From positions 1,910,001 through 1,974,000 of the forward strand of contig NZ_OW150024.1 of NCBI RefSeq assembly GCF_933509905.1: a stretch of DNA of 64,000 nucleotides, in the 5' to 3' direction. The position numbers were made by a program, and so were the translations under genes. This document shows, piece after piece, positions 1 to 64,000 of the stretch. The stretch is from Trichlorobacter ammonificans (GTDB lineage: Bacteria > Desulfobacterota > Desulfuromonadia > Geobacterales > Pseudopelobacteraceae). The notes under the pieces were generated by a model. The model was not told where the DNA came from. It saw only the letters and a list, made by a program, of their open reading frames with translations, and searched no databases. The first letter of the stretch is position 1. The number at the start of each line of letters is the position of its first letter.

Positions 1-267
1 CCGTACCATACCGAACAAGCCGCAGATGAGGAACCGGCGCTGCCGCTGTTTCAGCTCCTTTGCCATGGCGAGCAACTGGCGCAGGCCGGAGCTGCTGATG
101 TAGCTGAGTCCCGCAAAGTCCAGTACCACCGGCAGATCGCAGCCGTCCAGCTGCTCGTCGAACCACCGCTCCAGAACCGGCACCTGATCGGCGTCAAGGC
201 GGCCGGCCAGCAGGGCAACCGTTGCTCCGCCCCGATGCTGCGTTGTTATCTGCAGATATGCATCCAT
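1..267 (-). CDS. STAS-domain protein (anti-sigma-factor-antagonist type), truncated by the window edge
   Basis: The first 89 codons of a gene that runs off the left edge. The translation starts MDAYLQITTQ and fits a STAS fold: a beta strand, then a helix after LDADQVPVLERW, then VVLDFAGLSYISSSGLRQLL. The serine cluster SYISSSGLR is where SpoIIAA-type antagonists carry their phosphorylated serine. Such proteins normally bind an anti-sigma factor or an HPK/phosphatase partner in the cytoplasm; no partner is visible in this window. The start is set by GGAGGG seven bases or so before ATG at 267. It lies 75 bp downstream of the solute-binding lipoprotein gene on the same strand, so the two may be co-transcribed and sense/relay a common signal (inference). 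Confidence 0.85.
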   Translation of the reverse strand, partial: MDAYLQITTQHRGGATVALLAGRLDADQVPVLERWFDEQLDGCDLPVVLDFAGLSYISSSGLRQLLAMAKELKQRQRRFLICGLFGMVR

Positions 268-342
268 CGTGCCCTCCAAAACGGAATCAGCCGCCGGCTA
301 CGACCTTGCCACGGCTGCGTCACGGGGAACCGGCCGGTTGCC

Positions 343-1125
343 TCACGGTGCCGGATTGATCCGTACCTGGGTCGGCACCCACCTGACCAGGATGGCACGC
401 AGGCTGCCGTCCTGACGCATCCGGGCCAGCACGTCATTCAACTGCGTCAGCAAGGGGGTGTCTCCTCTGCGCACCGCCCAGGCCAACGGCTCGTCGGTCA
501 ATGGTTCGTAGGAGGCGGTCAGCCCCTGGTGCTGGGTTGTGATATTGGCGCTGAAGCGCCAGATGGTGGGGGCGTCATGGATGAAGCAGTCGATCTTGCG
601 TTCTTCCAACGCTGCAACCGCCTCCTCCGTTGAGGCGAAGTGGGTAACGGTACTCCAGGCAAATGTCCTGAGCGCATAGGCCTCACCGGTACTGCCCCGC
701 TCGACGCCGATCCGCACCCCGGCCGTCCGGTCGAAGAGAGCCCTGGGAAAACGTCTGATGTCCTGCTCCCGGATCAGCAGCATCTGCCCCACCCGCAGGT
801 AAGGGGTGGTAAAGCCGACCTCCTGTTCCCGCTCCGGGGTGACCGACATGCCGGCCATGACCGTGTCGATCCGCCCCTCCTGCAATGCCGGGATCAGACG
901 ATTGAACGGCAGGATTTCAAAGACCACCTCCCGGCCGGTCCGCTCGGCCACCTGCCGGGCGAGGTCCGGTTCCACCCCCTTCAGAACTCCCTCCTCCAAA
1001 AACGCCATCGGCGGATAGCCGGGCGCTATCCCAACCCGGAGCGGAGGACCGGCGGCACAGCCGGAAAACAGCACCTGGAAGCAGAGGACAAGAAGGAGTG
1101 CGGGAAAGGCTGGTATCCGTTTCAT
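343..1125 (-). CDS. Lipoprotein periplasmic solute-binding protein (SBP_bac_3 family)
   Basis: A 260-residue protein with a lipoprotein signal: basic start MKRIP, hydrophobic stretch and lipobox LFSGC, so it should be anchored to a membrane on the outside of the cytoplasmic membrane. The mature part matches family 3 solute-binding proteins of amino-acid transporters and two-component sensors: LRVGIAPGYPPMAF, then KGVEPDLARQVAERTG, then GRIDTVMAGMSVTPER and the second-lobe VRIGVERGSTGE. No permease or ATPase is next to it, so a sensory or scavenging role is as likely as transport. Ribosome site GGAG lies just before ATG at 1125. It follows hisS by 52 bp on the same strand and precedes the STAS gene. 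Confidence 0.85.
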   Translation of the reverse strand: MKRIPAFPALLLVLCFQVLFSGCAAGPPLRVGIAPGYPPMAFLEEGVLKGVEPDLARQVAERTGREVVFEILPFNRLIPALQEGRIDTVMAGMSVTPEREQEVGFTTPYLRVGQMLLIREQDIRRFPRALFDRTAGVRIGVERGSTGEAYALRTFAWSTVTHFASTEEAVAALEERKIDCFIHDAPTIWRFSANITTQHQGLTASYEPLTDEPLAWAVRRGDTPLLTQLNDVLARMRQDGSLRAILVRWVPTQVRINPAP

Positions 1126-1177
1126 GGAGAACTCCTCGGAACGCGATGATGGCTTCAGCTTATCAAAGGGACCGGCC

Positions 1178-2428
1178 TCAGTCCCGGTTCAGCAGACCGG
1201 CGATCACTTCCGGCGCCAGGGCAGCACGCTCCTCCTGACCGTCAGCCATTCGCTTGAGCAGGGCTGTGCCGGCAACGACCTCGTCGTCTCCCAGCACCAT
1301 ACTGAAGCGGCAGCCCAGCTTGTCGGCACGGCGCATCTGCCCTTTCAGACTCTTCCCCTCGCAGTCCACCTCCACCCACCGCCCCTGGTCCTGCAGGGCC
1401 GCCATCAGCGCAAAGGCTTTTCTGCGGGCCGCTTCTCCCACGACGGCAATGAACAGGTCCGGCCGCCGTTCGAAAGCGCGATCCCCCAGGAGCAGCGCCA
1501 CCCGCTCCACCCCCAGGGCGAAACCGATGCCCGGTGCCGAAGGACCGCCAAGCTGTGCCACCAGACCGTCGTAACGGCCGCCGGCGGCAACGGCGGACTG
1601 GGCTCCCAAGAGGCCGGTGACCAGCTCAAACGTGGTGCGGGTGTAGTAATCCAGGCCGCGCACCATGCGGGGATTGAGGCTGAACGTTACCTGCGCCTCG
1701 CTCAGGTAGCCCTGCACCGCCCGGAAGTGGTCGTCGCAGGCGCTGCAGAGATGCTCCACCATGGCCGGCGCCCCCTGGGTGGCCTCCACGCAGCCCGGCA
1801 CCTTGCAGTCCAGGGCACGCAACGGGTTGGTGCTCTTCCTGCGGCGGCAGTCGTCGCACAGTGCCCCCTCCCGCTCATCAAGAAACGCCACCAGGGCCTG
1901 CCGGTAGGCGGGACGGCAGTCGGGACAGCCCAGGGAATTGATCTGCAGACGGGGCTCATCCAGTCCCAACTCCCCGAACAGGCGGCTCACCATCAGCAGC
2001 ACCTGGGCATCCATCACCGGCTCCGCAGTCCCCACCGCTTCGGCGCCGATCTGGTGGAACTGGCGGTAGCGCCCCTTCTGGGGCCGTTCGTGGCGGAACA
2101 TGGGTCCCAGGTAGTAGAGTTTGTTGACACTGTCCTGGGCGTAGAGCTTATGCTCGATCAGGGCCCGCATCACCCCGGCGGTCCCCTCAGGCCGCAAGGT
2201 AAGGCTGTGCCCCCCCTTGTCGCTGAAGGTGTACATCTCCTTTTCCACGATATCGGTGGTATCGCCGATGGAGCGGCAGAACAGCTCGGTCTTCTCCACG
2301 ATCGGCACCCGGATTTCGCTGAAGCCGTAGCGTGCGAAAACCCGCCGGGCCGTTGCCTCGATGAACTGCCACAGGGGGGTGTCCTCCGGCAGAATGTCGT
2401 TGAACCCCTTGATGCCGCTGATACTCAT
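1178..2428 (-). CDS. hisS: Histidyl-tRNA synthetase
   Basis: A 416-residue class II aminoacyl-tRNA synthetase that charges tRNA-His. Class II motif 2 is visible (GPMFRHERPQKGRYRQFHQ), preceded by the motif 1 region and LRPEGTAGVMRALIE. The histidine-specific loops RGLDYYTRTTFE and AAGGRYDGL are present, and the C-terminal anticodon-binding domain begins about residue 325 (PDLFIAVVGEAARR). Length is normal for bacterial HisS. The frame is open further upstream, but the start MSISGIKGFNDILPED at 2428 follows AGGAGCG at good spacing and matches family N-termini. A strong -35 and two competing hairpins lie upstream (see separate entries). Confidence 0.97.
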   Translation of the reverse strand: MSISGIKGFNDILPEDTPLWQFIEATARRVFARYGFSEIRVPIVEKTELFCRSIGDTTDIVEKEMYTFSDKGGHSLTLRPEGTAGVMRALIEHKLYAQDSVNKLYYLGPMFRHERPQKGRYRQFHQIGAEAVGTAEPVMDAQVLLMVSRLFGELGLDEPRLQINSLGCPDCRPAYRQALVAFLDEREGALCDDCRRRKSTNPLRALDCKVPGCVEATQGAPAMVEHLCSACDDHFRAVQGYLSEAQVTFSLNPRMVRGLDYYTRTTFELVTGLLGAQSAVAAGGRYDGLVAQLGGPSAPGIGFALGVERVALLLGDRAFERRPDLFIAVVGEAARRKAFALMAALQDQGRWVEVDCEGKSLKGQMRRADKLGCRFSMVLGDDEVVAGTALLKRMADGQEERAALAPEVIAGLLNRD

Positions 2429-2460
2429 TGAATCGCTCCTTCGTGCCGTCCTGAAACGTT

Positions 2461-2488
2461 CAGGGGCAATCTCGGTGAATTGCCCCTG
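2461..2488 (-). other. Stem-loop at the start of the hisS leader
   Basis: A 10-bp perfect stem (2461-2470 with 2479-2488) and 8-base loop. It starts about where transcription from the predicted hisS promoter would begin. A second palindrome, CCTGAA-ACG-TTCAGG, shares four bases with its lower arm on the transcript, so the two hairpins cannot form together. Confidence 0.45.
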
Positions 2489-2496
2489 CGCCTTTC

Positions 2497-2526
2497 CTTG
2501 TAACGCAGCCGGCCGGACACTGTCAA
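2497..2526 (-). promoter_or_regulatory. Predicted sigma70 promoter for hisS
   Basis: On the minus strand a perfect -35 TTGACA (2521-2526) is followed after 18 bases by TACAAG (2497-2502), a four-of-six -10. Transcription would start near 2490, giving a leader of about 60 bases before hisS. Confidence 0.45.
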
Positions 2527-2575
2527 CCACCGGGTGTAACGTCAGGTTTACGGCGCTGCTCCCCTTGAGCAAACA

Positions 2576-2612
2576 CCAAAGAAAAACGCTCCGACCACTG
2601 GGCCGGAGCGTT
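2576..2612 (-). terminator. Rho-independent terminator of the 2.6-4.4 kb lipoprotein gene
   Basis: Nine-base stem AACGCTCCG (2585-2593) pairs with CGGAGCGTT (2604-2612), with two more G-C pairs inside. On the minus strand it is followed by TTTTTCTTTGG. It lies 25 bp after the stop codon of the lipoprotein gene. Confidence 0.85.
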
Positions 2613-2636
2613 CATTGCCGGATTATCAATCCATTC

Positions 2637-4403
2637 CTACGGCTGCTTCGTGCCGCCGCTCAGCGTCACCGTCCCCAGGGGAGCGTCGCCGGTCAGTGTG
2701 GCATTCAGCTTGCCGTCCGCCGTCAGGGAGATGGTAACGGCCACGGTGCCGGACAGCGTGGCGGGCGACCAGGTGATGAACCGCCCTCCCAGGGTCGTGC
2801 GTCCCGTATAGCTGAGGGGATTCAATACATACATGGTGCCTCCCCCCACCGGGGTATAATCCATAAATCCACTGAGCAGGACCGACAGATGGGCGCCATC
2901 GGGGAATGCCCACTCGCCGAAAACGTCCAGGGTGTCGGGCGGCAGGATCTGCGCATAGCGGAAGGTCACCGTGCCGTAGTCCGTACTGCCAACATTGGGG
3001 CGTTTCGTGGCGCCCACGATCTCCAGTTTGTAGTAGGTCGGCGGCTCCATCCCCAACATATCCTTGGAACGAAAGACGTAGACGGTTCCCGCTGTCGCCG
3101 GGAAGGTGGGAGGGCCGGGTTCGTTGCTGTCCCGATAGATGCCGTAGGGCGCCCGGACGATGTCGGCATAGCCCTGGGTGGTGGACAGTGCTACCGCGTG
3201 GGGCAGGATCAGGCCTCCCTCCACGTCGTCGTACATGATCTCGCTCGGCACGCCGCCTGGGATGACGCCGGTGGCAAAGGTAAAGAACTGGTCCCCCCGC
3301 AGGACTGCGGTCATCTCAACAAGGGCGATGAAATCCTGTCCCGTGGCGTTCGCATTGTTCACCACCACCGTCAGGGAGGACGGGCCGAAGGTCTGGCTAC
3401 TCTTCGACGCGCTCAGGGTGTAGCTGCCGTTCTGCACCCCGGCCAGGGTGTAGCTGCCGTCGGCGGCTGTTGTAGCCGTTGCCGTAGCGGCTCCCGAAGT
3501 CGATACCGTCACGCCGCTAACTCCGATGCCTCCAGCGGTCGTCACTTTACCACTGATGGTATAGCTCGTGCCGGTACTTCCCCCCGTGGAAGGTCCGGTA
3601 TAGCTGCTTGCGACATTGCCAAGCAACGTCGTGATACTCGTGCTCGTGGTTTGGGTCCCTTGAACCGTGCCGTTGTGAACGGTATAGGTTGTATAGGTGA
3701 TGGTCGTCGTGCTGTTCCCCTTCAGATACTCGGCGGGATCGACATTCTTTTTCAGCACCTCGTTAACGGCATTGAGTAACGAGGCAAGCTGTGTCTGCAG
3801 CGCAGAAACGCCGGCAGCTCCGGGGGCACTCGCACTCAGGGCGTCGGAAAGGTCCTTTTCCAGAGTAGCCGGTTTAAGCGCACCGGCCAACGACGAGGAA
3901 AGCGTTGTCGGATCGCTTCCTGCCGGGAGTGCACCGCTCCCGAAGGTTCCAATGGGGAGAGAAAGCTTCTGCTCAGCAAGAATGACTGCAGTCGTGGAGA
4001 CTCTGTCCAGGTTTTTCGATACCGTTGCACCGGTCAGCGACGCCCTGTCGAGTAGTGCACGCAGCACCTGTGAACCGCGAACCGCCGTAAGGATGTAGTC
4101 CTTGTCGCGACTCACGCTAGCAGCTGGATAGGTGTAGGTGTCCGTTGTGCCGCTTTTGAGGGTCAAGGGCAGCGGAGCCCCAACGAGAATGCCGTTCAGG
4201 TCCCGTATCTCAAGGGTGAGATTTGCGGCGGCTTTTGTTGCTTGCGCCACTTTTGCGGGGCCTGCAACAACGGCAGGAAAGGTCGCTTCACCTGCCAGAC
4301 TTGTCGTTGTGCTGCCGCCGCTGTCGTTATCACCGCAGCCGAACAGCGCCAAGCCGAGAACAAGCACCGACGCTTTTTTCAAAAGCCTTCCTAATAGTTT
4401 CAT
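2637..4403 (-). CDS. Large lipoprotein with a carboxypeptidase-regulatory-like (Ig-like) domain, function unknown
   Basis: A 588-residue protein with signal MKLLGRLLKKASVLVLGLAL and lipobox LFGC at about residue 23, followed by an Asp/Ser/Gly/Thr-rich linker (GDNDSGGSTTTS). Residues about 40-130 form a beta-rich segment, 130-270 is Ser/Ala/Thr-rich, and about 285-360 is a typical bacterial carboxypeptidase-regulatory-like repeat (SGKVTTAGGIGVSGVTVST, then DGSYTLAGVQNGSYTLSA). The C-terminal 230 residues are beta-rich with no motif I recognise. No enzyme signature is visible. It starts at ATG 4403 behind AAAGGAGG and is divergent from a LuxR-type membrane regulator, which may control it (inference). 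Probably a cell-surface or periplasmic structural or adhesion protein; this is a guess. Confidence 0.85.
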   Translation of the reverse strand: MKLLGRLLKKASVLVLGLALFGCGDNDSGGSTTTSLAGEATFPAVVAGPAKVAQATKAAANLTLEIRDLNGILVGAPLPLTLKSGTTDTYTYPAASVSRDKDYILTAVRGSQVLRALLDRASLTGATVSKNLDRVSTTAVILAEQKLSLPIGTFGSGALPAGSDPTTLSSSLAGALKPATLEKDLSDALSASAPGAAGVSALQTQLASLLNAVNEVLKKNVDPAEYLKGNSTTTITYTTYTVHNGTVQGTQTTSTSITTLLGNVASSYTGPSTGGSTGTSYTISGKVTTAGGIGVSGVTVSTSGAATATATTAADGSYTLAGVQNGSYTLSASKSSQTFGPSSLTVVVNNANATGQDFIALVEMTAVLRGDQFFTFATGVIPGGVPSEIMYDDVEGGLILPHAVALSTTQGYADIVRAPYGIYRDSNEPGPPTFPATAGTVYVFRSKDMLGMEPPTYYKLEIVGATKRPNVGSTDYGTVTFRYAQILPPDTLDVFGEWAFPDGAHLSVLLSGFMDYTPVGGGTMYVLNPLSYTGRTTLGGRFITWSPATLSGTVAVTISLTADGKLNATLTGDAPLGTVTLSGGTKQP

Positions 4404-4455
4404 GCGTCATACCTCCTTTGTTTGCATGTGCAGCATTTTCCGCATGCTATTAGGG

Positions 4456-4524
4456 TGTCAACCGTACGAATGCAAGTCGTCCGGCTTGTCAACCGGCCTA
4501 TTTTGTGTCATCTAACGTGTCAAC
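4456..4524. promoter_or_regulatory. Array of TGTCAAC motifs between the lipoprotein gene and the LuxR-type gene
   Basis: TGTCAAC occurs at 4456, 4487 and 4518, with TGTCATC at 4506. The starts are spaced 31, 19 and 12 bases, close to whole helical turns. On the minus strand each exact copy reads GTTGACA, so at least one could be a -35 box for the lipoprotein gene; the rest could be binding sites for the divergent regulator. Confidence 0.4.
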
Positions 4525-4582
4525 TGTGGCTGAATATCCGCCCTGTAGTGCGCAATGAATCCGTTTTCGGGGAAACCAGATC

Positions 4583-5914
4583 ATGTGCTTTCAAGCATCG
4601 CTCCCCTTCATCGCCTTTGTCGTATGGCTGCTGGCCGTTCCCATGGAAGGGTTTCTGGTGACCCCCCTGGGCGTGCAGCACCCACTGCTGTTTTTCCTCA
4701 TTCCCCAAATAATAACGCTGTGGTGTATCGGTTCCGTCCGTTCCCGCACGTTCATGGCCCCCTTGAGCGTTGCCGGAGGGGGCATCACCATCGGCGCGAC
4801 GGTGCTGTTGCCCCATGTTCCCGGTACTGCCTCCTTGCTTCTCGGCCTTGCGGGAGTTGGCTCCGCCTTCCTCTGCGTACGGGCCTGCTGCTACCTGAAG
4901 CGCTCACCCTCGCTAGTAACCACGGCGGCGCTGGGGCTCGCAGGGGCCAACGTGCTCCTGTTTCTTTTTACCGTGGTTCCCCTGGCCGACAGTGTCAAAT
5001 TCCTCCTGGCAGCCGCCCTGTTGCTGATTCCCCTGGTTGCAGATTTCGAAATACGCACGGATGACGGCAACGAAAATCTTCCGCTATTTCTCCCCTTTGT
5101 CTTTGTCTTCCAGCTCGTTAGCGGACTTATGTACGGCGCCCTGTACGGCCACTACGCCCGCGTCGCCCTTTTTCCCGGCATTGAGCTCATTTTCTACATA
5201 CTGGCCGTGGGGAGCGGGCTGGCGGTGCTCCGGCGACGGCACGAAGGGCTATTAGCCATCGCCATCGTCACAGCCATGTTTGCCTTTTCACTCTACCTCA
5301 TTCCCGGTACCGTACCGGTCAATGCCGCGCTCTTCGCCATGCAGACGGCGGCCGGTTTCCTTGACCTGTATCTCCTCGCCCTGCTTCTCTCGCAACGAGA
5401 CACGGTCCGCGCCTTCGGTCGCGGCCTTGCCGTGGCCTGCTCCGGTATCGTTCTGGGAAAGATAATTGCGCTTGCCGTCAGGGATGTGCCACCACTGGTC
5501 GTAGCCGCCTCGAATCTCGTACTCACCGTTTCAATCCTGCTCCTCTATCGTCAGATGCGGGGAGAACAAAACCTCGCCGGCCAGCCGTCTGCCGCCGACA
5601 CGGAGACGAAGACGCTGGACGAAGCCAAGATAGCACAGCCAGAGCCGCTAGCCCGTCTCACGCTGCCGCCGGGGCTGAACAAGCGTTTTTCCGACCAGGA
5701 AAAATCGGTGCTCGCCTGCATTGTGCAAGGGATGACCTTCAAGGAAGCCGCCCGCTGCCTTACCATCTCCGAATCTTCGGTCAAGACCTACATGAAGAGA
5801 ATTTACGAAAAAACGAGTGTTGCCGGAAAGGAAGAGCTACTGGCGAAGCTCGGGGGAGGATGGGGAGAGACCGATTGCGAACGAGAGTTACTACACGACC
5901 GTTCCGCCCCCTGA
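4583..5914 (+). CDS. Membrane-anchored LuxR-family transcriptional regulator
   Basis: A 443-residue protein. The first ~320 residues are a string of about ten hydrophobic helices (for example FIAFVVWLLAVPMEGFLV and SLLLGLAGVGSAFLC), and the last ~70 residues are a GerE/LuxR helix-turn-helix: FSDQEKSVLACIVQGMTFKE, then ISESSVKTYMKRIYEKTSV. No receiver domain is present, so any signal is probably sensed in the membrane. The arrangement is like the MASE-type or helix-bundle LuxR proteins seen in anaerobes. ATG at 4583 is preceded by GGGGAAACC. It is divergent from the large lipoprotein gene, with TGTCAAC repeats between them. After its stop there are about 180 bases before the convergent comEC end, with only a weak GCAA-loop hairpin. 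Confidence 0.85.
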   Translation: MCFQASLPFIAFVVWLLAVPMEGFLVTPLGVQHPLLFFLIPQIITLWCIGSVRSRTFMAPLSVAGGGITIGATVLLPHVPGTASLLLGLAGVGSAFLCVRACCYLKRSPSLVTTAALGLAGANVLLFLFTVVPLADSVKFLLAAALLLIPLVADFEIRTDDGNENLPLFLPFVFVFQLVSGLMYGALYGHYARVALFPGIELIFYILAVGSGLAVLRRRHEGLLAIAIVTAMFAFSLYLIPGTVPVNAALFAMQTAAGFLDLYLLALLLSQRDTVRAFGRGLAVACSGIVLGKIIALAVRDVPPLVVAASNLVLTVSILLLYRQMRGEQNLAGQPSAADTETKTLDEAKIAQPEPLARLTLPPGLNKRFSDQEKSVLACIVQGMTFKEAARCLTISESSVKTYMKRIYEKTSVAGKEELLAKLGGGWGETDCERELLHDRSAP

Positions 5915-6097
5915 AACCGCACCCCCGTCCGCCGACCGCTCCTGATACAAAACACTGAAATCAAAAGACAAAATACTGCGCAACATTCTTTTCGATCTGG
6001 CTTGTCAACATTCACCAATATCAAACGCCGCAAGGCGTTGAGCACAATGGTATCGCCGACGCTTCCGGCGGCCTGAGGAGCATAAACTCCGCATCGT

Positions 6098-8521
6098 TCA
6101 CCTCCCCGTCACCCCGGTAACCACCCGATACCCGCTGCCGTCGCTCTCCACCCGGACGGTGCCGTCCCGGTCGGTACGGTAGAGCTGCACCCCGTGGCGC
6201 AAGAGCCGCCCCGTTACCGCCGGTGCGGGCAGGCCGAAACGGTTGCCCCGGCCCACGCTGATCACGGCGATCTCCGGACTGATCCGCTGCAGAAACGGTT
6301 CACCGCTGGCACTGCGGCTGCCGTGGTGCCCCACCTTGAGCAGGGTGACCGGCGACGGCTGGTTGCGGGCGGCCATCTCCCGTTCCACCGGCAGTCCGGC
6401 ATCGCCGGTAAAGAGGGCGCTGAAATCGCGGAAGGCGAGCCGCAGCACCAGGGAGTCCTCATTTCCCCCCTCTCCGTTCTCTTCCAACGCCAATCCCGTT
6501 CCTGACGGCGAATGGACCGTCACCTCCAGGCCGTCATCGACCAGAGGACGGTCACCGGCGCTCAGAGTACGTACCGGCACGCGAATGCGGGCAAGGGCCG
6601 TTCGCAGCCGGTGGTAGTCGGCGCCGCTTCCCTCCCACGGTCCCTGCCAGAATTCACCCACCCCAAACTGTTCCGCCACCGCCGGCAGCCCCCCCAGGTG
6701 ATCGGGATGGGGATGGGAGAGTACCAGATAGTCGATCTTCCGAATGTCGAGCGCATGCAGCGCCGGCACCAGGTAGCGTTCGCCGAAATCACGGCCGGTG
6801 TCGTGCAGGTAGCCGCCGCCGTCGATCAACAGGGTGCGGCCGTCCGGCAACTGCACCAGGGTCGATTCCGCCTGCCCCACGGAGAGGAAGGTGAGCCGCA
6901 GCCACCCGTCCGGCGGCGGGTCGGGCCACAGGTGCAGCAGCAGCGCTGCGACCAGGGCGGCAACCGGCACCGCGACCCGCACCCGCCGGGAGGTTGCGAC
7001 GCTCAGGGTCGTCAACACCACGATCACCAGGGCCAGATCAACGATGCCCACGTTGAAGGAGCGGGCCACCGGCAGGGCGGCCGCCCATTCGACGATGCCG
7101 TTGGCCAACCGCACCAGCCAGCCTCCAGCCAAAAGCAGCGGCGTTGCCAGGGAAGGTGCCCAGAGCAGCAGGGGGATGGCGGCAGCCCCCAGCAGGGTGG
7201 CGCCGTAGCCCAGGATTGGCACGATCAGCAGATTAGCCAGGATGCCGCTGAAGGATGCCTGGTGAAAGGTCATGAGTGCCGGCACCGCCGTGGCCAGGGA
7301 AGCGGCGGTGGAAGCAGCCAGCAGCTGCACCACGGTGCGGACGGCTCCCCGGTGCACATGCTGCTCGAACGGCGCCATGACCAGCGGCGTCAGCACAATG
7401 ATTCCCCAGAGAGCCAGGAAGGAGAGCTGGAAGGAAACGTCGAACAAGAGCGGCGGCTCCACCAGCAGCATCAGGAAGGCTGCGGCCAGCAGGGCCGCGA
7501 GCAGGTCCTGTTCCCGCTCGGCCCAGAGCGCCAGGGCCACGGCCAGCAGCATCAGCGCCGACCGCACCGTGGCCGGAGCGGCGCCGGTAAAGAAGAGGTA
7601 CCAGACGATCACCGGCAGGGAGCAGAGCAACGCGGCGTGGCGGGGAAGCAGGCGCAGGGCAAGCCACTCCCAGCGCAGCAGCAGCAGGGTGAGCCCCTGT
7701 ACCAGCACGAAGGAGAGCACGCCCAGGTGAAAACCGGAGATGGACAGGATATGGGAGACGCCGGCCCGGGCGTAGGCGGCAGTAAGCTGCGACGGTATCT
7801 CCTGCTGGCCGCCGGTGACCAGGGCAGCCATGACGCCGCCCACTGCCGGGTCCGGCAGCACGGTCCGGATCGTTTCACGGCAGCGGCGGGCCTGCTCATC
7901 CACCTGACGGCGCAGCGGCGCCGGACCGGCGGAGCGCATCAGCACGAGATCATCGGCCCCTCTGACGGAGGCCGTAGCACTGATCCCCCTCAGGGCGAGA
8001 AAGCGGGGATAGTCGAATTCTCCCGGCAGCCCCAGCTTTCGGGGCACCCGCGGCTCGGCCCTGAAACGGACCCGATCTCCCCGGGCGTGGGTCGTTCGCC
8101 CCTCCCCCACGCTCAGCAGTAGCCTCCCGGCGGTGGTGGTGCGCAGCCCGCCGTCAATGATCGCCTCCACCGCGATGTTGATCCGTTCTCCCCGTGGCTG
8201 CGGTTCAGGCCTCCCGGTCACCGTTCCCTCGATGACAAGCGCCCCCTTGTCGCAGAAGGAGCGCAGGTCGGCCCGCTCTGCTTCCGCCAGCCGCTGGCCG
8301 GTCAGGACACTTCCCCACAGACACCAGAAGAGCAGCAGGACGGCATGCCAGCAGCCCCGTCCGTTGGTGCGGCTTGCCAGCACCAGCAGCAGGGCGGCGG
8401 TCACCAATGTCCAGAGGGGTGGCGCCGTCCCAACGGCATACCCCCAGCCACTGCCAGCCGCGACTCCCGCCAGCGGGAGCGCCAGAGGATGCCATTTCTC
8501 CCGACCAGGAACTCCGCTCAC
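6098..8521 (-). CDS. comEC: ComEC/Rec2-family DNA-uptake channel protein
   Basis: About 807 residues. Order: N-terminal hydrophobic helices, a DUF4131-like extracellular beta domain (about 80-200), the Competence domain with many membrane helices (SHILSISGFHLGVLSF is the hallmark), and a C-terminal metallo-beta-lactamase domain with SHPHPDHLGG and LLIDGGGYLHDTG. The family carries single-stranded DNA across the inner membrane during transformation, with the lactamase part thought to degrade the other strand. The frame is open up to an ATG at 8602, but that would place two perfect hairpins inside the coding region, so I chose GTG at 8521, which leaves a family-like N-terminus (HPLALPLAGVAAG). 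The start is uncertain. It is downstream of the rubredoxin-like and GspE-like genes. Confidence 0.92.
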   Translation of the reverse strand: MSGVPGREKWHPLALPLAGVAAGSGWGYAVGTAPPLWTLVTAALLLVLASRTNGRGCWHAVLLLFWCLWGSVLTGQRLAEAERADLRSFCDKGALVIEGTVTGRPEPQPRGERINIAVEAIIDGGLRTTTAGRLLLSVGEGRTTHARGDRVRFRAEPRVPRKLGLPGEFDYPRFLALRGISATASVRGADDLVLMRSAGPAPLRRQVDEQARRCRETIRTVLPDPAVGGVMAALVTGGQQEIPSQLTAAYARAGVSHILSISGFHLGVLSFVLVQGLTLLLLRWEWLALRLLPRHAALLCSLPVIVWYLFFTGAAPATVRSALMLLAVALALWAEREQDLLAALLAAAFLMLLVEPPLLFDVSFQLSFLALWGIIVLTPLVMAPFEQHVHRGAVRTVVQLLAASTAASLATAVPALMTFHQASFSGILANLLIVPILGYGATLLGAAAIPLLLWAPSLATPLLLAGGWLVRLANGIVEWAAALPVARSFNVGIVDLALVIVVLTTLSVATSRRVRVAVPVAALVAALLLHLWPDPPPDGWLRLTFLSVGQAESTLVQLPDGRTLLIDGGGYLHDTGRDFGERYLVPALHALDIRKIDYLVLSHPHPDHLGGLPAVAEQFGVGEFWQGPWEGSGADYHRLRTALARIRVPVRTLSAGDRPLVDDGLEVTVHSPSGTGLALEENGEGGNEDSLVLRLAFRDFSALFTGDAGLPVEREMAARNQPSPVTLLKVGHHGSRSASGEPFLQRISPEIAVISVGRGNRFGLPAPAVTGRLLRHGVQLYRTDRDGTVRVESDGSGYRVVTGVTGR

Positions 8522-8538
8522 ATCCCGCCCCGCAAAAT

Positions 8539-8566
8539 CAAACGGCAGCTCGCCGGCTGCCGTTTG
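8539..8566 (-). terminator. Stem-loop, possible terminator between the rubredoxin-like gene and comEC
   Basis: An 11-bp perfect stem (8539-8549 with 8556-8566) and 6-base loop. On the minus strand it is followed by TGATTTTG, a weak U-tract. It could end the transcript of the small gene at 8630-8734. Confidence 0.45.
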
Positions 8567-8573
8567 CAGATTT

Positions 8574-8596
8574 CCCGGTTTCCGCCGGAAACCGGG
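8574..8596. other. Second perfect hairpin next to the first
   Basis: CCCGGTTTCC (8574-8583) pairs perfectly with GGAAACCGGG (8587-8596) around a three-base loop. There is no U-tract on either side, so it is not a simple terminator. Confidence 0.5.
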
Positions 8597-8629
8597 GTAC
8601 ATCTATCGCATGTCACAGGGGCATGAGAG

Positions 8630-8734
8630 CTATTCAGCCTTGACAAACTTCCCCTTCTCTCCGCACTTTTCGCATTTTTGCGGCTTGCAACGCCCTTCTT
8701 TGCTGAATCCGCAGGCACATTTCCAGGTTGCCAT
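8630..8734 (-). CDS. RCKP-type rubredoxin-like protein, 34 residues
   Basis: A very short gene with excellent signals: AGGAGGTGAT (8741-8750) six bases before ATG at 8734, and stop TAG at 8630. The protein begins MATWKCACGFSKEG, continues GRCKPQKCEKCGEK and ends KFVKAE. It has five cysteines (CAC, C-K-P, CxxC) that could hold one iron or zinc in a rubredoxin/zinc-ribbon knuckle, and the RCKP string matches a family name I recall for such small proteins. The role is unknown; a small electron carrier or metal-binding protein is plausible. It lies 52 bp after the GspE-like gene, with a small 7-bp hairpin (8761-8783) between them. Confidence 0.85.
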   Translation of the reverse strand: MATWKCACGFSKEGRCKPQKCEKCGEKGKFVKAE

Positions 8735-8786
8735 CGTGCTATCACCTCCTTTTTCGGCCCGAACGGCGGAACAGAAGCCGTTCCAG

Positions 8787-11102
8787 CTACTTGATGCAGA
8801 CTTTGCGCACTTCCTTCAGATCGGTGAGCCCCATGAAGCATTTCAGGATGCCGTCCTGCTTGAGCGTGGTCATGCCGTCCTCGATGGCCTGACGGCGGAT
8901 ATGCTCGATTTCAGACTTGCGCTTGATCAGCGACTTCATCTGGTCGGTCCCTTCCAGCAGTTCGTGGAGGCCGAGCCGTCCCTTGTAGCCGGACTCGCCG
9001 CACCTGGCGCAGCCAACCGCCTTGTGCAGCCTGATGCCGACCGGATCGATGCCGGTCCGTTTGAAGTCCTCGATGCCGTACTCCATGATGATTTCCTCCA
9101 GCTCCTGCCGTTCGGGCCGGTACTCCTGCTTGCAGTCGCAGAGCCGCCGACAGAGACGCTGGGCCAGGATGCAGAGGATGGCGTCGGAGAAGGAGAAGGG
9201 ATCAAGCTCCATGTCCAGCAGCCGGGTGACGGTTTCCGGCGCCGAGTTGGTGTGCAGGGTGGAGAAGACCAGGTGACCGGTCAGCGACGATTCGACGCCG
9301 ATCTCGGCGGTTTCCTGGTCCCGCATCTCTCCCACCATGATCACGTCCGGGTCGGCCCGCAGAAACGACCGCAGCGCCGCCGCGAAGGTGAAGCCGATCT
9401 TGGGATGCACCTGCACCTGGCGCAGTCCCCGCTGGGTGATCTCCACCGGGTCCTCGGCGGTCCAGATCTTGGTTTCCGGGGTGTTGATCACGGAGATGGC
9501 CGAGTGCAGGGTGGTGGTCTTGCCGGAGCCGGTGGGTCCCACCACCAGGATCAGGCCGTAGGGCTGGTTGACGCAGTGCAGCAGCACCTTGCTGTTCCGT
9601 TCGGTGAGTCCCAGCTTGTCGTAGGGAAGCGCCGCCTCGCCGGAGGCCAGCACCCGCATGACCACGTCCTCCAACTGGCCGGCGGTGGGGACGGTGGCCA
9701 CCCGCAGTTCCACCGCCAGGGGGCCGAACTTCTTGAAGTCGATCTTGCCGTCCTGGGGCTTGCGCCGCTCGGAGATGTCCAGGCCGCACATGATCTTGAT
9801 CCGCGAGGGGATGGCGTACTTGTACTTGTAAGGAATCCGCTGGTACACCTTGCAACGGCCGTCCACCCGCATCCGGACGATCACATCCTCCTTGCCGGGA
9901 TAGGGCTCGATATGGATATCGGAAACCTTCCCCTGCACGGCATCGATGATGATCTTGTTCACCAGTTGCACGATGACGCTGTCCTGCTCGGAGACCTTGG
10001 AGGACTCCTGCTCCAGTTCCGGCTCGTCGGTGGTATCCAGCTTGTTGATCAGTTCGTCGATGCTGCCGCCCGCAGTAAGGGAGGCCCCTTTGTTGTAGAA
10101 CAGGCCGATGAAGCTCTGGATATCGTCCCGAAAAGCCCCCACGTAACTGATCCGTTTGTATTCCGGGTAGATGAACTTGATCATGTCCTGGCGCCCCAGG
10201 TCGGTGGGATCGTCCATGATGATGGACAGCACGCCGTTCTCCACCTTGTAGGGAACCCACCACTCCTTGAGCAGCCGGTCGGATTTGACCCTTTTCAGCA
10301 GTTCCTCCTCCATGGGCGGGGTCGCCGGCTCGTACTTGACGAACTCGGTGCCGAAGAAGAGGGAAAGCGCCTTGGCCATCTCCTCCCGGGGCACCTTGAA
10401 CTCCCGCATCAACACCGCATCCAGGCCGAACTTCGCCGTATCGGGGTGGCTGGCGGCCTTTTCAATGGTCTTCTCATCCAACAGGTTCTTGTCCAGCAGG
10501 TAGTTGTAGCGGCTGCGCTGCCGGATGATCTTGGTGGTGACCTGCAGACGGTAGATGTTGTGAATGGCGATGGAGAGGGAGGTGGCCAGTTCCAGGGCGT
10601 AGGTGACGTCGGTATCGGTAAAGGGGGTGTCGTCCTGCTTGTTGATGATCTGGATCACGCCGATCAGCGTCCGCTGGAACTTCATCGGCACGCACAGCAC
10701 CTGGCGGGTGACGAAGCCGGTCTTCTGGTCCCAGGACTTGTCGAACTTGAGATTGGAGTTGATCATGCGCAGTTCATGATCGTCGTAGGCGCTCCTGATG
10801 TTGAGCACCGTGCCGGAGAGAGCGCAGAAGCCGGAAAGGCTGGTATCGGAGATCGGCACCACGATCTGCTTGATTTCCGCCCCGGAAAGAACCTTGGAGA
10901 TGAGCAGGTTGCGCTTGGCGTCCGCCAGATAGATGGTGATGCGCTGAGCGTTGAAGAGGTCGGCGATGCTGTCCTTGATGTGCAACAGAATGGTATTGAG
11001 GTTGTCCGCGGAATGCAGTTCGTTGATCTTGTCCATCAGCCGCTTGCGGTATTCGAGCTGCTGCTTCAGGCTGCTGTTTTCCGGCCCCGTTGTCGGCATC
11101 AT
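8787..11102 (-). CDS. GAF-domain PilB/GspE-family secretion ATPase
   Basis: 771 residues. Residues about 20-170 are a GAF domain (AQRITIYLADAKRNLLISK, then VLCVPMKFQRTLIGVIQIIN), about 190-330 is an MshEN/T2SSE N-terminal region, and about 380-760 is the type II/IV secretion ATPase: Walker A VVGPTGSGKTTTLHSA near residue 520, Asp and His boxes (DPDVIMVGEMRD and TLHTNSAPETVTRLLDM), then a cysteine cluster (CRRLCDC and CARCGESGYKGR). PilB enzymes power type IV pilus extension at the inner membrane; the GAF domain replaces or adds to the usual c-di-GMP-binding N-domain and suggests control by a small molecule. The open frame extends upstream, but ATG 11102 follows GGAG and starts at the natural N-terminus. 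No pilus genes adjoin it. Confidence 0.9.
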   Translation of the reverse strand: MMPTTGPENSSLKQQLEYRKRLMDKINELHSADNLNTILLHIKDSIADLFNAQRITIYLADAKRNLLISKVLSGAEIKQIVVPISDTSLSGFCALSGTVLNIRSAYDDHELRMINSNLKFDKSWDQKTGFVTRQVLCVPMKFQRTLIGVIQIINKQDDTPFTDTDVTYALELATSLSIAIHNIYRLQVTTKIIRQRSRYNYLLDKNLLDEKTIEKAASHPDTAKFGLDAVLMREFKVPREEMAKALSLFFGTEFVKYEPATPPMEEELLKRVKSDRLLKEWWVPYKVENGVLSIIMDDPTDLGRQDMIKFIYPEYKRISYVGAFRDDIQSFIGLFYNKGASLTAGGSIDELINKLDTTDEPELEQESSKVSEQDSVIVQLVNKIIIDAVQGKVSDIHIEPYPGKEDVIVRMRVDGRCKVYQRIPYKYKYAIPSRIKIMCGLDISERRKPQDGKIDFKKFGPLAVELRVATVPTAGQLEDVVMRVLASGEAALPYDKLGLTERNSKVLLHCVNQPYGLILVVGPTGSGKTTTLHSAISVINTPETKIWTAEDPVEITQRGLRQVQVHPKIGFTFAAALRSFLRADPDVIMVGEMRDQETAEIGVESSLTGHLVFSTLHTNSAPETVTRLLDMELDPFSFSDAILCILAQRLCRRLCDCKQEYRPERQELEEIIMEYGIEDFKRTGIDPVGIRLHKAVGCARCGESGYKGRLGLHELLEGTDQMKSLIKRKSEIEHIRRQAIEDGMTTLKQDGILKCFMGLTDLKEVRKVCIK

Positions 11103-11212
11103 GGTGCAATCTCCGCGGATGGATTCAGGCAGGATACGCTGATGGGTGCAACAATACCAGATTACGCCGGTTTCACAAGAGGTCTTGCAGGGCTGCCCTG
11201 TCATCGGATGCA

Positions 11213-11240
11213 TTGACTCACGGGAAAATACTGTTACAAT
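11213..11240 (+). promoter_or_regulatory. Predicted sigma70 promoter for the FecR/cyclase operon
   Basis: TTGACT (11213-11218), 16 bases, then TACAAT (11235-11240). Both boxes are five-of-six matches. Transcription would start near 11247, about 68 bases before the FecR gene. Confidence 0.6.
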
Positions 11241-11314
11241 TCCTGGCACTGCGCTTTCGCCGGGGTCGGACCTGCCGGAAGCCCGTGCACTAGTCCAGCC
11301 CAGGAGGTTCTCCG

Positions 11315-12364
11315 ATGAAACGATTCGTGTCCGCTCTTTTCGCATGCCTGCTCTGCATCCTGCCGCTGGCGGCCCATGGTGCACAGGTGGGAACGATTAC
11401 CGGCATTTCCGGAAGCGCCTCCTGGCGGGTGAAAGCCAATATTCCCTACGCTCCCCTGGCAAAGGGGGCAGCCATTGCCGAAGGGAACTGGATCAAGACC
11501 GGACCCAACGGCTGGGTTGAGCTGACCCTGAACGACAAGAGCAAATTCACCCTGGCCAACAACACCGAATTCGAGATCACCTCCTTTCTGCTGACCAAAA
11601 ACAAACGTGAGGGGACTTTCAACTTGGCCCAGGGCAAACTGCGCGCCTCAGTGGTCAAATTCGGCGGCCGCCAGTCCGGCATGACCGTGAAAAGCGGTAC
11701 GGCAGTGGCCGGGATCAAGGGAACCGAGTTTCTGATGCTTTCCCAGGGCCAGGCCAACGTCTTCTTCGGCAACGAAGGAAAGGTGGCCGTCTCCGGTGAG
11801 GCCAAGGGGCAGCAGCAGCCGCTCGTCGCCGGCACCATGACTCAGAATACCCGCGGCATCACCCCGGTGGAACCGCTCAAGGTGGAGGCCGGCAGCCCGG
11901 TGGCTGCGGCAAAGGAACTCTTCGACAAGGTGACCGCTGCCCAACCGCCGGCCGAGTGGACCGACTCAGGCCAAATCGCCGACATCATCGCCCGCTGGAA
12001 CATCAACTACGGTCACTACCTGGCCGACAGCGGCAAGTATGAAGAGGCGCTGCACGTCTTTCAGATCGCCCTTGACCTGACCAAGGTACCGGACGTACGG
12101 GCCGATGCCCACATGGAACGGGGTGCCGTCTATGCCCGCTTCCTGGCCAACCCTGAGCTGGCCCTGGCCGCCTACCTGCTGGTGCTGGAGGAGTATCCCC
12201 AGCTTCCCCAGGCTGAAACCGCCCTGTTCAGCACCGCCCAGACCCTGTTGGAAATGGGCTTCAACGAGCAGGCCCGGCAACGCTTTGAACAGTACCTGAA
12301 ACACTATCCCCAGGGTCGCCATGCCGGCACCAGCGAAACCCTGCTGAAAAACCTCGGCAAGTAA
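11315..12364 (+). CDS. FecR-domain protein with C-terminal TPR repeats, exported
   Basis: 349 residues with a cleavable signal peptide (MKRFVSALFACLLCILPLAAHGA). Residues about 25-170 are a FecR-type beta domain: GTITGISGSASWRVK, GNWIKTGPNGWVELTL, and SGMTVKSGTAVAGIKGTEF. Residues about 210-345 contain helical TPR-like repeats (YGHYLADSGKYEEALHVFQIAL, NEQARQRFEQYLKHYPQG). It should sit in the periplasm. In many bacteria this kind of protein is encoded right before a CHASE2 cyclase, as here (10 bp gap), so it probably works with the cyclase's extracytoplasmic domain (inference). AGGAGG precedes ATG at 11315. Confidence 0.88.
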   Translation: MKRFVSALFACLLCILPLAAHGAQVGTITGISGSASWRVKANIPYAPLAKGAAIAEGNWIKTGPNGWVELTLNDKSKFTLANNTEFEITSFLLTKNKREGTFNLAQGKLRASVVKFGGRQSGMTVKSGTAVAGIKGTEFLMLSQGQANVFFGNEGKVAVSGEAKGQQQPLVAGTMTQNTRGITPVEPLKVEAGSPVAAAKELFDKVTAAQPPAEWTDSGQIADIIARWNINYGHYLADSGKYEEALHVFQIALDLTKVPDVRADAHMERGAVYARFLANPELALAAYLLVLEEYPQLPQAETALFSTAQTLLEMGFNEQARQRFEQYLKHYPQGRHAGTSETLLKNLGK

Positions 12365-12373
12365 GGCGCTTCC

Positions 12374-14464
12374 ATGAAAAAGCGTCTGGCGTTTTTGCTG
12401 TTCGGCCTGCTGGGGGCGCTGCTGGCGTTCGTTGCCTACCGGCAGGCCCCGCCCGCCCTGCAGCAGCTCGACTACCGGATGAAGGATGCCCGTTTTCGGG
12501 TCCGGGGGCCGGTACAGCCGGACAAGGATGTGGTGGTGGTGGCCATCGACCACGCCAGCATCAAGGAGATGGGGCGCTGGCCCTGGTCCCGCGAGGTGAC
12601 CGGCAGACTGATCGAGAATCTGGCATCCTACGGTGCCAAGGTGACGGCGCTGGATATTGTTTTTTCCGAACCGCAGAACCCGGCGGCCGATGCCGCCCTG
12701 GCTCGTTCCATCGCCCGGGCCGGCAACGTGGTCATGGGCTATTTCTTCCGGGAGGAAGAGCAGCCGGTCGACCCGGCGGTGATCGCCCAGATGGAACGCT
12801 CCACGGTGAAGCTGATGAAGGTGGCCGAGGGGGTGCAGTCCATCCCCCTCACCGAATACCCCAATCTTGACGCCAACCTCCCGCTGTTGGGAAACAAGGC
12901 CCTGGACTTCGGCTTTTTCAACGCCCGCCCCGACGGTGACGGCCTCTACCGTCGCTCCATCCTGCTGTTGCTGCACGACGGTTCCATTTATCCCTCCCTG
13001 GCCATGAAGGCGCTACGCCATTATCTGGGCAGCGACATCATGCTGGAGGTACAGCCCTGGGGAATCGACAGCGTACAGATCGGCTCCCTGCGCGTACCGG
13101 CCCGCGAAGACGGCACCATGGCGCTGAACTACTATGGCCCGGCCCGTTCCTTCCGGACCGTTTCCGCAGCCGACGTCATCAAGAAGCGGCTCAAGCCCGA
13201 TGAGCTGCAAGGGGCCATTGCCTTTGTCGGGGCAACGGAAATCGGCATCTACGACATCCGCCCCACCCCCTTCGACGCCACCCAGCCGGGAGTGGAACTG
13301 CATGCCACGGTGGCGGCCAACGCCCTGGAGCGCCGTTTCCTGCGCTACGACGGCACCACCCAGATGCTGGAGATCGTCTGCGTCCTCAGCTTGCCGCTGG
13401 TGCTGGGGCTGCTTTTGGCTCTCGTCCCCGGCACCGCCACCGGCCTGGTGGCCCTGGCCGCCACCACCAGCCTGTTCGGGCTGGTCAATTACCAAGTGTT
13501 TTCCCGCTGGCTGCAGGACATGACCGTGATTTACCCGCTGCTGGGCGTCGGCCTTACCTACCTGGGAAGCGAAGCCTGGCGGAACCTGGTGGTGGAACGC
13601 AAGGGGCGACAGTTGAAGAAGGCGTTTTCCAACTATGTCTCACCCGACCTGGTGCGGGAAATTGAAAAGCACCCCGACAAGCTGGTGCTGGGCGGGGAGC
13701 AGCGTGAACTGTCCATCCTGTTCTCCGACATCCGCGGCTTCACCACCGTGTCGGAGAGCCTGACCCCACCGGAGCTGGTCACCCTGCTGAACGAATATCT
13801 CTCCCCCATGACCCGCATCGTGCTGGAGGAGAAGGGGACCCTGGACAAATTTATCGGCGACGCGGTGATGGCGCTGTTCAATGCGCCGCTGGACGTGCCG
13901 GATCACGCCACCCGCGCCTGCACCGCCGCGGTGCGGATGCTGGAAGAACTGAAGCGCCTGAACGCCGGCTTCGCCGAGCGCGGCATGAACACCATTGACA
14001 TCGGCATCGGCATCAACACCGGCAACGCCGTTGTCGGCAACATGGGGGCCGACATCCGCTTCGACTACACCGCCATTGGCGATGCGGTGAACCTGGCCTC
14101 GCGCCTGGAGGGGCTGAACAAGTACTACGGTTCCCACATCCTGGTGAGCGAGGATACCCGTCGGCAGATAGCGGACGGGCTGTTCAGTTTCCGTGAGGTG
14201 GACCGGGTCAAGGTCAAGGGCAAGCATCTGCCGGTGGTGATGTTCGAGCTGATGGTCGCCAACAGGGAGGTGCTGCCGCGCTTCGAAGAGGCGTTGGAGC
14301 GCTACCGCTCCCGGCAGTTCGAAACCGCCTGTCGAATGTTCGAAGAACTGGTGACCACCTACAACGACGGCCCGTCAAAGCTGTACGTCGGCCGCTGCAC
14401 CGAATATCTTGCGTCGCCGCCTCCCGCAGACTGGGACGGCGTCTATACCGCCACGAGTAAATAG
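12374..14464 (+). CDS. CHASE2-domain class III adenylate/guanylate cyclase
   Basis: 696 residues. N-terminal membrane helix (AFLLFGLLGALLAFVAYR), then a CHASE2 sensory domain outside the membrane (about 30-330: VVVVAIDHASIKEMGRWPW, YGAKVTALDIVF), two or three further helices (about 335-405), and a class III cyclase domain (about 430-600): metal aspartates in LFSDIRGFTTVSE and KFIGDAVMALFNAP, and GNMGADIRFDYTAIGDAVNL. The family makes cyclic AMP from ATP (sometimes cyclic GMP) on the cytoplasmic side. The C-terminal ~80 residues are helical, TPR-like. It is 10 bp after the FecR gene and ends 3 bp before mutM. A possible cyclic-nucleotide phosphodiesterase follows at 16.1 kb. Confidence 0.92.
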   Translation: MKKRLAFLLFGLLGALLAFVAYRQAPPALQQLDYRMKDARFRVRGPVQPDKDVVVVAIDHASIKEMGRWPWSREVTGRLIENLASYGAKVTALDIVFSEPQNPAADAALARSIARAGNVVMGYFFREEEQPVDPAVIAQMERSTVKLMKVAEGVQSIPLTEYPNLDANLPLLGNKALDFGFFNARPDGDGLYRRSILLLLHDGSIYPSLAMKALRHYLGSDIMLEVQPWGIDSVQIGSLRVPAREDGTMALNYYGPARSFRTVSAADVIKKRLKPDELQGAIAFVGATEIGIYDIRPTPFDATQPGVELHATVAANALERRFLRYDGTTQMLEIVCVLSLPLVLGLLLALVPGTATGLVALAATTSLFGLVNYQVFSRWLQDMTVIYPLLGVGLTYLGSEAWRNLVVERKGRQLKKAFSNYVSPDLVREIEKHPDKLVLGGEQRELSILFSDIRGFTTVSESLTPPELVTLLNEYLSPMTRIVLEEKGTLDKFIGDAVMALFNAPLDVPDHATRACTAAVRMLEELKRLNAGFAERGMNTIDIGIGINTGNAVVGNMGADIRFDYTAIGDAVNLASRLEGLNKYYGSHILVSEDTRRQIADGLFSFREVDRVKVKGKHLPVVMFELMVANREVLPRFEEALERYRSRQFETACRMFEELVTTYNDGPSKLYVGRCTEYLASPPPADWDGVYTATSK

Positions 14465-14467
14465 CCG

Positions 14468-15283
14468 ATGCCTGAATTGCCGGAAGTGGAGAGTGTACTG
14501 CGCAGCCTGCGCGATGCCCCGGTGTCCCTGATAGGCCGGTCGGTATACGAGACCCGCATTCTGCGGGACGGGGTCATCGAGGGGGACCGGGAACAGTTTA
14601 CCCGGGCAATGACCGGTGCGGTATTTCAGGAAATTGTACGGCACGGCAAGTATCTGTTCTTTCGATTTACCCCGTACTGTGCTACAAGCAGCGGTTGGAT
14701 GGTACTGCATCTGCGCATGACCGGCCGGCTTTTCCTCGTCCCGGCGGAGCAGGCGCAGGAGCGACATACCCGGCTCTGCCTGCTGTTGGACCGGGGACTG
14801 GCCCTGCGTTTCGACGATCCGCGAGCCTTCGGCCGGGCAGGACTGCTCGAGCATCCCCGGAGCGTTACCCGACGGCTCGGCCCCGACGGCCTGACCATCA
14901 GGCATGACGAACTGTTGCGACGGCTGACGGTGCAGCGACGCCAGCTGAAGCCGCTGCTGCTCGACCAGGGTTTTGTGGCCGGTGTCGGCAACATCTATGC
15001 CGACGAACTACTGTTCCGTGCCCGGCTGCATCCCCTGCGCAGTGCGGACAGCCTCTGCCCCGACGAGCGGGAACGGCTCTGCCGGGCACTGACTGCGGTG
15101 TTGCACCAGGCAGTGGAGGCCAAGGGGGCCAATATCGACGGCGTGTTCGAAGCCGGCAGGTTTCCGGTGGCAGTCTACGGCAGGGGCGGCCTCCCCTGCC
15201 CCGTCTGTGGTACCGCCATTCGCAGGGAGCGTTTGGCCGGTCGCGGTACCCACTACTGCCCGGCGTGCCAGCGTCTGGCCTGA
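14468..15283 (+). CDS. mutM: Formamidopyrimidine-DNA glycosylase (Fpg/MutM)
   Basis: 271 residues starting MPELPEVESVLRSL, so Pro2 is the catalytic nucleophile and Glu3 the proton donor after loss of Met1. HGKYLFFRF carries the conserved lysine, and the H2TH segment includes LLLDQGFVAGVGNIYADELL. The C-terminal zinc finger is intact: CPVCGTAIRRE then THYCPACQ. The enzyme removes oxidised purines such as 8-oxoguanine and nicks the DNA. The gene begins 3 bp after the cyclase stop with no clear ribosome site, so it is probably translated by coupling. Confidence 0.96.
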   Translation: MPELPEVESVLRSLRDAPVSLIGRSVYETRILRDGVIEGDREQFTRAMTGAVFQEIVRHGKYLFFRFTPYCATSSGWMVLHLRMTGRLFLVPAEQAQERHTRLCLLLDRGLALRFDDPRAFGRAGLLEHPRSVTRRLGPDGLTIRHDELLRRLTVQRRQLKPLLLDQGFVAGVGNIYADELLFRARLHPLRSADSLCPDERERLCRALTAVLHQAVEAKGANIDGVFEAGRFPVAVYGRGGLPCPVCGTAIRRERLAGRGTHYCPACQRLA

Positions 15284-15340
15284 GTCCGCGCGATAAAGCT
15301 CCGGACGAAATCAGTTCACCATGACCGCGTTGGAGGTTAC

Positions 15341-16045
15341 GTGAAAGAGACGTACCAGATCGTCAGTCTCAAGGACGGCACGCAGGATTTTGCGGCAATC
15401 ATTCAGACAATCCGCGAAATTCATTCGGGAAAGCTGAAAAACGATCTCAGGCTGATCAACTATTACCACGAGGTACCGGTCAGCTATCCGGTGGTTATTG
15501 AGCATGTTGACGCCGAAATGGTGGACCTGAAGGTACACCAGGCCCAATCGGTGGTGCTGGCGGCCCAGAAACAGGCCCTATTGAAAAGCGCCGCCTTTCC
15601 GCAGGGGCTGGGGGTCCATGCTCTCACGGAACGGGTGAATGTTCCCAAGTGTGCCGTAACCCTCGGCCGCTTTGCTTACGCCAGCATCCGTGCCGACCGA
15701 CGGGAGTCGGTGCGGGTGACGGTTGACGGCCAGGTCGAGGCGACGTACCAGACTGACCAGCAGACGGTGACCGGTTGGTTGCAGGATATTTCCCTGACCG
15801 GGTGTGCCCTGCTCTCCGCTTCCTCCCTGCCCACCGGCATCGCCGACCAGGGGACGGCCCGGCTGACCCTCGACGCCACCTGCCTGTCCGTACCTGCCCG
15901 CCTGGTCAACAGCAGACCAAAAGACGACGGCTATCTGCACACCTTCCAGATCGAGGTCGACAAGCAGGCCGACAAGGTGATTTCGCAGTACATCTACAAC
16001 CGGCAGGTTCAAATCATCCAGACCCTGAAGGAACAGTTCGGATAG
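15341..16045 (+). CDS. PilZ-domain protein, probable cyclic-di-GMP receptor
   Basis: 234 residues starting at GTG 15341 behind TGGAGG. The N-terminal 115 residues look like the YcgR/PilZN-type partner domain (RLINYYHEVPVSYPVVIEHV). The PilZ domain has both hallmarks: RADRRESVRV (RxxxR) near residue 124 and DISLTGCALLS (D/NxSxxG) near 150. Such proteins bind cyclic-di-GMP and alter motility or polysaccharide output by protein contacts. It is 57 bp after mutM and 31 bp before the next gene, so it may join a cyclic-nucleotide set with the cyclase upstream and the phosphodiesterase-like gene downstream (inference). Confidence 0.88.
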   Translation: MKETYQIVSLKDGTQDFAAIIQTIREIHSGKLKNDLRLINYYHEVPVSYPVVIEHVDAEMVDLKVHQAQSVVLAAQKQALLKSAAFPQGLGVHALTERVNVPKCAVTLGRFAYASIRADRRESVRVTVDGQVEATYQTDQQTVTGWLQDISLTGCALLSASSLPTGIADQGTARLTLDATCLSVPARLVNSRPKDDGYLHTFQIEVDKQADKVISQYIYNRQVQIIQTLKEQFG

Positions 16046-16076
16046 GCTTCACACACCCGCACGGGAGGAACACGCA

Positions 16077-16835
16077 ATGAGACTCCGCATTCTGGGAAGC
16101 GCCGGCGCAGAATTTCCCGACTTCAGGCCTCCCGCTTTCCTGATTGACGACAGCCTGCTGCTGGACGCCGGCACCATCGGTTCCGTGCTGACCGAAGAGG
16201 AACAATGGCAGCTGCGTCATATCTTCATCACCCACACCCACCTGGACCACGTACGCGGCATACCGGCGCTGGCGGATAACATCATCATCAAAAACCTGCA
16301 GCACCTGGTCACCATCTACGCCACGGAGCAGGTCGTCACCGCCCTGCGCAACCACTTGATGAACGACATCATCTGGCCGGACTTCACCCGCCTGCCCAGC
16401 GCCGAGGAGCCGGTGATGCGTTATGACATCATCCACCCCGGCATCCCGGTGAAGGTGAACGGCTACACCCTGACCGCCATCGAGGTGAACCATACCGTAC
16501 CGGCAGTGGGCTACTGCCTGGAAGGTAACGGCAGGCGGCTGATCTACACCGGCGACACCGGCCCCACCGACGAGATCTGGCAGTACGCCTCCGGCGCCGA
16601 CGCCCTCATCGTGGAAGTATCCTTTCCCAACGACCAGCAACCGCTGGCTCTGCTGACCAAGCACCTCTGCTGTTCGCTGCTGGAAAAGGAGCTGGCCAAG
16701 ATCCCGGTGCTGCCCAAGCGGATTCTGATCACCCATCCCAAGCCGCAGTATTACGGGCAGATCAGGCGTGAGATCGAGATGCTCGGCATCAAGCAGGTTG
16801 AGCTGCTGCGCGATGGCACCATTTACGACATCTGA
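16077..16835 (+). CDS. Metallo-beta-lactamase-fold hydrolase resembling class II cyclic-nucleotide phosphodiesterase
   Basis: 252 residues with a complete metallo-beta-lactamase metal site: FITHTHLDHVRG, VNHTVPAVGY, YTGDTGPTDEIW and LITHPKPQYYG. The order and the long insert between strands resemble class II 3',5'-cyclic-nucleotide phosphodiesterases (CpdP/PDE1 type) more than glyoxalases or RNases. Cytoplasmic, no signal peptide. With an adenylate cyclase 1.6 kb upstream in the same direction, degradation of cAMP is a reasonable guess but not proven; another small phosphodiester or ester could be the substrate. GGGAGG precedes ATG 16077. Its last 23 bp overlap the next gene. Confidence 0.75.
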   Translation: MRLRILGSAGAEFPDFRPPAFLIDDSLLLDAGTIGSVLTEEEQWQLRHIFITHTHLDHVRGIPALADNIIIKNLQHLVTIYATEQVVTALRNHLMNDIIWPDFTRLPSAEEPVMRYDIIHPGIPVKVNGYTLTAIEVNHTVPAVGYCLEGNGRRLIYTGDTGPTDEIWQYASGADALIVEVSFPNDQQPLALLTKHLCCSLLEKELAKIPVLPKRILITHPKPQYYGQIRREIEMLGIKQVELLRDGTIYDI

Positions 16836-17637
16836 TTCCCTGCCGGATATTCCCCGCAAGGTCGGCGCCTGGCTGCTCTATCGGTCCCGCCTTCTCTCGG
16901 AGCTGGCCGATCAGTTCCTCCAATTCTGGCGCTGCCTGCTCTCCCCCCCCTCGCTGGGCAACCCCGCCATCAGGGCGGTACTGCTCAAGCAGGTCTATTT
17001 CACCGGGCTGGAAGCCTGGAAGATCATTGTACTGGTGGCACTGATCCTGGGGACGGTCATCGTCAGCCAGGTGGTGGGACTGGTGGGAGGGGGCAACGGC
17101 TCGCTCACCGGCAAGGTGCTGGTCTGGGTAGTGCTCAGGGAACTGGCACCGCTTTTGACCGCCATGATCGTCATCGCCCGCAGCGGCACCGCCATTGCCG
17201 CCGAGCTGGGCTCCATGAAAATCAACGGCGAGATCGCCACCCTGGAACTGATGGGTATTGCGCCGGAGCGCTATCTGATCCTGCCCCGGATTCTGGGGGT
17301 CGCCAGCTCGGTCTGCCTGCTGACCGCCTATTTCGTGCTGACCGCCTTCATCGGCGGATTCCTGATCGTATCCGTGGGACGCCATATCCCCTACGACCAG
17401 TTCCTGCAGGGTATCATCGCCTCCCTGGGGCTGCGGGAAGTAGTGGTGCTGGCGGTGAAGTCGCTCGGCTTCGGCCTCGCCATCCCCCTGATCTGCTGCC
17501 AGGCCGGCATGTCGGTGGGCACGAGCGCCACCGAAATTCCCCAGGCGGCAACCCGTGCCGTGATCAACAGCCTCTTTGCCGTATTCCTGCTGGACGGCCT
17601 GATCACCTATCTGGCGTCGCTGTTGTCGGCATCCTGA
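16813..17637 (+). CDS. mlaE: MlaE-family ABC transporter permease
   Basis: About 274 residues, starting at an ATG inside the end of the preceding gene. It contains the MlaE/TIGR00056 permease core: helices around IIVLVALILGTVIVSQVV, the conserved coupling region RELAPLLTAMIVIARSGTAI, AAELGSMKINGEIATLELMG, and a C-terminal pair of helices. The family forms the membrane part of Mla-type lipid transporters that move phospholipids between the membranes. Its usual ATPase (MlaF) and MCE protein (MlaD) genes are not adjacent; relatives lie at 29.2-30.8 kb, and the ATPase there lacks its catalytic motifs. Confidence in the family is high, partners are uncertain. Confidence 0.88.
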   Translation: MAPFTTSDSLPDIPRKVGAWLLYRSRLLSELADQFLQFWRCLLSPPSLGNPAIRAVLLKQVYFTGLEAWKIIVLVALILGTVIVSQVVGLVGGGNGSLTGKVLVWVVLRELAPLLTAMIVIARSGTAIAAELGSMKINGEIATLELMGIAPERYLILPRILGVASSVCLLTAYFVLTAFIGGFLIVSVGRHIPYDQFLQGIIASLGLREVVVLAVKSLGFGLAIPLICCQAGMSVGTSATEIPQAATRAVINSLFAVFLLDGLITYLASLLSAS

Positions 17638-17709
17638 TTCTTCCTTGAAATAGAGCGGGTACTTGGGGTAGGTTTAGGCTCACTAACAACGCCGAGGAGG
17701 TGTCTCTTT

Positions 17710-18663
17710 ATGGGCAAGGAGCCCGGAACAACGAAGTTTCAGGTGGATTTCCGCCGTCACCTGCGGGATCAGAATATCAGCGGCAACCTGGTGCATCTGT
17801 TGTGCGAGATCGCGGAAGCGAGCAAATATGTCATCAACGCGGTCCGCACCGGTGATCTGGGCGTTGCCGGTACCTCCAACCTCTACGGTGAAGAACAGCT
17901 GGCCCTTGACGTGCTGTCCGACCGGATCATGCGCAAGCGGCTGATGCACTCCGGTGTGGTCTGCAACATAGCTTCGGAGGAGATGGACGAAATTTTCCAG
18001 GTCACCAGCAATCCGCAGGGGATGTTCTCCGTGGCCTACGACCCGCTGGACGGCTCGTCGCTGGTGGATGTCAACCTGGCGGTCGGCACCATCGTCGGCA
18101 TCTACCAGGGGGCCGACATGCTCCAGCCGGGGCGCAGGATGGTGGGAGCCGTCTACATCCTCTACGGACCGCGGGTCTCCCTGGTCTACTCAGTGGGCAA
18201 AGGGGTCTACGAATTCACCATGAACCAGTTGATGGAGTTTACGCTTACCCGTGAGGATATCCGAATGAAGCCGTCCGGCAACATCTATGCTCCCGGCGGT
18301 CTGCGCAAAAAGTATACCCCGGAGAACGAGCGCTACCTGCGCTATCTGGAGGACAAAGGGGCAAAGCTGCGCTATTCCGGCGGTTTCGTTCCGGACATCA
18401 ACCAGATCCTGCTCAAGGGGAACGGCATTTTCCTCTACCCCGCCCTCACCGACACCCCCCAGGGGAAACTACGCCTGCTCTTCGAACTGAACCCGATGGC
18501 CTATCTGGTGGAACAGGCCGGCGGTGCCGCCACCGACGGCACGACCCCGATTCTCGACCTGACTCCCGGGGGCTACGATCAGCGCTCCCCGGTATACATC
18601 GGCTGCCGCGATGACGTGGAGAAGGCCCGCGAGTTTCTGAACGGCAACGACGGCACCGCCTGA
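17710..18663 (+). CDS. fbp: Fructose-1,6-bisphosphatase, class 1
   Basis: 317 residues, normal length. Metal and substrate motifs are intact: ASEEMDEIFQ, YDPLDGSSLVDVNLAVGT, and the C-terminal GGAATDGTTPILDL. The enzyme removes the 1-phosphate from fructose 1,6-bisphosphate, the irreversible step of gluconeogenesis, needed by an organism living on acetate or other small acids. AGGAGGTG lies nine bases before ATG 17710. The 72 bp in front hold only a weak TTGAAA/TAGGTT promoter-like pair. The small acidic protein gene starts 4 bp after the stop. Confidence 0.97.
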   Translation: MGKEPGTTKFQVDFRRHLRDQNISGNLVHLLCEIAEASKYVINAVRTGDLGVAGTSNLYGEEQLALDVLSDRIMRKRLMHSGVVCNIASEEMDEIFQVTSNPQGMFSVAYDPLDGSSLVDVNLAVGTIVGIYQGADMLQPGRRMVGAVYILYGPRVSLVYSVGKGVYEFTMNQLMEFTLTREDIRMKPSGNIYAPGGLRKKYTPENERYLRYLEDKGAKLRYSGGFVPDINQILLKGNGIFLYPALTDTPQGKLRLLFELNPMAYLVEQAGGAATDGTTPILDLTPGGYDQRSPVYIGCRDDVEKAREFLNGNDGTA

Positions 18664-18667
18664 CACG

Positions 18668-18988
18668 GTGAATAACGTGGACAACAACGACGACCAGACA
18701 ACGGTTCCCCGGCGGCTCTGCAGCGAAATCCAGCTCTTTGACCTGTGTGACCTGGAGCAGTGCCGCTTCAAGGAGGGAAAATTCTGTACCGAGCCGACCC
18801 TGCTCCGTAAATTCGAGGCCATCTCCGACGACGAGGAAGAAGGGCGCAGCCCCGCCCAGCGCAGCGGCTCCACGGCCGAAGACGACGATGAGGAGTGGTT
18901 TGACGGCGGCGGGGACGAAGAAGAGGATGAGGACAGCGACTACAGTGTCTTTGATGATGAGGATGGTGAAGAGCGGGAGGTCTGGTAA
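18668..18988 (+). CDS. Small acidic Cys-containing protein, function unknown
   Basis: 106 residues from GTG 18668, 4 bp after fbp. The first half has a compact cysteine pattern, LCSEIQLFDLCDLEQC then KFCTEPTLLRKFEAI, which could bind a metal. The second half is almost only Asp, Glu, Ser and Gly (for example EDDDEEWFDGGGDEEEDEDS), so the protein is strongly acidic and probably unfolded there. No signal peptide or membrane segment. I do not recognise a family by function. Its position after fbp suggests co-expression. A strong bidirectional terminator follows. Confidence 0.75.
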   Translation: MNNVDNNDDQTTVPRRLCSEIQLFDLCDLEQCRFKEGKFCTEPTLLRKFEAISDDEEEGRSPAQRSGSTAEDDDEEWFDGGGDEEEDEDSDYSVFDDEDGEEREVW

Positions 18989-19028
18989 CAGGAGCTTCCC
19001 GCATCGAATCTTCTATCGGCAGGAATGA

Positions 19029-19063
19029 ACAGGGGAAGCGGCTACAATGCCTGCTTCCCCTGT
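19029..19063. terminator. Bidirectional terminator between the small acidic gene and livF
   Basis: ACAGGGGAAGC (19029-19039) pairs with GCTTCCCCTGT (19053-19063), with GGC/GCC continuing the stem inside and one bulged T. It sits between convergent genes. Confidence 0.8.
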
Positions 19064-19101
19064 ATGATTTTCAGCAGCAGATGTATCGGTTACTGACGCC
19101 G

Positions 19102-19845
19102 TCAGCGTTCCCAGATTTCCTTCTTCTCCTTGCCCAGGTAGGCCCGCTTCACCTCGGCGTTTTCCAGCAGTTCTCCAGCCGCCCCTTCCAGGATCACCTT
19201 GCCGGTTTCCAGCACGTAGCCGCGATCGGCAAGCCTGAGCGCCGCCTTGGCGTTTTGCTCCACCAGCAGGATGGTCACCCCCCGCTCGTCGCGCAGCTGG
19301 CGCAGCACCTTGAAGATTTCCTGCACCACCAGCGGCGCCAGTCCCATGGAAGGCTCGTCCAGCAGCAGCAGCCGGGGACGCGCCATCAACGCCCGGCCAA
19401 TGGCCAGCATCTGCTGTTCTCCCCCGGACATGGTGCCGGCAGCCTGTTCGCGCCGCTCCTCCAGCCGGGGAAACAGGGTGAAGATCTCCTGCATGTCCTT
19501 CTTGATGGCCCCCTTGTCGTCGCCGTTGCGGTAGCGCAGGTAGGCCCCCAGCATCAGGTTGTCCGCCACGGTCATCGGCTTGAACACCTGCCGCCCCTCC
19601 GGCACCTGGGAGACCCCCAGCCGGACGATCCGGTCCGGCGCCAGGGCCTGGATCGGCTCCTTGCCGAACAGCACCTCGCCACCCTTTGCCTGCGTCACCC
19701 CGGAAATGGTGTTAAGAATGGTGGTCTTGCCGGCACCGTTGGCGCCGATCAGGGTGACAATCTCTCCTTCCGCCAGGTGCAGGGAGACGTTTTTCAAGGC
19801 ATGGACCTTGCCGTAGTAGGTGTTGATGTTCTTCAGTCGCAGCAT
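19102..19845 (-). CDS. livF: Branched-chain amino-acid ABC transporter ATPase LivF
   Basis: 247 residues. Walker A is LIGANGAGKTTILN, the signature TMSGGEQQMLAIGRAL, Walker B LLLLDEPSMGLAPL, and the H-loop follows in VEQNAKAALRLA. Together with LivG it powers the LivHM permease. The start codon overlaps the livG stop (TGATG), so it is coupled. Last gene of the ten-gene unit that begins with iorA. Confidence 0.95.
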   Translation of the reverse strand: MLRLKNINTYYGKVHALKNVSLHLAEGEIVTLIGANGAGKTTILNTISGVTQAKGGEVLFGKEPIQALAPDRIVRLGVSQVPEGRQVFKPMTVADNLMLGAYLRYRNGDDKGAIKKDMQEIFTLFPRLEERREQAAGTMSGGEQQMLAIGRALMARPRLLLLDEPSMGLAPLVVQEIFKVLRQLRDERGVTILLVEQNAKAALRLADRGYVLETGKVILEGAAGELLENAEVKRAYLGKEKKEIWER

Positions 19846-20606
19846 CAGTCGTCATCCCCCAGATAGGCGGCAATCACTTCCGGATTGTCCTGAATGTCGC
19901 GGGGGGTGCCCTCGGCCAGCTTCCTGCCCAGGTTGAGCACCACGATCCGGTCGCAGATATCCATGACCAGCTCCATGTCGTGCTCCACCAGCACCACGGT
20001 CACACCGGCATCACGGATACGCCGGATCAGGGCGGCCAGTCCCAGGGTCTCCTGGCTGTTCAGCCCGGCGGCCGGCTCATCCATCAGGATCATCCGGGGC
20101 TTGCAGGCCATGGCCCGGGCGATCTCCAGCAGCCGCCCCTTGCCGAACGGCAGGTTGGCCGCCTGGACGTCGGCCAGTTCCTCGATACCGACGAACTGCA
20201 GCCACTGACGGGCCTCCTCACGAATCCGCCGTTCCTCCGCCACGACCCAGGGCATCTTCAGGGCACAGGCAAAAAGACCGCTGCTGGTACGGCTGTGCAG
20301 TCCCACCATCACATTTTCCAGCACCGTCATCTGGCCGAACAGCTCCACGTTCTGGAAGGTACGCACCATGCCCAGGCCGGCCAGCCGTTCTGCCGGCAAA
20401 CGGCTGACATCGCGTCCCTCAAACAGCACCTGGCCGCTGGTCTGGCTATAGATGCCGGTGACGATGTTGAACAGGGTGGTCTTGCCGGCACCGTTGGGAC
20501 CGATGACGCCGGTAATCTGCCCCGCACCGACGGTAAAGGAAACATCGTCGAGAGCGGTGACGCCACCGAATATCTGGGTGATTCCCCGCAGTTCAAGCAT
20601 GGGCAT
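19845..20606 (-). CDS. livG: Branched-chain amino-acid ABC transporter ATPase LivG
   Basis: 253 residues. Walker A VIGPNGAGKTTLFNIV, signature replaced by the LivG-typical NLPFGKGRLLEIARAM, Walker B RMILMDEPAAGLN, and H-loop VEHDMELVMDICDRI. The C-terminal LivG tail (EGTPRDIQDNPEVIAAYLG) is present. It overlaps livM by 14 bp and livF by 1 bp. Confidence 0.95.
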   Translation of the reverse strand: MPMLELRGITQIFGGVTALDDVSFTVGAGQITGVIGPNGAGKTTLFNIVTGIYSQTSGQVLFEGRDVSRLPAERLAGLGMVRTFQNVELFGQMTVLENVMVGLHSRTSSGLFACALKMPWVVAEERRIREEARQWLQFVGIEELADVQAANLPFGKGRLLEIARAMACKPRMILMDEPAAGLNSQETLGLAALIRRIRDAGVTVVLVEHDMELVMDICDRIVVLNLGRKLAEGTPRDIQDNPEVIAAYLGDDD

Positions 20607-21558
20607 CCCCCTTTCCGGTGCCGGAGCGCCGCAGCTTGCGGAACAGCGCCGGAATCCCCCGTACCAGCCCGCCGGGCATGAAGATGGTCATCACCATCAA
20701 CAGACCACCGTAGAAGACGATGTCGTAATCATGCAGAAAACGGAGGAACTCCGGCAGCAGGGTCAGCAGCAGCGCCCCCAGAATGGAGCCGTAGATGCTG
20801 CCCAGTCCGCCGATCACCACCATGGTGAGCAGTTCCACCGAAATGTTGAAACCGAATGAGGCCGGTGCAATGAAGGTCATCACATGGGCGTAGAGGGAGC
20901 CGGCCACGGAACAGATCAGCGCCGACAGGGCAAAAACCTGCACCTTCAGCAGACGGGCATTGACCCCCATGACCCGCGCCGCCACCTCGGAGTCATGGAT
21001 GGCACGGAAGGCCCGGCCGATACGGGAATTGGCCAAATTGACCGACAGCAGCACGAAGAGCAGCACGAAACTCCAGACCAGAAAGTAGTTCTTCAGGTCG
21101 CTGTCGAAAACCAGGCTACCGATTTCCAGGCTGGGTATGCCCGAAAAGCCGGAGGGACCACCGGTGACCCCCACCCACTCCTGAAAGACGATGTAGATGA
21201 TGATCCCCAGTCCCAGGGTGGCCATGGCGAGGTAGTGCCCTTTGAGCTTGAGGATCGGGAAGCCGACCAGAAAGGCCACTCCTCCCACCAGCAGGGCCGC
21301 CGCCACCATGGTCCCCCAGGGATTCCAGCCGTAGGTGCCGGTCAGCACGCCGGAAAGGTAAGCCCCCAGGCCGAAGAAACCGGCATGGCCCAGCGATATC
21401 TGGCCGGCATAGCCCAGCAGCAGATTAAGCGCCACGGCCAGCAGGGTATGGATGCCGACAAAGACCAACACGTTCAGCAGGTAGCCGTCCGTGAAAAAAA
21501 ACGGAGCCACCAGGACGCAGAGGGCAAAGATACCGAATTTGATCAACTCTTTCTTCAC
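20593..21558 (-). CDS. livM: Branched-chain amino-acid ABC transporter permease LivM
   Basis: 321 residues with about nine membrane helices; conserved YAGQISLGHAGFFGLGAYLS and the coupling region GRAFRAIHDSEVAARVMGVN. Starts at GTG 21558, 4 bp after the livH stop. Confidence 0.94.
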   Translation of the reverse strand: MKKELIKFGIFALCVLVAPFFFTDGYLLNVLVFVGIHTLLAVALNLLLGYAGQISLGHAGFFGLGAYLSGVLTGTYGWNPWGTMVAAALLVGGVAFLVGFPILKLKGHYLAMATLGLGIIIYIVFQEWVGVTGGPSGFSGIPSLEIGSLVFDSDLKNYFLVWSFVLLFVLLSVNLANSRIGRAFRAIHDSEVAARVMGVNARLLKVQVFALSALICSVAGSLYAHVMTFIAPASFGFNISVELLTMVVIGGLGSIYGSILGALLLTLLPEFLRFLHDYDIVFYGGLLMVMTIFMPGGLVRGIPALFRKLRRSGTGKGDAHA

Positions 21559-21562
21559 GCCC

Positions 21563-22447
21563 TTACACCCTCTCCGATTCCGGTTTGCCGAACAACCCCT
21601 GGGGTCGCAGGAACAGGATCAACAGCAGGATGATGAAGGCGATGGCGTCCTTGTAGCCGGAGGAGATGAGTCCGGCTCCCATCGACTCCAGCACCCCCAG
21701 GATCAATCCGCCGATCACGGTGGACAGGCCGCTGGACATGCCACCGATGATGGCGGCGCAGAACCCCTTCAATCCCAGCATGATTCCGACATCGTACGCG
21801 GTCATGGTCAGCGGCGCCACGATGATGCCGGCCAAGGACCCCATGGCGGCACTGATCATGAACGAGAGCAGGACCATCCGCCGCACGTCGATTCCCACCA
21901 ACCCCGCTGCCCGCGGATTGTAGGAACAGGCACGCATCGCCCGGCCGCTGATGGTGTGGTTGAAAAACCACTTGTTGAGCGCGATCAACACCAGGGTAAT
22001 GCCGAAGATCCAGAGATGCTGCGGCAAGAGCGTCGCCCCCCCCAACAGGATCGGCTCCTCGCCGGAGAACGGCGGGAGAGCATGGGTATCCTTGCCCCAG
22101 ATCAGCATGGCCAGCCCCCGGATCAGGATGGCGCCGCCGATGGTGATGATCACCAGACTGATAGGCGAGGCGTTCCTGAGGGGGCGGATGGCCAGCCGCT
22201 CGAACAGCAGGCCGCACAGGGTGGCCAGCAGCACCGCCAGCGGTACTGCCGCCCAGAGAGGCAGTTTCAGGGCGGAGACGAGAAAGAGGGTCAGCATCCC
22301 ACCCAGCATGACGAACTCCCCCTGGGCGAAGTTGATGATGCCGGTGGCGTTGTAAATGATGGAAAAGCCGATGCCGATCAGGGCGTAGATCGCCCCGGTG
22401 GACATCCCGGACAGCAGGTATTGCAGCAACTGATTGCCAAGTTCCAT
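21563..22447 (-). CDS. livH: Branched-chain amino-acid ABC transporter permease LivH
   Basis: About 294 residues, all hydrophobic helices. YALIGIGFSIIYNATGIINF and the coupling helix GRAMRACSYNPRAAGLVGID are typical. An in-frame ATG at 22489 lies in the loop of an intercistronic hairpin, so I place the start at ATG 22447 (MELGNQLLQYLLSGMSTG), which matches family N-termini. Confidence 0.93.
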   Translation of the reverse strand: MELGNQLLQYLLSGMSTGAIYALIGIGFSIIYNATGIINFAQGEFVMLGGMLTLFLVSALKLPLWAAVPLAVLLATLCGLLFERLAIRPLRNASPISLVIITIGGAILIRGLAMLIWGKDTHALPPFSGEEPILLGGATLLPQHLWIFGITLVLIALNKWFFNHTISGRAMRACSYNPRAAGLVGIDVRRMVLLSFMISAAMGSLAGIIVAPLTMTAYDVGIMLGLKGFCAAIIGGMSSGLSTVIGGLILGVLESMGAGLISSGYKDAIAFIILLLILFLRPQGLFGKPESERV

Positions 22448-22474
22448 AGCGCGAATGCACCGACCCTTTACAGA

Positions 22475-22505
22475 CTGAAAGACAGGCATAACGCCTGCCT
22501 TTCAG
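22475..22505 (-). other. Intercistronic hairpin between livK and livH
   Basis: Arms 22475-22487 and 22493-22505 form a 13-bp stem with one mismatch and a 5-base loop. There is no U-run after it on the transcribed strand. It lies between the binding-protein gene and its permease genes, where such hairpins often protect the upstream message and lower the downstream one. Confidence 0.6.
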
Positions 22506-22558
22506 TACCAGTGATGAGCTCCCTGAATCTGCACTTCAGGAAACGGAAGCGACCGATT

Positions 22559-23701
22559 CTACTTCAGCAGCGTCCAATCCCTGTTTCTGATCTCCACCAT
22601 CACGAACGCTTCTTTCGTGAGCCCGGCATGGTCGCTGGGACTGAAGGTGAAGGTTCCTCCGATGCCGTGGAAGTCACGGGTTTTCTCCAGGGCGTCCCGG
22701 ATTCCCTCCGGCGTGGCGCCGCCCCGCTCGATGGCCCCCTTGATCAGCATGACGCCATCCCAGGCGTGGCCGCCGAAGTGGTCGCCCTCCAGCCTGAAAA
22801 GGCGCTGGTATTCACGAACGAATGCCAGCAGCGACTTCTTCTGCGGATCGGACGCGGGGAGCACGTCGGAAACGATCACCCGGCCCGAGGGGAGCCTGAT
22901 CCCTTCGGCGGCGTCACCGGCCAGCTCGATGAATTTCTTGGAAGAAACGCCGTGACTCATGTAGAGGGGGAGCTTGATTCCCAGCTGCTTGGCGTTCTTG
23001 GCAACCACCGCCGGACCGGGATTGGTGCCCCAGCAGATGACCGCCTGGGCCTGGGAAGCCCGGATCTTGGTAAGCTGGGACGTCATGTCCGTATCCTTGG
23101 GGCCGTAGGTGTCGTCCACCACGATCTGGATGCCGTACCTTCCGGCAAGGGCCTTCAACTGCTCCCGGCCCGAAGCACCGAAACCGTCGGACACCGTCAG
23201 GATGGCGACCCGGTTCAGCTTCTGCCGATGCAGGTACTCGTAAATCCGGGCCACGGCAAGACCGTCGTTCTGGGCGGTCTTGAAAACGTAGGGTTTGACC
23301 GGATCGGTAATCTTGCTGCCGGCAGCACAGGAGATCAACGGCACCTTTTCCTTTTCCGCCACCGGCACCACGGCCATGCTCTCGCCGGTGGTGCTGGGAC
23401 CGACGATGGCCACCACCTTGTCGTTCTTGATCAGCTTGGTGGCCAGTTGCACCGCTTTGGTGGCGTCACCGGCGGTGTCGTAGGCAACCAGCTCCAGCTT
23501 CTGCCCCTTGATGCCGCCGCTTCTGTTGATGCCGTCCACCACCATCTGGGCGGTGTTGCGCTCCGGCTCGCCCAGGAAGGCGGCCGGGCCGGTGACGGCA
23601 AAGAGGCCGCCGATCTTGATGGTGCCGGCTGCCAGGGCCACTGATGAGGTCAGGCAGAGTGCCGCTGTTACTACTACCTGAAGAAATCGTTGTGCAATCA
23701 T
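22559..23701 (-). CDS. livK: Branched-chain (or aromatic) amino-acid binding protein, LivK-type, copy 1
   Basis: 380 residues with a cleavable signal peptide (VVVTAALCLTSSVALAAG). The periplasmic binding fold type 1 is clear: IKIGGLFAVTGPAAFLGEPE, AIVGPSTTGESMAVVPVAEK, and VFKTAQNDGLAVARIYEY. It would deliver the amino acid to LivHMGF. It is a close relative of the next gene upstream (same motifs, same order), so the pair is a tandem duplication. GGGAGG precedes ATG 23701, 16 bp after the other copy's stop. Confidence 0.92.
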   Translation of the reverse strand: MIAQRFLQVVVTAALCLTSSVALAAGTIKIGGLFAVTGPAAFLGEPERNTAQMVVDGINRSGGIKGQKLELVAYDTAGDATKAVQLATKLIKNDKVVAIVGPSTTGESMAVVPVAEKEKVPLISCAAGSKITDPVKPYVFKTAQNDGLAVARIYEYLHRQKLNRVAILTVSDGFGASGREQLKALAGRYGIQIVVDDTYGPKDTDMTSQLTKIRASQAQAVICWGTNPGPAVVAKNAKQLGIKLPLYMSHGVSSKKFIELAGDAAEGIRLPSGRVIVSDVLPASDPQKKSLLAFVREYQRLFRLEGDHFGGHAWDGVMLIKGAIERGGATPEGIRDALEKTRDFHGIGGTFTFSPSDHAGLTKEAFVMVEIRNRDWTLLK

Positions 23702-23717
23702 GGTTCGTGACCTCCCG

Positions 23718-24869
23718 TTATTTCAGCAGCACCCAGTCGCCCTTACTGACCTTCACCATCTCGAAAGCCGACAGGTCAAGACCGTTATGGTCGCCGGGGG
23801 ACATGGTGAAAACGCCGGACACACTGACCAGCTTGTTCGCCTGCTCGATGCCGTCGCGAATTTTGTCCGGTGTTGCCCCTTTGGTCCGGATGGCGTTGGT
23901 CACCAGCAGGAACCCGTCGTAGGCGTAGCCGCCGAAGGTGGAGGCTTCGGTACCAAAGGCCTTGCGGTAGGCGGCATCATACTCCTTCAGCAGTTTATAT
24001 TGGGGGTCTTTCTTGGAGATTGCATCAAAGATCGCCAGTTTGCCGGCGGGCAGCATCACCCCTTCGGCGGCATCGGCGCCGGCCAGTTCGATGTACTTCT
24101 TGGAAGCAACGCCGTGACTCATGTAGAGCGGCGTTTTGATGCCCAGCTGCTTGACGTTCTTGGTGATGATGGCCGGGCCCGGATTGGTGCCCCAGCAGAT
24201 GATCGCATCGGCCCTGACGGCGCGAATCTTGGTCAGCTGCGGAGTCATGTCCGTATCCTTGGGACCGTAGGTCTCATCGGCCACGACCCTGAACCCCTTC
24301 TGGGCGGCAAGTGCCTTCAACTGCTCCCGGCCGGAGGAACCGTAGCCGTCGGTCACGGTCAGCAGCGCAAACGACTTCTGCCCCTGCTTGGCCATGTAGT
24401 TGAGGATCTTTTCGGCAGCCACATGATCGTTGGCCGGGGTCTTGAACACCCATTTGCGGTCCTTGGCCGGTTCGGTGATCTTGATACCGGCTGCACAGGA
24501 GATCAGCGGTACCTTTTCCTTTTCCACGATCGGCACCAGTGCCATACTTTCGCCGGTGGTGCTGGGACCGATGATGGCCACCACCTTGTCGTTCCTGATC
24601 AGCTTGGTGGCAAGCTGCACCGCCTTGGTAACGTCACCGCCGGTGTCGTAAATGACCGCTTCCAGCTTCTGGCCGTTGATGCCACCCCTGGCATTGGTCT
24701 CGGCCACCAGCATCTCCAGGGTGCGCTTCTCCGGCTCCCCCAGGAACGAGGCCGGGCCGGTCACGGCGAACAGGCCACCAATTTTAATGGAGCCGGAGGC
24801 CGTCGCCACACCTGCCGACGCCAGCAGCATCCCCACCATACTCCAGAGTACCATCAGTTTTCTCATCAT
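23718..24869 (-). CDS. livK: Branched-chain (or aromatic) amino-acid binding protein, LivK-type, copy 2
   Basis: About 383 residues. Signal peptide MMRKLMVLWSMVGMLLASAG ending TASG, then IKIGGLFAVTGPASFLGEPE and AIIGPSTTGESMALVPIVEK, almost the same as the neighbouring copy. The frame is open to an ATG at 24896, but GGAGG six to seven bases before ATG 24869 decides the start; the alternative start would overlap the ACT gene's stop. Two binding proteins for one permease suggest different ligands, for instance branched-chain and aromatic amino acids (inference). Confidence 0.92.
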   Translation of the reverse strand: MMRKLMVLWSMVGMLLASAGVATASGSIKIGGLFAVTGPASFLGEPEKRTLEMLVAETNARGGINGQKLEAVIYDTGGDVTKAVQLATKLIRNDKVVAIIGPSTTGESMALVPIVEKEKVPLISCAAGIKITEPAKDRKWVFKTPANDHVAAEKILNYMAKQGQKSFALLTVTDGYGSSGREQLKALAAQKGFRVVADETYGPKDTDMTPQLTKIRAVRADAIICWGTNPGPAIITKNVKQLGIKTPLYMSHGVASKKYIELAGADAAEGVMLPAGKLAIFDAISKKDPQYKLLKEYDAAYRKAFGTEASTFGGYAYDGFLLVTNAIRTKGATPDKIRDGIEQANKLVSVSGVFTMSPGDHNGLDLSAFEMVKVSKGDWVLLK

Positions 24870-24892
24870 CTGCTTCCTCCGTTTTGAGGGCA

Positions 24893-25324
24893 TCACAAGC
24901 TGTACAGCCGCTCGCCTTCAAGTATGCTGAAACCGCCGGAATTCAGGGATACAAGTGCCTTCTCGGTTTCGTCGAAACGGAAAATGATCACGGCGTTGCC
25001 ACCACAGCGTTCCACGAAGGCGTACATGTATTCGACATTGATCCGGTCCCGGTCCAGGGTCTGCAGGATGGTGGCCAGCCCGCCGGGCTGATCCGGTACT
25101 TCCACCGCCACCACCTCGGTCTTGTTGACGGTAAATCCCTTCTCCTTCAGGACCTGCTTGGCCTTTTCCACGTCATTGACGATCAGGCGCAGGATGCCGA
25201 AATCAGAGGTATCAGCCAGGGAGAGCGCCCGGATGTTGATGGACGCCTCACCCAGGATGCGGGTAATTTCGGCCAGACGGCCCGACTTGTTTTCGATGAA
25301 GATGGAGATCTGTTCGACGTTCAT
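24893..25324 (-). CDS. Tandem ACT-domain amino-acid-binding protein
   Basis: 143 residues made of two ACT domains: residues about 3-65 ([20 protein letters not shown]) and 70-135 ([20 protein letters not shown]). ACT dimers bind amino acids and usually regulate enzymes. Small stand-alone ACT proteins like this are often encoded beside phenylacetate-CoA ligase, as here. AGAGGAGG precedes ATG 25324, 14 bp after the paaK stop. Confidence 0.9.
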
Positions 25325-25338
25325 GGTCGTTCCTCCTC

Positions 25339-26649
25339 TTACAGCTTGCGATTGTCCTGCACGCGTTTTGCTTTGCCTTCGCTGCGCTGGATGGTCTTCG
25401 GTTCAACCAGCCTGACCGTGCAGGTGACCCCCAGCATATCCTTGATCTCCTTCTCGATCCGCCGGGACAGGGCCTGCAGCACCTTGATCTCGTCGGAGAA
25501 GAGCTGTTCGCCCACCTCCACCTGCACTTCCAGGGTATCCAGGTTGTCCGCGCGGTCCACGATGAGCAGGTAGTGCGGTTCCACCCCCTCCACCCGCACC
25601 AGGATCGACTCGATCTGGGAGGGGAAGACGTTGACCCCGCGGATGATCAGCATGTCGTCGGAACGGCCGCTCATCCGGGCGATGCGGGCGTGGCTCCTGC
25701 CGCAGCGGCAGGGCTCGCGGGTGATGCTGGTGATGTCCCGGGTACGGTAGCGGATCAGGGGAATCCCCTGCTTGGTGATGGTGGTGATGACCAGCTCCCC
25801 CTTTTCGCCTTCCGGCAGTTGCCGGCCGGTTTCCGGATCGATGATCTCGGCAAGGAAGTGGTCCTCCCAGATATGCAGGCCGTGCTTGGCTTCGATGCAC
25901 TCGATGGCCACACCGGGCCCCATGATCTCGGAGAGGCCGTAGATGTCGATGGCATGCAGCCCCAAGGCGGCCTCGATCTCGCCCCGCATCGCCTCGGACC
26001 AGGGTTCTGCGCCGAAAATCCCCACCCGCAGCTTGCCGCCGCGCAGGTCATAGCCTTCCGCCTGGGCTTCCTCGGCCAGGTAGAGGGAGTAGGACGGCGT
26101 GCAGGTCAGCACGGTGGAACCGAAATCCTGCATGATCATGATCTGACGCTTGGTGTTGCCACCGGAGATCGGAATCACCGAGGCTCCCAGTCGCTCTGCG
26201 CCGTAGTGGGCCCCCAGGCCGCCGGTAAAGAGGCCGTAGCCGTAGGCGTTGTGAATGATGTCCCCCCGGTGCACCCCGGCGGTGACAAAGGAGCGGGCCA
26301 TCAGTTCGCTCCAGGTCTCGATGTCCTGGCGGGTGTACCCCACCACCGTCGGTTTGCCGGTGGTGCCGGAGGAGGCGTGGATTCGCACGATCTCATCCAT
26401 CGGCGCGGCAAACAGGCCGTAGGGGTAGGAATCGCGCATGTCCTGCTTGGTGGTGAAGGGAAGCCGCTGCAGGTCTTCAAGGGAGCGCACCTGGTCCGGT
26501 GCGACACCGGCAGCCTCAAAGGTTTTCCGATACAAGGGCACGTTGCGCACAACCCGTTCAAGCGTCGCCTGAAGCCGCTTCAGCTGCAGCGCCTCCAGCG
26601 CCGCCCGGGGCAGGGTCTCAAACTCCTCATTGAAGTAGGTGGTTGCCAT
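25339..26649 (-). CDS. paaK: Phenylacetate-CoA ligase (PaaK-type)
   Basis: 436 residues of the AMP-forming acyl-CoA ligase superfamily. Visible motifs: ATP loop [46 protein letters not shown], and the C-terminal [20 protein letters not shown]. It joins an aryl-acetate to CoA using ATP. With indolepyruvate:ferredoxin oxidoreductase next door, it could activate the arylacetates formed from aromatic amino acids, or run in reverse to make ATP from the aryl-acetyl-CoA (inference). It starts 15 bp after iorB. Confidence 0.94.
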
Positions 26650-26664
26650 GGATCCTCTCCGTTC

Positions 26665-27243
26665 CTACAGTGAACGCCCGAGTTGAAACGCCTTCAGGTT
26701 GATCTCCAGCGCTTTCTTCGGCACCATCTTCTCCAGGGCCTGTCGCCAGACCTCCTCGGCAATCTCCAGGCGCCGGGAAACCGCTCCCAGGAGCACCGTG
26801 TTGGCGGCCCGCAGATCACCGGCCTCCAGGGCCAGCCGCTGGCCGTCCACCGCCAGGGTGTCGGGAAACGCCGTGCGAATCCGCTCCACCAGGCCGTCGG
26901 GGTAGCGAGCCTGTCCCAGCAGTACCGACGGCGGCGGAATCTTGAAGTCGTTCACCACCACCGTGGCGCCGGGCTTGAGCAGGGAAAGATAGCGCACCGT
27001 TTCCAGCAGCTCAAAACCGAAGAGGATATCCCCCTCCCCTTCCGGCACCACCGGCGAGAAGACCCGCTCACCGAAGCGGACATGGGAGACCACGCTGCCA
27101 CCCCGCTGGGACATGCCGTGAATCTCGCTCTTCTTGACATCGAAGCCGGCCAGCATGAACGCTTCCGACAGAATTTCAGAGGCCAGCAGAATTCCCTGCC
27201 CCCCCACCCCCACCAGGAGGATATTGGTTATCGGCGTACTCAT
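26665..27243 (-). CDS. iorB: Indolepyruvate:ferredoxin oxidoreductase, beta subunit
   Basis: 192 residues of the pyruvate-ferredoxin-oxidoreductase gamma-domain family: ILLVGVGGQGILLASEILSE, HGMSQRGGSVVSHVRFGE and the late helix EEVWRQALEKMVPKKALEIN. It forms the enzyme with IorA, which oxidises aryl pyruvates (from Trp, Phe, Tyr) to aryl-acetyl-CoA with reduction of ferredoxin. The start overlaps the iorA stop (ATGA). Partner gene iorA is frameshifted. Confidence 0.93.
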   Translation of the reverse strand: MSTPITNILLVGVGGQGILLASEILSEAFMLAGFDVKKSEIHGMSQRGGSVVSHVRFGERVFSPVVPEGEGDILFGFELLETVRYLSLLKPGATVVVNDFKIPPPSVLLGQARYPDGLVERIRTAFPDTLAVDGQRLALEAGDLRAANTVLLGAVSRRLEIAEEVWRQALEKMVPKKALEINLKAFQLGRSL

Positions 27244-29020
27244 TTTTTCCCCCCGATGGCGTTGAATTTACAGAGTTGCTGACAGACGGTGCAGCCGGTG
27301 CAGAGATGGGGGTCGATGAACGCCTTGCCCCGCTTCCCTTCCGGGTCCGGTTTCCATTCAATGGCGGGACAGCCGATCCGCAGGCAGGCCTTGCAACCGG
27401 TACAGCGTCCCTGATCCACCTCCAGCACCGCTCCCTTTTCGAACCGCCCCGCGCCCTTGATCAGACAGCAGGGGCGGTTGGTGATGACCACCGACGGCTC
27501 CGGCCGCTGCATCTCCTCGCTGAGCGCCGCTTTCGTGGCCTCCAGATCGTAGGGGTCCACGGTGCGGACGTGGCGGATGCCCAAGGCCCGGCAGAGGTCG
27601 GGGATATTCACTTCCGGCGCGGCCTCGCCATCCAGGGAGTAGCCGGAGGCCGGGTTTTCCTGACGGCCGGTCATGGCGGTGATCCGGTTGTCCAGGATCA
27701 CCACCGTTGCCGGCGCCTTGTTCCAGGCCATCTCCATCAGACTGTTGATACCGGTGTGCAGGAAGGTGGAGTCGCCGATCACCGCCACCACCCGCTGCTG
27801 CTCCTCAGGCGGGAGCACCCGCACGATGCCGCTGGCATTGCTGATGGAGGCCCCCATGCAGACGCAGGTGTCCATGGCGTTGAGCGGCGGCATGAAGCCC
27901 AGGGTGTAGCAGCCGATGTCGCCGGTTACGTAGGCGTTCAAGCGGTTTAGCTCGTAGAAGACCCCGCGGTGGGGACAGCCGGGGCACATGTTGGGGGGAC
28001 GGGGGGAAGGGGCTCACCCTGTCCCTGGCGGGCGGCAGCCTGACCCGGCATGATCCCGGCAGTACTGAAGGCGTCACGGATACGGCCGGGGGACAACTCG
28101 CCGCAGAGGGAGATGATCTCCTTGCCCGTCACCGCAATCCCCATGGCTTTCACCTGCTCCTCGATGAACGGGTCCAGCTCCTCAACCACGAAGAGTCGCT
28201 GCACCTTACCGGCAAACTCGCGAATCAACTGCTGCGGCAGCGGCCAGACCATGCCCAGCTTGAGGGTGGACGCCTCGGGCAACGCCTCCCGCACGTACTG
28301 CCAGGTAACGCCGGCACAGATGACGCCGATGTCGGCGGAACGGATTTCCATCCGGTTGATGGCGGCAGTGTCGCCGTAGGTTGACAGGTTGACGGAACGT
28401 TCCTCAACCAGCGGATGACGAACCCGTGCATTCCCCGGCAACATCACGAGCTTTGCCGGGTTTTTCACCAGCTTCGGCTCCGGCAGCCCGCTCACCGGTT
28501 CCCCCGGCTGCACGATGGACTTGCCGTGGGAGATACGGGTACAACTGCGCAGCATCACCGGGGTGTCGAACTGTTCGGACAGTTCGAAGGCCAGCCGGGT
28601 AAAGTCGAGACATTCCTGGGAGTCGGCCGGCTCCAGCATCGGCACCTTGGCAAAACGGGCATAGTTGCGGCTGTCCTGCTCATCCTGGGACGAATGCATC
28701 TCCGGGTCATCGGCAACGATCAGCACCAAGCCGCCGCCGACGCCGGTATAGGAGAGGGTGAAGAGAGGGTCGGCCGCCACGTTGACGCCGACATGCTTCA
28801 TGCAGGCCAGAGCCCGGCCGCCGCCAAAGGAGGCACCGATGGCAACTTCCAGGGCCACCTTTTCGTTGGGAGCCCAGGAAGCATCGATTTCCCGGTACCT
28901 GACGACGTTTTCAAGAATCTCGGTGGAAGGGGTTCCCGGATAGGCGCTGGCCACCTTTACGCCGGCCTCGTGGGCGCCGCGGGCAAAAGCTTCGTTGCCG
29001 GACAGAATTTCCTTGTTCAC
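27240..29020 (-). pseudogene. iorA: Indolepyruvate:ferredoxin oxidoreductase, alpha subunit, split by a frameshift
   Basis: Two frames make one normal-length IorA of about 594 residues. The upstream part (from GTG 29020 behind GGAG) holds the pyrimidine domain: ASAYPGTPSTEILEN and SRNYARFAKVPMLEPADSQE. The downstream part (stop at 27240) holds the thiamine-diphosphate site (VIGDSTFLHTGINSLMEMA) and two ferredoxin motifs (CTGCKACLRIGC and CTGCTVCQQLC). The break is in a C-run near 28000: on the coding strand CTTCCCCCCGTCC reads Leu-Pro-Pro-Val in one frame; one extra C, or a -1 slip, restores Leu-Pro-Pro-Arg-Pro-Pro and then MCPGCPHRGVF. The rest has no damage, so a sequencing error, phase-variable run or recoding are all possible. 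First gene of the amino-acid unit. Confidence 0.9.
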
Positions 29021-29074
29021 TCGTGCTCCATTGTCTCTGAATAGTGGTGTCATACCTCAAAAAAAAGAACATTG

Positions 29075-29104
29075 TTTATACACGTCCCGGCGAAGACTTG
29101 TCAA
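29075..29104 (-). promoter_or_regulatory. Predicted sigma70 promoter for the iorA-livF unit
   Basis: Minus-strand TTGACA (29099-29104), 18 bases, then TATAAA (29075-29080). It lies about 55 bases before GTG 29020 and supports that start over an ATG at 29053, which has a purine-rich site too close to it. Confidence 0.6.
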
Positions 29105-29176
29105 TTCGTTTGCGTGGATACGCTACCCGCGTCCCGGCAGTAAAATGCCGGTTTGTGCTGCCTGCCGGTTTATGAT

Positions 29177-29860
29177 ATGAGTAGCGCCATCATGGCCGCC
29201 TCCCTCGCCTGCATAGACCTGACCCTCGAAGGGCTGACCACGGGGCTGAACCTTGAACTCTCCCCCGGTACGGCCGCGCTCTTCACCGCCGCCGGCGAGC
29301 AGGAATGCCTGCTGCTGGCTCGTACCTTCGCCGGCGAGCGTCCCCCCGACAGCGGCAGAATTCTTCTGGGAGACGCCTGCCTGGCGGAACTGGGCCGCAG
29401 CCAGCTTCACCAGCTGCGGCGCGCCATCGGCATCGTTTCCCCGCAGGGCGGACTGATCTCGAACCTGAAGCTGTGGGAGAACATCACCCTGCCGCTTTTG
29501 TTTCACGACGGCTGCGTGCCGGAATCGGCCAGCCGGACGATCCGCTCCCTCCTCGACGCCTTCGGCTTCACCGGGAACATCTGGGCCCTGCCCGGCCACC
29601 TGACCCCCTTCGAACGCCGGATGGCGGCCTTTATCCGGGCTGCCGTCAGCGGTGCACGCTGCCTGATCTACGCCGGCTGTTTCGACAACCTGCCGCACAG
29701 GGAACGGGACCTGCTCGTGGAGCAGGCCGCCGGGCTTCACCGGAGCAACGCCGGCATGATCTCGCTGTACCTCACCGCCACCACCACCCCCCTTGACCAC
29801 CTTGAGCCGGACCTGCACTGTAACCTGCGCCACCAACCGGCCCAGATCACGAGGACTTAG
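29177..29860 (+). CDS. MlaF-like ABC protein lacking ATPase motifs
   Basis: About 227 residues that align along their length with MlaF ATPases: PPDSGRILLGD, LHQLRRAIGIVSPQGGLISN (Q-loop glutamine near residue 90), LWENITLPLLFH. The catalytic motifs are gone. Walker A is replaced by FTAAGEQECLLLA (37-48), the signature by HLTPFERRMAAF (141-152), and Walker B by CLIYAGCFDN (162-171) without Asp-Glu. It therefore cannot hydrolyse ATP in the normal way and may be a scaffold. Immediately upstream of mlaD (1 bp spacing). No good ribosome site; ATG 29177 is the best guess, with a GTG at 29153 and ATG 29192 as alternatives. Confidence 0.8.
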   Translation: MSSAIMAASLACIDLTLEGLTTGLNLELSPGTAALFTAAGEQECLLLARTFAGERPPDSGRILLGDACLAELGRSQLHQLRRAIGIVSPQGGLISNLKLWENITLPLLFHDGCVPESASRTIRSLLDAFGFTGNIWALPGHLTPFERRMAAFIRAAVSGARCLIYAGCFDNLPHRERDLLVEQAAGLHRSNAGMISLYLTATTTPLDHLEPDLHCNLRHQPAQITRT

Positions 29861-30817
29861 ATGAGTATGGAACAGGACCCCCGCTTCAAATATCTTGAGC
29901 GCAAGATCGGGCTGTTCGTTCTGGCCGCCCTGGCCGGGGTCGTGCTGGTCGTTGCCCTGGTCGGCTACCAGAAGGATCTGTTCACCAGCACCTATACCCT
30001 CCACTTCACGGTGGATCGCGGTACCGGCTTCACCAAGGGGATGCCGGTCAAACTGTCCGGCTTCAGGATCGGCCGGGTCACGGACCTGGCCCTGAACAAT
30101 CAGGCCATGGTGGACATCACCATCGAAGTCGCCAAGAAATACCACTCCTGGGTACGCAGCGACTCCACCGTCAAGCTGGTCAAGGAGGGGTTGGTGGGGG
30201 ACAGCATCGTGGAAGTCTCCGTCGGCTCCCTGGACAAGCCCCAGGTCAAGGACGGCGACAGCCTGACCTACGTCAAGACCAAGGGGTTGGACGAACTGGC
30301 CGACGAAATAGCCGAAAAGGTGAAACCGGTGCTGATCGAGGTCAAGGAGATCATCAGCTACGTTAACGACCCGGAGGGCGACCTGAAGAAAACCGTCAGA
30401 AATCTTGAACTTCTGACCCGCAACCTGGAAACCACCCGCAGCAACGCCGATGCCCTGCTCAGCGGCGCCAACCGCAACCTGGAGGGGATCGCCCGCCAGA
30501 CCGCAACCCTGCTGGACACCACCGGCCGCAAGATCGACAGCCTCGACCTGACCACGATCAACGCTTCCCTGGATCGCCTGCCACCGCTCCTGGACAAGAC
30601 CGACGCCGCCATGGCCAACTTGGTGCAAATCTCCGACGATACCCGGCTGATGACCCGGCAGACCTTCCCCCTGCTCCCCGGTCTGCTCTCCCGCACGGAA
30701 GAGCTGCTCTTCAGCACCGACCGGCTGATGAACACCCTGAACCGCTCCTGGCTGCTGGGGGGGACGGACGCTCCCTCCCTGGACCGGACCGGAAAGGCGG
30801 GTGACAGCCATGACTAG
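29861..30817 (+). CDS. mlaD: MlaD/MCE-domain lipid-transport protein
   Basis: 318 residues. One N-terminal membrane helix (LFVLAALAGVVLVVALVGY), then an MCE domain (about 38-120): TLHFTVDRGTGFTKGMPVKL and GFRIGRVTDLAL, followed by a long helical tail (about 150-300) with repeated hydrophobic/polar spacing. MCE proteins carry lipids between the inner and outer membranes and are held in the periplasm by the helix. GAGGAC precedes ATG 29861. It overlaps the TPR lipoprotein gene by 8 bp. Confidence 0.92.
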   Translation: MSMEQDPRFKYLERKIGLFVLAALAGVVLVVALVGYQKDLFTSTYTLHFTVDRGTGFTKGMPVKLSGFRIGRVTDLALNNQAMVDITIEVAKKYHSWVRSDSTVKLVKEGLVGDSIVEVSVGSLDKPQVKDGDSLTYVKTKGLDELADEIAEKVKPVLIEVKEIISYVNDPEGDLKKTVRNLELLTRNLETTRSNADALLSGANRNLEGIARQTATLLDTTGRKIDSLDLTTINASLDRLPPLLDKTDAAMANLVQISDDTRLMTRQTFPLLPGLLSRTEELLFSTDRLMNTLNRSWLLGGTDAPSLDRTGKAGDSHD

Positions 30818-31664
30818 GACTAGGAACGAACGGAGCCGGGTTCGTGTCCGTCCCGGCGGCGTCATGCTGCGGGACTCCCTGCACGGCGTACTGCTCTGCA
30901 TGCTGCTGGCCGGCTGCGCCGGCGGCATGCCGCAGGCAAGCGAAAGCCACCGCCGGATTGCCGACCTGAACGAGCGGGCGCTGATGAGTGTGGAAAAGAA
31001 CCGCCTGGACGATACCCGGCGCCTGCTCGACGAGGCCCTCGGGCTGGCCACCGCCCTGGATGACGACGGGCAGCAGGCCCTGACCCTGCTGAACCTGGCC
31101 CGGCTGGAACGGCGACTGGGCCGGCTGGAGCAGGCGACGCGGCTGCTGGAACGGGGCCGCCGTCACGCAGGCGCAACTGGGTACGCCGCCGATCTTGCCC
31201 AGGAAACGGCCCTGGTGCTGCTGGCCGGGGGACAGACAGCCGAGGCCCGCCGCTGGGCGGAAATCGCCCTGCAGGAGGAGCGGGGGGAGATGACGGCGCG
31301 GCGTTTGAATCTGCTCTCCCGCATCGCCCTGCGGCAGGAGGACCGTGCCGCAGCCCTCGCCTACGCGGAGCAGGCACTGGAGAAGACCGGCTCACGGGAA
31401 CTCCTGGCCGAGGAGCGGGCCAATGCCCTGCGGACCATCGGCCGGCTGCGGGGCGAGGAACAGCGGTTCGCAGAAGCCGAGAAACTGTTGCTCGAAGCGC
31501 TCGCCCTCGACCGCCGCCTGGAGCGTCCGGCAAAGATCGCCGCAGACCTGGAAGCGCTGGCGGCCCTGTTGGAACGAACGGGCGACACCGCACGCAGCGA
31601 CGATTACCGCCAGCGGGCCGCCAGGGTACGACACCAGCTTCCGCCGCGCGCCACGGAGCCCTGA
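30810..31664 (+). CDS. TPR-repeat lipoprotein
   Basis: About 284 residues. Signal ends in lipobox LLAGC at about residue 35, after a basic N-region and a hydrophobic stretch (GVLLCMLLAG). The rest is helical TPR repeats: LDDTRRLLDEALGLATALDD, LNLARLERRLGRLEQATRLL, EAEKLLLEALALDRRL. Probably an outer-membrane-attached partner of the MlaD complex, because the start overlaps mlaD by 8 bp (inference). A downstream ATG at 30864 is a possible alternative start. The next gene follows directly. Confidence 0.85.
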   Translation: MTRTRNERSRVRVRPGGVMLRDSLHGVLLCMLLAGCAGGMPQASESHRRIADLNERALMSVEKNRLDDTRRLLDEALGLATALDDDGQQALTLLNLARLERRLGRLEQATRLLERGRRHAGATGYAADLAQETALVLLAGGQTAEARRWAEIALQEERGEMTARRLNLLSRIALRQEDRAAALAYAEQALEKTGSRELLAEERANALRTIGRLRGEEQRFAEAEKLLLEALALDRRLERPAKIAADLEALAALLERTGDTARSDDYRQRAARVRHQLPPRATEP

Positions 31665-32297
31665 ATGATGCAGAGCAGCGGCGATTCCCTTGCCGGCTTT
31701 TTCATGATCTCCTGCCTGCTGGGGCTGGCACCCGGTCCGGACAACCTTTACGTACTGACCCAGTCGGCCCTACGGGGCAGAGGTGCCGGCTTTGCGGTCA
31801 CCCTGGGACTCTGTACCGGCCTCGTCGGTCATACCGCCGCGGTGGTGCTGGGGCTGGCCGCGGTGCTGGCCGCCTCACCCCGGGCATTGTTCCTGCTCAG
31901 GCTCTGCGGCGCCCTCTACCTGCTCTGGCTGGCCTGGCACGCCTTCAGGACCACGGTCACGGCAAGCGGCGCCACGACTGGAGAGGAGCTGAGCGGCTGG
32001 CAGCTGTACCGCCGCGGTATCCTGATGAATAGCTCAAACCCCAAGGTCACCATCTTTTTCCTGGCCTTTCTCCCCCAGTTCGTCCTGCCGGACCGGGGGC
32101 CGGCCGCAGTCCAGCTTGCGCTGCTGGGAGGACTGTTCATCGCGGCAACCCTGCTGGTCTTCGGCAGCATCGCCCTGCTGGCCGGCCTGCTGCGGGAACT
32201 GTTCTCCCGCGTTCCGGCCGTGCAGTTGACCCTGCAGCGCGCCGCCGGAGCGCTGTTCATCGCCCTGGCCCTGAAGCTGCTCCTGAGCAGCCCCTAG
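31665..32297 (+). CDS. LysE/RhtB-family amino-acid exporter
   Basis: 210 residues, about six membrane helices. The family signature near the start is GLAPGPDNLYVLTQSALRG, then GLCTGLVGHTAAVVLGLAAV and the second-half MNSSNPKVTIFFLAFLPQF. Exports small amino acids or homoserine/threonine-like compounds across the inner membrane using the proton gradient. Starts directly after the TPR gene stop, so it is translationally coupled. Confidence 0.9.
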   Translation: MMQSSGDSLAGFFMISCLLGLAPGPDNLYVLTQSALRGRGAGFAVTLGLCTGLVGHTAAVVLGLAAVLAASPRALFLLRLCGALYLLWLAWHAFRTTVTASGATTGEELSGWQLYRRGILMNSSNPKVTIFFLAFLPQFVLPDRGPAAVQLALLGGLFIAATLLVFGSIALLAGLLRELFSRVPAVQLTLQRAAGALFIALALKLLLSSP

Positions 32298-32390
32298 CGG
32301 CGCTGCCGGACGCCGTCGGCACCGCGCACCCTGTTTGCGGCCGGCCACTACACAGCTGTTGTTGGTCCATCACGGACACAGGATACGACC

Positions 32391-35300
32391 ATGACGTCCT
32401 ACCGCGACCTGACGATCAAGTACAAATTGACGCTCGGCTATGCCGCAGTCCTTGCCCTCTGCTGCCTGATCGGTTTTTTCGGCTTCAGGGGGATGTCGGA
32501 AATCAAGGCCCGGCTGGATGACCTGCAGCAGAACCTCATGCCCAACATCACCACCATCGCCGACATCGACCGCTACGCCCAGCAACACCGCCGCGCCTTC
32601 CTGCACTACCAGATCAACGCCCACCCCGACCACCGCGCCGCCGTCGCCGCCCGGCTGTCCAAGACGGAGCTCCAGACCAGACAAACGCTCAAGCGACTGG
32701 AAACATTGGATCAAACCGCCGAGGAACGGACACTGCTGGGAGAAGTCAACCTGCTCGTCCAGCAGTACTTCGATGCCGCCAACGCCGTACAGAAACAGGC
32801 GGCATCCGGCATTGACCACGCCCGGCTCGATGCCGAAAACGAGCGGATATTCGCCCACTTCAGCAGGCTTGAAGCCGCGGTCAACCGGCTCTCCCAGCTC
32901 AACAGCGAAGAGGCTGCCGGTCATTACCAGAGCAGCACCCTCACCTACCGGCAACTCTGCTTCTGGCTGGCGCTGCTGCTGGTCTGTACCACCTTGCTTG
33001 CCGCAGCCATGATCGTCCTGATCAGCCGCAGCATCTCCACCCCGGTGCGCACGGTGCTGGACGCTATCCGCCTGCAGGAGGAGCGGGGCAGAGAGAATGC
33101 CCGGCTGGCGGAGGCGATCGCCGGCGGCGATCTGGGGCAGGATGTACAGATCGGTGAGCCGCTGCAGCTCGACCAGGAACAGATCAGCCGCGACGAAGCC
33201 GGCATGCTGCTCAGAGCCGTGGCGGGGATGAGTGAATCGCAGCACGCCCTGGACCTGGCCTTTGCCGAAATGACCCGCTCCCTGCGCCGCCACCGCGACG
33301 AGGAGGCGGTACGCGCCTGGTTGAAGAACGGCCAGCATGAACTGAACTCCCTCCTGCGGGGGGACCGTTCCTCCGAGGAGCTGACCGGGCATACCCTGAC
33401 CTTTCTCGCCGACTACCTGGGGGCCGGCGCCGGTGCCTTCTACCTGTTCGACGAGCCGGAGGGGATGCTGCGCCTCGTTGCCGGCTACGCTCTCAGTCGC
33501 CCCGACGAGCATCCCCAGCGGATCGCCCTGGGAGAAGGGCTGGTGGGGCAGGCAGCCCGCGAGCGCAAGCTCATCTGCCTGAACGCCGTCCCCCCCGACT
33601 ACCTGCGGATCGGCTCCGGTCTGGGCGAGGCCGATCCGATCGCCATCCTGATCCTGCCGCTTCTGCATGACAGCGACCTGGTCGGCGTCATCGAACTGGG
33701 TTCCTTCGTCGATTTCACCACCGAGCAGCTCGACTTCCTGCAGCAGTCCCGCGAAGCCATCGCCATCGCCTTGAGCGTCAACCGGTCGCGACACCTGGTC
33801 AACGACCTGTTGGCCCAGACCCAGGCCCAGGCCGAAGAACTGCGGGTACAGCAGGAGGAGCTGCAGCAAACCAACGAGGAGCTGGAGGAGCGCGCCCAGG
33901 TGCTGGAGCTGCAACGGGAGCACATCCGTGCCAAGAACCGGGAGATCGAGGAGAAAAGTCGCGAACTGCAGCGCAAAGCCGACGAACTGGAACGGGTCAG
34001 CACCTATAAGTCCGAATTCCTGGCCAACATGTCCCATGAACTGCGCACGCCGCTGAACAGCCTGCTGATTCTTTCCGGCCTGCTCAGGGACAACCGCGAC
34101 GGCAACCTGACCCGGCGCCAGGTGGAATTTGCCGCCACCATCAACAGCGCCGGCCGGGACCTGCTCACCCTGATCAACGACATTCTGGACCTCTCCAAGA
34201 TCGAGTCGGGCCACCTGGAGTTCCATTACGAGGAAACGACCCCCGCGGAGATCTGCGGTGAGCTGGCCGCCATGTTCACCCCCCTGGCCGAGGAGAAGGG
34301 GATCGATTTCGTGCTGCGCTACGACGAGCCGCTGCCGCCCGTCCTGCTGGCAGACAGCCAGCGGGTTCGCCAGATTCTGAAAAACCTGCTCTCCAATGCC
34401 TGCAAATTTACCGCCCATGGCCAGATGGAGCTGCGCGTCCATACGCCCCACGCCGCCGACTCCCCCCTCGAGCCCCCCGCCGTGGCCTTTGCGGTCAGCG
34501 ATACCGGCATCGGCATCCCGGCCGACAAGCAGTCCATTATCTTCAACGCCTTCCAGCAGGCGGACGGCAGTACCAGTCGCACCTACGGCGGTACCGGTCT
34601 GGGACTTTCCATCTCCCGCCAGCTGGCCCGCTCCATGGGGGGAGAGATCACCCTTGTCAGCGAGCCGGGCAACGGCAGCACCTTCACCCTCTACCTGCCA
34701 CTCACGGGGAGCTGTGCCCTGGTCCGCCCGGAACCGTCCCCCCCCCTGCCGCAGCAGCCGCCCCCGCCAGCCGTCACGCCGGGCAACGCCAGGGCCGTCG
34801 AGAAGAGCATGGAGCCGTTGCCGCCCCCCATTGCGGATGACCGTGAACTGCTGCAGCACGGCGAGCGCAGCATCCTGGTCATCGAGGACGACCTCCCCTT
34901 TGCCGCCGTGCTGCGCGACATGGTGCGGGAGCGCGGCTTCCGCGCCCTGGTGGCCGCCGATGGTGAAAGCGGTATCGCCCTGGCCCAGCGCCACCACCCC
35001 AGCGCCATCATCCTGGACGTGATGCTCCCCCATATCGACGGCTGGGGCGTGATGCGCAGCCTGAAGGACAACCCGGAGACCCGCCATATCCCGGTCCATT
35101 TCATCACCTGCCTGGAGGAACGCCGCAAGGCCATGGCCATGGGAGCCATCGGTTTCATCACCAAGCCGGTCAGCAGCGACCAGTTGGAGGCGGTCTTCGG
35201 CACCCTCACCACCGCCATGGACAAGACCATGAAAATGCTGCTGATCGTGGAAGACGATCCCGCCCAGGCCACCGCCATGGTGGCCCTGCTGGAGGCGGGC

Positions 35301-36062
35301 AACGTCGTCATCAAGGTGGCGGAAACCGGCGACCAGGCCATTGCGTTGCTCTCCAGCGAGCCGTTTGACTGCATCGTGCTGGATCTGGGGCTGGCCGACA
35401 TGGGGGCCTTCGAGTTGCTGGAAGAGCTGAAACGACTCGACCCGGGGCGGCGCATCCCGGTGATCATCCACACCGGCCGTGAACTTTCCCGCGAAGACGA
35501 GCGGCGGCTGCACCACTACGCGGAGAGCATCATCATCAAGGGGGCCAAGAGCCCGGAACGGTTACTGAACGAGGTGACCCTCTTCCTGCACCTGATCGAG
35601 ACCTCCCTTGACCCCGGCAAGCAGCGGATGATCCGCGCCGCCCTGGACAAGGAGGCGATGCTGGAAGGAAAGAAAGTGCTGATCGTGGACGACGACATGC
35701 GCAACATCTTCTCGCTGTCCAGCGCCCTGGCCGAGAAGGATATGATCATCCTGGAGGCGGAGAACGGCCGGGAGGCGCTGCGGCAACTGGATCAGCACCC
35801 GGACGTCAACCTGGTGCTGATGGACATCATGATGCCGGAGATGGACGGCTACGAGGCGATGCGGGCGATCCGGGCCGACAACCGCTTCAGGAACCTGCCG
35901 ATCATCGCCCTGACCGCCAAAGCGATGAAGGGGGACCGGGAGGAGTGCCTGAACGCCGGCGCCAGCGACTACATTCCCAAGCCGGTGGACATGGACAAGC
36001 TCTTTTCGCTGCTGAGGGTCTGGCTTTACTCCTCGGCAACGTCGACTACAATGGACATGTAA
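32391..36062 (+). CDS. Hybrid histidine kinase with four-helix sensor, HAMP, GAF and three receiver domains
   Basis: 1223 residues. Membrane helix 1 (about 12-32), a periplasmic four-helix-type sensor (35-185), helix 2 (188-210), HAMP (211-265), GAF (about 315-465), coiled coil (475-545), HisKA with the phospho-acceptor in MSHELRTPLNSLL (His549), HATPase (about 650-785: DTGIGIPADKQSIIF and GTGLGLSISRQLA), a Pro-rich linker, then three receivers starting near 827 (IILDVMLPHIDGW), 949 (IVLDLGLADMGAFELL) and 1096 (LVLMDIMMPEMDGYEAM). All three phospho-acceptor aspartates are present. Starts at ATG 32391 with AGGA upstream. First gene of the 32.4-42.4 kb signalling set. Cytoplasmic output is not encoded in the protein, so it probably passes phosphate to other regulators. 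Confidence 0.93.
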   Translation: MTSYRDLTIKYKLTLGYAAVLALCCLIGFFGFRGMSEIKARLDDLQQNLMPNITTIADIDRYAQQHRRAFLHYQINAHPDHRAAVAARLSKTELQTRQTLKRLETLDQTAEERTLLGEVNLLVQQYFDAANAVQKQAASGIDHARLDAENERIFAHFSRLEAAVNRLSQLNSEEAAGHYQSSTLTYRQLCFWLALLLVCTTLLAAAMIVLISRSISTPVRTVLDAIRLQEERGRENARLAEAIAGGDLGQDVQIGEPLQLDQEQISRDEAGMLLRAVAGMSESQHALDLAFAEMTRSLRRHRDEEAVRAWLKNGQHELNSLLRGDRSSEELTGHTLTFLADYLGAGAGAFYLFDEPEGMLRLVAGYALSRPDEHPQRIALGEGLVGQAARERKLICLNAVPPDYLRIGSGLGEADPIAILILPLLHDSDLVGVIELGSFVDFTTEQLDFLQQSREAIAIALSVNRSRHLVNDLLAQTQAQAEELRVQQEELQQTNEELEERAQVLELQREHIRAKNREIEEKSRELQRKADELERVSTYKSEFLANMSHELRTPLNSLLILSGLLRDNRDGNLTRRQVEFAATINSAGRDLLTLINDILDLSKIESGHLEFHYEETTPAEICGELAAMFTPLAEEKGIDFVLRYDEPLPPVLLADSQRVRQILKNLLSNACKFTAHGQMELRVHTPHAADSPLEPPAVAFAVSDTGIGIPADKQSIIFNAFQQADGSTSRTYGGTGLGLSISRQLARSMGGEITLVSEPGNGSTFTLYLPLTGSCALVRPEPSPPLPQQPPPPAVTPGNARAVEKSMEPLPPPIADDRELLQHGERSILVIEDDLPFAAVLRDMVRERGFRALVAADGESGIALAQRHHPSAIILDVMLPHIDGWGVMRSLKDNPETRHIPVHFITCLEERRKAMAMGAIGFITKPVSSDQLEAVFGTLTTAMDKTMKMLLIVEDDPAQATAMVALLEAGNVVIKVAETGDQAIALLSSEPFDCIVLDLGLADMGAFELLEELKRLDPGRRIPVIIHTGRELSREDERRLHHYAESIIIKGAKSPERLLNEVTLFLHLIETSLDPGKQRMIRAALDKEAMLEGKKVLIVDDDMRNIFSLSSALAEKDMIILEAENGREALRQLDQHPDVNLVLMDIMMPEMDGYEAMRAIRADNRFRNLPIIALTAKAMKGDREECLNAGASDYIPKPVDMDKLFSLLRVWLYSSATSTTMDM

Positions 36063-36128
36063 AAGCGGCAAGGCTTCCCCGCGGCAGATGGCCCGGCGCC
36101 GCACGACAACGACCCAAGGAGGCTGCTC

Positions 36129-36890
36129 ATGAAACGGCTGTTTCTGGCGTTTGCCCTGCTGGCAGGCATCATAACCGCGTCCGCCGCCCCTGCCGAAGAG
36201 ATCGTACTCAGCACCGGCAGCGGCCCACTGGACAGCGTCATCACCCCGGTCAAGCAGGCCTTTGAACAGGAGTCCGGCATCAGACTGAACATCCTGTTCG
36301 GCAGTGCCTCCCTGGCCTTCAAGCAGTTTTACAAAGGGGTATCCGAGATTGCGGTGGTGGGGACCAGTTTTGAGGAAGCTCTTGAGCTGATGAAGAAGGA
36401 ACAGTTCGAGGTCCAGCAGCCCGAAACGCTGTACCACGTCGTGCTCGGCAAGGGGATGGTCCGGACCGTGGTGAACAAATCGAACCCGGTTTCCCGGCTG
36501 TCGCGGGCACAACTCAAGGGAATATTTACCGGCAGCATCGTCAACTGGAACGAGGTCGGCGGCCCCGATATGCCGATCATCGTGGTGCTCTCCACCCTCA
36601 ACCCCGCCACCAACGGCGCTTTCAGGAAAACCATCCTGGATGGCGAGCCGTTCATGCGGGAGGTCCTGGAGCTGGGTCACATGGATGAACTGCGCGGCGC
36701 CGTGGAGGTAAACCGGGAAGCCATCGCCATCGGTACCTCCGCGCTGCTCGGCGGGTCGGCCAAGCAGGTGGAAACCCCCGAGGTATTCCGCCCGGTCACC
36801 CTGATATCACGGGGAGCGCCTTCGCCGAAGGTACAGAAATTCATCGACTTCATCCTGCAGGGGCCGGGTGCTGCGCTTGTCAAAAACTAG
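36129..36890 (+). CDS. PstS-like periplasmic binding protein
   Basis: 253 residues with signal peptide MKRLFLAFALLAGIITASAA. It is a type 2 periplasmic-binding fold of the phosphate-binding (PBP_like_2) group: GSGPLDSVITPVKQAFEQES, RAQLKGIFTGSIVNWNEVGG and the final KVQKFIDFILQGPGAALV. No Pst permease is near. It sits between two sensors that have periplasmic domains, so it more likely presents a ligand to them than feeds a transporter (inference). AAGGAGG precedes ATG 36129. Confidence 0.88.
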   Translation: MKRLFLAFALLAGIITASAAPAEEIVLSTGSGPLDSVITPVKQAFEQESGIRLNILFGSASLAFKQFYKGVSEIAVVGTSFEEALELMKKEQFEVQQPETLYHVVLGKGMVRTVVNKSNPVSRLSRAQLKGIFTGSIVNWNEVGGPDMPIIVVLSTLNPATNGAFRKTILDGEPFMREVLELGHMDELRGAVEVNREAIAIGTSALLGGSAKQVETPEVFRPVTLISRGAPSPKVQKFIDFILQGPGAALVKN

Positions 36891-36920
36891 CGGGACCCGC
36901 GACGTCGCCAGGGACACGCC

Positions 36921-39262
36921 ATGACCATCAAGAGCAAACTCATAGCCAATGTACTGCTCACGGCGCTGATCGTGGTCGCGCTCTCGCTGGCCGGCTTTTT
37001 CTCCATACGCTTTCTGCGGGAAAAGCTTTCCTACCTGACCGAGCAGACCGCACCGTCCCAGGTGCGCGCCCTTGAACTGCAACGGGAGCTGCAGGCAAGC
37101 AGCGCCGCCCTGACCAAGCTTACCACCGCCCGCACCATGGCCGAGTTTTCCCTGTTCAGGACCGATGCCGAACGGGCCTTGGCACGGGTCGCCACCGTGC
37201 GCGCAGCTGCGTCCCTGAACAGTGACCCCGCCGACCGGGCGGACGAGCTGGGTGCCGTGGCCCGCGAGATTTTCTCAGCCGTTGAAAACCGTATTCGCAG
37301 TAACGATGCCGCAACAGCCGCCAATGAGAGCGTGTTGCACAGCATACGGATCGTCTCCTCCCGCCTGGACGAACTCGATTCCTCCATCCAGCGCCTCCAG
37401 GGGGGCTATGCCCATGCCTTTGCGGCAGCGCTTGAGAATACCGGCAGATTTTCCGACAGGCTGCGCAGTATCGAAGAGTTGCGCAACCTGGTGCGGGAAC
37501 TGCAGCTCATCACCGTGACCGCCCAAGCCGTGCAGAACAGCTCGGCCCTCCTGATCGCCCGGGCCAAGCTGAACGCCGTAATCGGACGGATCGCCAAAAA
37601 CAGCTACTATACGGCAACCCCCTCGGTTGCCGCCGCCATCAACGGTTTTACCGCCATGCTTGCCGACTACCTGCGCCTCCAGGCCGACGCCCTGCAGCAG
37701 CGTGACGAGAGGGCACGATCACGAGCCGCCACAACGGGCAAGGATCTCCCCTACAAGCTGAACGATCTGTTCCAGACCCTTGATCAGGAATCCATCCTGG
37801 CCCGGGAAGAACTGGCCTTTGCCGCCGCGCGGCAGGAGACCAGTTTCAGACAGTCCCGAGATGCCAACGATATACTCAAGGCTGATTCCGCGCTGGTCGA
37901 GCTGGGGCTTCTGGTGGCGGCCGCGACGAACCGGCTGTTTACCCGCGAGACCCCCGATGACCTGGACGAGCTGGCAACGGAAATCCGTGGCCAGTTTAGC
38001 GCGATCCAGGAACAGGTCCGTGCGGTGGAGCGCTCCCTGACCGCCATCAATGCCCACAGTGAGCTGCAGATGCTCCGGGCGGCGGCGGCATCGCTGGATA
38101 TCATGCGGTCCCGGATCTACGCCGCCGACGGCATCCTCGCCACCCTGCAGCGGAAGGTACTGGCCAGCAGGCAGGCGGACAGCGCCGCTGACCGGCTGCA
38201 CGCCATCATCGCCATCCAGACGGTCCGGGGGAGCGAGCAGGTCATCGCCGCCCGCCGTGATCAGGAACTGTCGATCATGGCGGTGAACGATGTCGTTACC
38301 CGGGGACTGTCGCAGATTGCCGGCATGGGGACGGTGGCGATCGGCATCGGTATTTTTTTCGGCTTCTGGATTTACCGGTCGGTGATACCGCCACTGGGCA
38401 TGATACTGGCCTCGATCCGCTCCCAGCAGGCACAGGGACGGGAAAAAGCCGCGCTGGCTTCGGCCATTGCGGCCGGCGATCTCGACCGCGAGGTGGCGGT
38501 CAGCACCGCCCTCTCCCTTGAAACAGCGCGGACCAAGCCGGATGAAATGGGGATGGTGCTTGCGGCGGTGGTGGGCATGAGCGAATCCCAGGCACAGCTC
38601 GACCAGGCCCTGGCCGGCATGACCGTGTCGCTGCGCCTGAACCGGGATGCCGACGCACGCCGTACCCGCCTGCAGAACGGCCTGCACGAGCTGGACCGGA
38701 TTCTGCGCGGCGGGGAACGGCTCGACGAACTGGCCGATCGGGCGCTGGCGTACCTGATCGGCTTTCTGCAGGCCGCCATCGGCATCGTGTACCGCTACGA
38801 CAGCCGTTACGACCTGCTGCGTCCCCTGGCCACCTACGCCGTTGCCGACATCAGACGGCGGAGCGCGGTGCTCAGCTCCGGCGAGGGGCTGGCCGGCCAA
38901 GTGGCGCGGGACCGGAAACCGTTGCAGCTCTCTCCGGCACCGGCCGGCTACCTGTCGATCTCCTCGGCCCTCGGCTCCGGCGACCCGGTTCATATCCTCA
39001 TCCTGCCGATTCTGCACAGCGACACCCTGACCGGCGTACTGGAACTGGGCAGCTTCAAACGTATCGACGAGGACGACCTGGCCTTCCTGCAGCAGGCTCT
39101 GGAGGCGATTGCCGTGACTTTCACCGTCGGCAGCTCCCGGGAGTTGGTCAGCGACCTGCTGGAGCAGGCCCAGACCGAACAGCTGCGAATCCAGGAAGAG
39201 AACGCGCCGCGACACGACCGGGAACCATCGGCGCGTCGGCCGGCAGAGCAGCGGGAGCCGAC

Positions 39263-39266
<4 letters not shown>
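36921..39266 (+). CDS. Membrane sensor with HAMP and GAF domains but no kinase domain
   Basis: 781 residues. Helix 1 (about 6-31), a long helical periplasmic domain (35-460, mostly coiled coil), helix 2 (about 463-490), HAMP (490-545), GAF (about 575-735), then 40 residues rich in Gln/Arg/Glu and the stop. The HAMP-GAF part closely resembles the kinase at 32.4 kb: DEMGMVLAAVVGMSESQAQL here, DEAGMLLRAVAGMSESQHAL there, and both reach SREL/SRHLV...DLL before diverging. It has no HisKA, HATPase or receiver. Its stop overlaps the cheR start (ATGA), so the pair is coupled. Possible target of CheR methylation through its coiled coils (inference). Confidence 0.9.
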
Positions 39267-40082
<816 letters not shown>

Positions 40083-40096
<14 letters not shown>

Positions 40097-40669
40097 CGAC
40101 AGACTGTTCAGGCTGGTGGCGGTCGGGGTTTCCACCGGTGGCGTGGCGGCGTTGAAAAGCCTGCTGGGGGAGTTGCCCGACGACTTTCCGCTGCCGCTGC
40201 TGGTGGTGGCCCATATCTCCCCCGAAGCCGACGATGGCCTGGCGCTCCTGCTGGACGGCTGTTGCCCCCTGCGGGTCAAGGAGGCGGACGATCATGAAAC
40301 CGCTCGTGCCGGCACCGTCTACCTGGCGCCGGCAAACTACCATCTGCTGGTGAGCCGGGACGGCGTGCTGTCTCTTTCCGTCGACCCGCCGGTACACTAC
40401 GCCCGCCCCTCCGTGGACGTGCTCTTCGAATCGGCGGCGGCAGCCTGCGGTCCGGCACTGGTCGGCATCGTGCTGACCGGCGCCGGCTGCGACGGCAGCG
40501 CCGGCCTGCTGGCCATTCGGCAACGCGGTGGCCTTACCATCGTACAGGACCCCGCCGATGCGGAAATGGACGCCATGCCCCGCAGCGCGCTGCAGCTGCT
40601 TCAGCCCGATCATGTGCTCGCCCTGAAGGAGATTCCCGGCCTTTTGAGGCGACTTGCCCCGAGGAAACC

Positions 40670-40673
<4 letters not shown>
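40083..40673 (+). CDS. cheB: CheB-type methylesterase without receiver domain
   Basis: 196 residues, only the methylesterase part. The catalytic set is intact by motif: Ser17 in VAVGVSTGGVAALK, His44 in VVAHISPE and Asp137 in LTGAGCDGSAG. Usual CheB carries an N-terminal phosphorylatable receiver that controls the enzyme; it is missing here, so control must come from elsewhere, perhaps from the receivers in the neighbouring kinases (inference). Coupled to cheR by a 14-bp overlap and to the next kinase by a 4-bp overlap. Confidence 0.92.
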
Positions 40674-42403
<1,730 letters not shown>

Positions 42404-42504
42404 CCCCATGCCCTACGCACACAGCCTCTTCCTGCGTGGGTCGTCATCGGCGCATCGGCGCCCTGTGAAGCCAGGCTATGGGGCTGGCATGGCGGTGAAG
42501 TGGT

Positions 42505-43479
42505 TCAGAAGAGCGAGGAGGCGAAGTGGCAGGCGGCACGGTGTCCCGGCCCCTGGTCGGTCAAAAGCGGCGCTTCGACGCGGCAGCGCTCGGCAGCGTG
42601 GGGGCAGCGCGGATGGAACCGGCAGCCCGACGGCAGGGCGGTGGGGGACGGCGGATCGCCGCCGGGCGGCTCCGTGAGCGCTGCCTCCCGCTCCCGGCGG
42701 ATGCGGGGGATGGCGGACAGGAGCAGACGGGTGTAGGGATGGCGGCTGCTGGTGAACAGCTCCGGCGTCGGAGCCACTTCCACCACTGCTCCCAGGTACA
42801 TGACCGCGATCCGGTCGCTGACATGCCGCAGCACCCCCAGGTCATGGCTGATCATGGCCATGGTCAGACCGTGGCGGTGCTTCAGCTCCTGCAGCAGATT
42901 GATGATCTGGGCCTGAATGGAGATATCCAGCGAGGAGACCGGTTCGTCGGCCAGCAACAGCCGCGGCTGGGCAGCCAGGGCGCGGGCGATGCCGATCCGT
43001 TGACGCTGGCCGCCGGAAAATTCGTGGGGAAAACGATCGTACTGGTCGGCGGAGAGGCCCACCTGTGCCATCAGGGCCGTGGTCGCGTCGCGCAGCGCAG
43101 CTCGCGGGGCCAAGCCATGGATATGGATCGGCTCGGCAATGGCATCGCCGATCCGCAGGCGGGGATTGAGCGACGAGAAGGGGTCCTGAAACACCATCTG
43201 CACCGCGCGACGGAACTGCCGCTGTCCCTCCGGCCCCAGGTCGGCAAGGGCTACCCCTTCGAAGCTGACCGACCCGGCATCGGCGGCAAGCAGGCCGGCC
43301 ATGATCCGGGCCAGGGTTGACTTGCCGCACCCCGACTCCCCGGCAATGCCCAGGGTCTCTCCCTCCTCAACCGTCAGGCTGACCCGGTCCACGGCGGTCA
43401 GCACCGCCTTCCTGCCAACGGCATCCTTCAGGACGTACCGCTTGGAAACATCCTCCGCCCGCAGCATCGAACGCTTCAT
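42505..43479 (-). CDS. oppF: Oligopeptide/dipeptide ABC transporter ATPase (OppF/DppF type)
   Basis: 324 residues. Walker A IAGESGCGKSTLARIM, signature HEFSGGQRQRIGIARAL, Walker B LLLADEPVSSLDIS, H-loop ISHDLGVLRHVSDRI, and the Opp/Dpp C-terminal cysteine-containing region CRFHPRCPHAAERC. Overlaps the other ATPase gene by 4 bp. No permease or binding-protein gene is adjacent, so the two ATPases would have to work with a complex encoded elsewhere. Confidence 0.9.
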   Translation of the reverse strand: MKRSMLRAEDVSKRYVLKDAVGRKAVLTAVDRVSLTVEEGETLGIAGESGCGKSTLARIMAGLLAADAGSVSFEGVALADLGPEGQRQFRRAVQMVFQDPFSSLNPRLRIGDAIAEPIHIHGLAPRAALRDATTALMAQVGLSADQYDRFPHEFSGGQRQRIGIARALAAQPRLLLADEPVSSLDISIQAQIINLLQELKHRHGLTMAMISHDLGVLRHVSDRIAVMYLGAVVEVAPTPELFTSSRHPYTRLLLSAIPRIRREREAALTEPPGGDPPSPTALPSGCRFHPRCPHAAERCRVEAPLLTDQGPGHRAACHFASSLF

Positions 43480-44435
43480 CGGCGCCTCCAGCAGCGGACC
43501 CGGTGCGCCGGCCGCACTTCGCGGCTATCCGGCATGGTTTCCCCGCAGGGTTCGAATGCCTCGTCGCAACGGTCGCGGAACGGGCAGCCCGGCTCGTCGC
43601 CGGTTGCCGCCGGGGGATGTCCCGGAATGGTGGCCAGGGGCGCGCCGGCAACGGCGTTTTCCGGCAGCGAAGCCAAGAGCCCCCTGGTGTAGGGGTGCTG
43701 CGGACAGGCGAAGAGATCCCGGGTGTCGGCCGATTCCACAATCCGTCCGGCGTACATGACATGGACCCGGTCGGCCCGTTCCGCCACGATGCCCAGGTCA
43801 TGGGTGATCAGCAGCAGGGCCAATCCCTTCTCCCGCCGCAAACGGTCGATCAGGGCCAGGATCTGTGCCTGGATGGTCACGTCCAGTGCCGTGGTCGGCT
43901 CATCGGCAATGAGCAGCTCCGGACCGCAGGCCAGGGCCATGGCGATCATCACCCGCTGGCGCATTCCCCCGGAAAGCTGGTGGGGATAGTCCCGCAGCCG
44001 CTGGTCCGGCGCCGCGATACCCACCTGCCGCAGCAGCTCCGTCGCCTGTGTCGTGGCCTCGGCGCGGGAAAGCCCGCGGTGCAGCAGCAGCGGCTCCAGC
44101 ATCTGTTCGCCGATCCGCAGCACCGGGTTCAGGGAGGTCATCGGCTCCTGAAACACCATGGCGATCCGGTTTCCCCGCAGACGCCGCAGCTCCTCGCCCG
44201 ACAGCTCCGTCAGCTCCCGTCCCCCGAAACGGATGGAGCCCGCGGCAATACGGCCGGGAGCGGGGACCAGTCCCAGGATCGAACGGGCGGTCATGCTCTT
44301 GCCCGACCCCGATTCTCCCACCAGGGCCACGGTCTCCCCCCGGTCGAGGGTGAGGGAGGCCCCGTTGACGGCGTAGACCGTCCCGCGGTGGGTGGGGATG
44401 ACGGTGGTCAGGTTGTCGATTTCGAGGAGCGGCAT
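43476..44435 (-). CDS. oppD: Oligopeptide/dipeptide ABC transporter ATPase (OppD/DppD type)
   Basis: 319 residues. Walker [17 protein letters not shown], signature [17 protein letters not shown], Walker [16 protein letters not shown]-loop [16 protein letters not shown], and the C-terminal Cys-rich tail [14 protein letters not shown]. First of the two minus-strand ATPase genes, divergent from spoIID. Confidence 0.9.
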
Positions 44436-44517
44436 GGGCGGTAGTGTACCCGTTCCTCCCCCCCGCTGTCAAACGCCGAAACGTGCGCCGATACAGTGCC
44501 GCCGGGGGCGAAAGTGT

Positions 44518-44546
44518 TTGACAGTAGTGGCACTTTATGGTTCTAT
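44518..44546 (+). promoter_or_regulatory. Possible promoter for the spoIID-queA block
   Basis: Perfect -35 TTGACA (44518-44523), 17 bases, then TTCTAT (44541-44546), a poor three-of-six -10. It is 28 bases before the spoIID start region. Confidence 0.35.
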
Positions 44547-44573
44547 CACGGGGTTTTCAGACTTGTGAAATCC

Positions 44574-45707
44574 ATGCGCCTCCTCATTCTGTTCATAGCG
44601 GTTCTGCTGTCCGTGACCTTCCCTCCCGAGATGCCGGTTCTGCATGCGCAACCGCTTTCGGGTAACCTGATCCGGGTTGCGATCCTGAAAGGTGCGGACA
44701 GTGTCACCATCGACGGAACCGGTGTGCTGGCACTGCCGGACACCGGTGCGGCCATGGCGCTGGAACCGCCGTTCACGGTTCGCAGCAGCGGCAACCGCCT
44801 GCTGCTGAACGGACTGTCCTGTCGCACGATCCGTCTTTCAACGCCGGATCGGATCAAGATCAACGGCAAGTCCTACCGGGGCCTGGTTGAACTGGTTGCC
44901 CAGGGCAACGGCCTGCTGGTGATCAACGAACTGCCGCTGGAAGAGTACCTGGTGGGGGTGATCAACAGCGAAATCTCTTCCACCTGGCCGATGGAGGTCA
45001 TCAAGGTCCAGGCGATCATCGCCCGCACTTATGCCGTGGCCAAGCGCCAGGAGCGCCGCACCGCCCTCTTTCACCTGGAGTCCACTGTGCTGGACCAGGC
45101 CTACGACGGCAGCGACCTTGAGGACAGCCGGGCGGCACGGGGGGTCCACGAGACGGAAGGCCAAGTGCTAACCTACCGCGGCACGGTGATCCAGGCGTTC
45201 TACCACGCCAACAGCGGCGGCAAGACCGAGGCGTCCCAGAACGTCTGGGGCATGTCGCTTCCCTATCTGCAAGGGGTCGACTGCCAGTACGGCGCCACCG
45301 GCAGCTCCAGCACCTGGGAGCTGTCCCTGCCCCTCAGCCGGATCGAGAACGCGCTGCGGGCCGCCGGCCAGAAGATCGGCCGGATTTCCGACATCAAGAC
45401 CGGCCCCCGCAACAACCGTGACCGCCTGATCAACGTGCTGCTGGTCACCGACCGGGGAACCGTCAGCATGCCGGCAACGAGGTTCAGGATGGCGGTGGGC
45501 TCCACGGTGGTCAAGAGCACCAATTTCACGGTACGGGTCGACAACGGCACCGCCCTGTTCAACGGCCTGGGTTACGGCCACGGCGTCGGACTCTGCCAGT
45601 GGGGAGCCCGGCAGCGGGCCCTGGACGGTTTCTCCTACACCGAGATCCTGTCCTACTACTACCCCGGCACCAAACTGAGCATGCTGTCCGAGCTGCGCTT
45701 CAAGTAA
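44574..45707 (+). CDS. SpoIID/LytB-domain protein
   Basis: About 377 residues. An N-terminal hydrophobic segment (RLLILFIAVLLSVTF) ends near LHAQPL, so it is likely exported. The SpoIID domain occupies most of the rest: LPLEEYLVGVINSEISSTWP, KVQAIIARTYAVAKRQ, YDGSDLEDSRAARGVHETEG and FYHANSGGKTEASQNVWG. SpoIID proteins are peptidoglycan lytic transglycosylases; in non-sporulating bacteria they may remodel wall sugar chains. Start uncertain: ATG 44574 or GTG 44565, neither with a strong ribosome site. Stop is 3 bp before queA, a common neighbour in these bacteria. Confidence 0.85.
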   Translation: MRLLILFIAVLLSVTFPPEMPVLHAQPLSGNLIRVAILKGADSVTIDGTGVLALPDTGAAMALEPPFTVRSSGNRLLLNGLSCRTIRLSTPDRIKINGKSYRGLVELVAQGNGLLVINELPLEEYLVGVINSEISSTWPMEVIKVQAIIARTYAVAKRQERRTALFHLESTVLDQAYDGSDLEDSRAARGVHETEGQVLTYRGTVIQAFYHANSGGKTEASQNVWGMSLPYLQGVDCQYGATGSSSTWELSLPLSRIENALRAAGQKIGRISDIKTGPRNNRDRLINVLLVTDRGTVSMPATRFRMAVGSTVVKSTNFTVRVDNGTALFNGLGYGHGVGLCQWGARQRALDGFSYTEILSYYYPGTKLSMLSELRFK

Positions 45708-45710
45708 CGC

Positions 45711-47884
<2,174 letters not shown>

Positions 47885-47888
47885 ACTT

Positions 47889-48212
47889 ATGATGACCGCA
47901 GTCGCATTCGCAATGGGAGCCCCCGCCGGGGGTCAGGCCGCACAGGGCGGCGGCGCCGCCGCACTGATGAATTTCGTACCGCTGATCTTCATGTTCGCCA
48001 TCTTCTACTTCCTGTTGATCCGCCCGCAGCAGAAGAAAGCCAAGGAGCACCGCGCCATGCTGGAGGCCCTGAAAATCGGCGACAGCGTCAAGACCGCCGG
48101 CGGTATCCACGGCAAGATCGCTGCCCTGGAAGACCAGGTGATCACCCTGGAAGTGGCAACCGGCGTCAAGATCAAGATCGACAAGCCGTTCGTCACCACG
48201 GTGGTGAAGTAA
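47889..48212 (+). CDS. yajC: Preprotein translocase subunit YajC
   Basis: 107 residues with one membrane helix (FVPLIFMFAIFYFLLIRPQQ) and a cytoplasmic beta domain (KIGDSVKTAGGIHGKIAALE). It joins SecDF in the Sec holotranslocon. AAAGGAGG precedes the double ATG at 47889. A 220-bp gap, unusual for this operon, separates it from secD. Confidence 0.95.
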   Translation: MMTAVAFAMGAPAGGQAAQGGGAAALMNFVPLIFMFAIFYFLLIRPQQKKAKEHRAMLEALKIGDSVKTAGGIHGKIAALEDQVITLEVATGVKIKIDKPFVTTVVK

Positions 48213-48433
48213 AGCAAACGGTTTCAGTTCAACGAAGAAGCTATGTAATAATCTGAACCGGTCTAACAGTTTTATCAGGTTGTTGAAAATCCAAGGTTGC
48301 TCAAAATAGTCAGATCGTCACACCCGCGGAAAATCCTGCGGCGGCGTAGCAGCGCTACGCCGCACAAAGGTGCTTTCGAGGACGGCGGCGAGATGGCTGT
48401 TTGTGAGCCAACCTCTTAAAAGGAGACGTACCG
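48213..48433. repeat. 220-bp spacer with a perfect hairpin, possible interspersed repeat
   Basis: The spacer between yajC and secD contains GCGGCGTAGC (48341-48350), a 3-base loop and GCTACGCCGC (48354-48363), a perfect 10-bp stem without U-run. It also has AGGTTGTTGAAAA near 48277 and the end CTCTTAAAAGGAG that supplies the secD ribosome site. The base pattern differs from the coding flanks, so it may be a small mobile or REP-like element. I could not test for other copies. Confidence 0.35.
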
Positions 48434-50026
48434 ATGCCCAAAGGAGCCGGATGGCGCATCACCCTGATTATCGCATTCACCGTACTTTCCTGCATCTACC
48501 TGGTCCCCACCCTGCAGCCGAACCTGCCGTCGTGGTGGAAGGGGATCCTGCCCAAGGATAAGATCAGCCTTGGCCTCGACCTGCAGGGGGGTACCCACCT
48601 GGTCATGGAGGTGGACACCCAGAAGGCGGTCGAGGGGACTCTGGAACTGCTGGCCACCGACCTGGAGGACACCCTGTCCTCCAAAAACCTGCGCTTCAAG
48701 CGGGTCAGCCGTACCGGTCACGACCGGGTATCCGTGGTGCTCTACGAGCGGGAAACCGCCGGTCAGGCGCAGAAACTGCTCAAGGAAAAGTATCGTGATT
48801 ACGACGTCAACACCTCCGTGGAAGAGGGAGGGATGGTGGGCGTCCAGATCAGGATGAACGAGCAGGAGATTCAGAACCGCAAAGACAAGGCCGTTGCCCA
48901 GGCCCTGGAAACCATCCGCAACCGGATCGATCAGTTCGGCGTTGCGGAACCGGTCATCGCCCGCCAGGGGACCAACCAGATCGTGGTGCAGCTCCCCGGC
49001 ATCAAGGATCCCCAGCGGGCCATCGAACTGATCGGCCGTACCGCCCGTCTCGAATTCAAGATGGTGCTGGACGAGGTTTCCCCCACCGGTGGCGCCATCC
49101 CCGAAGACGCCGAGGTGCTGACCGAGAAGATCGTTGACCGCACCACCGGCACCGTCAGCGAAACTCCCATGGTGGTGAAGAAAAAGGCCCTGATCACCGG
49201 CGACCTGCTCACCGACGCCCAGGTTCGGATCGACTCCCAGTTCAACCAGCCCTACGTGGCCATCGAGTTCAACTCCCTGGGGGCCCGACTGTTCGACCAG
49301 GTCACCGCGGCCAACGTCAACAAGCGTTTCGCCATCGTGCTGGACAACACCATCTACTCCGCGCCGGTGATCCGGGAGCGGATCTCCGGCGGCAGCGCCC
49401 AGATCTCCGGCAATTTCACCGAGAAAACCGCCTCGGACCTGGCCATCGTGCTGCGGGCCGGCGCCCTGCCGGCGCCGGTGAAGGTGATCCAGAACGTCAC
49501 CGTCGGCGCCTCCCTGGGCAAGGACTCCATCGAGAAGGGCCTCATGGCCGGCGCCATCGGCATCGTCCTGGTATTCATTTTCATGTCGGTCTACTACAAG
49601 CTTTGCGGCGTTGTGGCCAACCTCGGCATGGTGCTGAACGTCCTCTACCTGATGGGAGCCCTGGCCGCCCTGGGGGCCACCCTGACCCTGCCGGGCATCG
49701 CCGCCATCGTGCTCCTGGTCGGCATGTCGGTGGACTCCAACGTAATCATCTTCGAACGGATCCGCGAGGAGCTGCGTATCGGCAAATCACCGAAATCAGC
49801 GCTGGACGCCGGCTACGACAAGGCGTTCCTGACCATCATGGACTCCCACGTCACCGGCCTGATCACCGCCGCGGTGCTGTTCCAGTTCGGCACCGGCCCG
49901 GTGAAGGGTTTTGCCGTTTCCCTGTCGCTGGGTATCATCATCAACCTGTTCACGGCGCTGACGGCCAGCAAGACCATTTTTGACCTGTTCCTGCACAAGG
50001 GACGCGTCAAGAAGATGAGCATATAG
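48434..50026 (+). CDS. secD: Protein translocase subunit SecD
   Basis: 530 residues. N-terminal helix, large periplasmic region starting with LGLDLQGGTHLVMEV, P1 motifs (VAEPVIARQGTNQIVVQLPG), then five C-terminal helices with VGMSVDSNVIIFERIREEL, the RND-type motif used for proton-driven translocation. With SecF and YajC it pulls exported proteins through SecYEG. AAAAGGAG precedes ATG 48434. Confidence 0.97.
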   Translation: MPKGAGWRITLIIAFTVLSCIYLVPTLQPNLPSWWKGILPKDKISLGLDLQGGTHLVMEVDTQKAVEGTLELLATDLEDTLSSKNLRFKRVSRTGHDRVSVVLYERETAGQAQKLLKEKYRDYDVNTSVEEGGMVGVQIRMNEQEIQNRKDKAVAQALETIRNRIDQFGVAEPVIARQGTNQIVVQLPGIKDPQRAIELIGRTARLEFKMVLDEVSPTGGAIPEDAEVLTEKIVDRTTGTVSETPMVVKKKALITGDLLTDAQVRIDSQFNQPYVAIEFNSLGARLFDQVTAANVNKRFAIVLDNTIYSAPVIRERISGGSAQISGNFTEKTASDLAIVLRAGALPAPVKVIQNVTVGASLGKDSIEKGLMAGAIGIVLVFIFMSVYYKLCGVVANLGMVLNVLYLMGALAALGATLTLPGIAAIVLLVGMSVDSNVIIFERIREELRIGKSPKSALDAGYDKAFLTIMDSHVTGLITAAVLFQFGTGPVKGFAVSLSLGIIINLFTALTASKTIFDLFLHKGRVKKMSI

Positions 50027-50035
50027 GGGGAGCCA

Positions 50036-50980
50036 ATGATCGAACTGCTCGGTAAAACCAACATCGACTTCATCGGGATGCGCAAGATCACCTTTGTCAT
50101 CTCGATCATCATCACCGTTATCGGCATCCTGGGGGTCGTCTCCATGATCCGGGGCACCGCCAACATGGGGATCGACTTCACCGGCGGCACTTCCCTGCAG
50201 CTCAGGTTCGACAAGCCGGTAGAGATGGCCGCTGTCCGCAAGGCGCTGCACAGCGCCGGCATCGAAGCCGAACTGCAGGAGGTGAAGGAAGGGAATAAAC
50301 TGCTGGTGAAACTGGCCCGCAAGAGCCAGGTAACCGTGGGCAAGGCGGCGGAAACCGTGCCGGCGGCCCTGCAGAAGGGGCTGCCCGGCACCTCGGTCAC
50401 GGTGGAAAGCACCACCGAGATCGGCCCCGCGGTGGGCGACAAGCTGCGCAAGGACACCCTGATCGCCGTGGCCATCTCCATGCTGGGGATCATCGTCTAC
50501 ATCGCCTGGCGTTTCGACTTCAACTTCGGCGTCGGCGCCGTGGTGGCCACCCTGCATGACATCATGGCCATGTTCGCCGTGTTCTACCTGTTCGACAAAG
50601 AGATCAACCTGCTCTTCGTCACCGCCGTGCTGACCATCGCCGGTTACTCCCTCACCGACACCGTGGTCATTTTCGACCGGATCAGGGAAAACCTGCACAA
50701 GGACCTGAAAGGGGCACTGCATACCATCATCAACCGCAGCGTCAACGAGGTGCTGTCCCGCAGTATCGTCACCTCGATCACCACCTTTCTCTCCGCCTCC
50801 GCCCTGCTCTTCTTCGGCGGCGAGATGATCCACGACTTCGCCCTGGCGCTGGTGGTGGGAGTGGTGGTCGGCGCCTACTCGTCGGTCTTCGTTGCAAGCC
50901 CGGTTATCATGCTGCTCGCGGAGCGAACCGCAAACAAAGCCGGCTCCGCCGGCGCCGGCCCTGCACCGGCCAAAGCATAG
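50036..50980 (+). CDS. secF: Protein translocase subunit SecF
   Basis: 314 residues. First helix (ITFVISIIITVIGILGVVS), GIDFTGGTSLQLRF, then helices with LTIAGYSLTDTVVIFDRIRE, the SecF proton-path motif. The last ~20 residues are Ala/Pro-rich. Starts 9 bp after secD with GGGGGAG. Confidence 0.97.
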   Translation: MIELLGKTNIDFIGMRKITFVISIIITVIGILGVVSMIRGTANMGIDFTGGTSLQLRFDKPVEMAAVRKALHSAGIEAELQEVKEGNKLLVKLARKSQVTVGKAAETVPAALQKGLPGTSVTVESTTEIGPAVGDKLRKDTLIAVAISMLGIIVYIAWRFDFNFGVGAVVATLHDIMAMFAVFYLFDKEINLLFVTAVLTIAGYSLTDTVVIFDRIRENLHKDLKGALHTIINRSVNEVLSRSIVTSITTFLSASALLFFGGEMIHDFALALVVGVVVGAYSSVFVASPVIMLLAERTANKAGSAGAGPAPAKA

Positions 50981-50992
50981 GAGAGCATCGCA

Positions 50993-51556
50993 ATGAACAA
51001 GGAAAATATCGTATTCGGTGTATCCGGCCTGATCATCGGTATCTTGCTGGGAATCCTGGCAGGCGGCAAGGTCACCGGCGGTTCCCCGGCAGGTCCGGCA
51101 GCGGTCCAGCAGGCCGCCGGCCCCGCGGGCAACCCGGCCCAGTTGAGCGCCCGCATCAGCGAGCTTGAAGCCATTGTCGCCAAGGATCCCAAGAACGTCC
51201 AGGCCTGGATCTCGCTGGGCAACGACTATTTTGACGCCCACAACCCCCAGAAGTCGGTCCAGGCCTACGCCAAAGCCCTTGAACTGGACCCCAACAACCC
51301 CAACGTGCTGACCGACCAGGGCGTCATGTTCCGGGCCCTGGGCTTCTTCGACCGGGCCCTGGCAAACTTCGAAAAGGCCAACACGATCAACCCCAAACAC
51401 CTGCAGAGCCTCTTCAACCAGGGGATCGTCTACGCCGTCGACCTGAAGCAACCGGCAAAGGCCCGGACCGTCTGGGAAAAGCTGATCGCCCAGGAGCCGG
51501 GCAGCGACATGGCCCGGCAGGCAAAAGAGATGCTGAGCCAGCTTCCCGCCAAGTAG
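50993..51556 (+). CDS. Membrane-anchored TPR protein
   Basis: 187 residues. One N-terminal helix (VFGVSGLIIGILLGILAGG) followed by a Gly/Ala/Pro linker and about three TPR repeats (NVQAWISLGNDYFDAHNPQK, ALELDPNNPNVLTDQGVMFR, FFDRALANFEKANTINPKHL). It starts 12 bp after secF with GGAG and is probably in the same operon, so it may help Sec-linked assembly; otherwise unknown. A strong terminator follows. Confidence 0.9.
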   Translation: MNKENIVFGVSGLIIGILLGILAGGKVTGGSPAGPAAVQQAAGPAGNPAQLSARISELEAIVAKDPKNVQAWISLGNDYFDAHNPQKSVQAYAKALELDPNNPNVLTDQGVMFRALGFFDRALANFEKANTINPKHLQSLFNQGIVYAVDLKQPAKARTVWEKLIAQEPGSDMARQAKEMLSQLPAK

Positions 51557-51568
51557 CCCTAGACAAGC

Positions 51569-51602
51569 CAATCCCCCGCCGCCGCGGGGGATTGCTGTTT
51601 TA
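51569..51602 (+). terminator. Rho-independent terminator after the secDF-TPR operon
   Basis: An 11-bp perfect stem (51569-51579 with 51584-51594) and 4-base loop, then CTGTTTT. It ends only a few bases before the recJ start, so recJ is probably expressed partly by readthrough or from its own weak start. Confidence 0.85.
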
Positions 51603-51607
51603 CGGTC

Positions 51608-53323
51608 ATGAACAGACACTGGCGTCTTACCCCATACGATCCGGCCGCCGCCTCCCGGTTGACGCGGGAACTCGGTCTTTCACCGGTTATCGCCCGCATC
51701 CTGGCGTCACGGGGGTTTACCACCCCGGCGGCAGCCGACGGTTTTCTCTCCCCCACCCTGGCCGGCATGACCGATCCCGGCCGGATGGCCGGCATGGAGC
51801 AGGCCGTGGACCGCTTGCTGCTGGCCCGGGAACGGCAGGAACCGGTCTGTATCTACGGCGACTACGACGTGGACGGCATCAGCGCCACGGCCCTGCTGGT
51901 TAGTGCGCTGCCTGTCCTGGGTATCCGCGCCGACTACCACATCCCCCATCGCATGGAAGACGGCTACGGCCTGAGTCTCGACGCCCTGCGGCAGTTGGCC
52001 GACCAGGGATACCGTCTGATCATCAGTGTCGACTGTGGCATCACCGCCCTGGAAGAGGCCCGCTTCTGCCGCGTCCAGGGGCTCGACCTGATCATCACCG
52101 ACCATCACCAGCCCCTGGAGGAGTTGCCCGACGCCGTTGCCGTGCTGAATCCGCAGCGCAGTGACTGTCCCTACCCCTTCAAAGGACTTGCCGGGGTGGG
52201 TGTGGCCTTCTGCCTGTTGGTGGCGCTCCGCTCCCGGCTCCGTGAACAGGGGCTGCTCGACGGCGGCGGCCCCGACCTGCGCCAATGGCTCGACTTGGTG
52301 GCCCTGGGCACCATAGCCGACATGGTACCGCTCACTGGCCAGAACCGGCTGCTGGTTTCGGCGGGGCTGCAACGGATGGGTAACGGTTGTCGCACCGGCC
52401 TCGCCGCCCTCAAGGCCGTTGCCACCGTCAAGGGGGCCGTTTCCTGCGGCCAGGTTGGATTTCGCCTGGCTCCCCGCCTCAATGCCGCCGGCCGCCTGGA
52501 AAGTGCCCTGCCCGGCGTGGAACTGCTGCTCACCGACGACCCGGCAAGGGCACAGCTCCTGGCACGGGAGCTTGACGCCGCCAACAGCGAACGCCAGCAG
52601 GTGGAACGCCGTATCTTCGAGGAAGCGGAGGCGCTGATGGCACTGCAGGGGTGGAACGAACAACACGCCAGCATCGTGCTTTCCTCCCCCCTCTGGCACC
52701 CCGGCGTGGTGGGTATCGTCGCCTCCCGCCTGACGGAACGCCACGCCCGCCCCGCCATCCTGCTGGCCCGGCGCGACGACGGCAGCGGTAAAGGCTCGGG
52801 ACGGGGCATCGCCCGCTTCCATCTGTTGGAGGCGCTGCACGCCTGCGCGGCCCACCTCGAACGGTACGGCGGCCACCGGGCCGCTGCCGGCCTGACCGTC
52901 GCTCCCGGCGAACTGGATGCCTTTGCAACAACTTTTGAACGGGTGGCCGCGGCTCAGCTCGCCGCCACTGATCTTGCGCCAACGTTATCGCTCGATGCCG
53001 AGTTGACACCGGAGGAGCTGAATCTGTCGCTGGTCGGGGAGCTGGCGCGGCTTGCTCCCTTCGGCATCGGCAATGCCGAGCCGACCCTGCTGCTGCGGGG
53101 CATGCGGGTTCTGGAGGCCCGTACCGTCGGCGACGGACATCTGAAAATGCGCCTGGAAAAGGAGCGAACCATCTATCCTGCCATCGGCTGGCGGATGGCA
53201 GGCGGCCCGATCCCCCAGCGGGTCGATATTGCCTGTACCCCGGAACTGGATACCTGGGGAGGCGGCGAACGACTGCAACTGCGGTTAAAGGGTATTCGTC
53301 CGGAGGAGCTGCATGGAGCGTGA
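51608..53323 (+). CDS. recJ: Single-stranded-DNA exonuclease RecJ
   Basis: 571 residues. DHH-family metal motifs: YGDYDVDGISATALLVS, ISVDCGITALEEA, IITDHHQPLEELPDAV, and the DHHA1 GYG-type GGHRAAAGLTV region. It degrades single-stranded DNA 5' to 3' in recombination and mismatch repair. ATG 51608 lies just after the terminator with no strong ribosome site. Its end overlaps the cation-efflux gene by 11 bp. Confidence 0.95.
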   Translation: MNRHWRLTPYDPAAASRLTRELGLSPVIARILASRGFTTPAAADGFLSPTLAGMTDPGRMAGMEQAVDRLLLARERQEPVCIYGDYDVDGISATALLVSALPVLGIRADYHIPHRMEDGYGLSLDALRQLADQGYRLIISVDCGITALEEARFCRVQGLDLIITDHHQPLEELPDAVAVLNPQRSDCPYPFKGLAGVGVAFCLLVALRSRLREQGLLDGGGPDLRQWLDLVALGTIADMVPLTGQNRLLVSAGLQRMGNGCRTGLAALKAVATVKGAVSCGQVGFRLAPRLNAAGRLESALPGVELLLTDDPARAQLLARELDAANSERQQVERRIFEEAEALMALQGWNEQHASIVLSSPLWHPGVVGIVASRLTERHARPAILLARRDDGSGKGSGRGIARFHLLEALHACAAHLERYGGHRAAAGLTVAPGELDAFATTFERVAAAQLAATDLAPTLSLDAELTPEELNLSLVGELARLAPFGIGNAEPTLLLRGMRVLEARTVGDGHLKMRLEKERTIYPAIGWRMAGGPIPQRVDIACTPELDTWGGGERLQLRLKGIRPEELHGA

Positions 53324-54212
53324 CGGGCGTTTCAATCGTGCTGAGCGGATCATCCGCATCGGCTTCTGGATCAATGCCGGCCTGATGGTTATGAAGTTGG
53401 CCGCCGGCTACTGGGGGCACTCCGCCGCCGTCTTTGCCGACGGCATTGAAAGTGGCTGTGACTTCGTCGCCATCTTCGGCACGCTGTACGCCCTCAGACT
53501 GGGCCGCGAGCCCTTTGACGAGCGTCACCCCTACGGTCACGGCCGGGCCGAATCACTGGCTGCCATGCTGGTTGCCCTGCTGATCGTCCTCACCGGCCTC
53601 TGGATCCTGTGGGAGGCCGTTTCCGCCATTATCGGACAGCACCTGTCGCGCCCTGAACCGGTGGCCATCGGTGCAGCCCTTGCAACCATTGTCATCAAGG
53701 AATTGCTCTATCGCTACACCATCAGCGCCGGCATGTCCTTGCACAGCCCCGCACTGACGGCGGTGGCGGCGGACCATCGCAAGGATGCCCTGACCTCGGT
53801 GGCAACCCTGGTGGGGGTGAGCGGTGCGTCCCTGGGCTGGACGCTGCTCGACCCGCTGGCCGCCGCGCTCACCGCGTTCTTCATTCTGCATATCGGCTGG
53901 CAGACCTTCCGCAGCGCAGCCCACGACCTGATGGACGGCGCAGCCCCGGCCTCCTTCAATCAACGAGTGATCGAGCTGACCGAAAGCGTCGCGCAGGTCG
54001 AGCACGTCCATGAGATCAGGACCCGACGTTCGGGCCAATACTATATCATCGACCTCAAGCTGGACATGGACCCGACCATGACGGTCAAGGAGTCCCACGA
54101 CGTCGCCACTGCGGTAAAGCGGCTCATTTTCGAGCAATTTCCCAACGTCGGCGACGTCATGATCCATATCAACCCCCATGACGAAGCACATGAGGACCTG
54201 ATCAGGCTCTGA
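53313..54212 (+). CDS. Cation diffusion facilitator (CDF) metal exporter
   Basis: 299 residues with six membrane helices and a cytoplasmic C-terminal domain. The metal-binding aspartates sit in AVFADGIESGCDFVAIFGTL and VAADHRKDALTSVATLV, and HPYGHGRAESLAAMLVAL is the conserved histidine loop. It exports Zn, Fe, Cd or similar divalent metals. CGGAGGAG precedes ATG 53313, inside the end of recJ. Confidence 0.93.
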   Translation: MERDGRFNRAERIIRIGFWINAGLMVMKLAAGYWGHSAAVFADGIESGCDFVAIFGTLYALRLGREPFDERHPYGHGRAESLAAMLVALLIVLTGLWILWEAVSAIIGQHLSRPEPVAIGAALATIVIKELLYRYTISAGMSLHSPALTAVAADHRKDALTSVATLVGVSGASLGWTLLDPLAAALTAFFILHIGWQTFRSAAHDLMDGAAPASFNQRVIELTESVAQVEHVHEIRTRRSGQYYIIDLKLDMDPTMTVKESHDVATAVKRLIFEQFPNVGDVMIHINPHDEAHEDLIRL

Positions 54213-54382
54213 GCCCCTTTCTCTTCGCCTCCGTACCCCGTGGGTCACTCGCAATCGAGTTTTCCCCGACCACCCCCTGTCTGCCGCGCCGCTCCCCCTG
54301 CCATCATGGCTGCCGTTCTCCAGCGGTACCACGGCTCGTTTACACTCTTCGCCCCTGCACCCACCATCACAAAAAAATTTCC

Positions 54383-54396
54383 TTGACCTAAGTCAA
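54383..54396 (+). promoter_or_regulatory. FNR/CRP-family operator upstream of the OmpW-like gene
   Basis: The perfect palindrome TTGAC-CTAA-GTCAA matches the half-sites and spacing of FNR/CRP-type sites (TTGAT-N4-ATCAA). It is the only clear signal in the 270-bp gap; the rest (54213-54382) holds nothing I can name. Its centre at 54389-54390 would put a class II start near 54431, about 54 bases before the gene. Confidence 0.6.
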
Positions 54397-54484
54397 AAAA
54401 CGCATTATTTACTGGTCGGACAAAAAGGATTTATATGGTCCTATTTGTCGCATTACACCACTTTTGCAGGGTGAAAGGAGCAGG

Positions 54485-55096
54485 ATGATGAAGCGGATCG
54501 GATTTCTGGCTGGTGTAGCGGGACTGGTGGCGGTGTGCGGGAGTCAGGTAGCGCAGGCGGCGGACGATTACAAGTCGTTCGGGATCAGGGTACGCGCAAT
54601 CTATGTGAAGCCTGCGGAGTCGTTCGATTCGCGGTTGAGCGCCCTGAATCCGAAGCTGAGCGACGATATCATCCCGGAAGTGGACCTGGAGTATTTCGTC
54701 ACGAAAAACTTCTCCGCTGAAATGATCGCCGGCGTCACGCGTCACGATGTCAAGCTGGGGTCTGACTATGCCGGTTCAACCTGGTTGCTCCCCCCCACCA
54801 TCACGCTTAAGTACCATCCCCTTGCCGGTTCCGCCGTCAGCCCCTATGTCGGCTTCGGCTTCAACGTGATTTTTCCTTTCAGCTCCAAACTCAACGGCGT
54901 CGGCGATTTCCAGATCGACAACAGCGTCGGCTGGGCCGCCCAGGCCGGCACCGACATCAGAATCACCAACAACCTCTATTTCAACATCGACTACAAGTAT
55001 CTGAACGCCGACACCAAGGCAACCATTGCCGGCACCAAGTACAACCTTGATCTGAACCCCCATCTCTTCGGCATCGGCGTGGGCTATCGTTTCTGA
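54485..55096 (+). CDS. ompW: OmpW-family outer-membrane beta-barrel protein
   Basis: 203 residues with signal peptide (RIGFLAGVAGLVAVCGSQVAQA). The mature part fits the eight-strand OmpW barrel: FGIRVRAIYVKPAES near the start, DLEYFVTKNFSAEMIAGVTR, LKYHPLAGSAVSPYVGFGFN, FNIDYKYLNADTK, and the final LFGIGVGYRF ending in Phe. OmpW channels pass small hydrophobic compounds. AAAGGAG precedes the double ATG at 54485. Confidence 0.9.
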   Translation: MMKRIGFLAGVAGLVAVCGSQVAQAADDYKSFGIRVRAIYVKPAESFDSRLSALNPKLSDDIIPEVDLEYFVTKNFSAEMIAGVTRHDVKLGSDYAGSTWLLPPTITLKYHPLAGSAVSPYVGFGFNVIFPFSSKLNGVGDFQIDNSVGWAAQAGTDIRITNNLYFNIDYKYLNADTKATIAGTKYNLDLNPHLFGIGVGYRF

Positions 55097-55127
55097 CGCC
55101 TTCTCCGCGCAGCACCCCTTCCGTGGT

Positions 55128-55167
55128 GGAACAGAAAAAGGCGGGATATCCCGCCTTTTTCTGTTCC
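55128..55167. terminator. Bidirectional terminator, perfect 40-bp palindrome
   Basis: The arms GGAACAGAAAAAGGCGGGAT (55128-55147) and its exact reverse complement (55148-55167) are contiguous. Both strands carry CCTTTTTCTG in the lower stem. It separates the convergent OmpW and chemoreceptor genes. Confidence 0.9.
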
Positions 55168-55190
55168 GCAGCAGCAAAGAGCCGACTGAC

Positions 55191-56780
55191 CTATTCCAGA
55201 ACAAACCGGCTGGTTGACTCCTTCAATTCACGGGAGGTCACCGTGAGTTGCTCAACCTCCTTCAGCACGTCCTTTTCCACCTCGCCGTTCTTCCGGGCCA
55301 CATCGGCAACCATCTGGATATTGGTATTGATCTCCTGGATGGTGGCAGTCTGCTCTTCCGCGGCAGTGGCAATCTGACTGATCTGCATGGTCACGGCGCT
55401 GATCCGTTCAAGAATTCTCTCCAGGGCCTCGCCAGAACTGGCCGCCTCCCGCGTACCGATCTCAACCTCGCTGACGCCTGCCTCCATTGACTGCACCGCC
55501 TGCCGGGTCTCGGCCTGGATGGCCTTGATCATTTCACCTATCTCGCGCGTGGCCTTGGTGGTCCGCTCCGCCAGGGCGCGTACCTCGTCGGCCACCACCG
55601 CAAACCCCCGCCCCTGTTCGCCGGCCCGGGCCGCCTCGATGGCTGCGTTCAGGGCCAACAGGTTGGTCTGGTCGGCGATCTCCTCAATGGTGCCGACAAT
55701 GGCACCGATCTGGTCGGAGCGGGCACCAAGACTCTCCACCGTACGCGCAGCCGTCTTGACCCGGTCGGCAATGGTCGCCATGACGCGAATGGTTTTCTCC
55801 ACCACGACGGAGCCTTCATGGGCCATGCCATCGGCCTGACGGGCGCTGTCTTCGGCCAGGTGGCAGTTGTTGGCGATATCACCCGCCGTAGCCGCCATTT
55901 CCTCGTTGGCCGTGGCGATCTGCATGATCTGTCCCGCCTGATGCTCAGAGCCCTCGGACATTTTTTTCGACTCCGTGCGGAGGTGATCCACTACCGTAAC
56001 AATGCTGTTCGATGATGCCGATATCCTGCCGATCAACTCCCGGAACGCCCGCACCATGTCGTTCATGCTGACGCTCAGGACACCGATTTCGTCCCGGCTG
56101 GCATAGGTAAACCTGATGCTCAGGTTGCCGTCCCTCACGTGGGCCACGTTGCGGGTAAGCTCTTCCAGGGGGCTGAAAATCCGCCGCGCCAGCAGATAGA
56201 TGAAGGTCGTCAGCACCAGGGTGCCGAGCAGGCCGAAGGCGCCGAACAGGTACTGAAACCGCCTGATCCGCTCCATGGATCCGGCGAGCGGGATACGGAT
56301 ATCGATGGCCCCCAGCACTGCCCCTTCCGGGACGTTGTGGCAACCCAGGCAGTTTTTGCCCAGCACGTCTTTTCCGGCCTTGTAGGGAAAAATCCCCCTG
56401 ATGCCGTCCGCCTCGCGAATGATCCGTGGTTCCCCCTTTTCCACCACCTCCCGCTCATGCTGATCCTGGGGATACTCCTCCGCAGCCCCCGCACCGTAAT
56501 CGTTGTCCAGGTTGCGCGAGCGGATGAGCCGCAGGTCTGCCGTGCTTTTCATCTGGGTGACCAGGGTATCCTTGTTTTCTTGCATGGCGCCACTGGTCAT
56601 CATGGTGGTGATGGAGATCAGCACCGTATCGCGCAGCTTGACCAGTGTTGATTTTTCGATTTCGGCGAACACCACCGAGCGGGCCGAATAACCGGCGACA
56701 ATCACGGTCGCCACCACGCCGACGACAACGCACACCACAACCGGTACAATCATTTTCCAGCGCAATGACGCACTTTTCAT
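55191..56780 (-). CDS. Methyl-accepting chemotaxis protein with a periplasmic c-type-heme sensor
   Basis: 529 residues. Helix 1 (about 9-31), a periplasmic sensor (about 35-185), helix 2 (about 190-215), HAMP, and a C-terminal signalling region ([36 protein letters not shown]). The sensor has [12 protein letters not shown], Cys144-x-x-Cys147-His148, so it should bind heme c, as in known Geobacter chemoreceptors that sense redox potential. Methylatable Glu/Gln lie in the flanking helices. Starts at ATG 56780 behind AGGAGAAAT; an in-frame ATG at 56804 is less likely. The 322 bp upstream contain no gene. Confidence 0.93.
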
Positions 56781-57102
56781 GGTTATTTCTCCTGGAGCGT
56801 ACAAGTGGGGCGCGGGAAAGACCCCTCGCGTATGACACTGCTTTCTAACACAGTTCTAGCAAGAGTCCACCAAAAAGACACCAATTGTCTGTTATGCAAG
56901 CAGAACAGCAAGCCGGCAACAGCGGTGCCATCCCAGCCCGCCTGCCAGAAAATGTCACGTAGTATCAGGCAGATGAGCGATACGCTCGCAGCCGCCAACC
57001 GGTCACCGACACACTGACCCCAAAAAACACCGCTGAAAAAGCAAAAACAATGCCATCCGCTATCGCCCAGCAGTCAGAGCATCGGCAAAAGCTGCGTCAC
57101 CC
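56781..57102. other. 322-bp intergenic region without a recognisable gene
   Basis: Holds the leader of the chemoreceptor gene on the minus strand. Open frames on both strands are short and lack ribosome sites. A TGG/TTGC-like pair near 56860-56880 on the minus strand has sigma54-like boxes but the spacing is one base short. No repeat, terminator or RNA gene seen. Confidence 0.4.
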
Positions 57103-57951
57103 TCACGACCACTGGTTGAGTGCCGTCACCACCGGCAGCATTGCCTGTGCCCCCCTGACCACTGCCGTCAAGGGCCGGGGGGCGGCCGTAACCCGGATAC
57201 CGGTCAGGTTTTCCAGGTAGTCGGCCATGCCGGGCAGCAGTGCGCCGCCGCCGGTCACGACAATGCCGCTGTCAATCACCTCTGCCCCGATCCGTGCCGG
57301 CATGTCCCGCAGAAACCCGGATACCATGGCGTCGATGGATACCATGGCGGCGGAGACCGCCTCCCGGTAACGGGAGGGTACCGCGTCAAGCCGTTGATCC
57401 CGGAGCCGCACCCCCTGCATGCGTAACCGTATCTCAGCTCCCTCCACTCCGCATCCGCAGGTGGTCGCAACGGAGCGGCGCAGCGCGGCACAGCCGGTGC
57501 GCACGGCACAACTGGCGATCACCCGGCTGGAGCGCATCACAGCGCAGTCGGTCACGCCCTCACCGATATCGATCACCATCTGGCCATAGGGACAGGAAAC
57601 GTCCATCTCGGCACCGATTGCCGCTGCCAGCGGCTCGGGAACCACCACAACCGACGCGGCACCGGCACGAACCAGCGTCGTGACCAGCCGCTCCCGCTCT
57701 GCTACGCTCACGTCGCTGGGAGCGCAGGCCAGCACGTGGGGCCGCACCACCCCGAAGGTTCGTGCACCGGCCAGCAGCGGTTCCAGCGCCGTCACCGCCT
57801 CACCGGCATTCACAATGACCCCGGCGTGCAGGGCGGAGCGGGAGGAGGACTCCAGCAGTCGGGACTCCTCCAGCGCCACGCGAATCCGGAACGTCCCCAC
57901 ATCGACGGCCACCTTGTGCCGGAAGGTGAATCGGTACTGCCCCGCTCCCAT
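57103..57951 (-). CDS. Short, divergent MreB-like actin-family protein
   Basis: 282 residues, compared with about 345 in MreB. Actin-fold motifs are present in order: VAVDVGTFRIRVALEE (phosphate 1), PHVLACAPSDVSVAERERLV, VVVPEPLAAAIGAEMDV, VIDIGEGVTDCAVMRS (phosphate 2; MreB has DIGGG, here DIGEG), and IVVTGGGALLPGMADYLENL (adenosine). These fix MreB/Mbl as the closest family. The missing ~60 residues and the changed phosphate loop suggest a specialised or weak nucleotide binder rather than the main cell-shape protein. GGAGGAGGG precedes ATG 57951. It starts 51 bp after rnk. Confidence 0.8.
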   Translation of the reverse strand: MGAGQYRFTFRHKVAVDVGTFRIRVALEESRLLESSSRSALHAGVIVNAGEAVTALEPLLAGARTFGVVRPHVLACAPSDVSVAERERLVTTLVRAGAASVVVVPEPLAAAIGAEMDVSCPYGQMVIDIGEGVTDCAVMRSSRVIASCAVRTGCAALRRSVATTCGCGVEGAEIRLRMQGVRLRDQRLDAVPSRYREAVSAAMVSIDAMVSGFLRDMPARIGAEVIDSGIVVTGGGALLPGMADYLENLTGIRVTAAPRPLTAVVRGAQAMLPVVTALNQWS

Positions 57952-58002
57952 GTCCCTCCTCCTTCAGACGGGCGCCAGCAGCCCATCCCCTCGTCTACCC
58001 CG

Positions 58003-58437
58003 TCAGCGGTCAAAATCGCCGGCAGCCTCCGGCTGATACAGAATCTTCTTGATCTTAAGCCGCTTGGTACCGCCCGGCACCTTCCAACTCACCACATCCC
58101 CTACCCGGTAGCCGATCATAGCCATCCCCACCGGTGCCAGCACCGATATCCGGCCTTTTTCCAGATCCGCATCCGGCGGAAAGACCAGGGTATATTCCAG
58201 CTCCCCCTTGCTGTCCATATCCAGCAAGCGCACCGTGGAATTCATGGTGATCACGTCCGGCGGGATATCCCGGGGAGCCACCACTTCGGCCCGCAACAGC
58301 TCCTGGTCCAGCTCGTCAAGGTAGCGGTTGTCGCGGGAGGGCTGTTCCGCCATGACTTCGATCAGCTCCTGCAGACGCTGCAGGTCAAAGTCGGTGATGT
58401 AGATCTGGCGATTCTTGGCAACGGTCTCTTTTTTCAT
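58003..58437 (-). CDS. rnk: Rnk-family (GreA/GreB C-terminal-like) regulator of nucleoside diphosphate kinase
   Basis: 144 residues. N-terminal helical hairpin (FDLQRLQELIEVM, RYLDELDQELLRAEVV) and the GreA/GreB-type FKBP-like domain (PDVITMNSTVRLLDMDSKGE, ISVLAPVGMAMIGYRVGDVV), ending YQPEAAGDFDR as in Rnk. Rnk binds RNA polymerase and, in some bacteria, affects nucleoside-diphosphate kinase activity. AGGAGGAAA precedes ATG 58437. No promoter seen after the acnB terminator, so it may depend on readthrough. Confidence 0.9.
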   Translation of the reverse strand: MKKETVAKNRQIYITDFDLQRLQELIEVMAEQPSRDNRYLDELDQELLRAEVVAPRDIPPDVITMNSTVRLLDMDSKGELEYTLVFPPDADLEKGRISVLAPVGMAMIGYRVGDVVSWKVPGGTKRLKIKKILYQPEAAGDFDR

Positions 58438-58512
58438 CGGTTTCCTCCTGGGTGGGCACGTTGCGGCGATGGTCCGAACATCCTCACCGGTATCGCGCCG
58501 CAGACTGCGGCC

Positions 58513-58545
58513 TAAAAAAAAGCCCCCCGGATGTTCCGGGGGGCT
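58513..58545 (-). terminator. Rho-independent terminator of acnB
   Basis: AGCCCCCCGGA (58521-58531) pairs with TCCGGGGGGCT (58535-58545) around a 3-base loop; on the minus strand it runs into TTTTTTTTAGG. A smaller palindrome GCCGCAG-A-CTGCGGC lies next to it. Confidence 0.92.
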
Positions 58546-58567
58546 CCTGGTCGGTTCCTGGAAAATC

Positions 58568-61099
58568 CTACTTGTACTCGGGCATCTCGTCAAACTGCAG
58601 GTATTGGTAAATTTTTTCCTTGTTCGGCTCGATCTTCTCGTTGAACGCCGCAAGGTACTCCGCCGGGGTGGGTAGTTTGCCCATGACGGCGGCCACGGCC
58701 CCCAGTTCGGCGGAGCCGAGGAACACTTGGGCACCGTTGCCCATCCGGTCGTCGAAGTTTCGGGTGGAAGTGGAGAACACGTTCACCCCGTCCGGTACCC
58801 GTGCCTGGTTACCCATGCACAGCGAGCAGCCGGCGATCTCGATCCGGGCGCCGAAGGCGCTGTAGACGGAGAAGTAGGCCTCGTCCTTCAGCTTGTCCTG
58901 GTCCATCCGGGTCGGGGGGCAGATCCAGGTGCGGACGGCCGGGTTGAACTTCTGGCCTTTCCAGATTTCGGCGGCAGCGCGGAAGTGACCGATGTTGGTC
59001 ATGCAGGAGCCGAGGAACACGTCCTGGATGGAGGTGCCGGCCACGTCGGACAAGAGCTTCACGTCGTCCGGATCGTTGGGGCAGGCCAGGATCGGCTCGG
59101 TGATCTCGGACAGGTCGATCTCGATCACGGCAGCGTACTCGGCGTTCTTGTCAGCTTCCAGCAATTGCGGGTTCTTCAGCCACTCGTTCACGGCGTCGAT
59201 CCGGTTCTGCAGGGTCTGGGGGTCCTGGTAGCCGTCGGCGATCATCTTCTTCATCAGGGCCACGTTGGAACGCAGGTAGGTGGCCACCGACTCCTTGGAG
59301 AGCTGGATGCAACCGGCAGCAGCGGAACGCTCGGCAGCGGCGTCGGTCAGCTCGAACGCCTGCTCCACGGTCAGGTCGGGCAGACCTTCCATCTCCAGGA
59401 TGCGGCCGTTGAAGATATTGACCTTGTTCTTCTTGGGCACGGTCAACAGGCCCTGTTTGATGGCCCAGTAGGGAATGGCGTTCACGGCGTCCCGCAGGGT
59501 GATACCGGGGTTGAATTTCCCCTTAAAGCGCACCAGCACCGACTCCGGCATATCCAAGGGCATGAAGCCCATGGCACCGGCAAAGGCCACCAGGCCGGAA
59601 CCGGCCGGGAAGGAGATGCCGATGGGGAAGCGGGTGTGGGAGTCGCCGCCGGTACCGACCGTGTCCGGCAAGAGCAGACGGTTCAGCCAGGAGTGGATAA
59701 CGCCGTCGCCCGGCTTCAGGGCCACGCCGCCCCGCTCGGCGATGAACTGGGGCAGGCTCTTGTGCATCTTCACGTCCGCCGGCTTCGGATAGGCGGCAGT
59801 GTGGCAGAAGGACTGCATGAACATCGGCGACAGGAACTTGAGGCAGGCCAGCTCCTTCAGTTCGTCGGCGGTCATGGGGCCGGTGGTGTCCTGGGAGCCA
59901 ACCGTGGTCATCTTCGGATCGCAGGCGGTACCCGGCAGCACACCGGCAACGCCGCAGGCCTTGCCCACCATCTTCTGGGCCAGGGAGTAGCCCTGATCCG
60001 CCTTGGGAACCGGGTTCACCGGCAGGGTGAAGACATCGGTGTCGCCCAACCCCAGGGCCTTGCGGGCCTTGACCGTCACGGCACGGCCGATGATCAGCGG
60101 AATCCGGCCACCGGCGCGGAACTCGTCGGCAATGGTATTGGGAGACAGCTTGAAGGTGGAAATCACCTCGCCGGCGGCGTTGGTGATCTCGCCCTTGGCG
60201 GTGTTGATGGTGATCACGTCCCCGTCGTTCATCTTGGTCACGTCGGCCTTGATCGGCAGTGCGCCGGAATCCTGGGCCGTGTTGAAGAAGATCGGGGCGA
60301 TGACGCCGCCGATGATCACGCCGGCGGTCTTCTTGTTGGGCACGCAGGGGATATCCTGGCCCATGTGCCACAGCACGCTGTTGCAGGCCGACTTCCGGGA
60401 AGAACCGGTACCGACCACGTCGCCCACAAAGGCGACCTGGTTGCCGGCGGCACGCCAGTCGGCGATATCCTTCAGCCGGTTGGGGAAGCGGGTCTTGCCC
60501 ATGGCCAGGGCATGCAGCGGGATGTCGGGACGGCTCCAGGCATCACCGGCCGGGGAGAAGTCGTCGGTGTTGATCTCCCCTTCCACCTTGAACACCTTCA
60601 CCGTGATGGTCTCGGGCACGCCGGGGCGCTTGGTGAACCACTCGGCATCGGCCCAAGACTGCAGCACCTTCTTGGCAGCGGCGTTGGAACCGGACAGGGC
60701 CACCACCTGATCGAACCCGTCGTAGACCAGGGTCAGGCCGGACAGGGCGCAGGCAGCCTCGTCGGCCAGCTCGGCGTCCTTCAGGGCCTCAACCAGCGGT
60801 GACACGTTGTAGCCGCCGATCATGGTGCCCAGGATGCGGACCGCATCCACCTTGGAAACCAGCGGCGACTTCTTGCTGCCATTGACGATACCGGCCAGGA
60901 ACTCGGCCTTCACCTTGGCGGCCGGGTCAACGCCGGGGGAGACCCGTTCCTTCAGCAGGTTGAGCAGGAACGCTTCCTTGCCTGCCGGGGGGGCTTCCAG
61001 CAGCGCGCACAGTTCGGCGGTCTGCTCGGGGGACAGCGGCAGCGCCGGGATTCCCTGGGCGGCACGTTCGGCTTCGTGGGCCAGATATGCTTCGATCAT
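58568..61099 (-). CDS. acnB: Aconitate hydratase B (bifunctional with 2-methylisocitrate dehydratase)
   Basis: 843 residues, normal for AcnB. N-terminal HEAT-like helices (about 1-160), then the swivel domain, then the iron-sulfur domains with conserved [18 protein letters not shown] and [33 protein letters not shown] is the substrate region. It converts citrate to isocitrate in the TCA cycle using a 4Fe-4S cluster. AAGGAGG precedes ATG 61099. Its own strong promoter and operator-like sequence are upstream. Confidence 0.97.
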
Positions 61100-61165
61100 G
61101 GTATAAATTCCTCCTTCTGTGATAGGTACTTAGACGTACTTTTAGAGTATGGGAAAAGAGCATAC

Positions 61166-61194
61166 TGTATACAATTTATACCAAAGGTTGTCAA
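61166..61194 (-). promoter_or_regulatory. Sigma70 promoter of acnB, overlapping a TTGTATACAG operator-like site
   Basis: Minus-strand TTGACA (61189-61194), 17 bases, then TATACA (61166-61171). The -10 lies inside AATTGTATACAGTATG, a palindrome similar to GntR/FadR-type operators (TTGTATACAA). The start would be near 61159, 60 bases before acnB. Confidence 0.65.
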
Positions 61195-61296
61195 CGATTC
61201 AGCAGCGGGCTTGCGGCGGCTCCGTCAGGCCCGCTTGCGTCACCCCGGTTTTGCTGGCAGACTGTGCTGCACCTGACCAAGCCTGCGGGGGAATTG

Positions 61297-62238
61297 ATGA
61301 AAACCTTTCTGCTGCCGCACCTGATCTGCCCGGCCTGCCTGCCCCGGGAGGAACCGTTGCAGCCGGAAATCCACCGGGAGCGGGACAACGATATCGAATC
61401 CGGCACCCTGCACTGTTACCGCTGTAAAAAGCGCTTTCCGATCAAGGAGGGCATCGCCTGCCTGCTGCCGGACCCGGACAGCGGCAACTCCGCCGGTCAG
61501 CGGCGCTACGAAGAAGCGGGGATGACCGGCCGCTACCTCTGGAGCCACTACGGCGACCTGCTGGGGGAAAAGACCAGGGAGGAAGGATGTCCCGGCTGGG
61601 CTGAACTGGCGGCCCCAGGCGGCAGGGCCGCCCTGGAGGCGGGCTGTGCAGTGGGACGGCTGACCTTCGAGCTGGCCAACCGCTTCGGGATCAGCGTGGG
61701 CTGCGACCTGTCCCGGGAATTCATCACCGCTGCCCGCCGACTGGCCCGGGAACGTCAGATCACCTTCACCCTGCCGCTGGAGGGGCGGCTGACCCAGCGT
61801 TTCGACCTGACATTGCCGCCGGACTGGCGCAGCGACACCGTGGAATTCATCGTGGCCGACGCCCTGCGGCTTCCCTTTGCCGCCACGAGCTTCGTCCAGG
61901 TGGCCTCCCTGAACCTGCTGGACCGGGTGGCCTATCCGCTTGCCCACCTCTACGACATGAACCGGGTGGCCGATGACCGGCAAAGCTGCTTTCTCTTTGC
62001 CGACCCCTTTTCCTGGTCAACCGACACCGCGCCGGAGGAACGCTGGCTGGGGGGCACTGCGGACGGCCCCTACCCCGGCCGGGGGCTGGACAATGTCCGT
62101 GCCCTGCTGGAGGGAAAGGGCAAGGTACTGACTCCCCCCTGGAGCATCGACCGTTCCGGTACGGTTGCCTGGCGGATGCGCACCCACTGCAATCACTTCG
62201 AGGTCATCACCAGCCACTACCTGCTGGCAACCCGCTGA
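61297..62238 (+). CDS. SAM-dependent methyltransferase with N-terminal zinc-ribbon (Trm112-like) region
   Basis: 313 residues from ATG 61297 behind GGGGGAA. Residues 1-60 have two Cys pairs (CPACLPREEP and CYRCKKRFPIKEGIACLLP), like a Trm112 or zinc-ribbon module found on methyltransferases. Residues about 110-250 form a class I methyltransferase: ALEAGCAVGRLTFELANRFG, VGCDLSREFITAA, and IVADALRLPFAATSF. The substrate is unknown. It is divergent from acnB and stands alone. Confidence 0.85.
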   Translation: MKTFLLPHLICPACLPREEPLQPEIHRERDNDIESGTLHCYRCKKRFPIKEGIACLLPDPDSGNSAGQRRYEEAGMTGRYLWSHYGDLLGEKTREEGCPGWAELAAPGGRAALEAGCAVGRLTFELANRFGISVGCDLSREFITAARRLARERQITFTLPLEGRLTQRFDLTLPPDWRSDTVEFIVADALRLPFAATSFVQVASLNLLDRVAYPLAHLYDMNRVADDRQSCFLFADPFSWSTDTAPEERWLGGTADGPYPGRGLDNVRALLEGKGKVLTPPWSIDRSGTVAWRMRTHCNHFEVITSHYLLATR

Positions 62239-62277
62239 CCCGCCCCTCCTATTTTTTGCTTGCCTGCCAACGCCAAT

Positions 62278-62300
62278 AGTATATATTTTAAATATATACT
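62278..62300 (+). promoter_or_regulatory. Palindromic operator of vapBC
   Basis: A 23-bp perfect palindrome of two 11-base arms (AGTATATATTT and its complement) around a single T, 15 bp before vapB. VapB antitoxins bind such sites to repress their own operon. It is very AT-rich against the GC-rich flank. Confidence 0.75.
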
Positions 62301-62314
62301 TTTCGGGGGTAGCC

Positions 62315-62542
62315 ATGAAAACCGCTAAAATATTTCAAAACGGCCAAAGCCAGGCAGTCAGGCTTCCCAAAGAGTTCCGTTTCGACGACAACGAGGTTTT
62401 TATCAAAAAAACCGGCAATGTCGTGCAATTGATTCCACGCACTGACTCATGGAACTCACTGTTCTCCAGTCTGACGAAATTTTCCCCTGACTTTATGACG
62501 GAACGTGTACAACCCGATCCGGACAAGCGGGAGGAGTTCTGA
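62315..62542 (+). CDS. vapB: VapB-type antitoxin (AbrB/MazE fold)
   Basis: 75 residues. Starts MKTAKIFQNGQSQAVRLPKE and follows with DDNEVFIKKTGNVVQLIP, the VapB swapped-hairpin DNA-binding region; the C-terminal 30 residues should bind the toxin. GGGGG precedes ATG 62315. Overlaps the vapC start by 1 bp. Confidence 0.95.
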   Translation: MKTAKIFQNGQSQAVRLPKEFRFDDNEVFIKKTGNVVQLIPRTDSWNSLFSSLTKFSPDFMTERVQPDPDKREEF

Positions 62543-62934
62543 TGAAACTGCTGCTCGACACCAACATCTGCATTTATATCATCAAGCAGCAGCCGGCTTC
62601 CGTTTTGAAGCGTTTTCTGGAGTATCAGGTTGGGGATATCGGCATCTCTTCCATTACGCTCTCGGAATTACGGTACGGAGTTGCCAAAAGCACACAGTAC
62701 GAGAAAAATGCCACGGCGCTTGATGAATTTGTGACGCCACTCGAGGTAGTCCCATTTGATGAACAGACAGCGTACGTCTATGGAAACATCCGGGCTGCTT
62801 TGGAGAAGGCAGGAAGTTCAATGGATATGCTTATTGCCGCTCATGCGTTATCGTTACAGCTCCCCTTGGTTACCAACAATGCTCGTGAATTTACGCGCAT
62901 TCCCCAGCTGACTGTTCTTAATTGGATGGAATGA
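62542..62934 (+). CDS. vapC: VapC PIN-domain toxin
   Basis: 130 residues, PIN fold. Acidic metal ligands: Asp6 (MKLLLDTNICIYII), Glu42 (TLSELRYG), Asp95 (SSMDMLIAAH) and Asn112/Glu116 (TNNAREF). VapC proteins are Mg-dependent ribonucleases that cut tRNA or rRNA when VapB is degraded. GGAGGAG precedes ATG 62542. Base composition is visibly lower in GC than the genes to the left. Confidence 0.95.
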   Translation: MKLLLDTNICIYIIKQQPASVLKRFLEYQVGDIGISSITLSELRYGVAKSTQYEKNATALDEFVTPLEVVPFDEQTAYVYGNIRAALEKAGSSMDMLIAAHALSLQLPLVTNNAREFTRIPQLTVLNWME

Positions 62935-62950
62935 GTCTTTCTATGACAGT

Positions 62951-62981
62951 GCCATAAGCCTGACCGGCTAGTTTTTATGGC
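62951..62981. terminator. Weak hairpin between vapC and the J-domain gene
   Basis: GCCATAA (62951-62957) pairs with TTATGGC (62975-62981) around a long loop. No U-run longer than five. It may weakly separate the convergent genes. Confidence 0.3.
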
Positions 62982-63007
62982 CGGCCAGAGAGCCAGCCAA
63001 AGCTCAC

Positions 63008-64000
63008 TTATCGTTGATGCTGACACGACAAATACCTTAACGCAATGTCATAAGCATTTTTCAGCTGCACGAACATAGGCGCTGTACCGCCTTGATCAGG
63101 ATGAAGGCTCAATGCTTTTGCTCTAAAAGCTTTCTTTAACTCCTGCATGCTATATGGAGTTCTAAGTCCCAAGAATTTTATAGCCTTTGTAGCTGCAGCA
63201 TTACTTTTTGTTTCAGCCTCATATGTATAATCTCCTGTAGTAAATTGTTCTTGATCTGATCTGCTCTGATAAAATGAATATTTTCTTCTATGAGCTAATG
63301 TGCTGAACCAACCGTGGATAGTTTTAGAATATGCAACTCCTTCACGCTCTATATCTTTTCTATTTAACCTTAATATGAATATATTGTAATCATACCAGTC
63401 GTTAAAAAACTCTCGATTTTTCTGATATGGTCTTCGTTCTACATAAATATACCTACTTGTTTGTTTTACAATTCGATGTTTGGTCCATTTTTTATTAACA
63501 TCAAAGTGAAATGGAAAATCACTAGTGTATAAAAAACCTAGTTCATGAATTTCATTATTGTTTGATACTGGCAAATTTTGTCGCTTTATTGCCGCCAATT
63601 TGCGCAGATATGTTTGGGCGTATGCTGGCGATACTCCACGATGTTTTAAATTACCTGTTGCAGTAATTGCCGCAACTATGGCGTCATGTGAATTTGACTC
63701 GTACCCGTAAAAAAACGGTGCATCACCGTTTATATAGTTATAAATAGATTTCCACGCACCCCAATACCATTTACTTTTTCCCGCTTTGCATCTTGACCAG
63801 ATTGGCTTATTGAGGTTACGCAAGCAGCAAGAACTCTTTTCAATCTCACTCGAAAATGTCCAAAGCCATTCGAATTTTATGTATTCTTTGGCGTACTTGT
63901 TACAATCAAATGTGTTGGAATGATATGTTTCGCCAACAACAAACCCACAATCTATAAATCTTGCATAAGCAAATCTGTTGAGTTTATCTTCTGCTAAAGC
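63008..64000 (-). CDS. AT-rich gene for a protein with a C-terminal J-domain, 5' end beyond the window
   Basis: At least 331 codons with no stop; the frame stays open through 64000, so the N-terminus is outside. An internal TTG at 63823 is not a convincing start. The last ~60 residues are a DnaJ-type J-domain: YSMQELKKAFRAKALSLHPD, with the HPD motif, then GGTAPMFVQLKNAYDIALRY. Upstream is a Tyr/Phe/Trp/Asn-rich region (KSKWYWGAWKSIYNYING, RIVKQTSRYIYVERRPYQ, NREFFNDWYDYNIFILRL) with no family I recognise. J-domains stimulate Hsp70; here one sits at the C-terminus, not the usual N-terminus. Low GC and unusual codons point to horizontal transfer. Could be a phage- or defence-related protein. 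Confidence 0.8.
   Translation of the reverse strand, partial: ALAEDKLNRFAYARFIDCGFVVGETYHSNTFDCNKYAKEYIKFEWLWTFSSEIEKSSCCLRNLNKPIWSRCKAGKSKWYWGAWKSIYNYINGDAPFFYGYESNSHDAIVAAITATGNLKHRGVSPAYAQTYLRKLAAIKRQNLPVSNNNEIHELGFLYTSDFPFHFDVNKKWTKHRIVKQTSRYIYVERRPYQKNREFFNDWYDYNIFILRLNRKDIEREGVAYSKTIHGWFSTLAHRRKYSFYQSRSDQEQFTTGDYTYEAETKSNAAATKAIKFLGLRTPYSMQELKKAFRAKALSLHPDQGGTAPMFVQLKNAYDIALRYLSCQHQR

Follow-up and report, generated by a model that had tools for sequence, protein, structure and literature searches.

A conserved MlaF-like subunit that has lost its ATPase motifs accompanies an MlaE permease and an MCE protein in Trichlorobacter ammonificans

The window, a stretch of 64,000 nucleotides of Trichlorobacter ammonificans DNA, carries a gene for an MlaF-like NBD from which every catalytic motif is gone (pseudo-NBD), followed directly on its 3' side by mlaD and then by a gene for a TPR protein that is probably a lipoprotein of the same operon (Table 1). 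The pseudo-NBD frame is uninterrupted from 29153 or 29177 to 29860, and the true start, judging from the length of relatives and from inspection of the sequence, is probably ATG 29192 and not 29177. An earlier note on this DNA had described the frame as clean and coupled to mlaD, and both descriptions held. An MlaE permease gene lies about 12 kb upstream of the pseudo-NBD gene, directly behind a gene for an MBL-fold hydrolase.

Table 1. Positions in the window of the genes and the segment discussed in the text
Feature	Position	Strand	Evidence
CHASE2-cyclase gene, upstream of the MlaE half	12374-14464		Pfam Guanylate_cyc
MBL-fold hydrolase, RNase Z / class II phosphodiesterase-like; its gene immediately precedes MlaE	16077-16835	+	Pfam Lactamase_B_2 and PDEase_II, synteny
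MlaE permease, ancestral operon partner of the pseudo-NBD, probable start ATG 16813	16768-17637	+	Pfam MlaE (191 bits), synteny, co-inheritance
Pseudo-NBD (MlaF-like, every catalytic motif gone)	29177-29860 (codons to 29857)	+	Motif alignment, fold, homologues, dN/dS
Post-Q-loop segment, codons for residues 85-106 (GIVSPQGGLISNLKLWENITLP), most conserved part of the family	29429-29494	+	Column conservation, invariant residues
MlaD-type MCE protein, 318 aa (TM helix, MCE domain, long helical C-terminal region)	29861-30817	+	Pfam MlaD (48 bits), model, conserved neighbour
TPR protein, probably a lipoprotein of this operon; N-terminus resembles a lipobox (LLAGC), start likely near 30864	30801-31664	+	Pfam TPR_12, downstream neighbour in several phyla, lipobox by inspection

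The motifs of the pseudo-NBD were compared with those of the intact MlaF encoded in the same genome. In this alignment, the Walker A sequence GPSGEGKSV is replaced by AAGEQECLL, the signature LSGGM by LTPFE, and the Walker B sequence IVLFDEPT by CLIYAGCF, with loss of the catalytic Glu; the H-loop His is replaced by Ala. The earlier statement that Walker A, signature and Walker B were destroyed was thus confirmed, but the Q-loop, which had been thought to be kept, has itself lost its Gln to Pro, and the conserved part is the stretch right behind it (LISNLKLWENITLP). The Gln is present in 4 of 90 degenerate relatives, across which the P-loop glycines, the signature glycines and the switch His are nearly gone. 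The protein is also shorter than MlaF (227 vs 269 aa). This motif loss predicts that the pseudo-NBD does not hydrolyze ATP. No Pfam or NCBIfam model matched it above the model's own cut-off: the single Pfam match, ABC_tran, scored 20.2 bits (cut-off 25), and the top NCBIfam model, MlaF (NF008809), scored 37 bits against a cut-off of 441, which is weak evidence, as intact MlaF proteins of the examined genomes also fall below that cut-off (213-289 bits). When PDB chains were searched with phmmer, the best matches were MlaF-type ATPases of P. aeruginosa, Acinetobacter and E. coli (E 2e-10 to 8e-9), with P. aeruginosa MlaF first (E 2e-10).

An AlphaFold2 model of the pseudo-NBD, with 76 relatives as input, reached a pLDDT of 95.1 and a pTM of 0.91. 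The top Foldseek matches of this model in the PDB were the ATPase of the mycobacterial Mce1 complex, MlaF of MlaFEDB, and FtsE (including 8fed for Mce1, and 7ch8 and 6xbd for MlaFEDB), with TM-scores by query length of 0.76-0.85, which is also the range against MlaF structures. As modeled, the protein appears to retain the NBD fold, in agreement with the earlier note, while its chemistry is gone. A chance resemblance to an NBD was ruled out by the phmmer matches, the model and the Foldseek matches.

Conservation within the family is concentrated at one place. Column conservation over 90 degenerate sequences was 3.00 bits per column for residues 85-106, which contain the motif GGLISNLKxWEN behind the Q-loop position, and 1.05-2.35 for the other segments, whereas in intact MlaF conservation is distributed over all motifs. 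In 76 pseudo-NBDs of several phyla, residues N96, L97, W100, E101, N102, L105 and R154 are invariant, a result that is inflated in this set because the first of these residues were part of the pattern used to collect it; N96, L97, E101, N102, L105 and R154 are likewise invariant in 43 Geobacterales sequences obtained by whole-protein search. In ABC transporters, the NBD cleft accepts the coupling helix of the permease (PMC7367683), and by analogy residues 85-106 are inferred to line this cleft and to form a permease-docking surface. A salt bridge between a permease Glu and Lys98 of the NBD, proposed by eye, was dropped, as a group of relatives with near-intact NBDs has the Glu without the Lys.

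To define the distribution of the family, we searched 147 related genomes, in which matches weaker than about 1e-12 proved to be ordinary ABC ATPases. The pseudo-NBD was found in 13 of 14 other genomes of the genus, one of the 13 having it in pieces at the end of a contig. It also occurs in other genera and other families of the order, with identities inside the order of 24 to 57%. Scanning for the conserved peptide pattern [IV][SA]NL[KN]xWEN, which is biased toward the degenerate NBD type, in genomes of 84,980 species added Nitrospirota, Nitrospinota, Syntrophorhabdales, Pseudomonadota (Sulfuricella, Gallionellales and Acidiferrobacterales) and one Verrucomicrobiota record, and the 90 fully degenerate relatives come from these groups and Geobacterales. 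A permease-based search, which is independent of the NBD, gave hits in 49 of 395 genomes of the phylum, and the NBDs that were read beside those permeases also lacked at least some catalytic residues. The catalytic motifs were missing in every true relative read from the same genus, family and order and from other phyla, and no close relative with intact motifs was present among these homologues. The earlier note had asked whether the loss is shared, and it is; its label of an MlaF paralogue needs correction, as the protein belongs to an old group of orthologs that have an MlaE and an MlaD of their own and is not a paralogue that decayed recently.

Pairwise NG86 omega for the pseudo-NBD was 0.12-0.29 (11 pairs), well under 1, which answers a second question of that note, whether purifying selection acts on the gene. 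The corresponding values were 0.04-0.09 for intact MlaF and 0.04-0.22 for MlaD of the pseudo-NBD operon. The gene is therefore constrained, but less so than the intact motor. It could be argued that a gene with an omega several-fold above that of intact MlaF is functionless and decaying, and in a draft genome of Geotalea toluenoxydans the copy is apparently split over two frames (about 4300-4340 of locus L225; a sequencing error or a recent lesion). However, an open frame is kept by almost every one of over 100 distinct homologues, certain residues are invariant across phyla, the motif loss is shared, and the gene is inherited together with that of MlaE, as described below. These observations and the low dN/dS contradict a pseudogene, and we consider decay highly improbable.

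In many other lineages, spanning other genera and phyla, MlaE adjoins the pseudo-NBD in the gene order MlaE - pseudo-NBD - MlaD - (TPR lipoprotein). In most lineages other than that of the window, the MlaE, NBD and MlaD genes form an MlaEFD-type cluster. In the genus of the window and some sister genera, this operon is split, with pseudo-NBD, MlaD and the TPR gene placed beside iorAB and MlaE placed behind the MBL-fold gene (16077-17637), a conserved MlaE neighbour in part of Geobacterales. Because the undivided order is found in other lineages and is split in this genus, the MlaE at 16.8 kb, which had been proposed earlier as a candidate partner, is identified as the ancestral operon partner of the pseudo-NBD. 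The two are also co-inherited. Among 109 relatives with completeness of 90% or more and contamination of 5% or less, both were present in 34 and both absent in 75, counts that come from phylogenetically non-independent genomes and exclude eight other NBD matches in the group, which were ordinary ATPases. The few discordant genomes, with one partner only, were incomplete assemblies. This agreement holds even though the two loci are unlinked, being widely separated or located on different contigs, in about 25 genomes. Since the catalytic features that define an ATPase are absent despite homology to MlaF and an MlaEFD-type operon, the fitting name for the protein is not MlaF but pseudo-ATPase subunit of an MlaEFD-like system.

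The R-E, K and D residues of the permease align with those of canonical MlaE, and its coupling-helix region is conserved. The MlaD of this operon has a median length of 318 aa over the family; the canonical MlaD encoded in the window's genome has 150 aa. The model of the long MlaD (pLDDT 71) shows, besides a TM helix and an MCE domain, a long helical C-terminal part, whose last third is poorly predicted and too weak for measuring its reach.

A maximum-likelihood tree was built from 94 permeases (quick search, SH-aLRT support) and used to trace the history of the motor; it was rooted on the canonical group and contains some long branches. From the motif alignment of the linked NBDs we assigned four states: canonical; near-intact, with Walker A kept, the signature altered and no switch His; Walker A whole or in part with the rest lost; and fully dead. 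Three entries in the canonical group have MlaE paired with MlaD but no NBD next to them. The states required 3 changes on the tree, the minimum for four states, compared with a mean of 26.6 after shuffling (support 92-99). They follow one another in the order active, near-intact, Walker-A-only, dead. The simplest history would be a stepwise loss, with the switch histidine lost early and the P-loop last, that had run to completion by the time the versions sampled in Geobacterales, Nitrospirota and Pseudomonadota separated or were exchanged. Five loci with the same operon type (L143 and L145 to L148) carry near-intact NBDs, in which Walker A is kept and the switch histidine and the first signature glycine are missing; these proteins are possible ATP binders with little or no hydrolysis.

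Motif comparison indicates that a pseudo-NBD paired with itself has no complete composite ATP site left, and therefore either the system needs no hydrolysis or an ATPase is borrowed. As the earlier note suggested, the pseudo-NBD could serve as a scaffold or regulatory subunit. We favor, with a probability of roughly 0.55, the reading that it is a former MlaF-type NBD with the ABC fold and no normal ATP cycle, which acts as a scaffold or fixed gate of an MCE lipid conduit without ATP hydrolysis by its own subunit. Two copies would dock through the retained post-Q-loop surface on the coupling helices of a dimer of the 16.8-kb MlaE; in the resulting MlaE2 / pseudoNBD2 / MlaD6 complex they would serve on the cytoplasmic side as scaffold or fixed gate. 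This complex would pass lipids to or from the periplasmic MCE tunnel, with no ATP hydrolysis by the pseudo-NBD, and the lipids would move down their gradient or through some other driving input. We see about an even chance that the permease is an ATP-independent (passive or signal-gated) conduit, an ABC architecture without ATP use whose only linked NBD is dead across several phyla and whose former motor became the structural base.

The scaffold reading is supported by a conservation that peaks in the post-Q-loop segment instead of the ATP loops, by a loss common to all true homologues under purifying selection in a protein whose predicted fold is nearest to ATPases of MCE systems, by the MlaE - pseudo-NBD - MlaD operon in several phyla together with the co-inheritance of its first two members, by the coupling-helix region and the R-E, K and D residues kept in the permease, and by the order in which the motor motifs disappear on the permease tree. 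Two reports also count in its favor: lipid transfer from MlaD to MlaC was described as spontaneous, without ATP hydrolysis (PMC10212509), and a long MlaD has been proposed as a bridge across the periplasm (PMC10665443). Counted against it is the finding that MlaF of E. coli fails to complement when its Walker A or Walker B is dead, and hydrolysis is thus needed in the canonical Mla system (PMC7367683). The omega of the pseudo-NBD, several-fold above that of intact MlaF, also argues against it, as does the intact MlaF in its own genome and in most relatives searched, which could serve the permease of the window.

This last point allows a different reading, that the permease is still driven by ATP, with the MlaF encoded at about 2.797 Mb docking on the 16.8-kb MlaE and the pseudo-NBD acting as a regulatory subunit or as half of a live/dead pair. 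That MlaF is intact (GPSGEGKS, LSGGM, DEPT, SHD) and belongs to an intact MlaEFD system, most genomes carry another MlaE with an intact MlaF, and of the 47 genomes searched 38 gave an MlaF-like match at E<=1e-60. MCE systems are known to share an ATPase in the case of mycobacterial MceG (PMC9947336). Genomes with the dead operon and no active MlaF were sought and none was established; G115, a complete genome that lacks an NBD at its second MlaE and gave no MlaF at E<=1e-60, has an unlinked intact MlaF-like ATPase. In a live/dead NBD pair, each ATP site consists of the Walker parts of one NBD and the signature of the other. The pseudo-NBD lacks both, which would leave no canonical site in such a pair, and, with its presumed docking segment retained, it should fill the very site that an active MlaF requires. 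We regard a borrowed motor as less likely than the scaffold reading.

The pseudo-NBD might also act chiefly in regulation, as a gate responding to another ligand or partner, for example to the cyclic-nucleotide signaling genes near the MlaE half in some genomes. The MlaE of the window lies downstream of both the CHASE2-cyclase gene and the MBL-fold gene with its class II phosphodiesterase match, and relatives of one or both genes occur near the operon at six other loci (L067, L079, L084, L085, L130 and L136), in several other genomes. A link between cyclic-nucleotide signaling and this lipid system is thus possible. However, most operon-bearing genomes lack these genes close by, and the pseudo-NBD sequence has no sign of a new ligand site, so that a mainly regulatory role appears improbable.

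LetAB-type and PqiABC-type MCE systems are lipid conduits without a linked working ABC ATPase; their inner-membrane parts, PqiA and LetA, are not MlaE permeases, and neither system has an NBD. The present family differs from both in having an MlaE permease and a (dead) NBD, but resembles PqiABC (PMC10897342) in being an MCE lipid conduit without a linked working ABC ATPase. Like MlaFEDB of E. coli, A. baumannii and P. aeruginosa, it combines MlaE, MlaD and an NBD of MlaF fold in one cluster, with a predicted NBD structure near MlaF, but its NBD lacks the ATPase motifs and is shorter, its MlaD is twice as long, and its usual extra neighbour is a TPR lipoprotein. MlaEFD of Veillonella parvula shares the three-gene core and a long MlaD proposed to span the periplasm; its mlaE and mlaF, however, were described as close to those of model diderms (PMC10665443), whereas the MlaF-like subunit here is degenerate. 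Similar to ABC exporters with one degenerate site (TmrAB, TM287/288, CFTR and SUR), the family keeps an NBD under selection despite loss of catalytic residues, but those transporters retain one working or nucleotide-binding site (PMC7756269), while the only linked NBD here is without Walker and signature parts. Our search of open-access papers found no description of the pseudo-NBD family, which is no proof of novelty.

As several phyla keep the dead NBD with the same MlaE channel and MCE protein, these results suggest a lipid-transport machine whose motor became a structural part. Both the ATP need and the lipid direction of Mla and MCE systems are in running dispute, and a natural family whose linked motor is long dead yet kept allows a direct test. 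Living genomes also provide a stepwise series (active, near-intact, Walker A only, dead) from an ABC motor to a pseudo-enzyme. Automatic annotation likely labels these genes as ABC transporter ATP-binding proteins, where the motifs predict otherwise.

Other Mla loci were observed in addition. At five Geobacterales loci of another type (L229, L230, L232, L234 and L237), MlaD comes right after MlaE, and no NBD was detected in the vicinity. The window's own genome has a further MlaE beside lon (L095 4007-4777, about 2.565 Mb), apart from an MlaD (L096 4345-5427, about 0.422 Mb), with no MlaF beside either gene; in other genera, relatives of this MlaE and MlaD occur in one cluster of the order lon - MlaE - intact MlaF - MlaD (L231, L233, L235 and L238).
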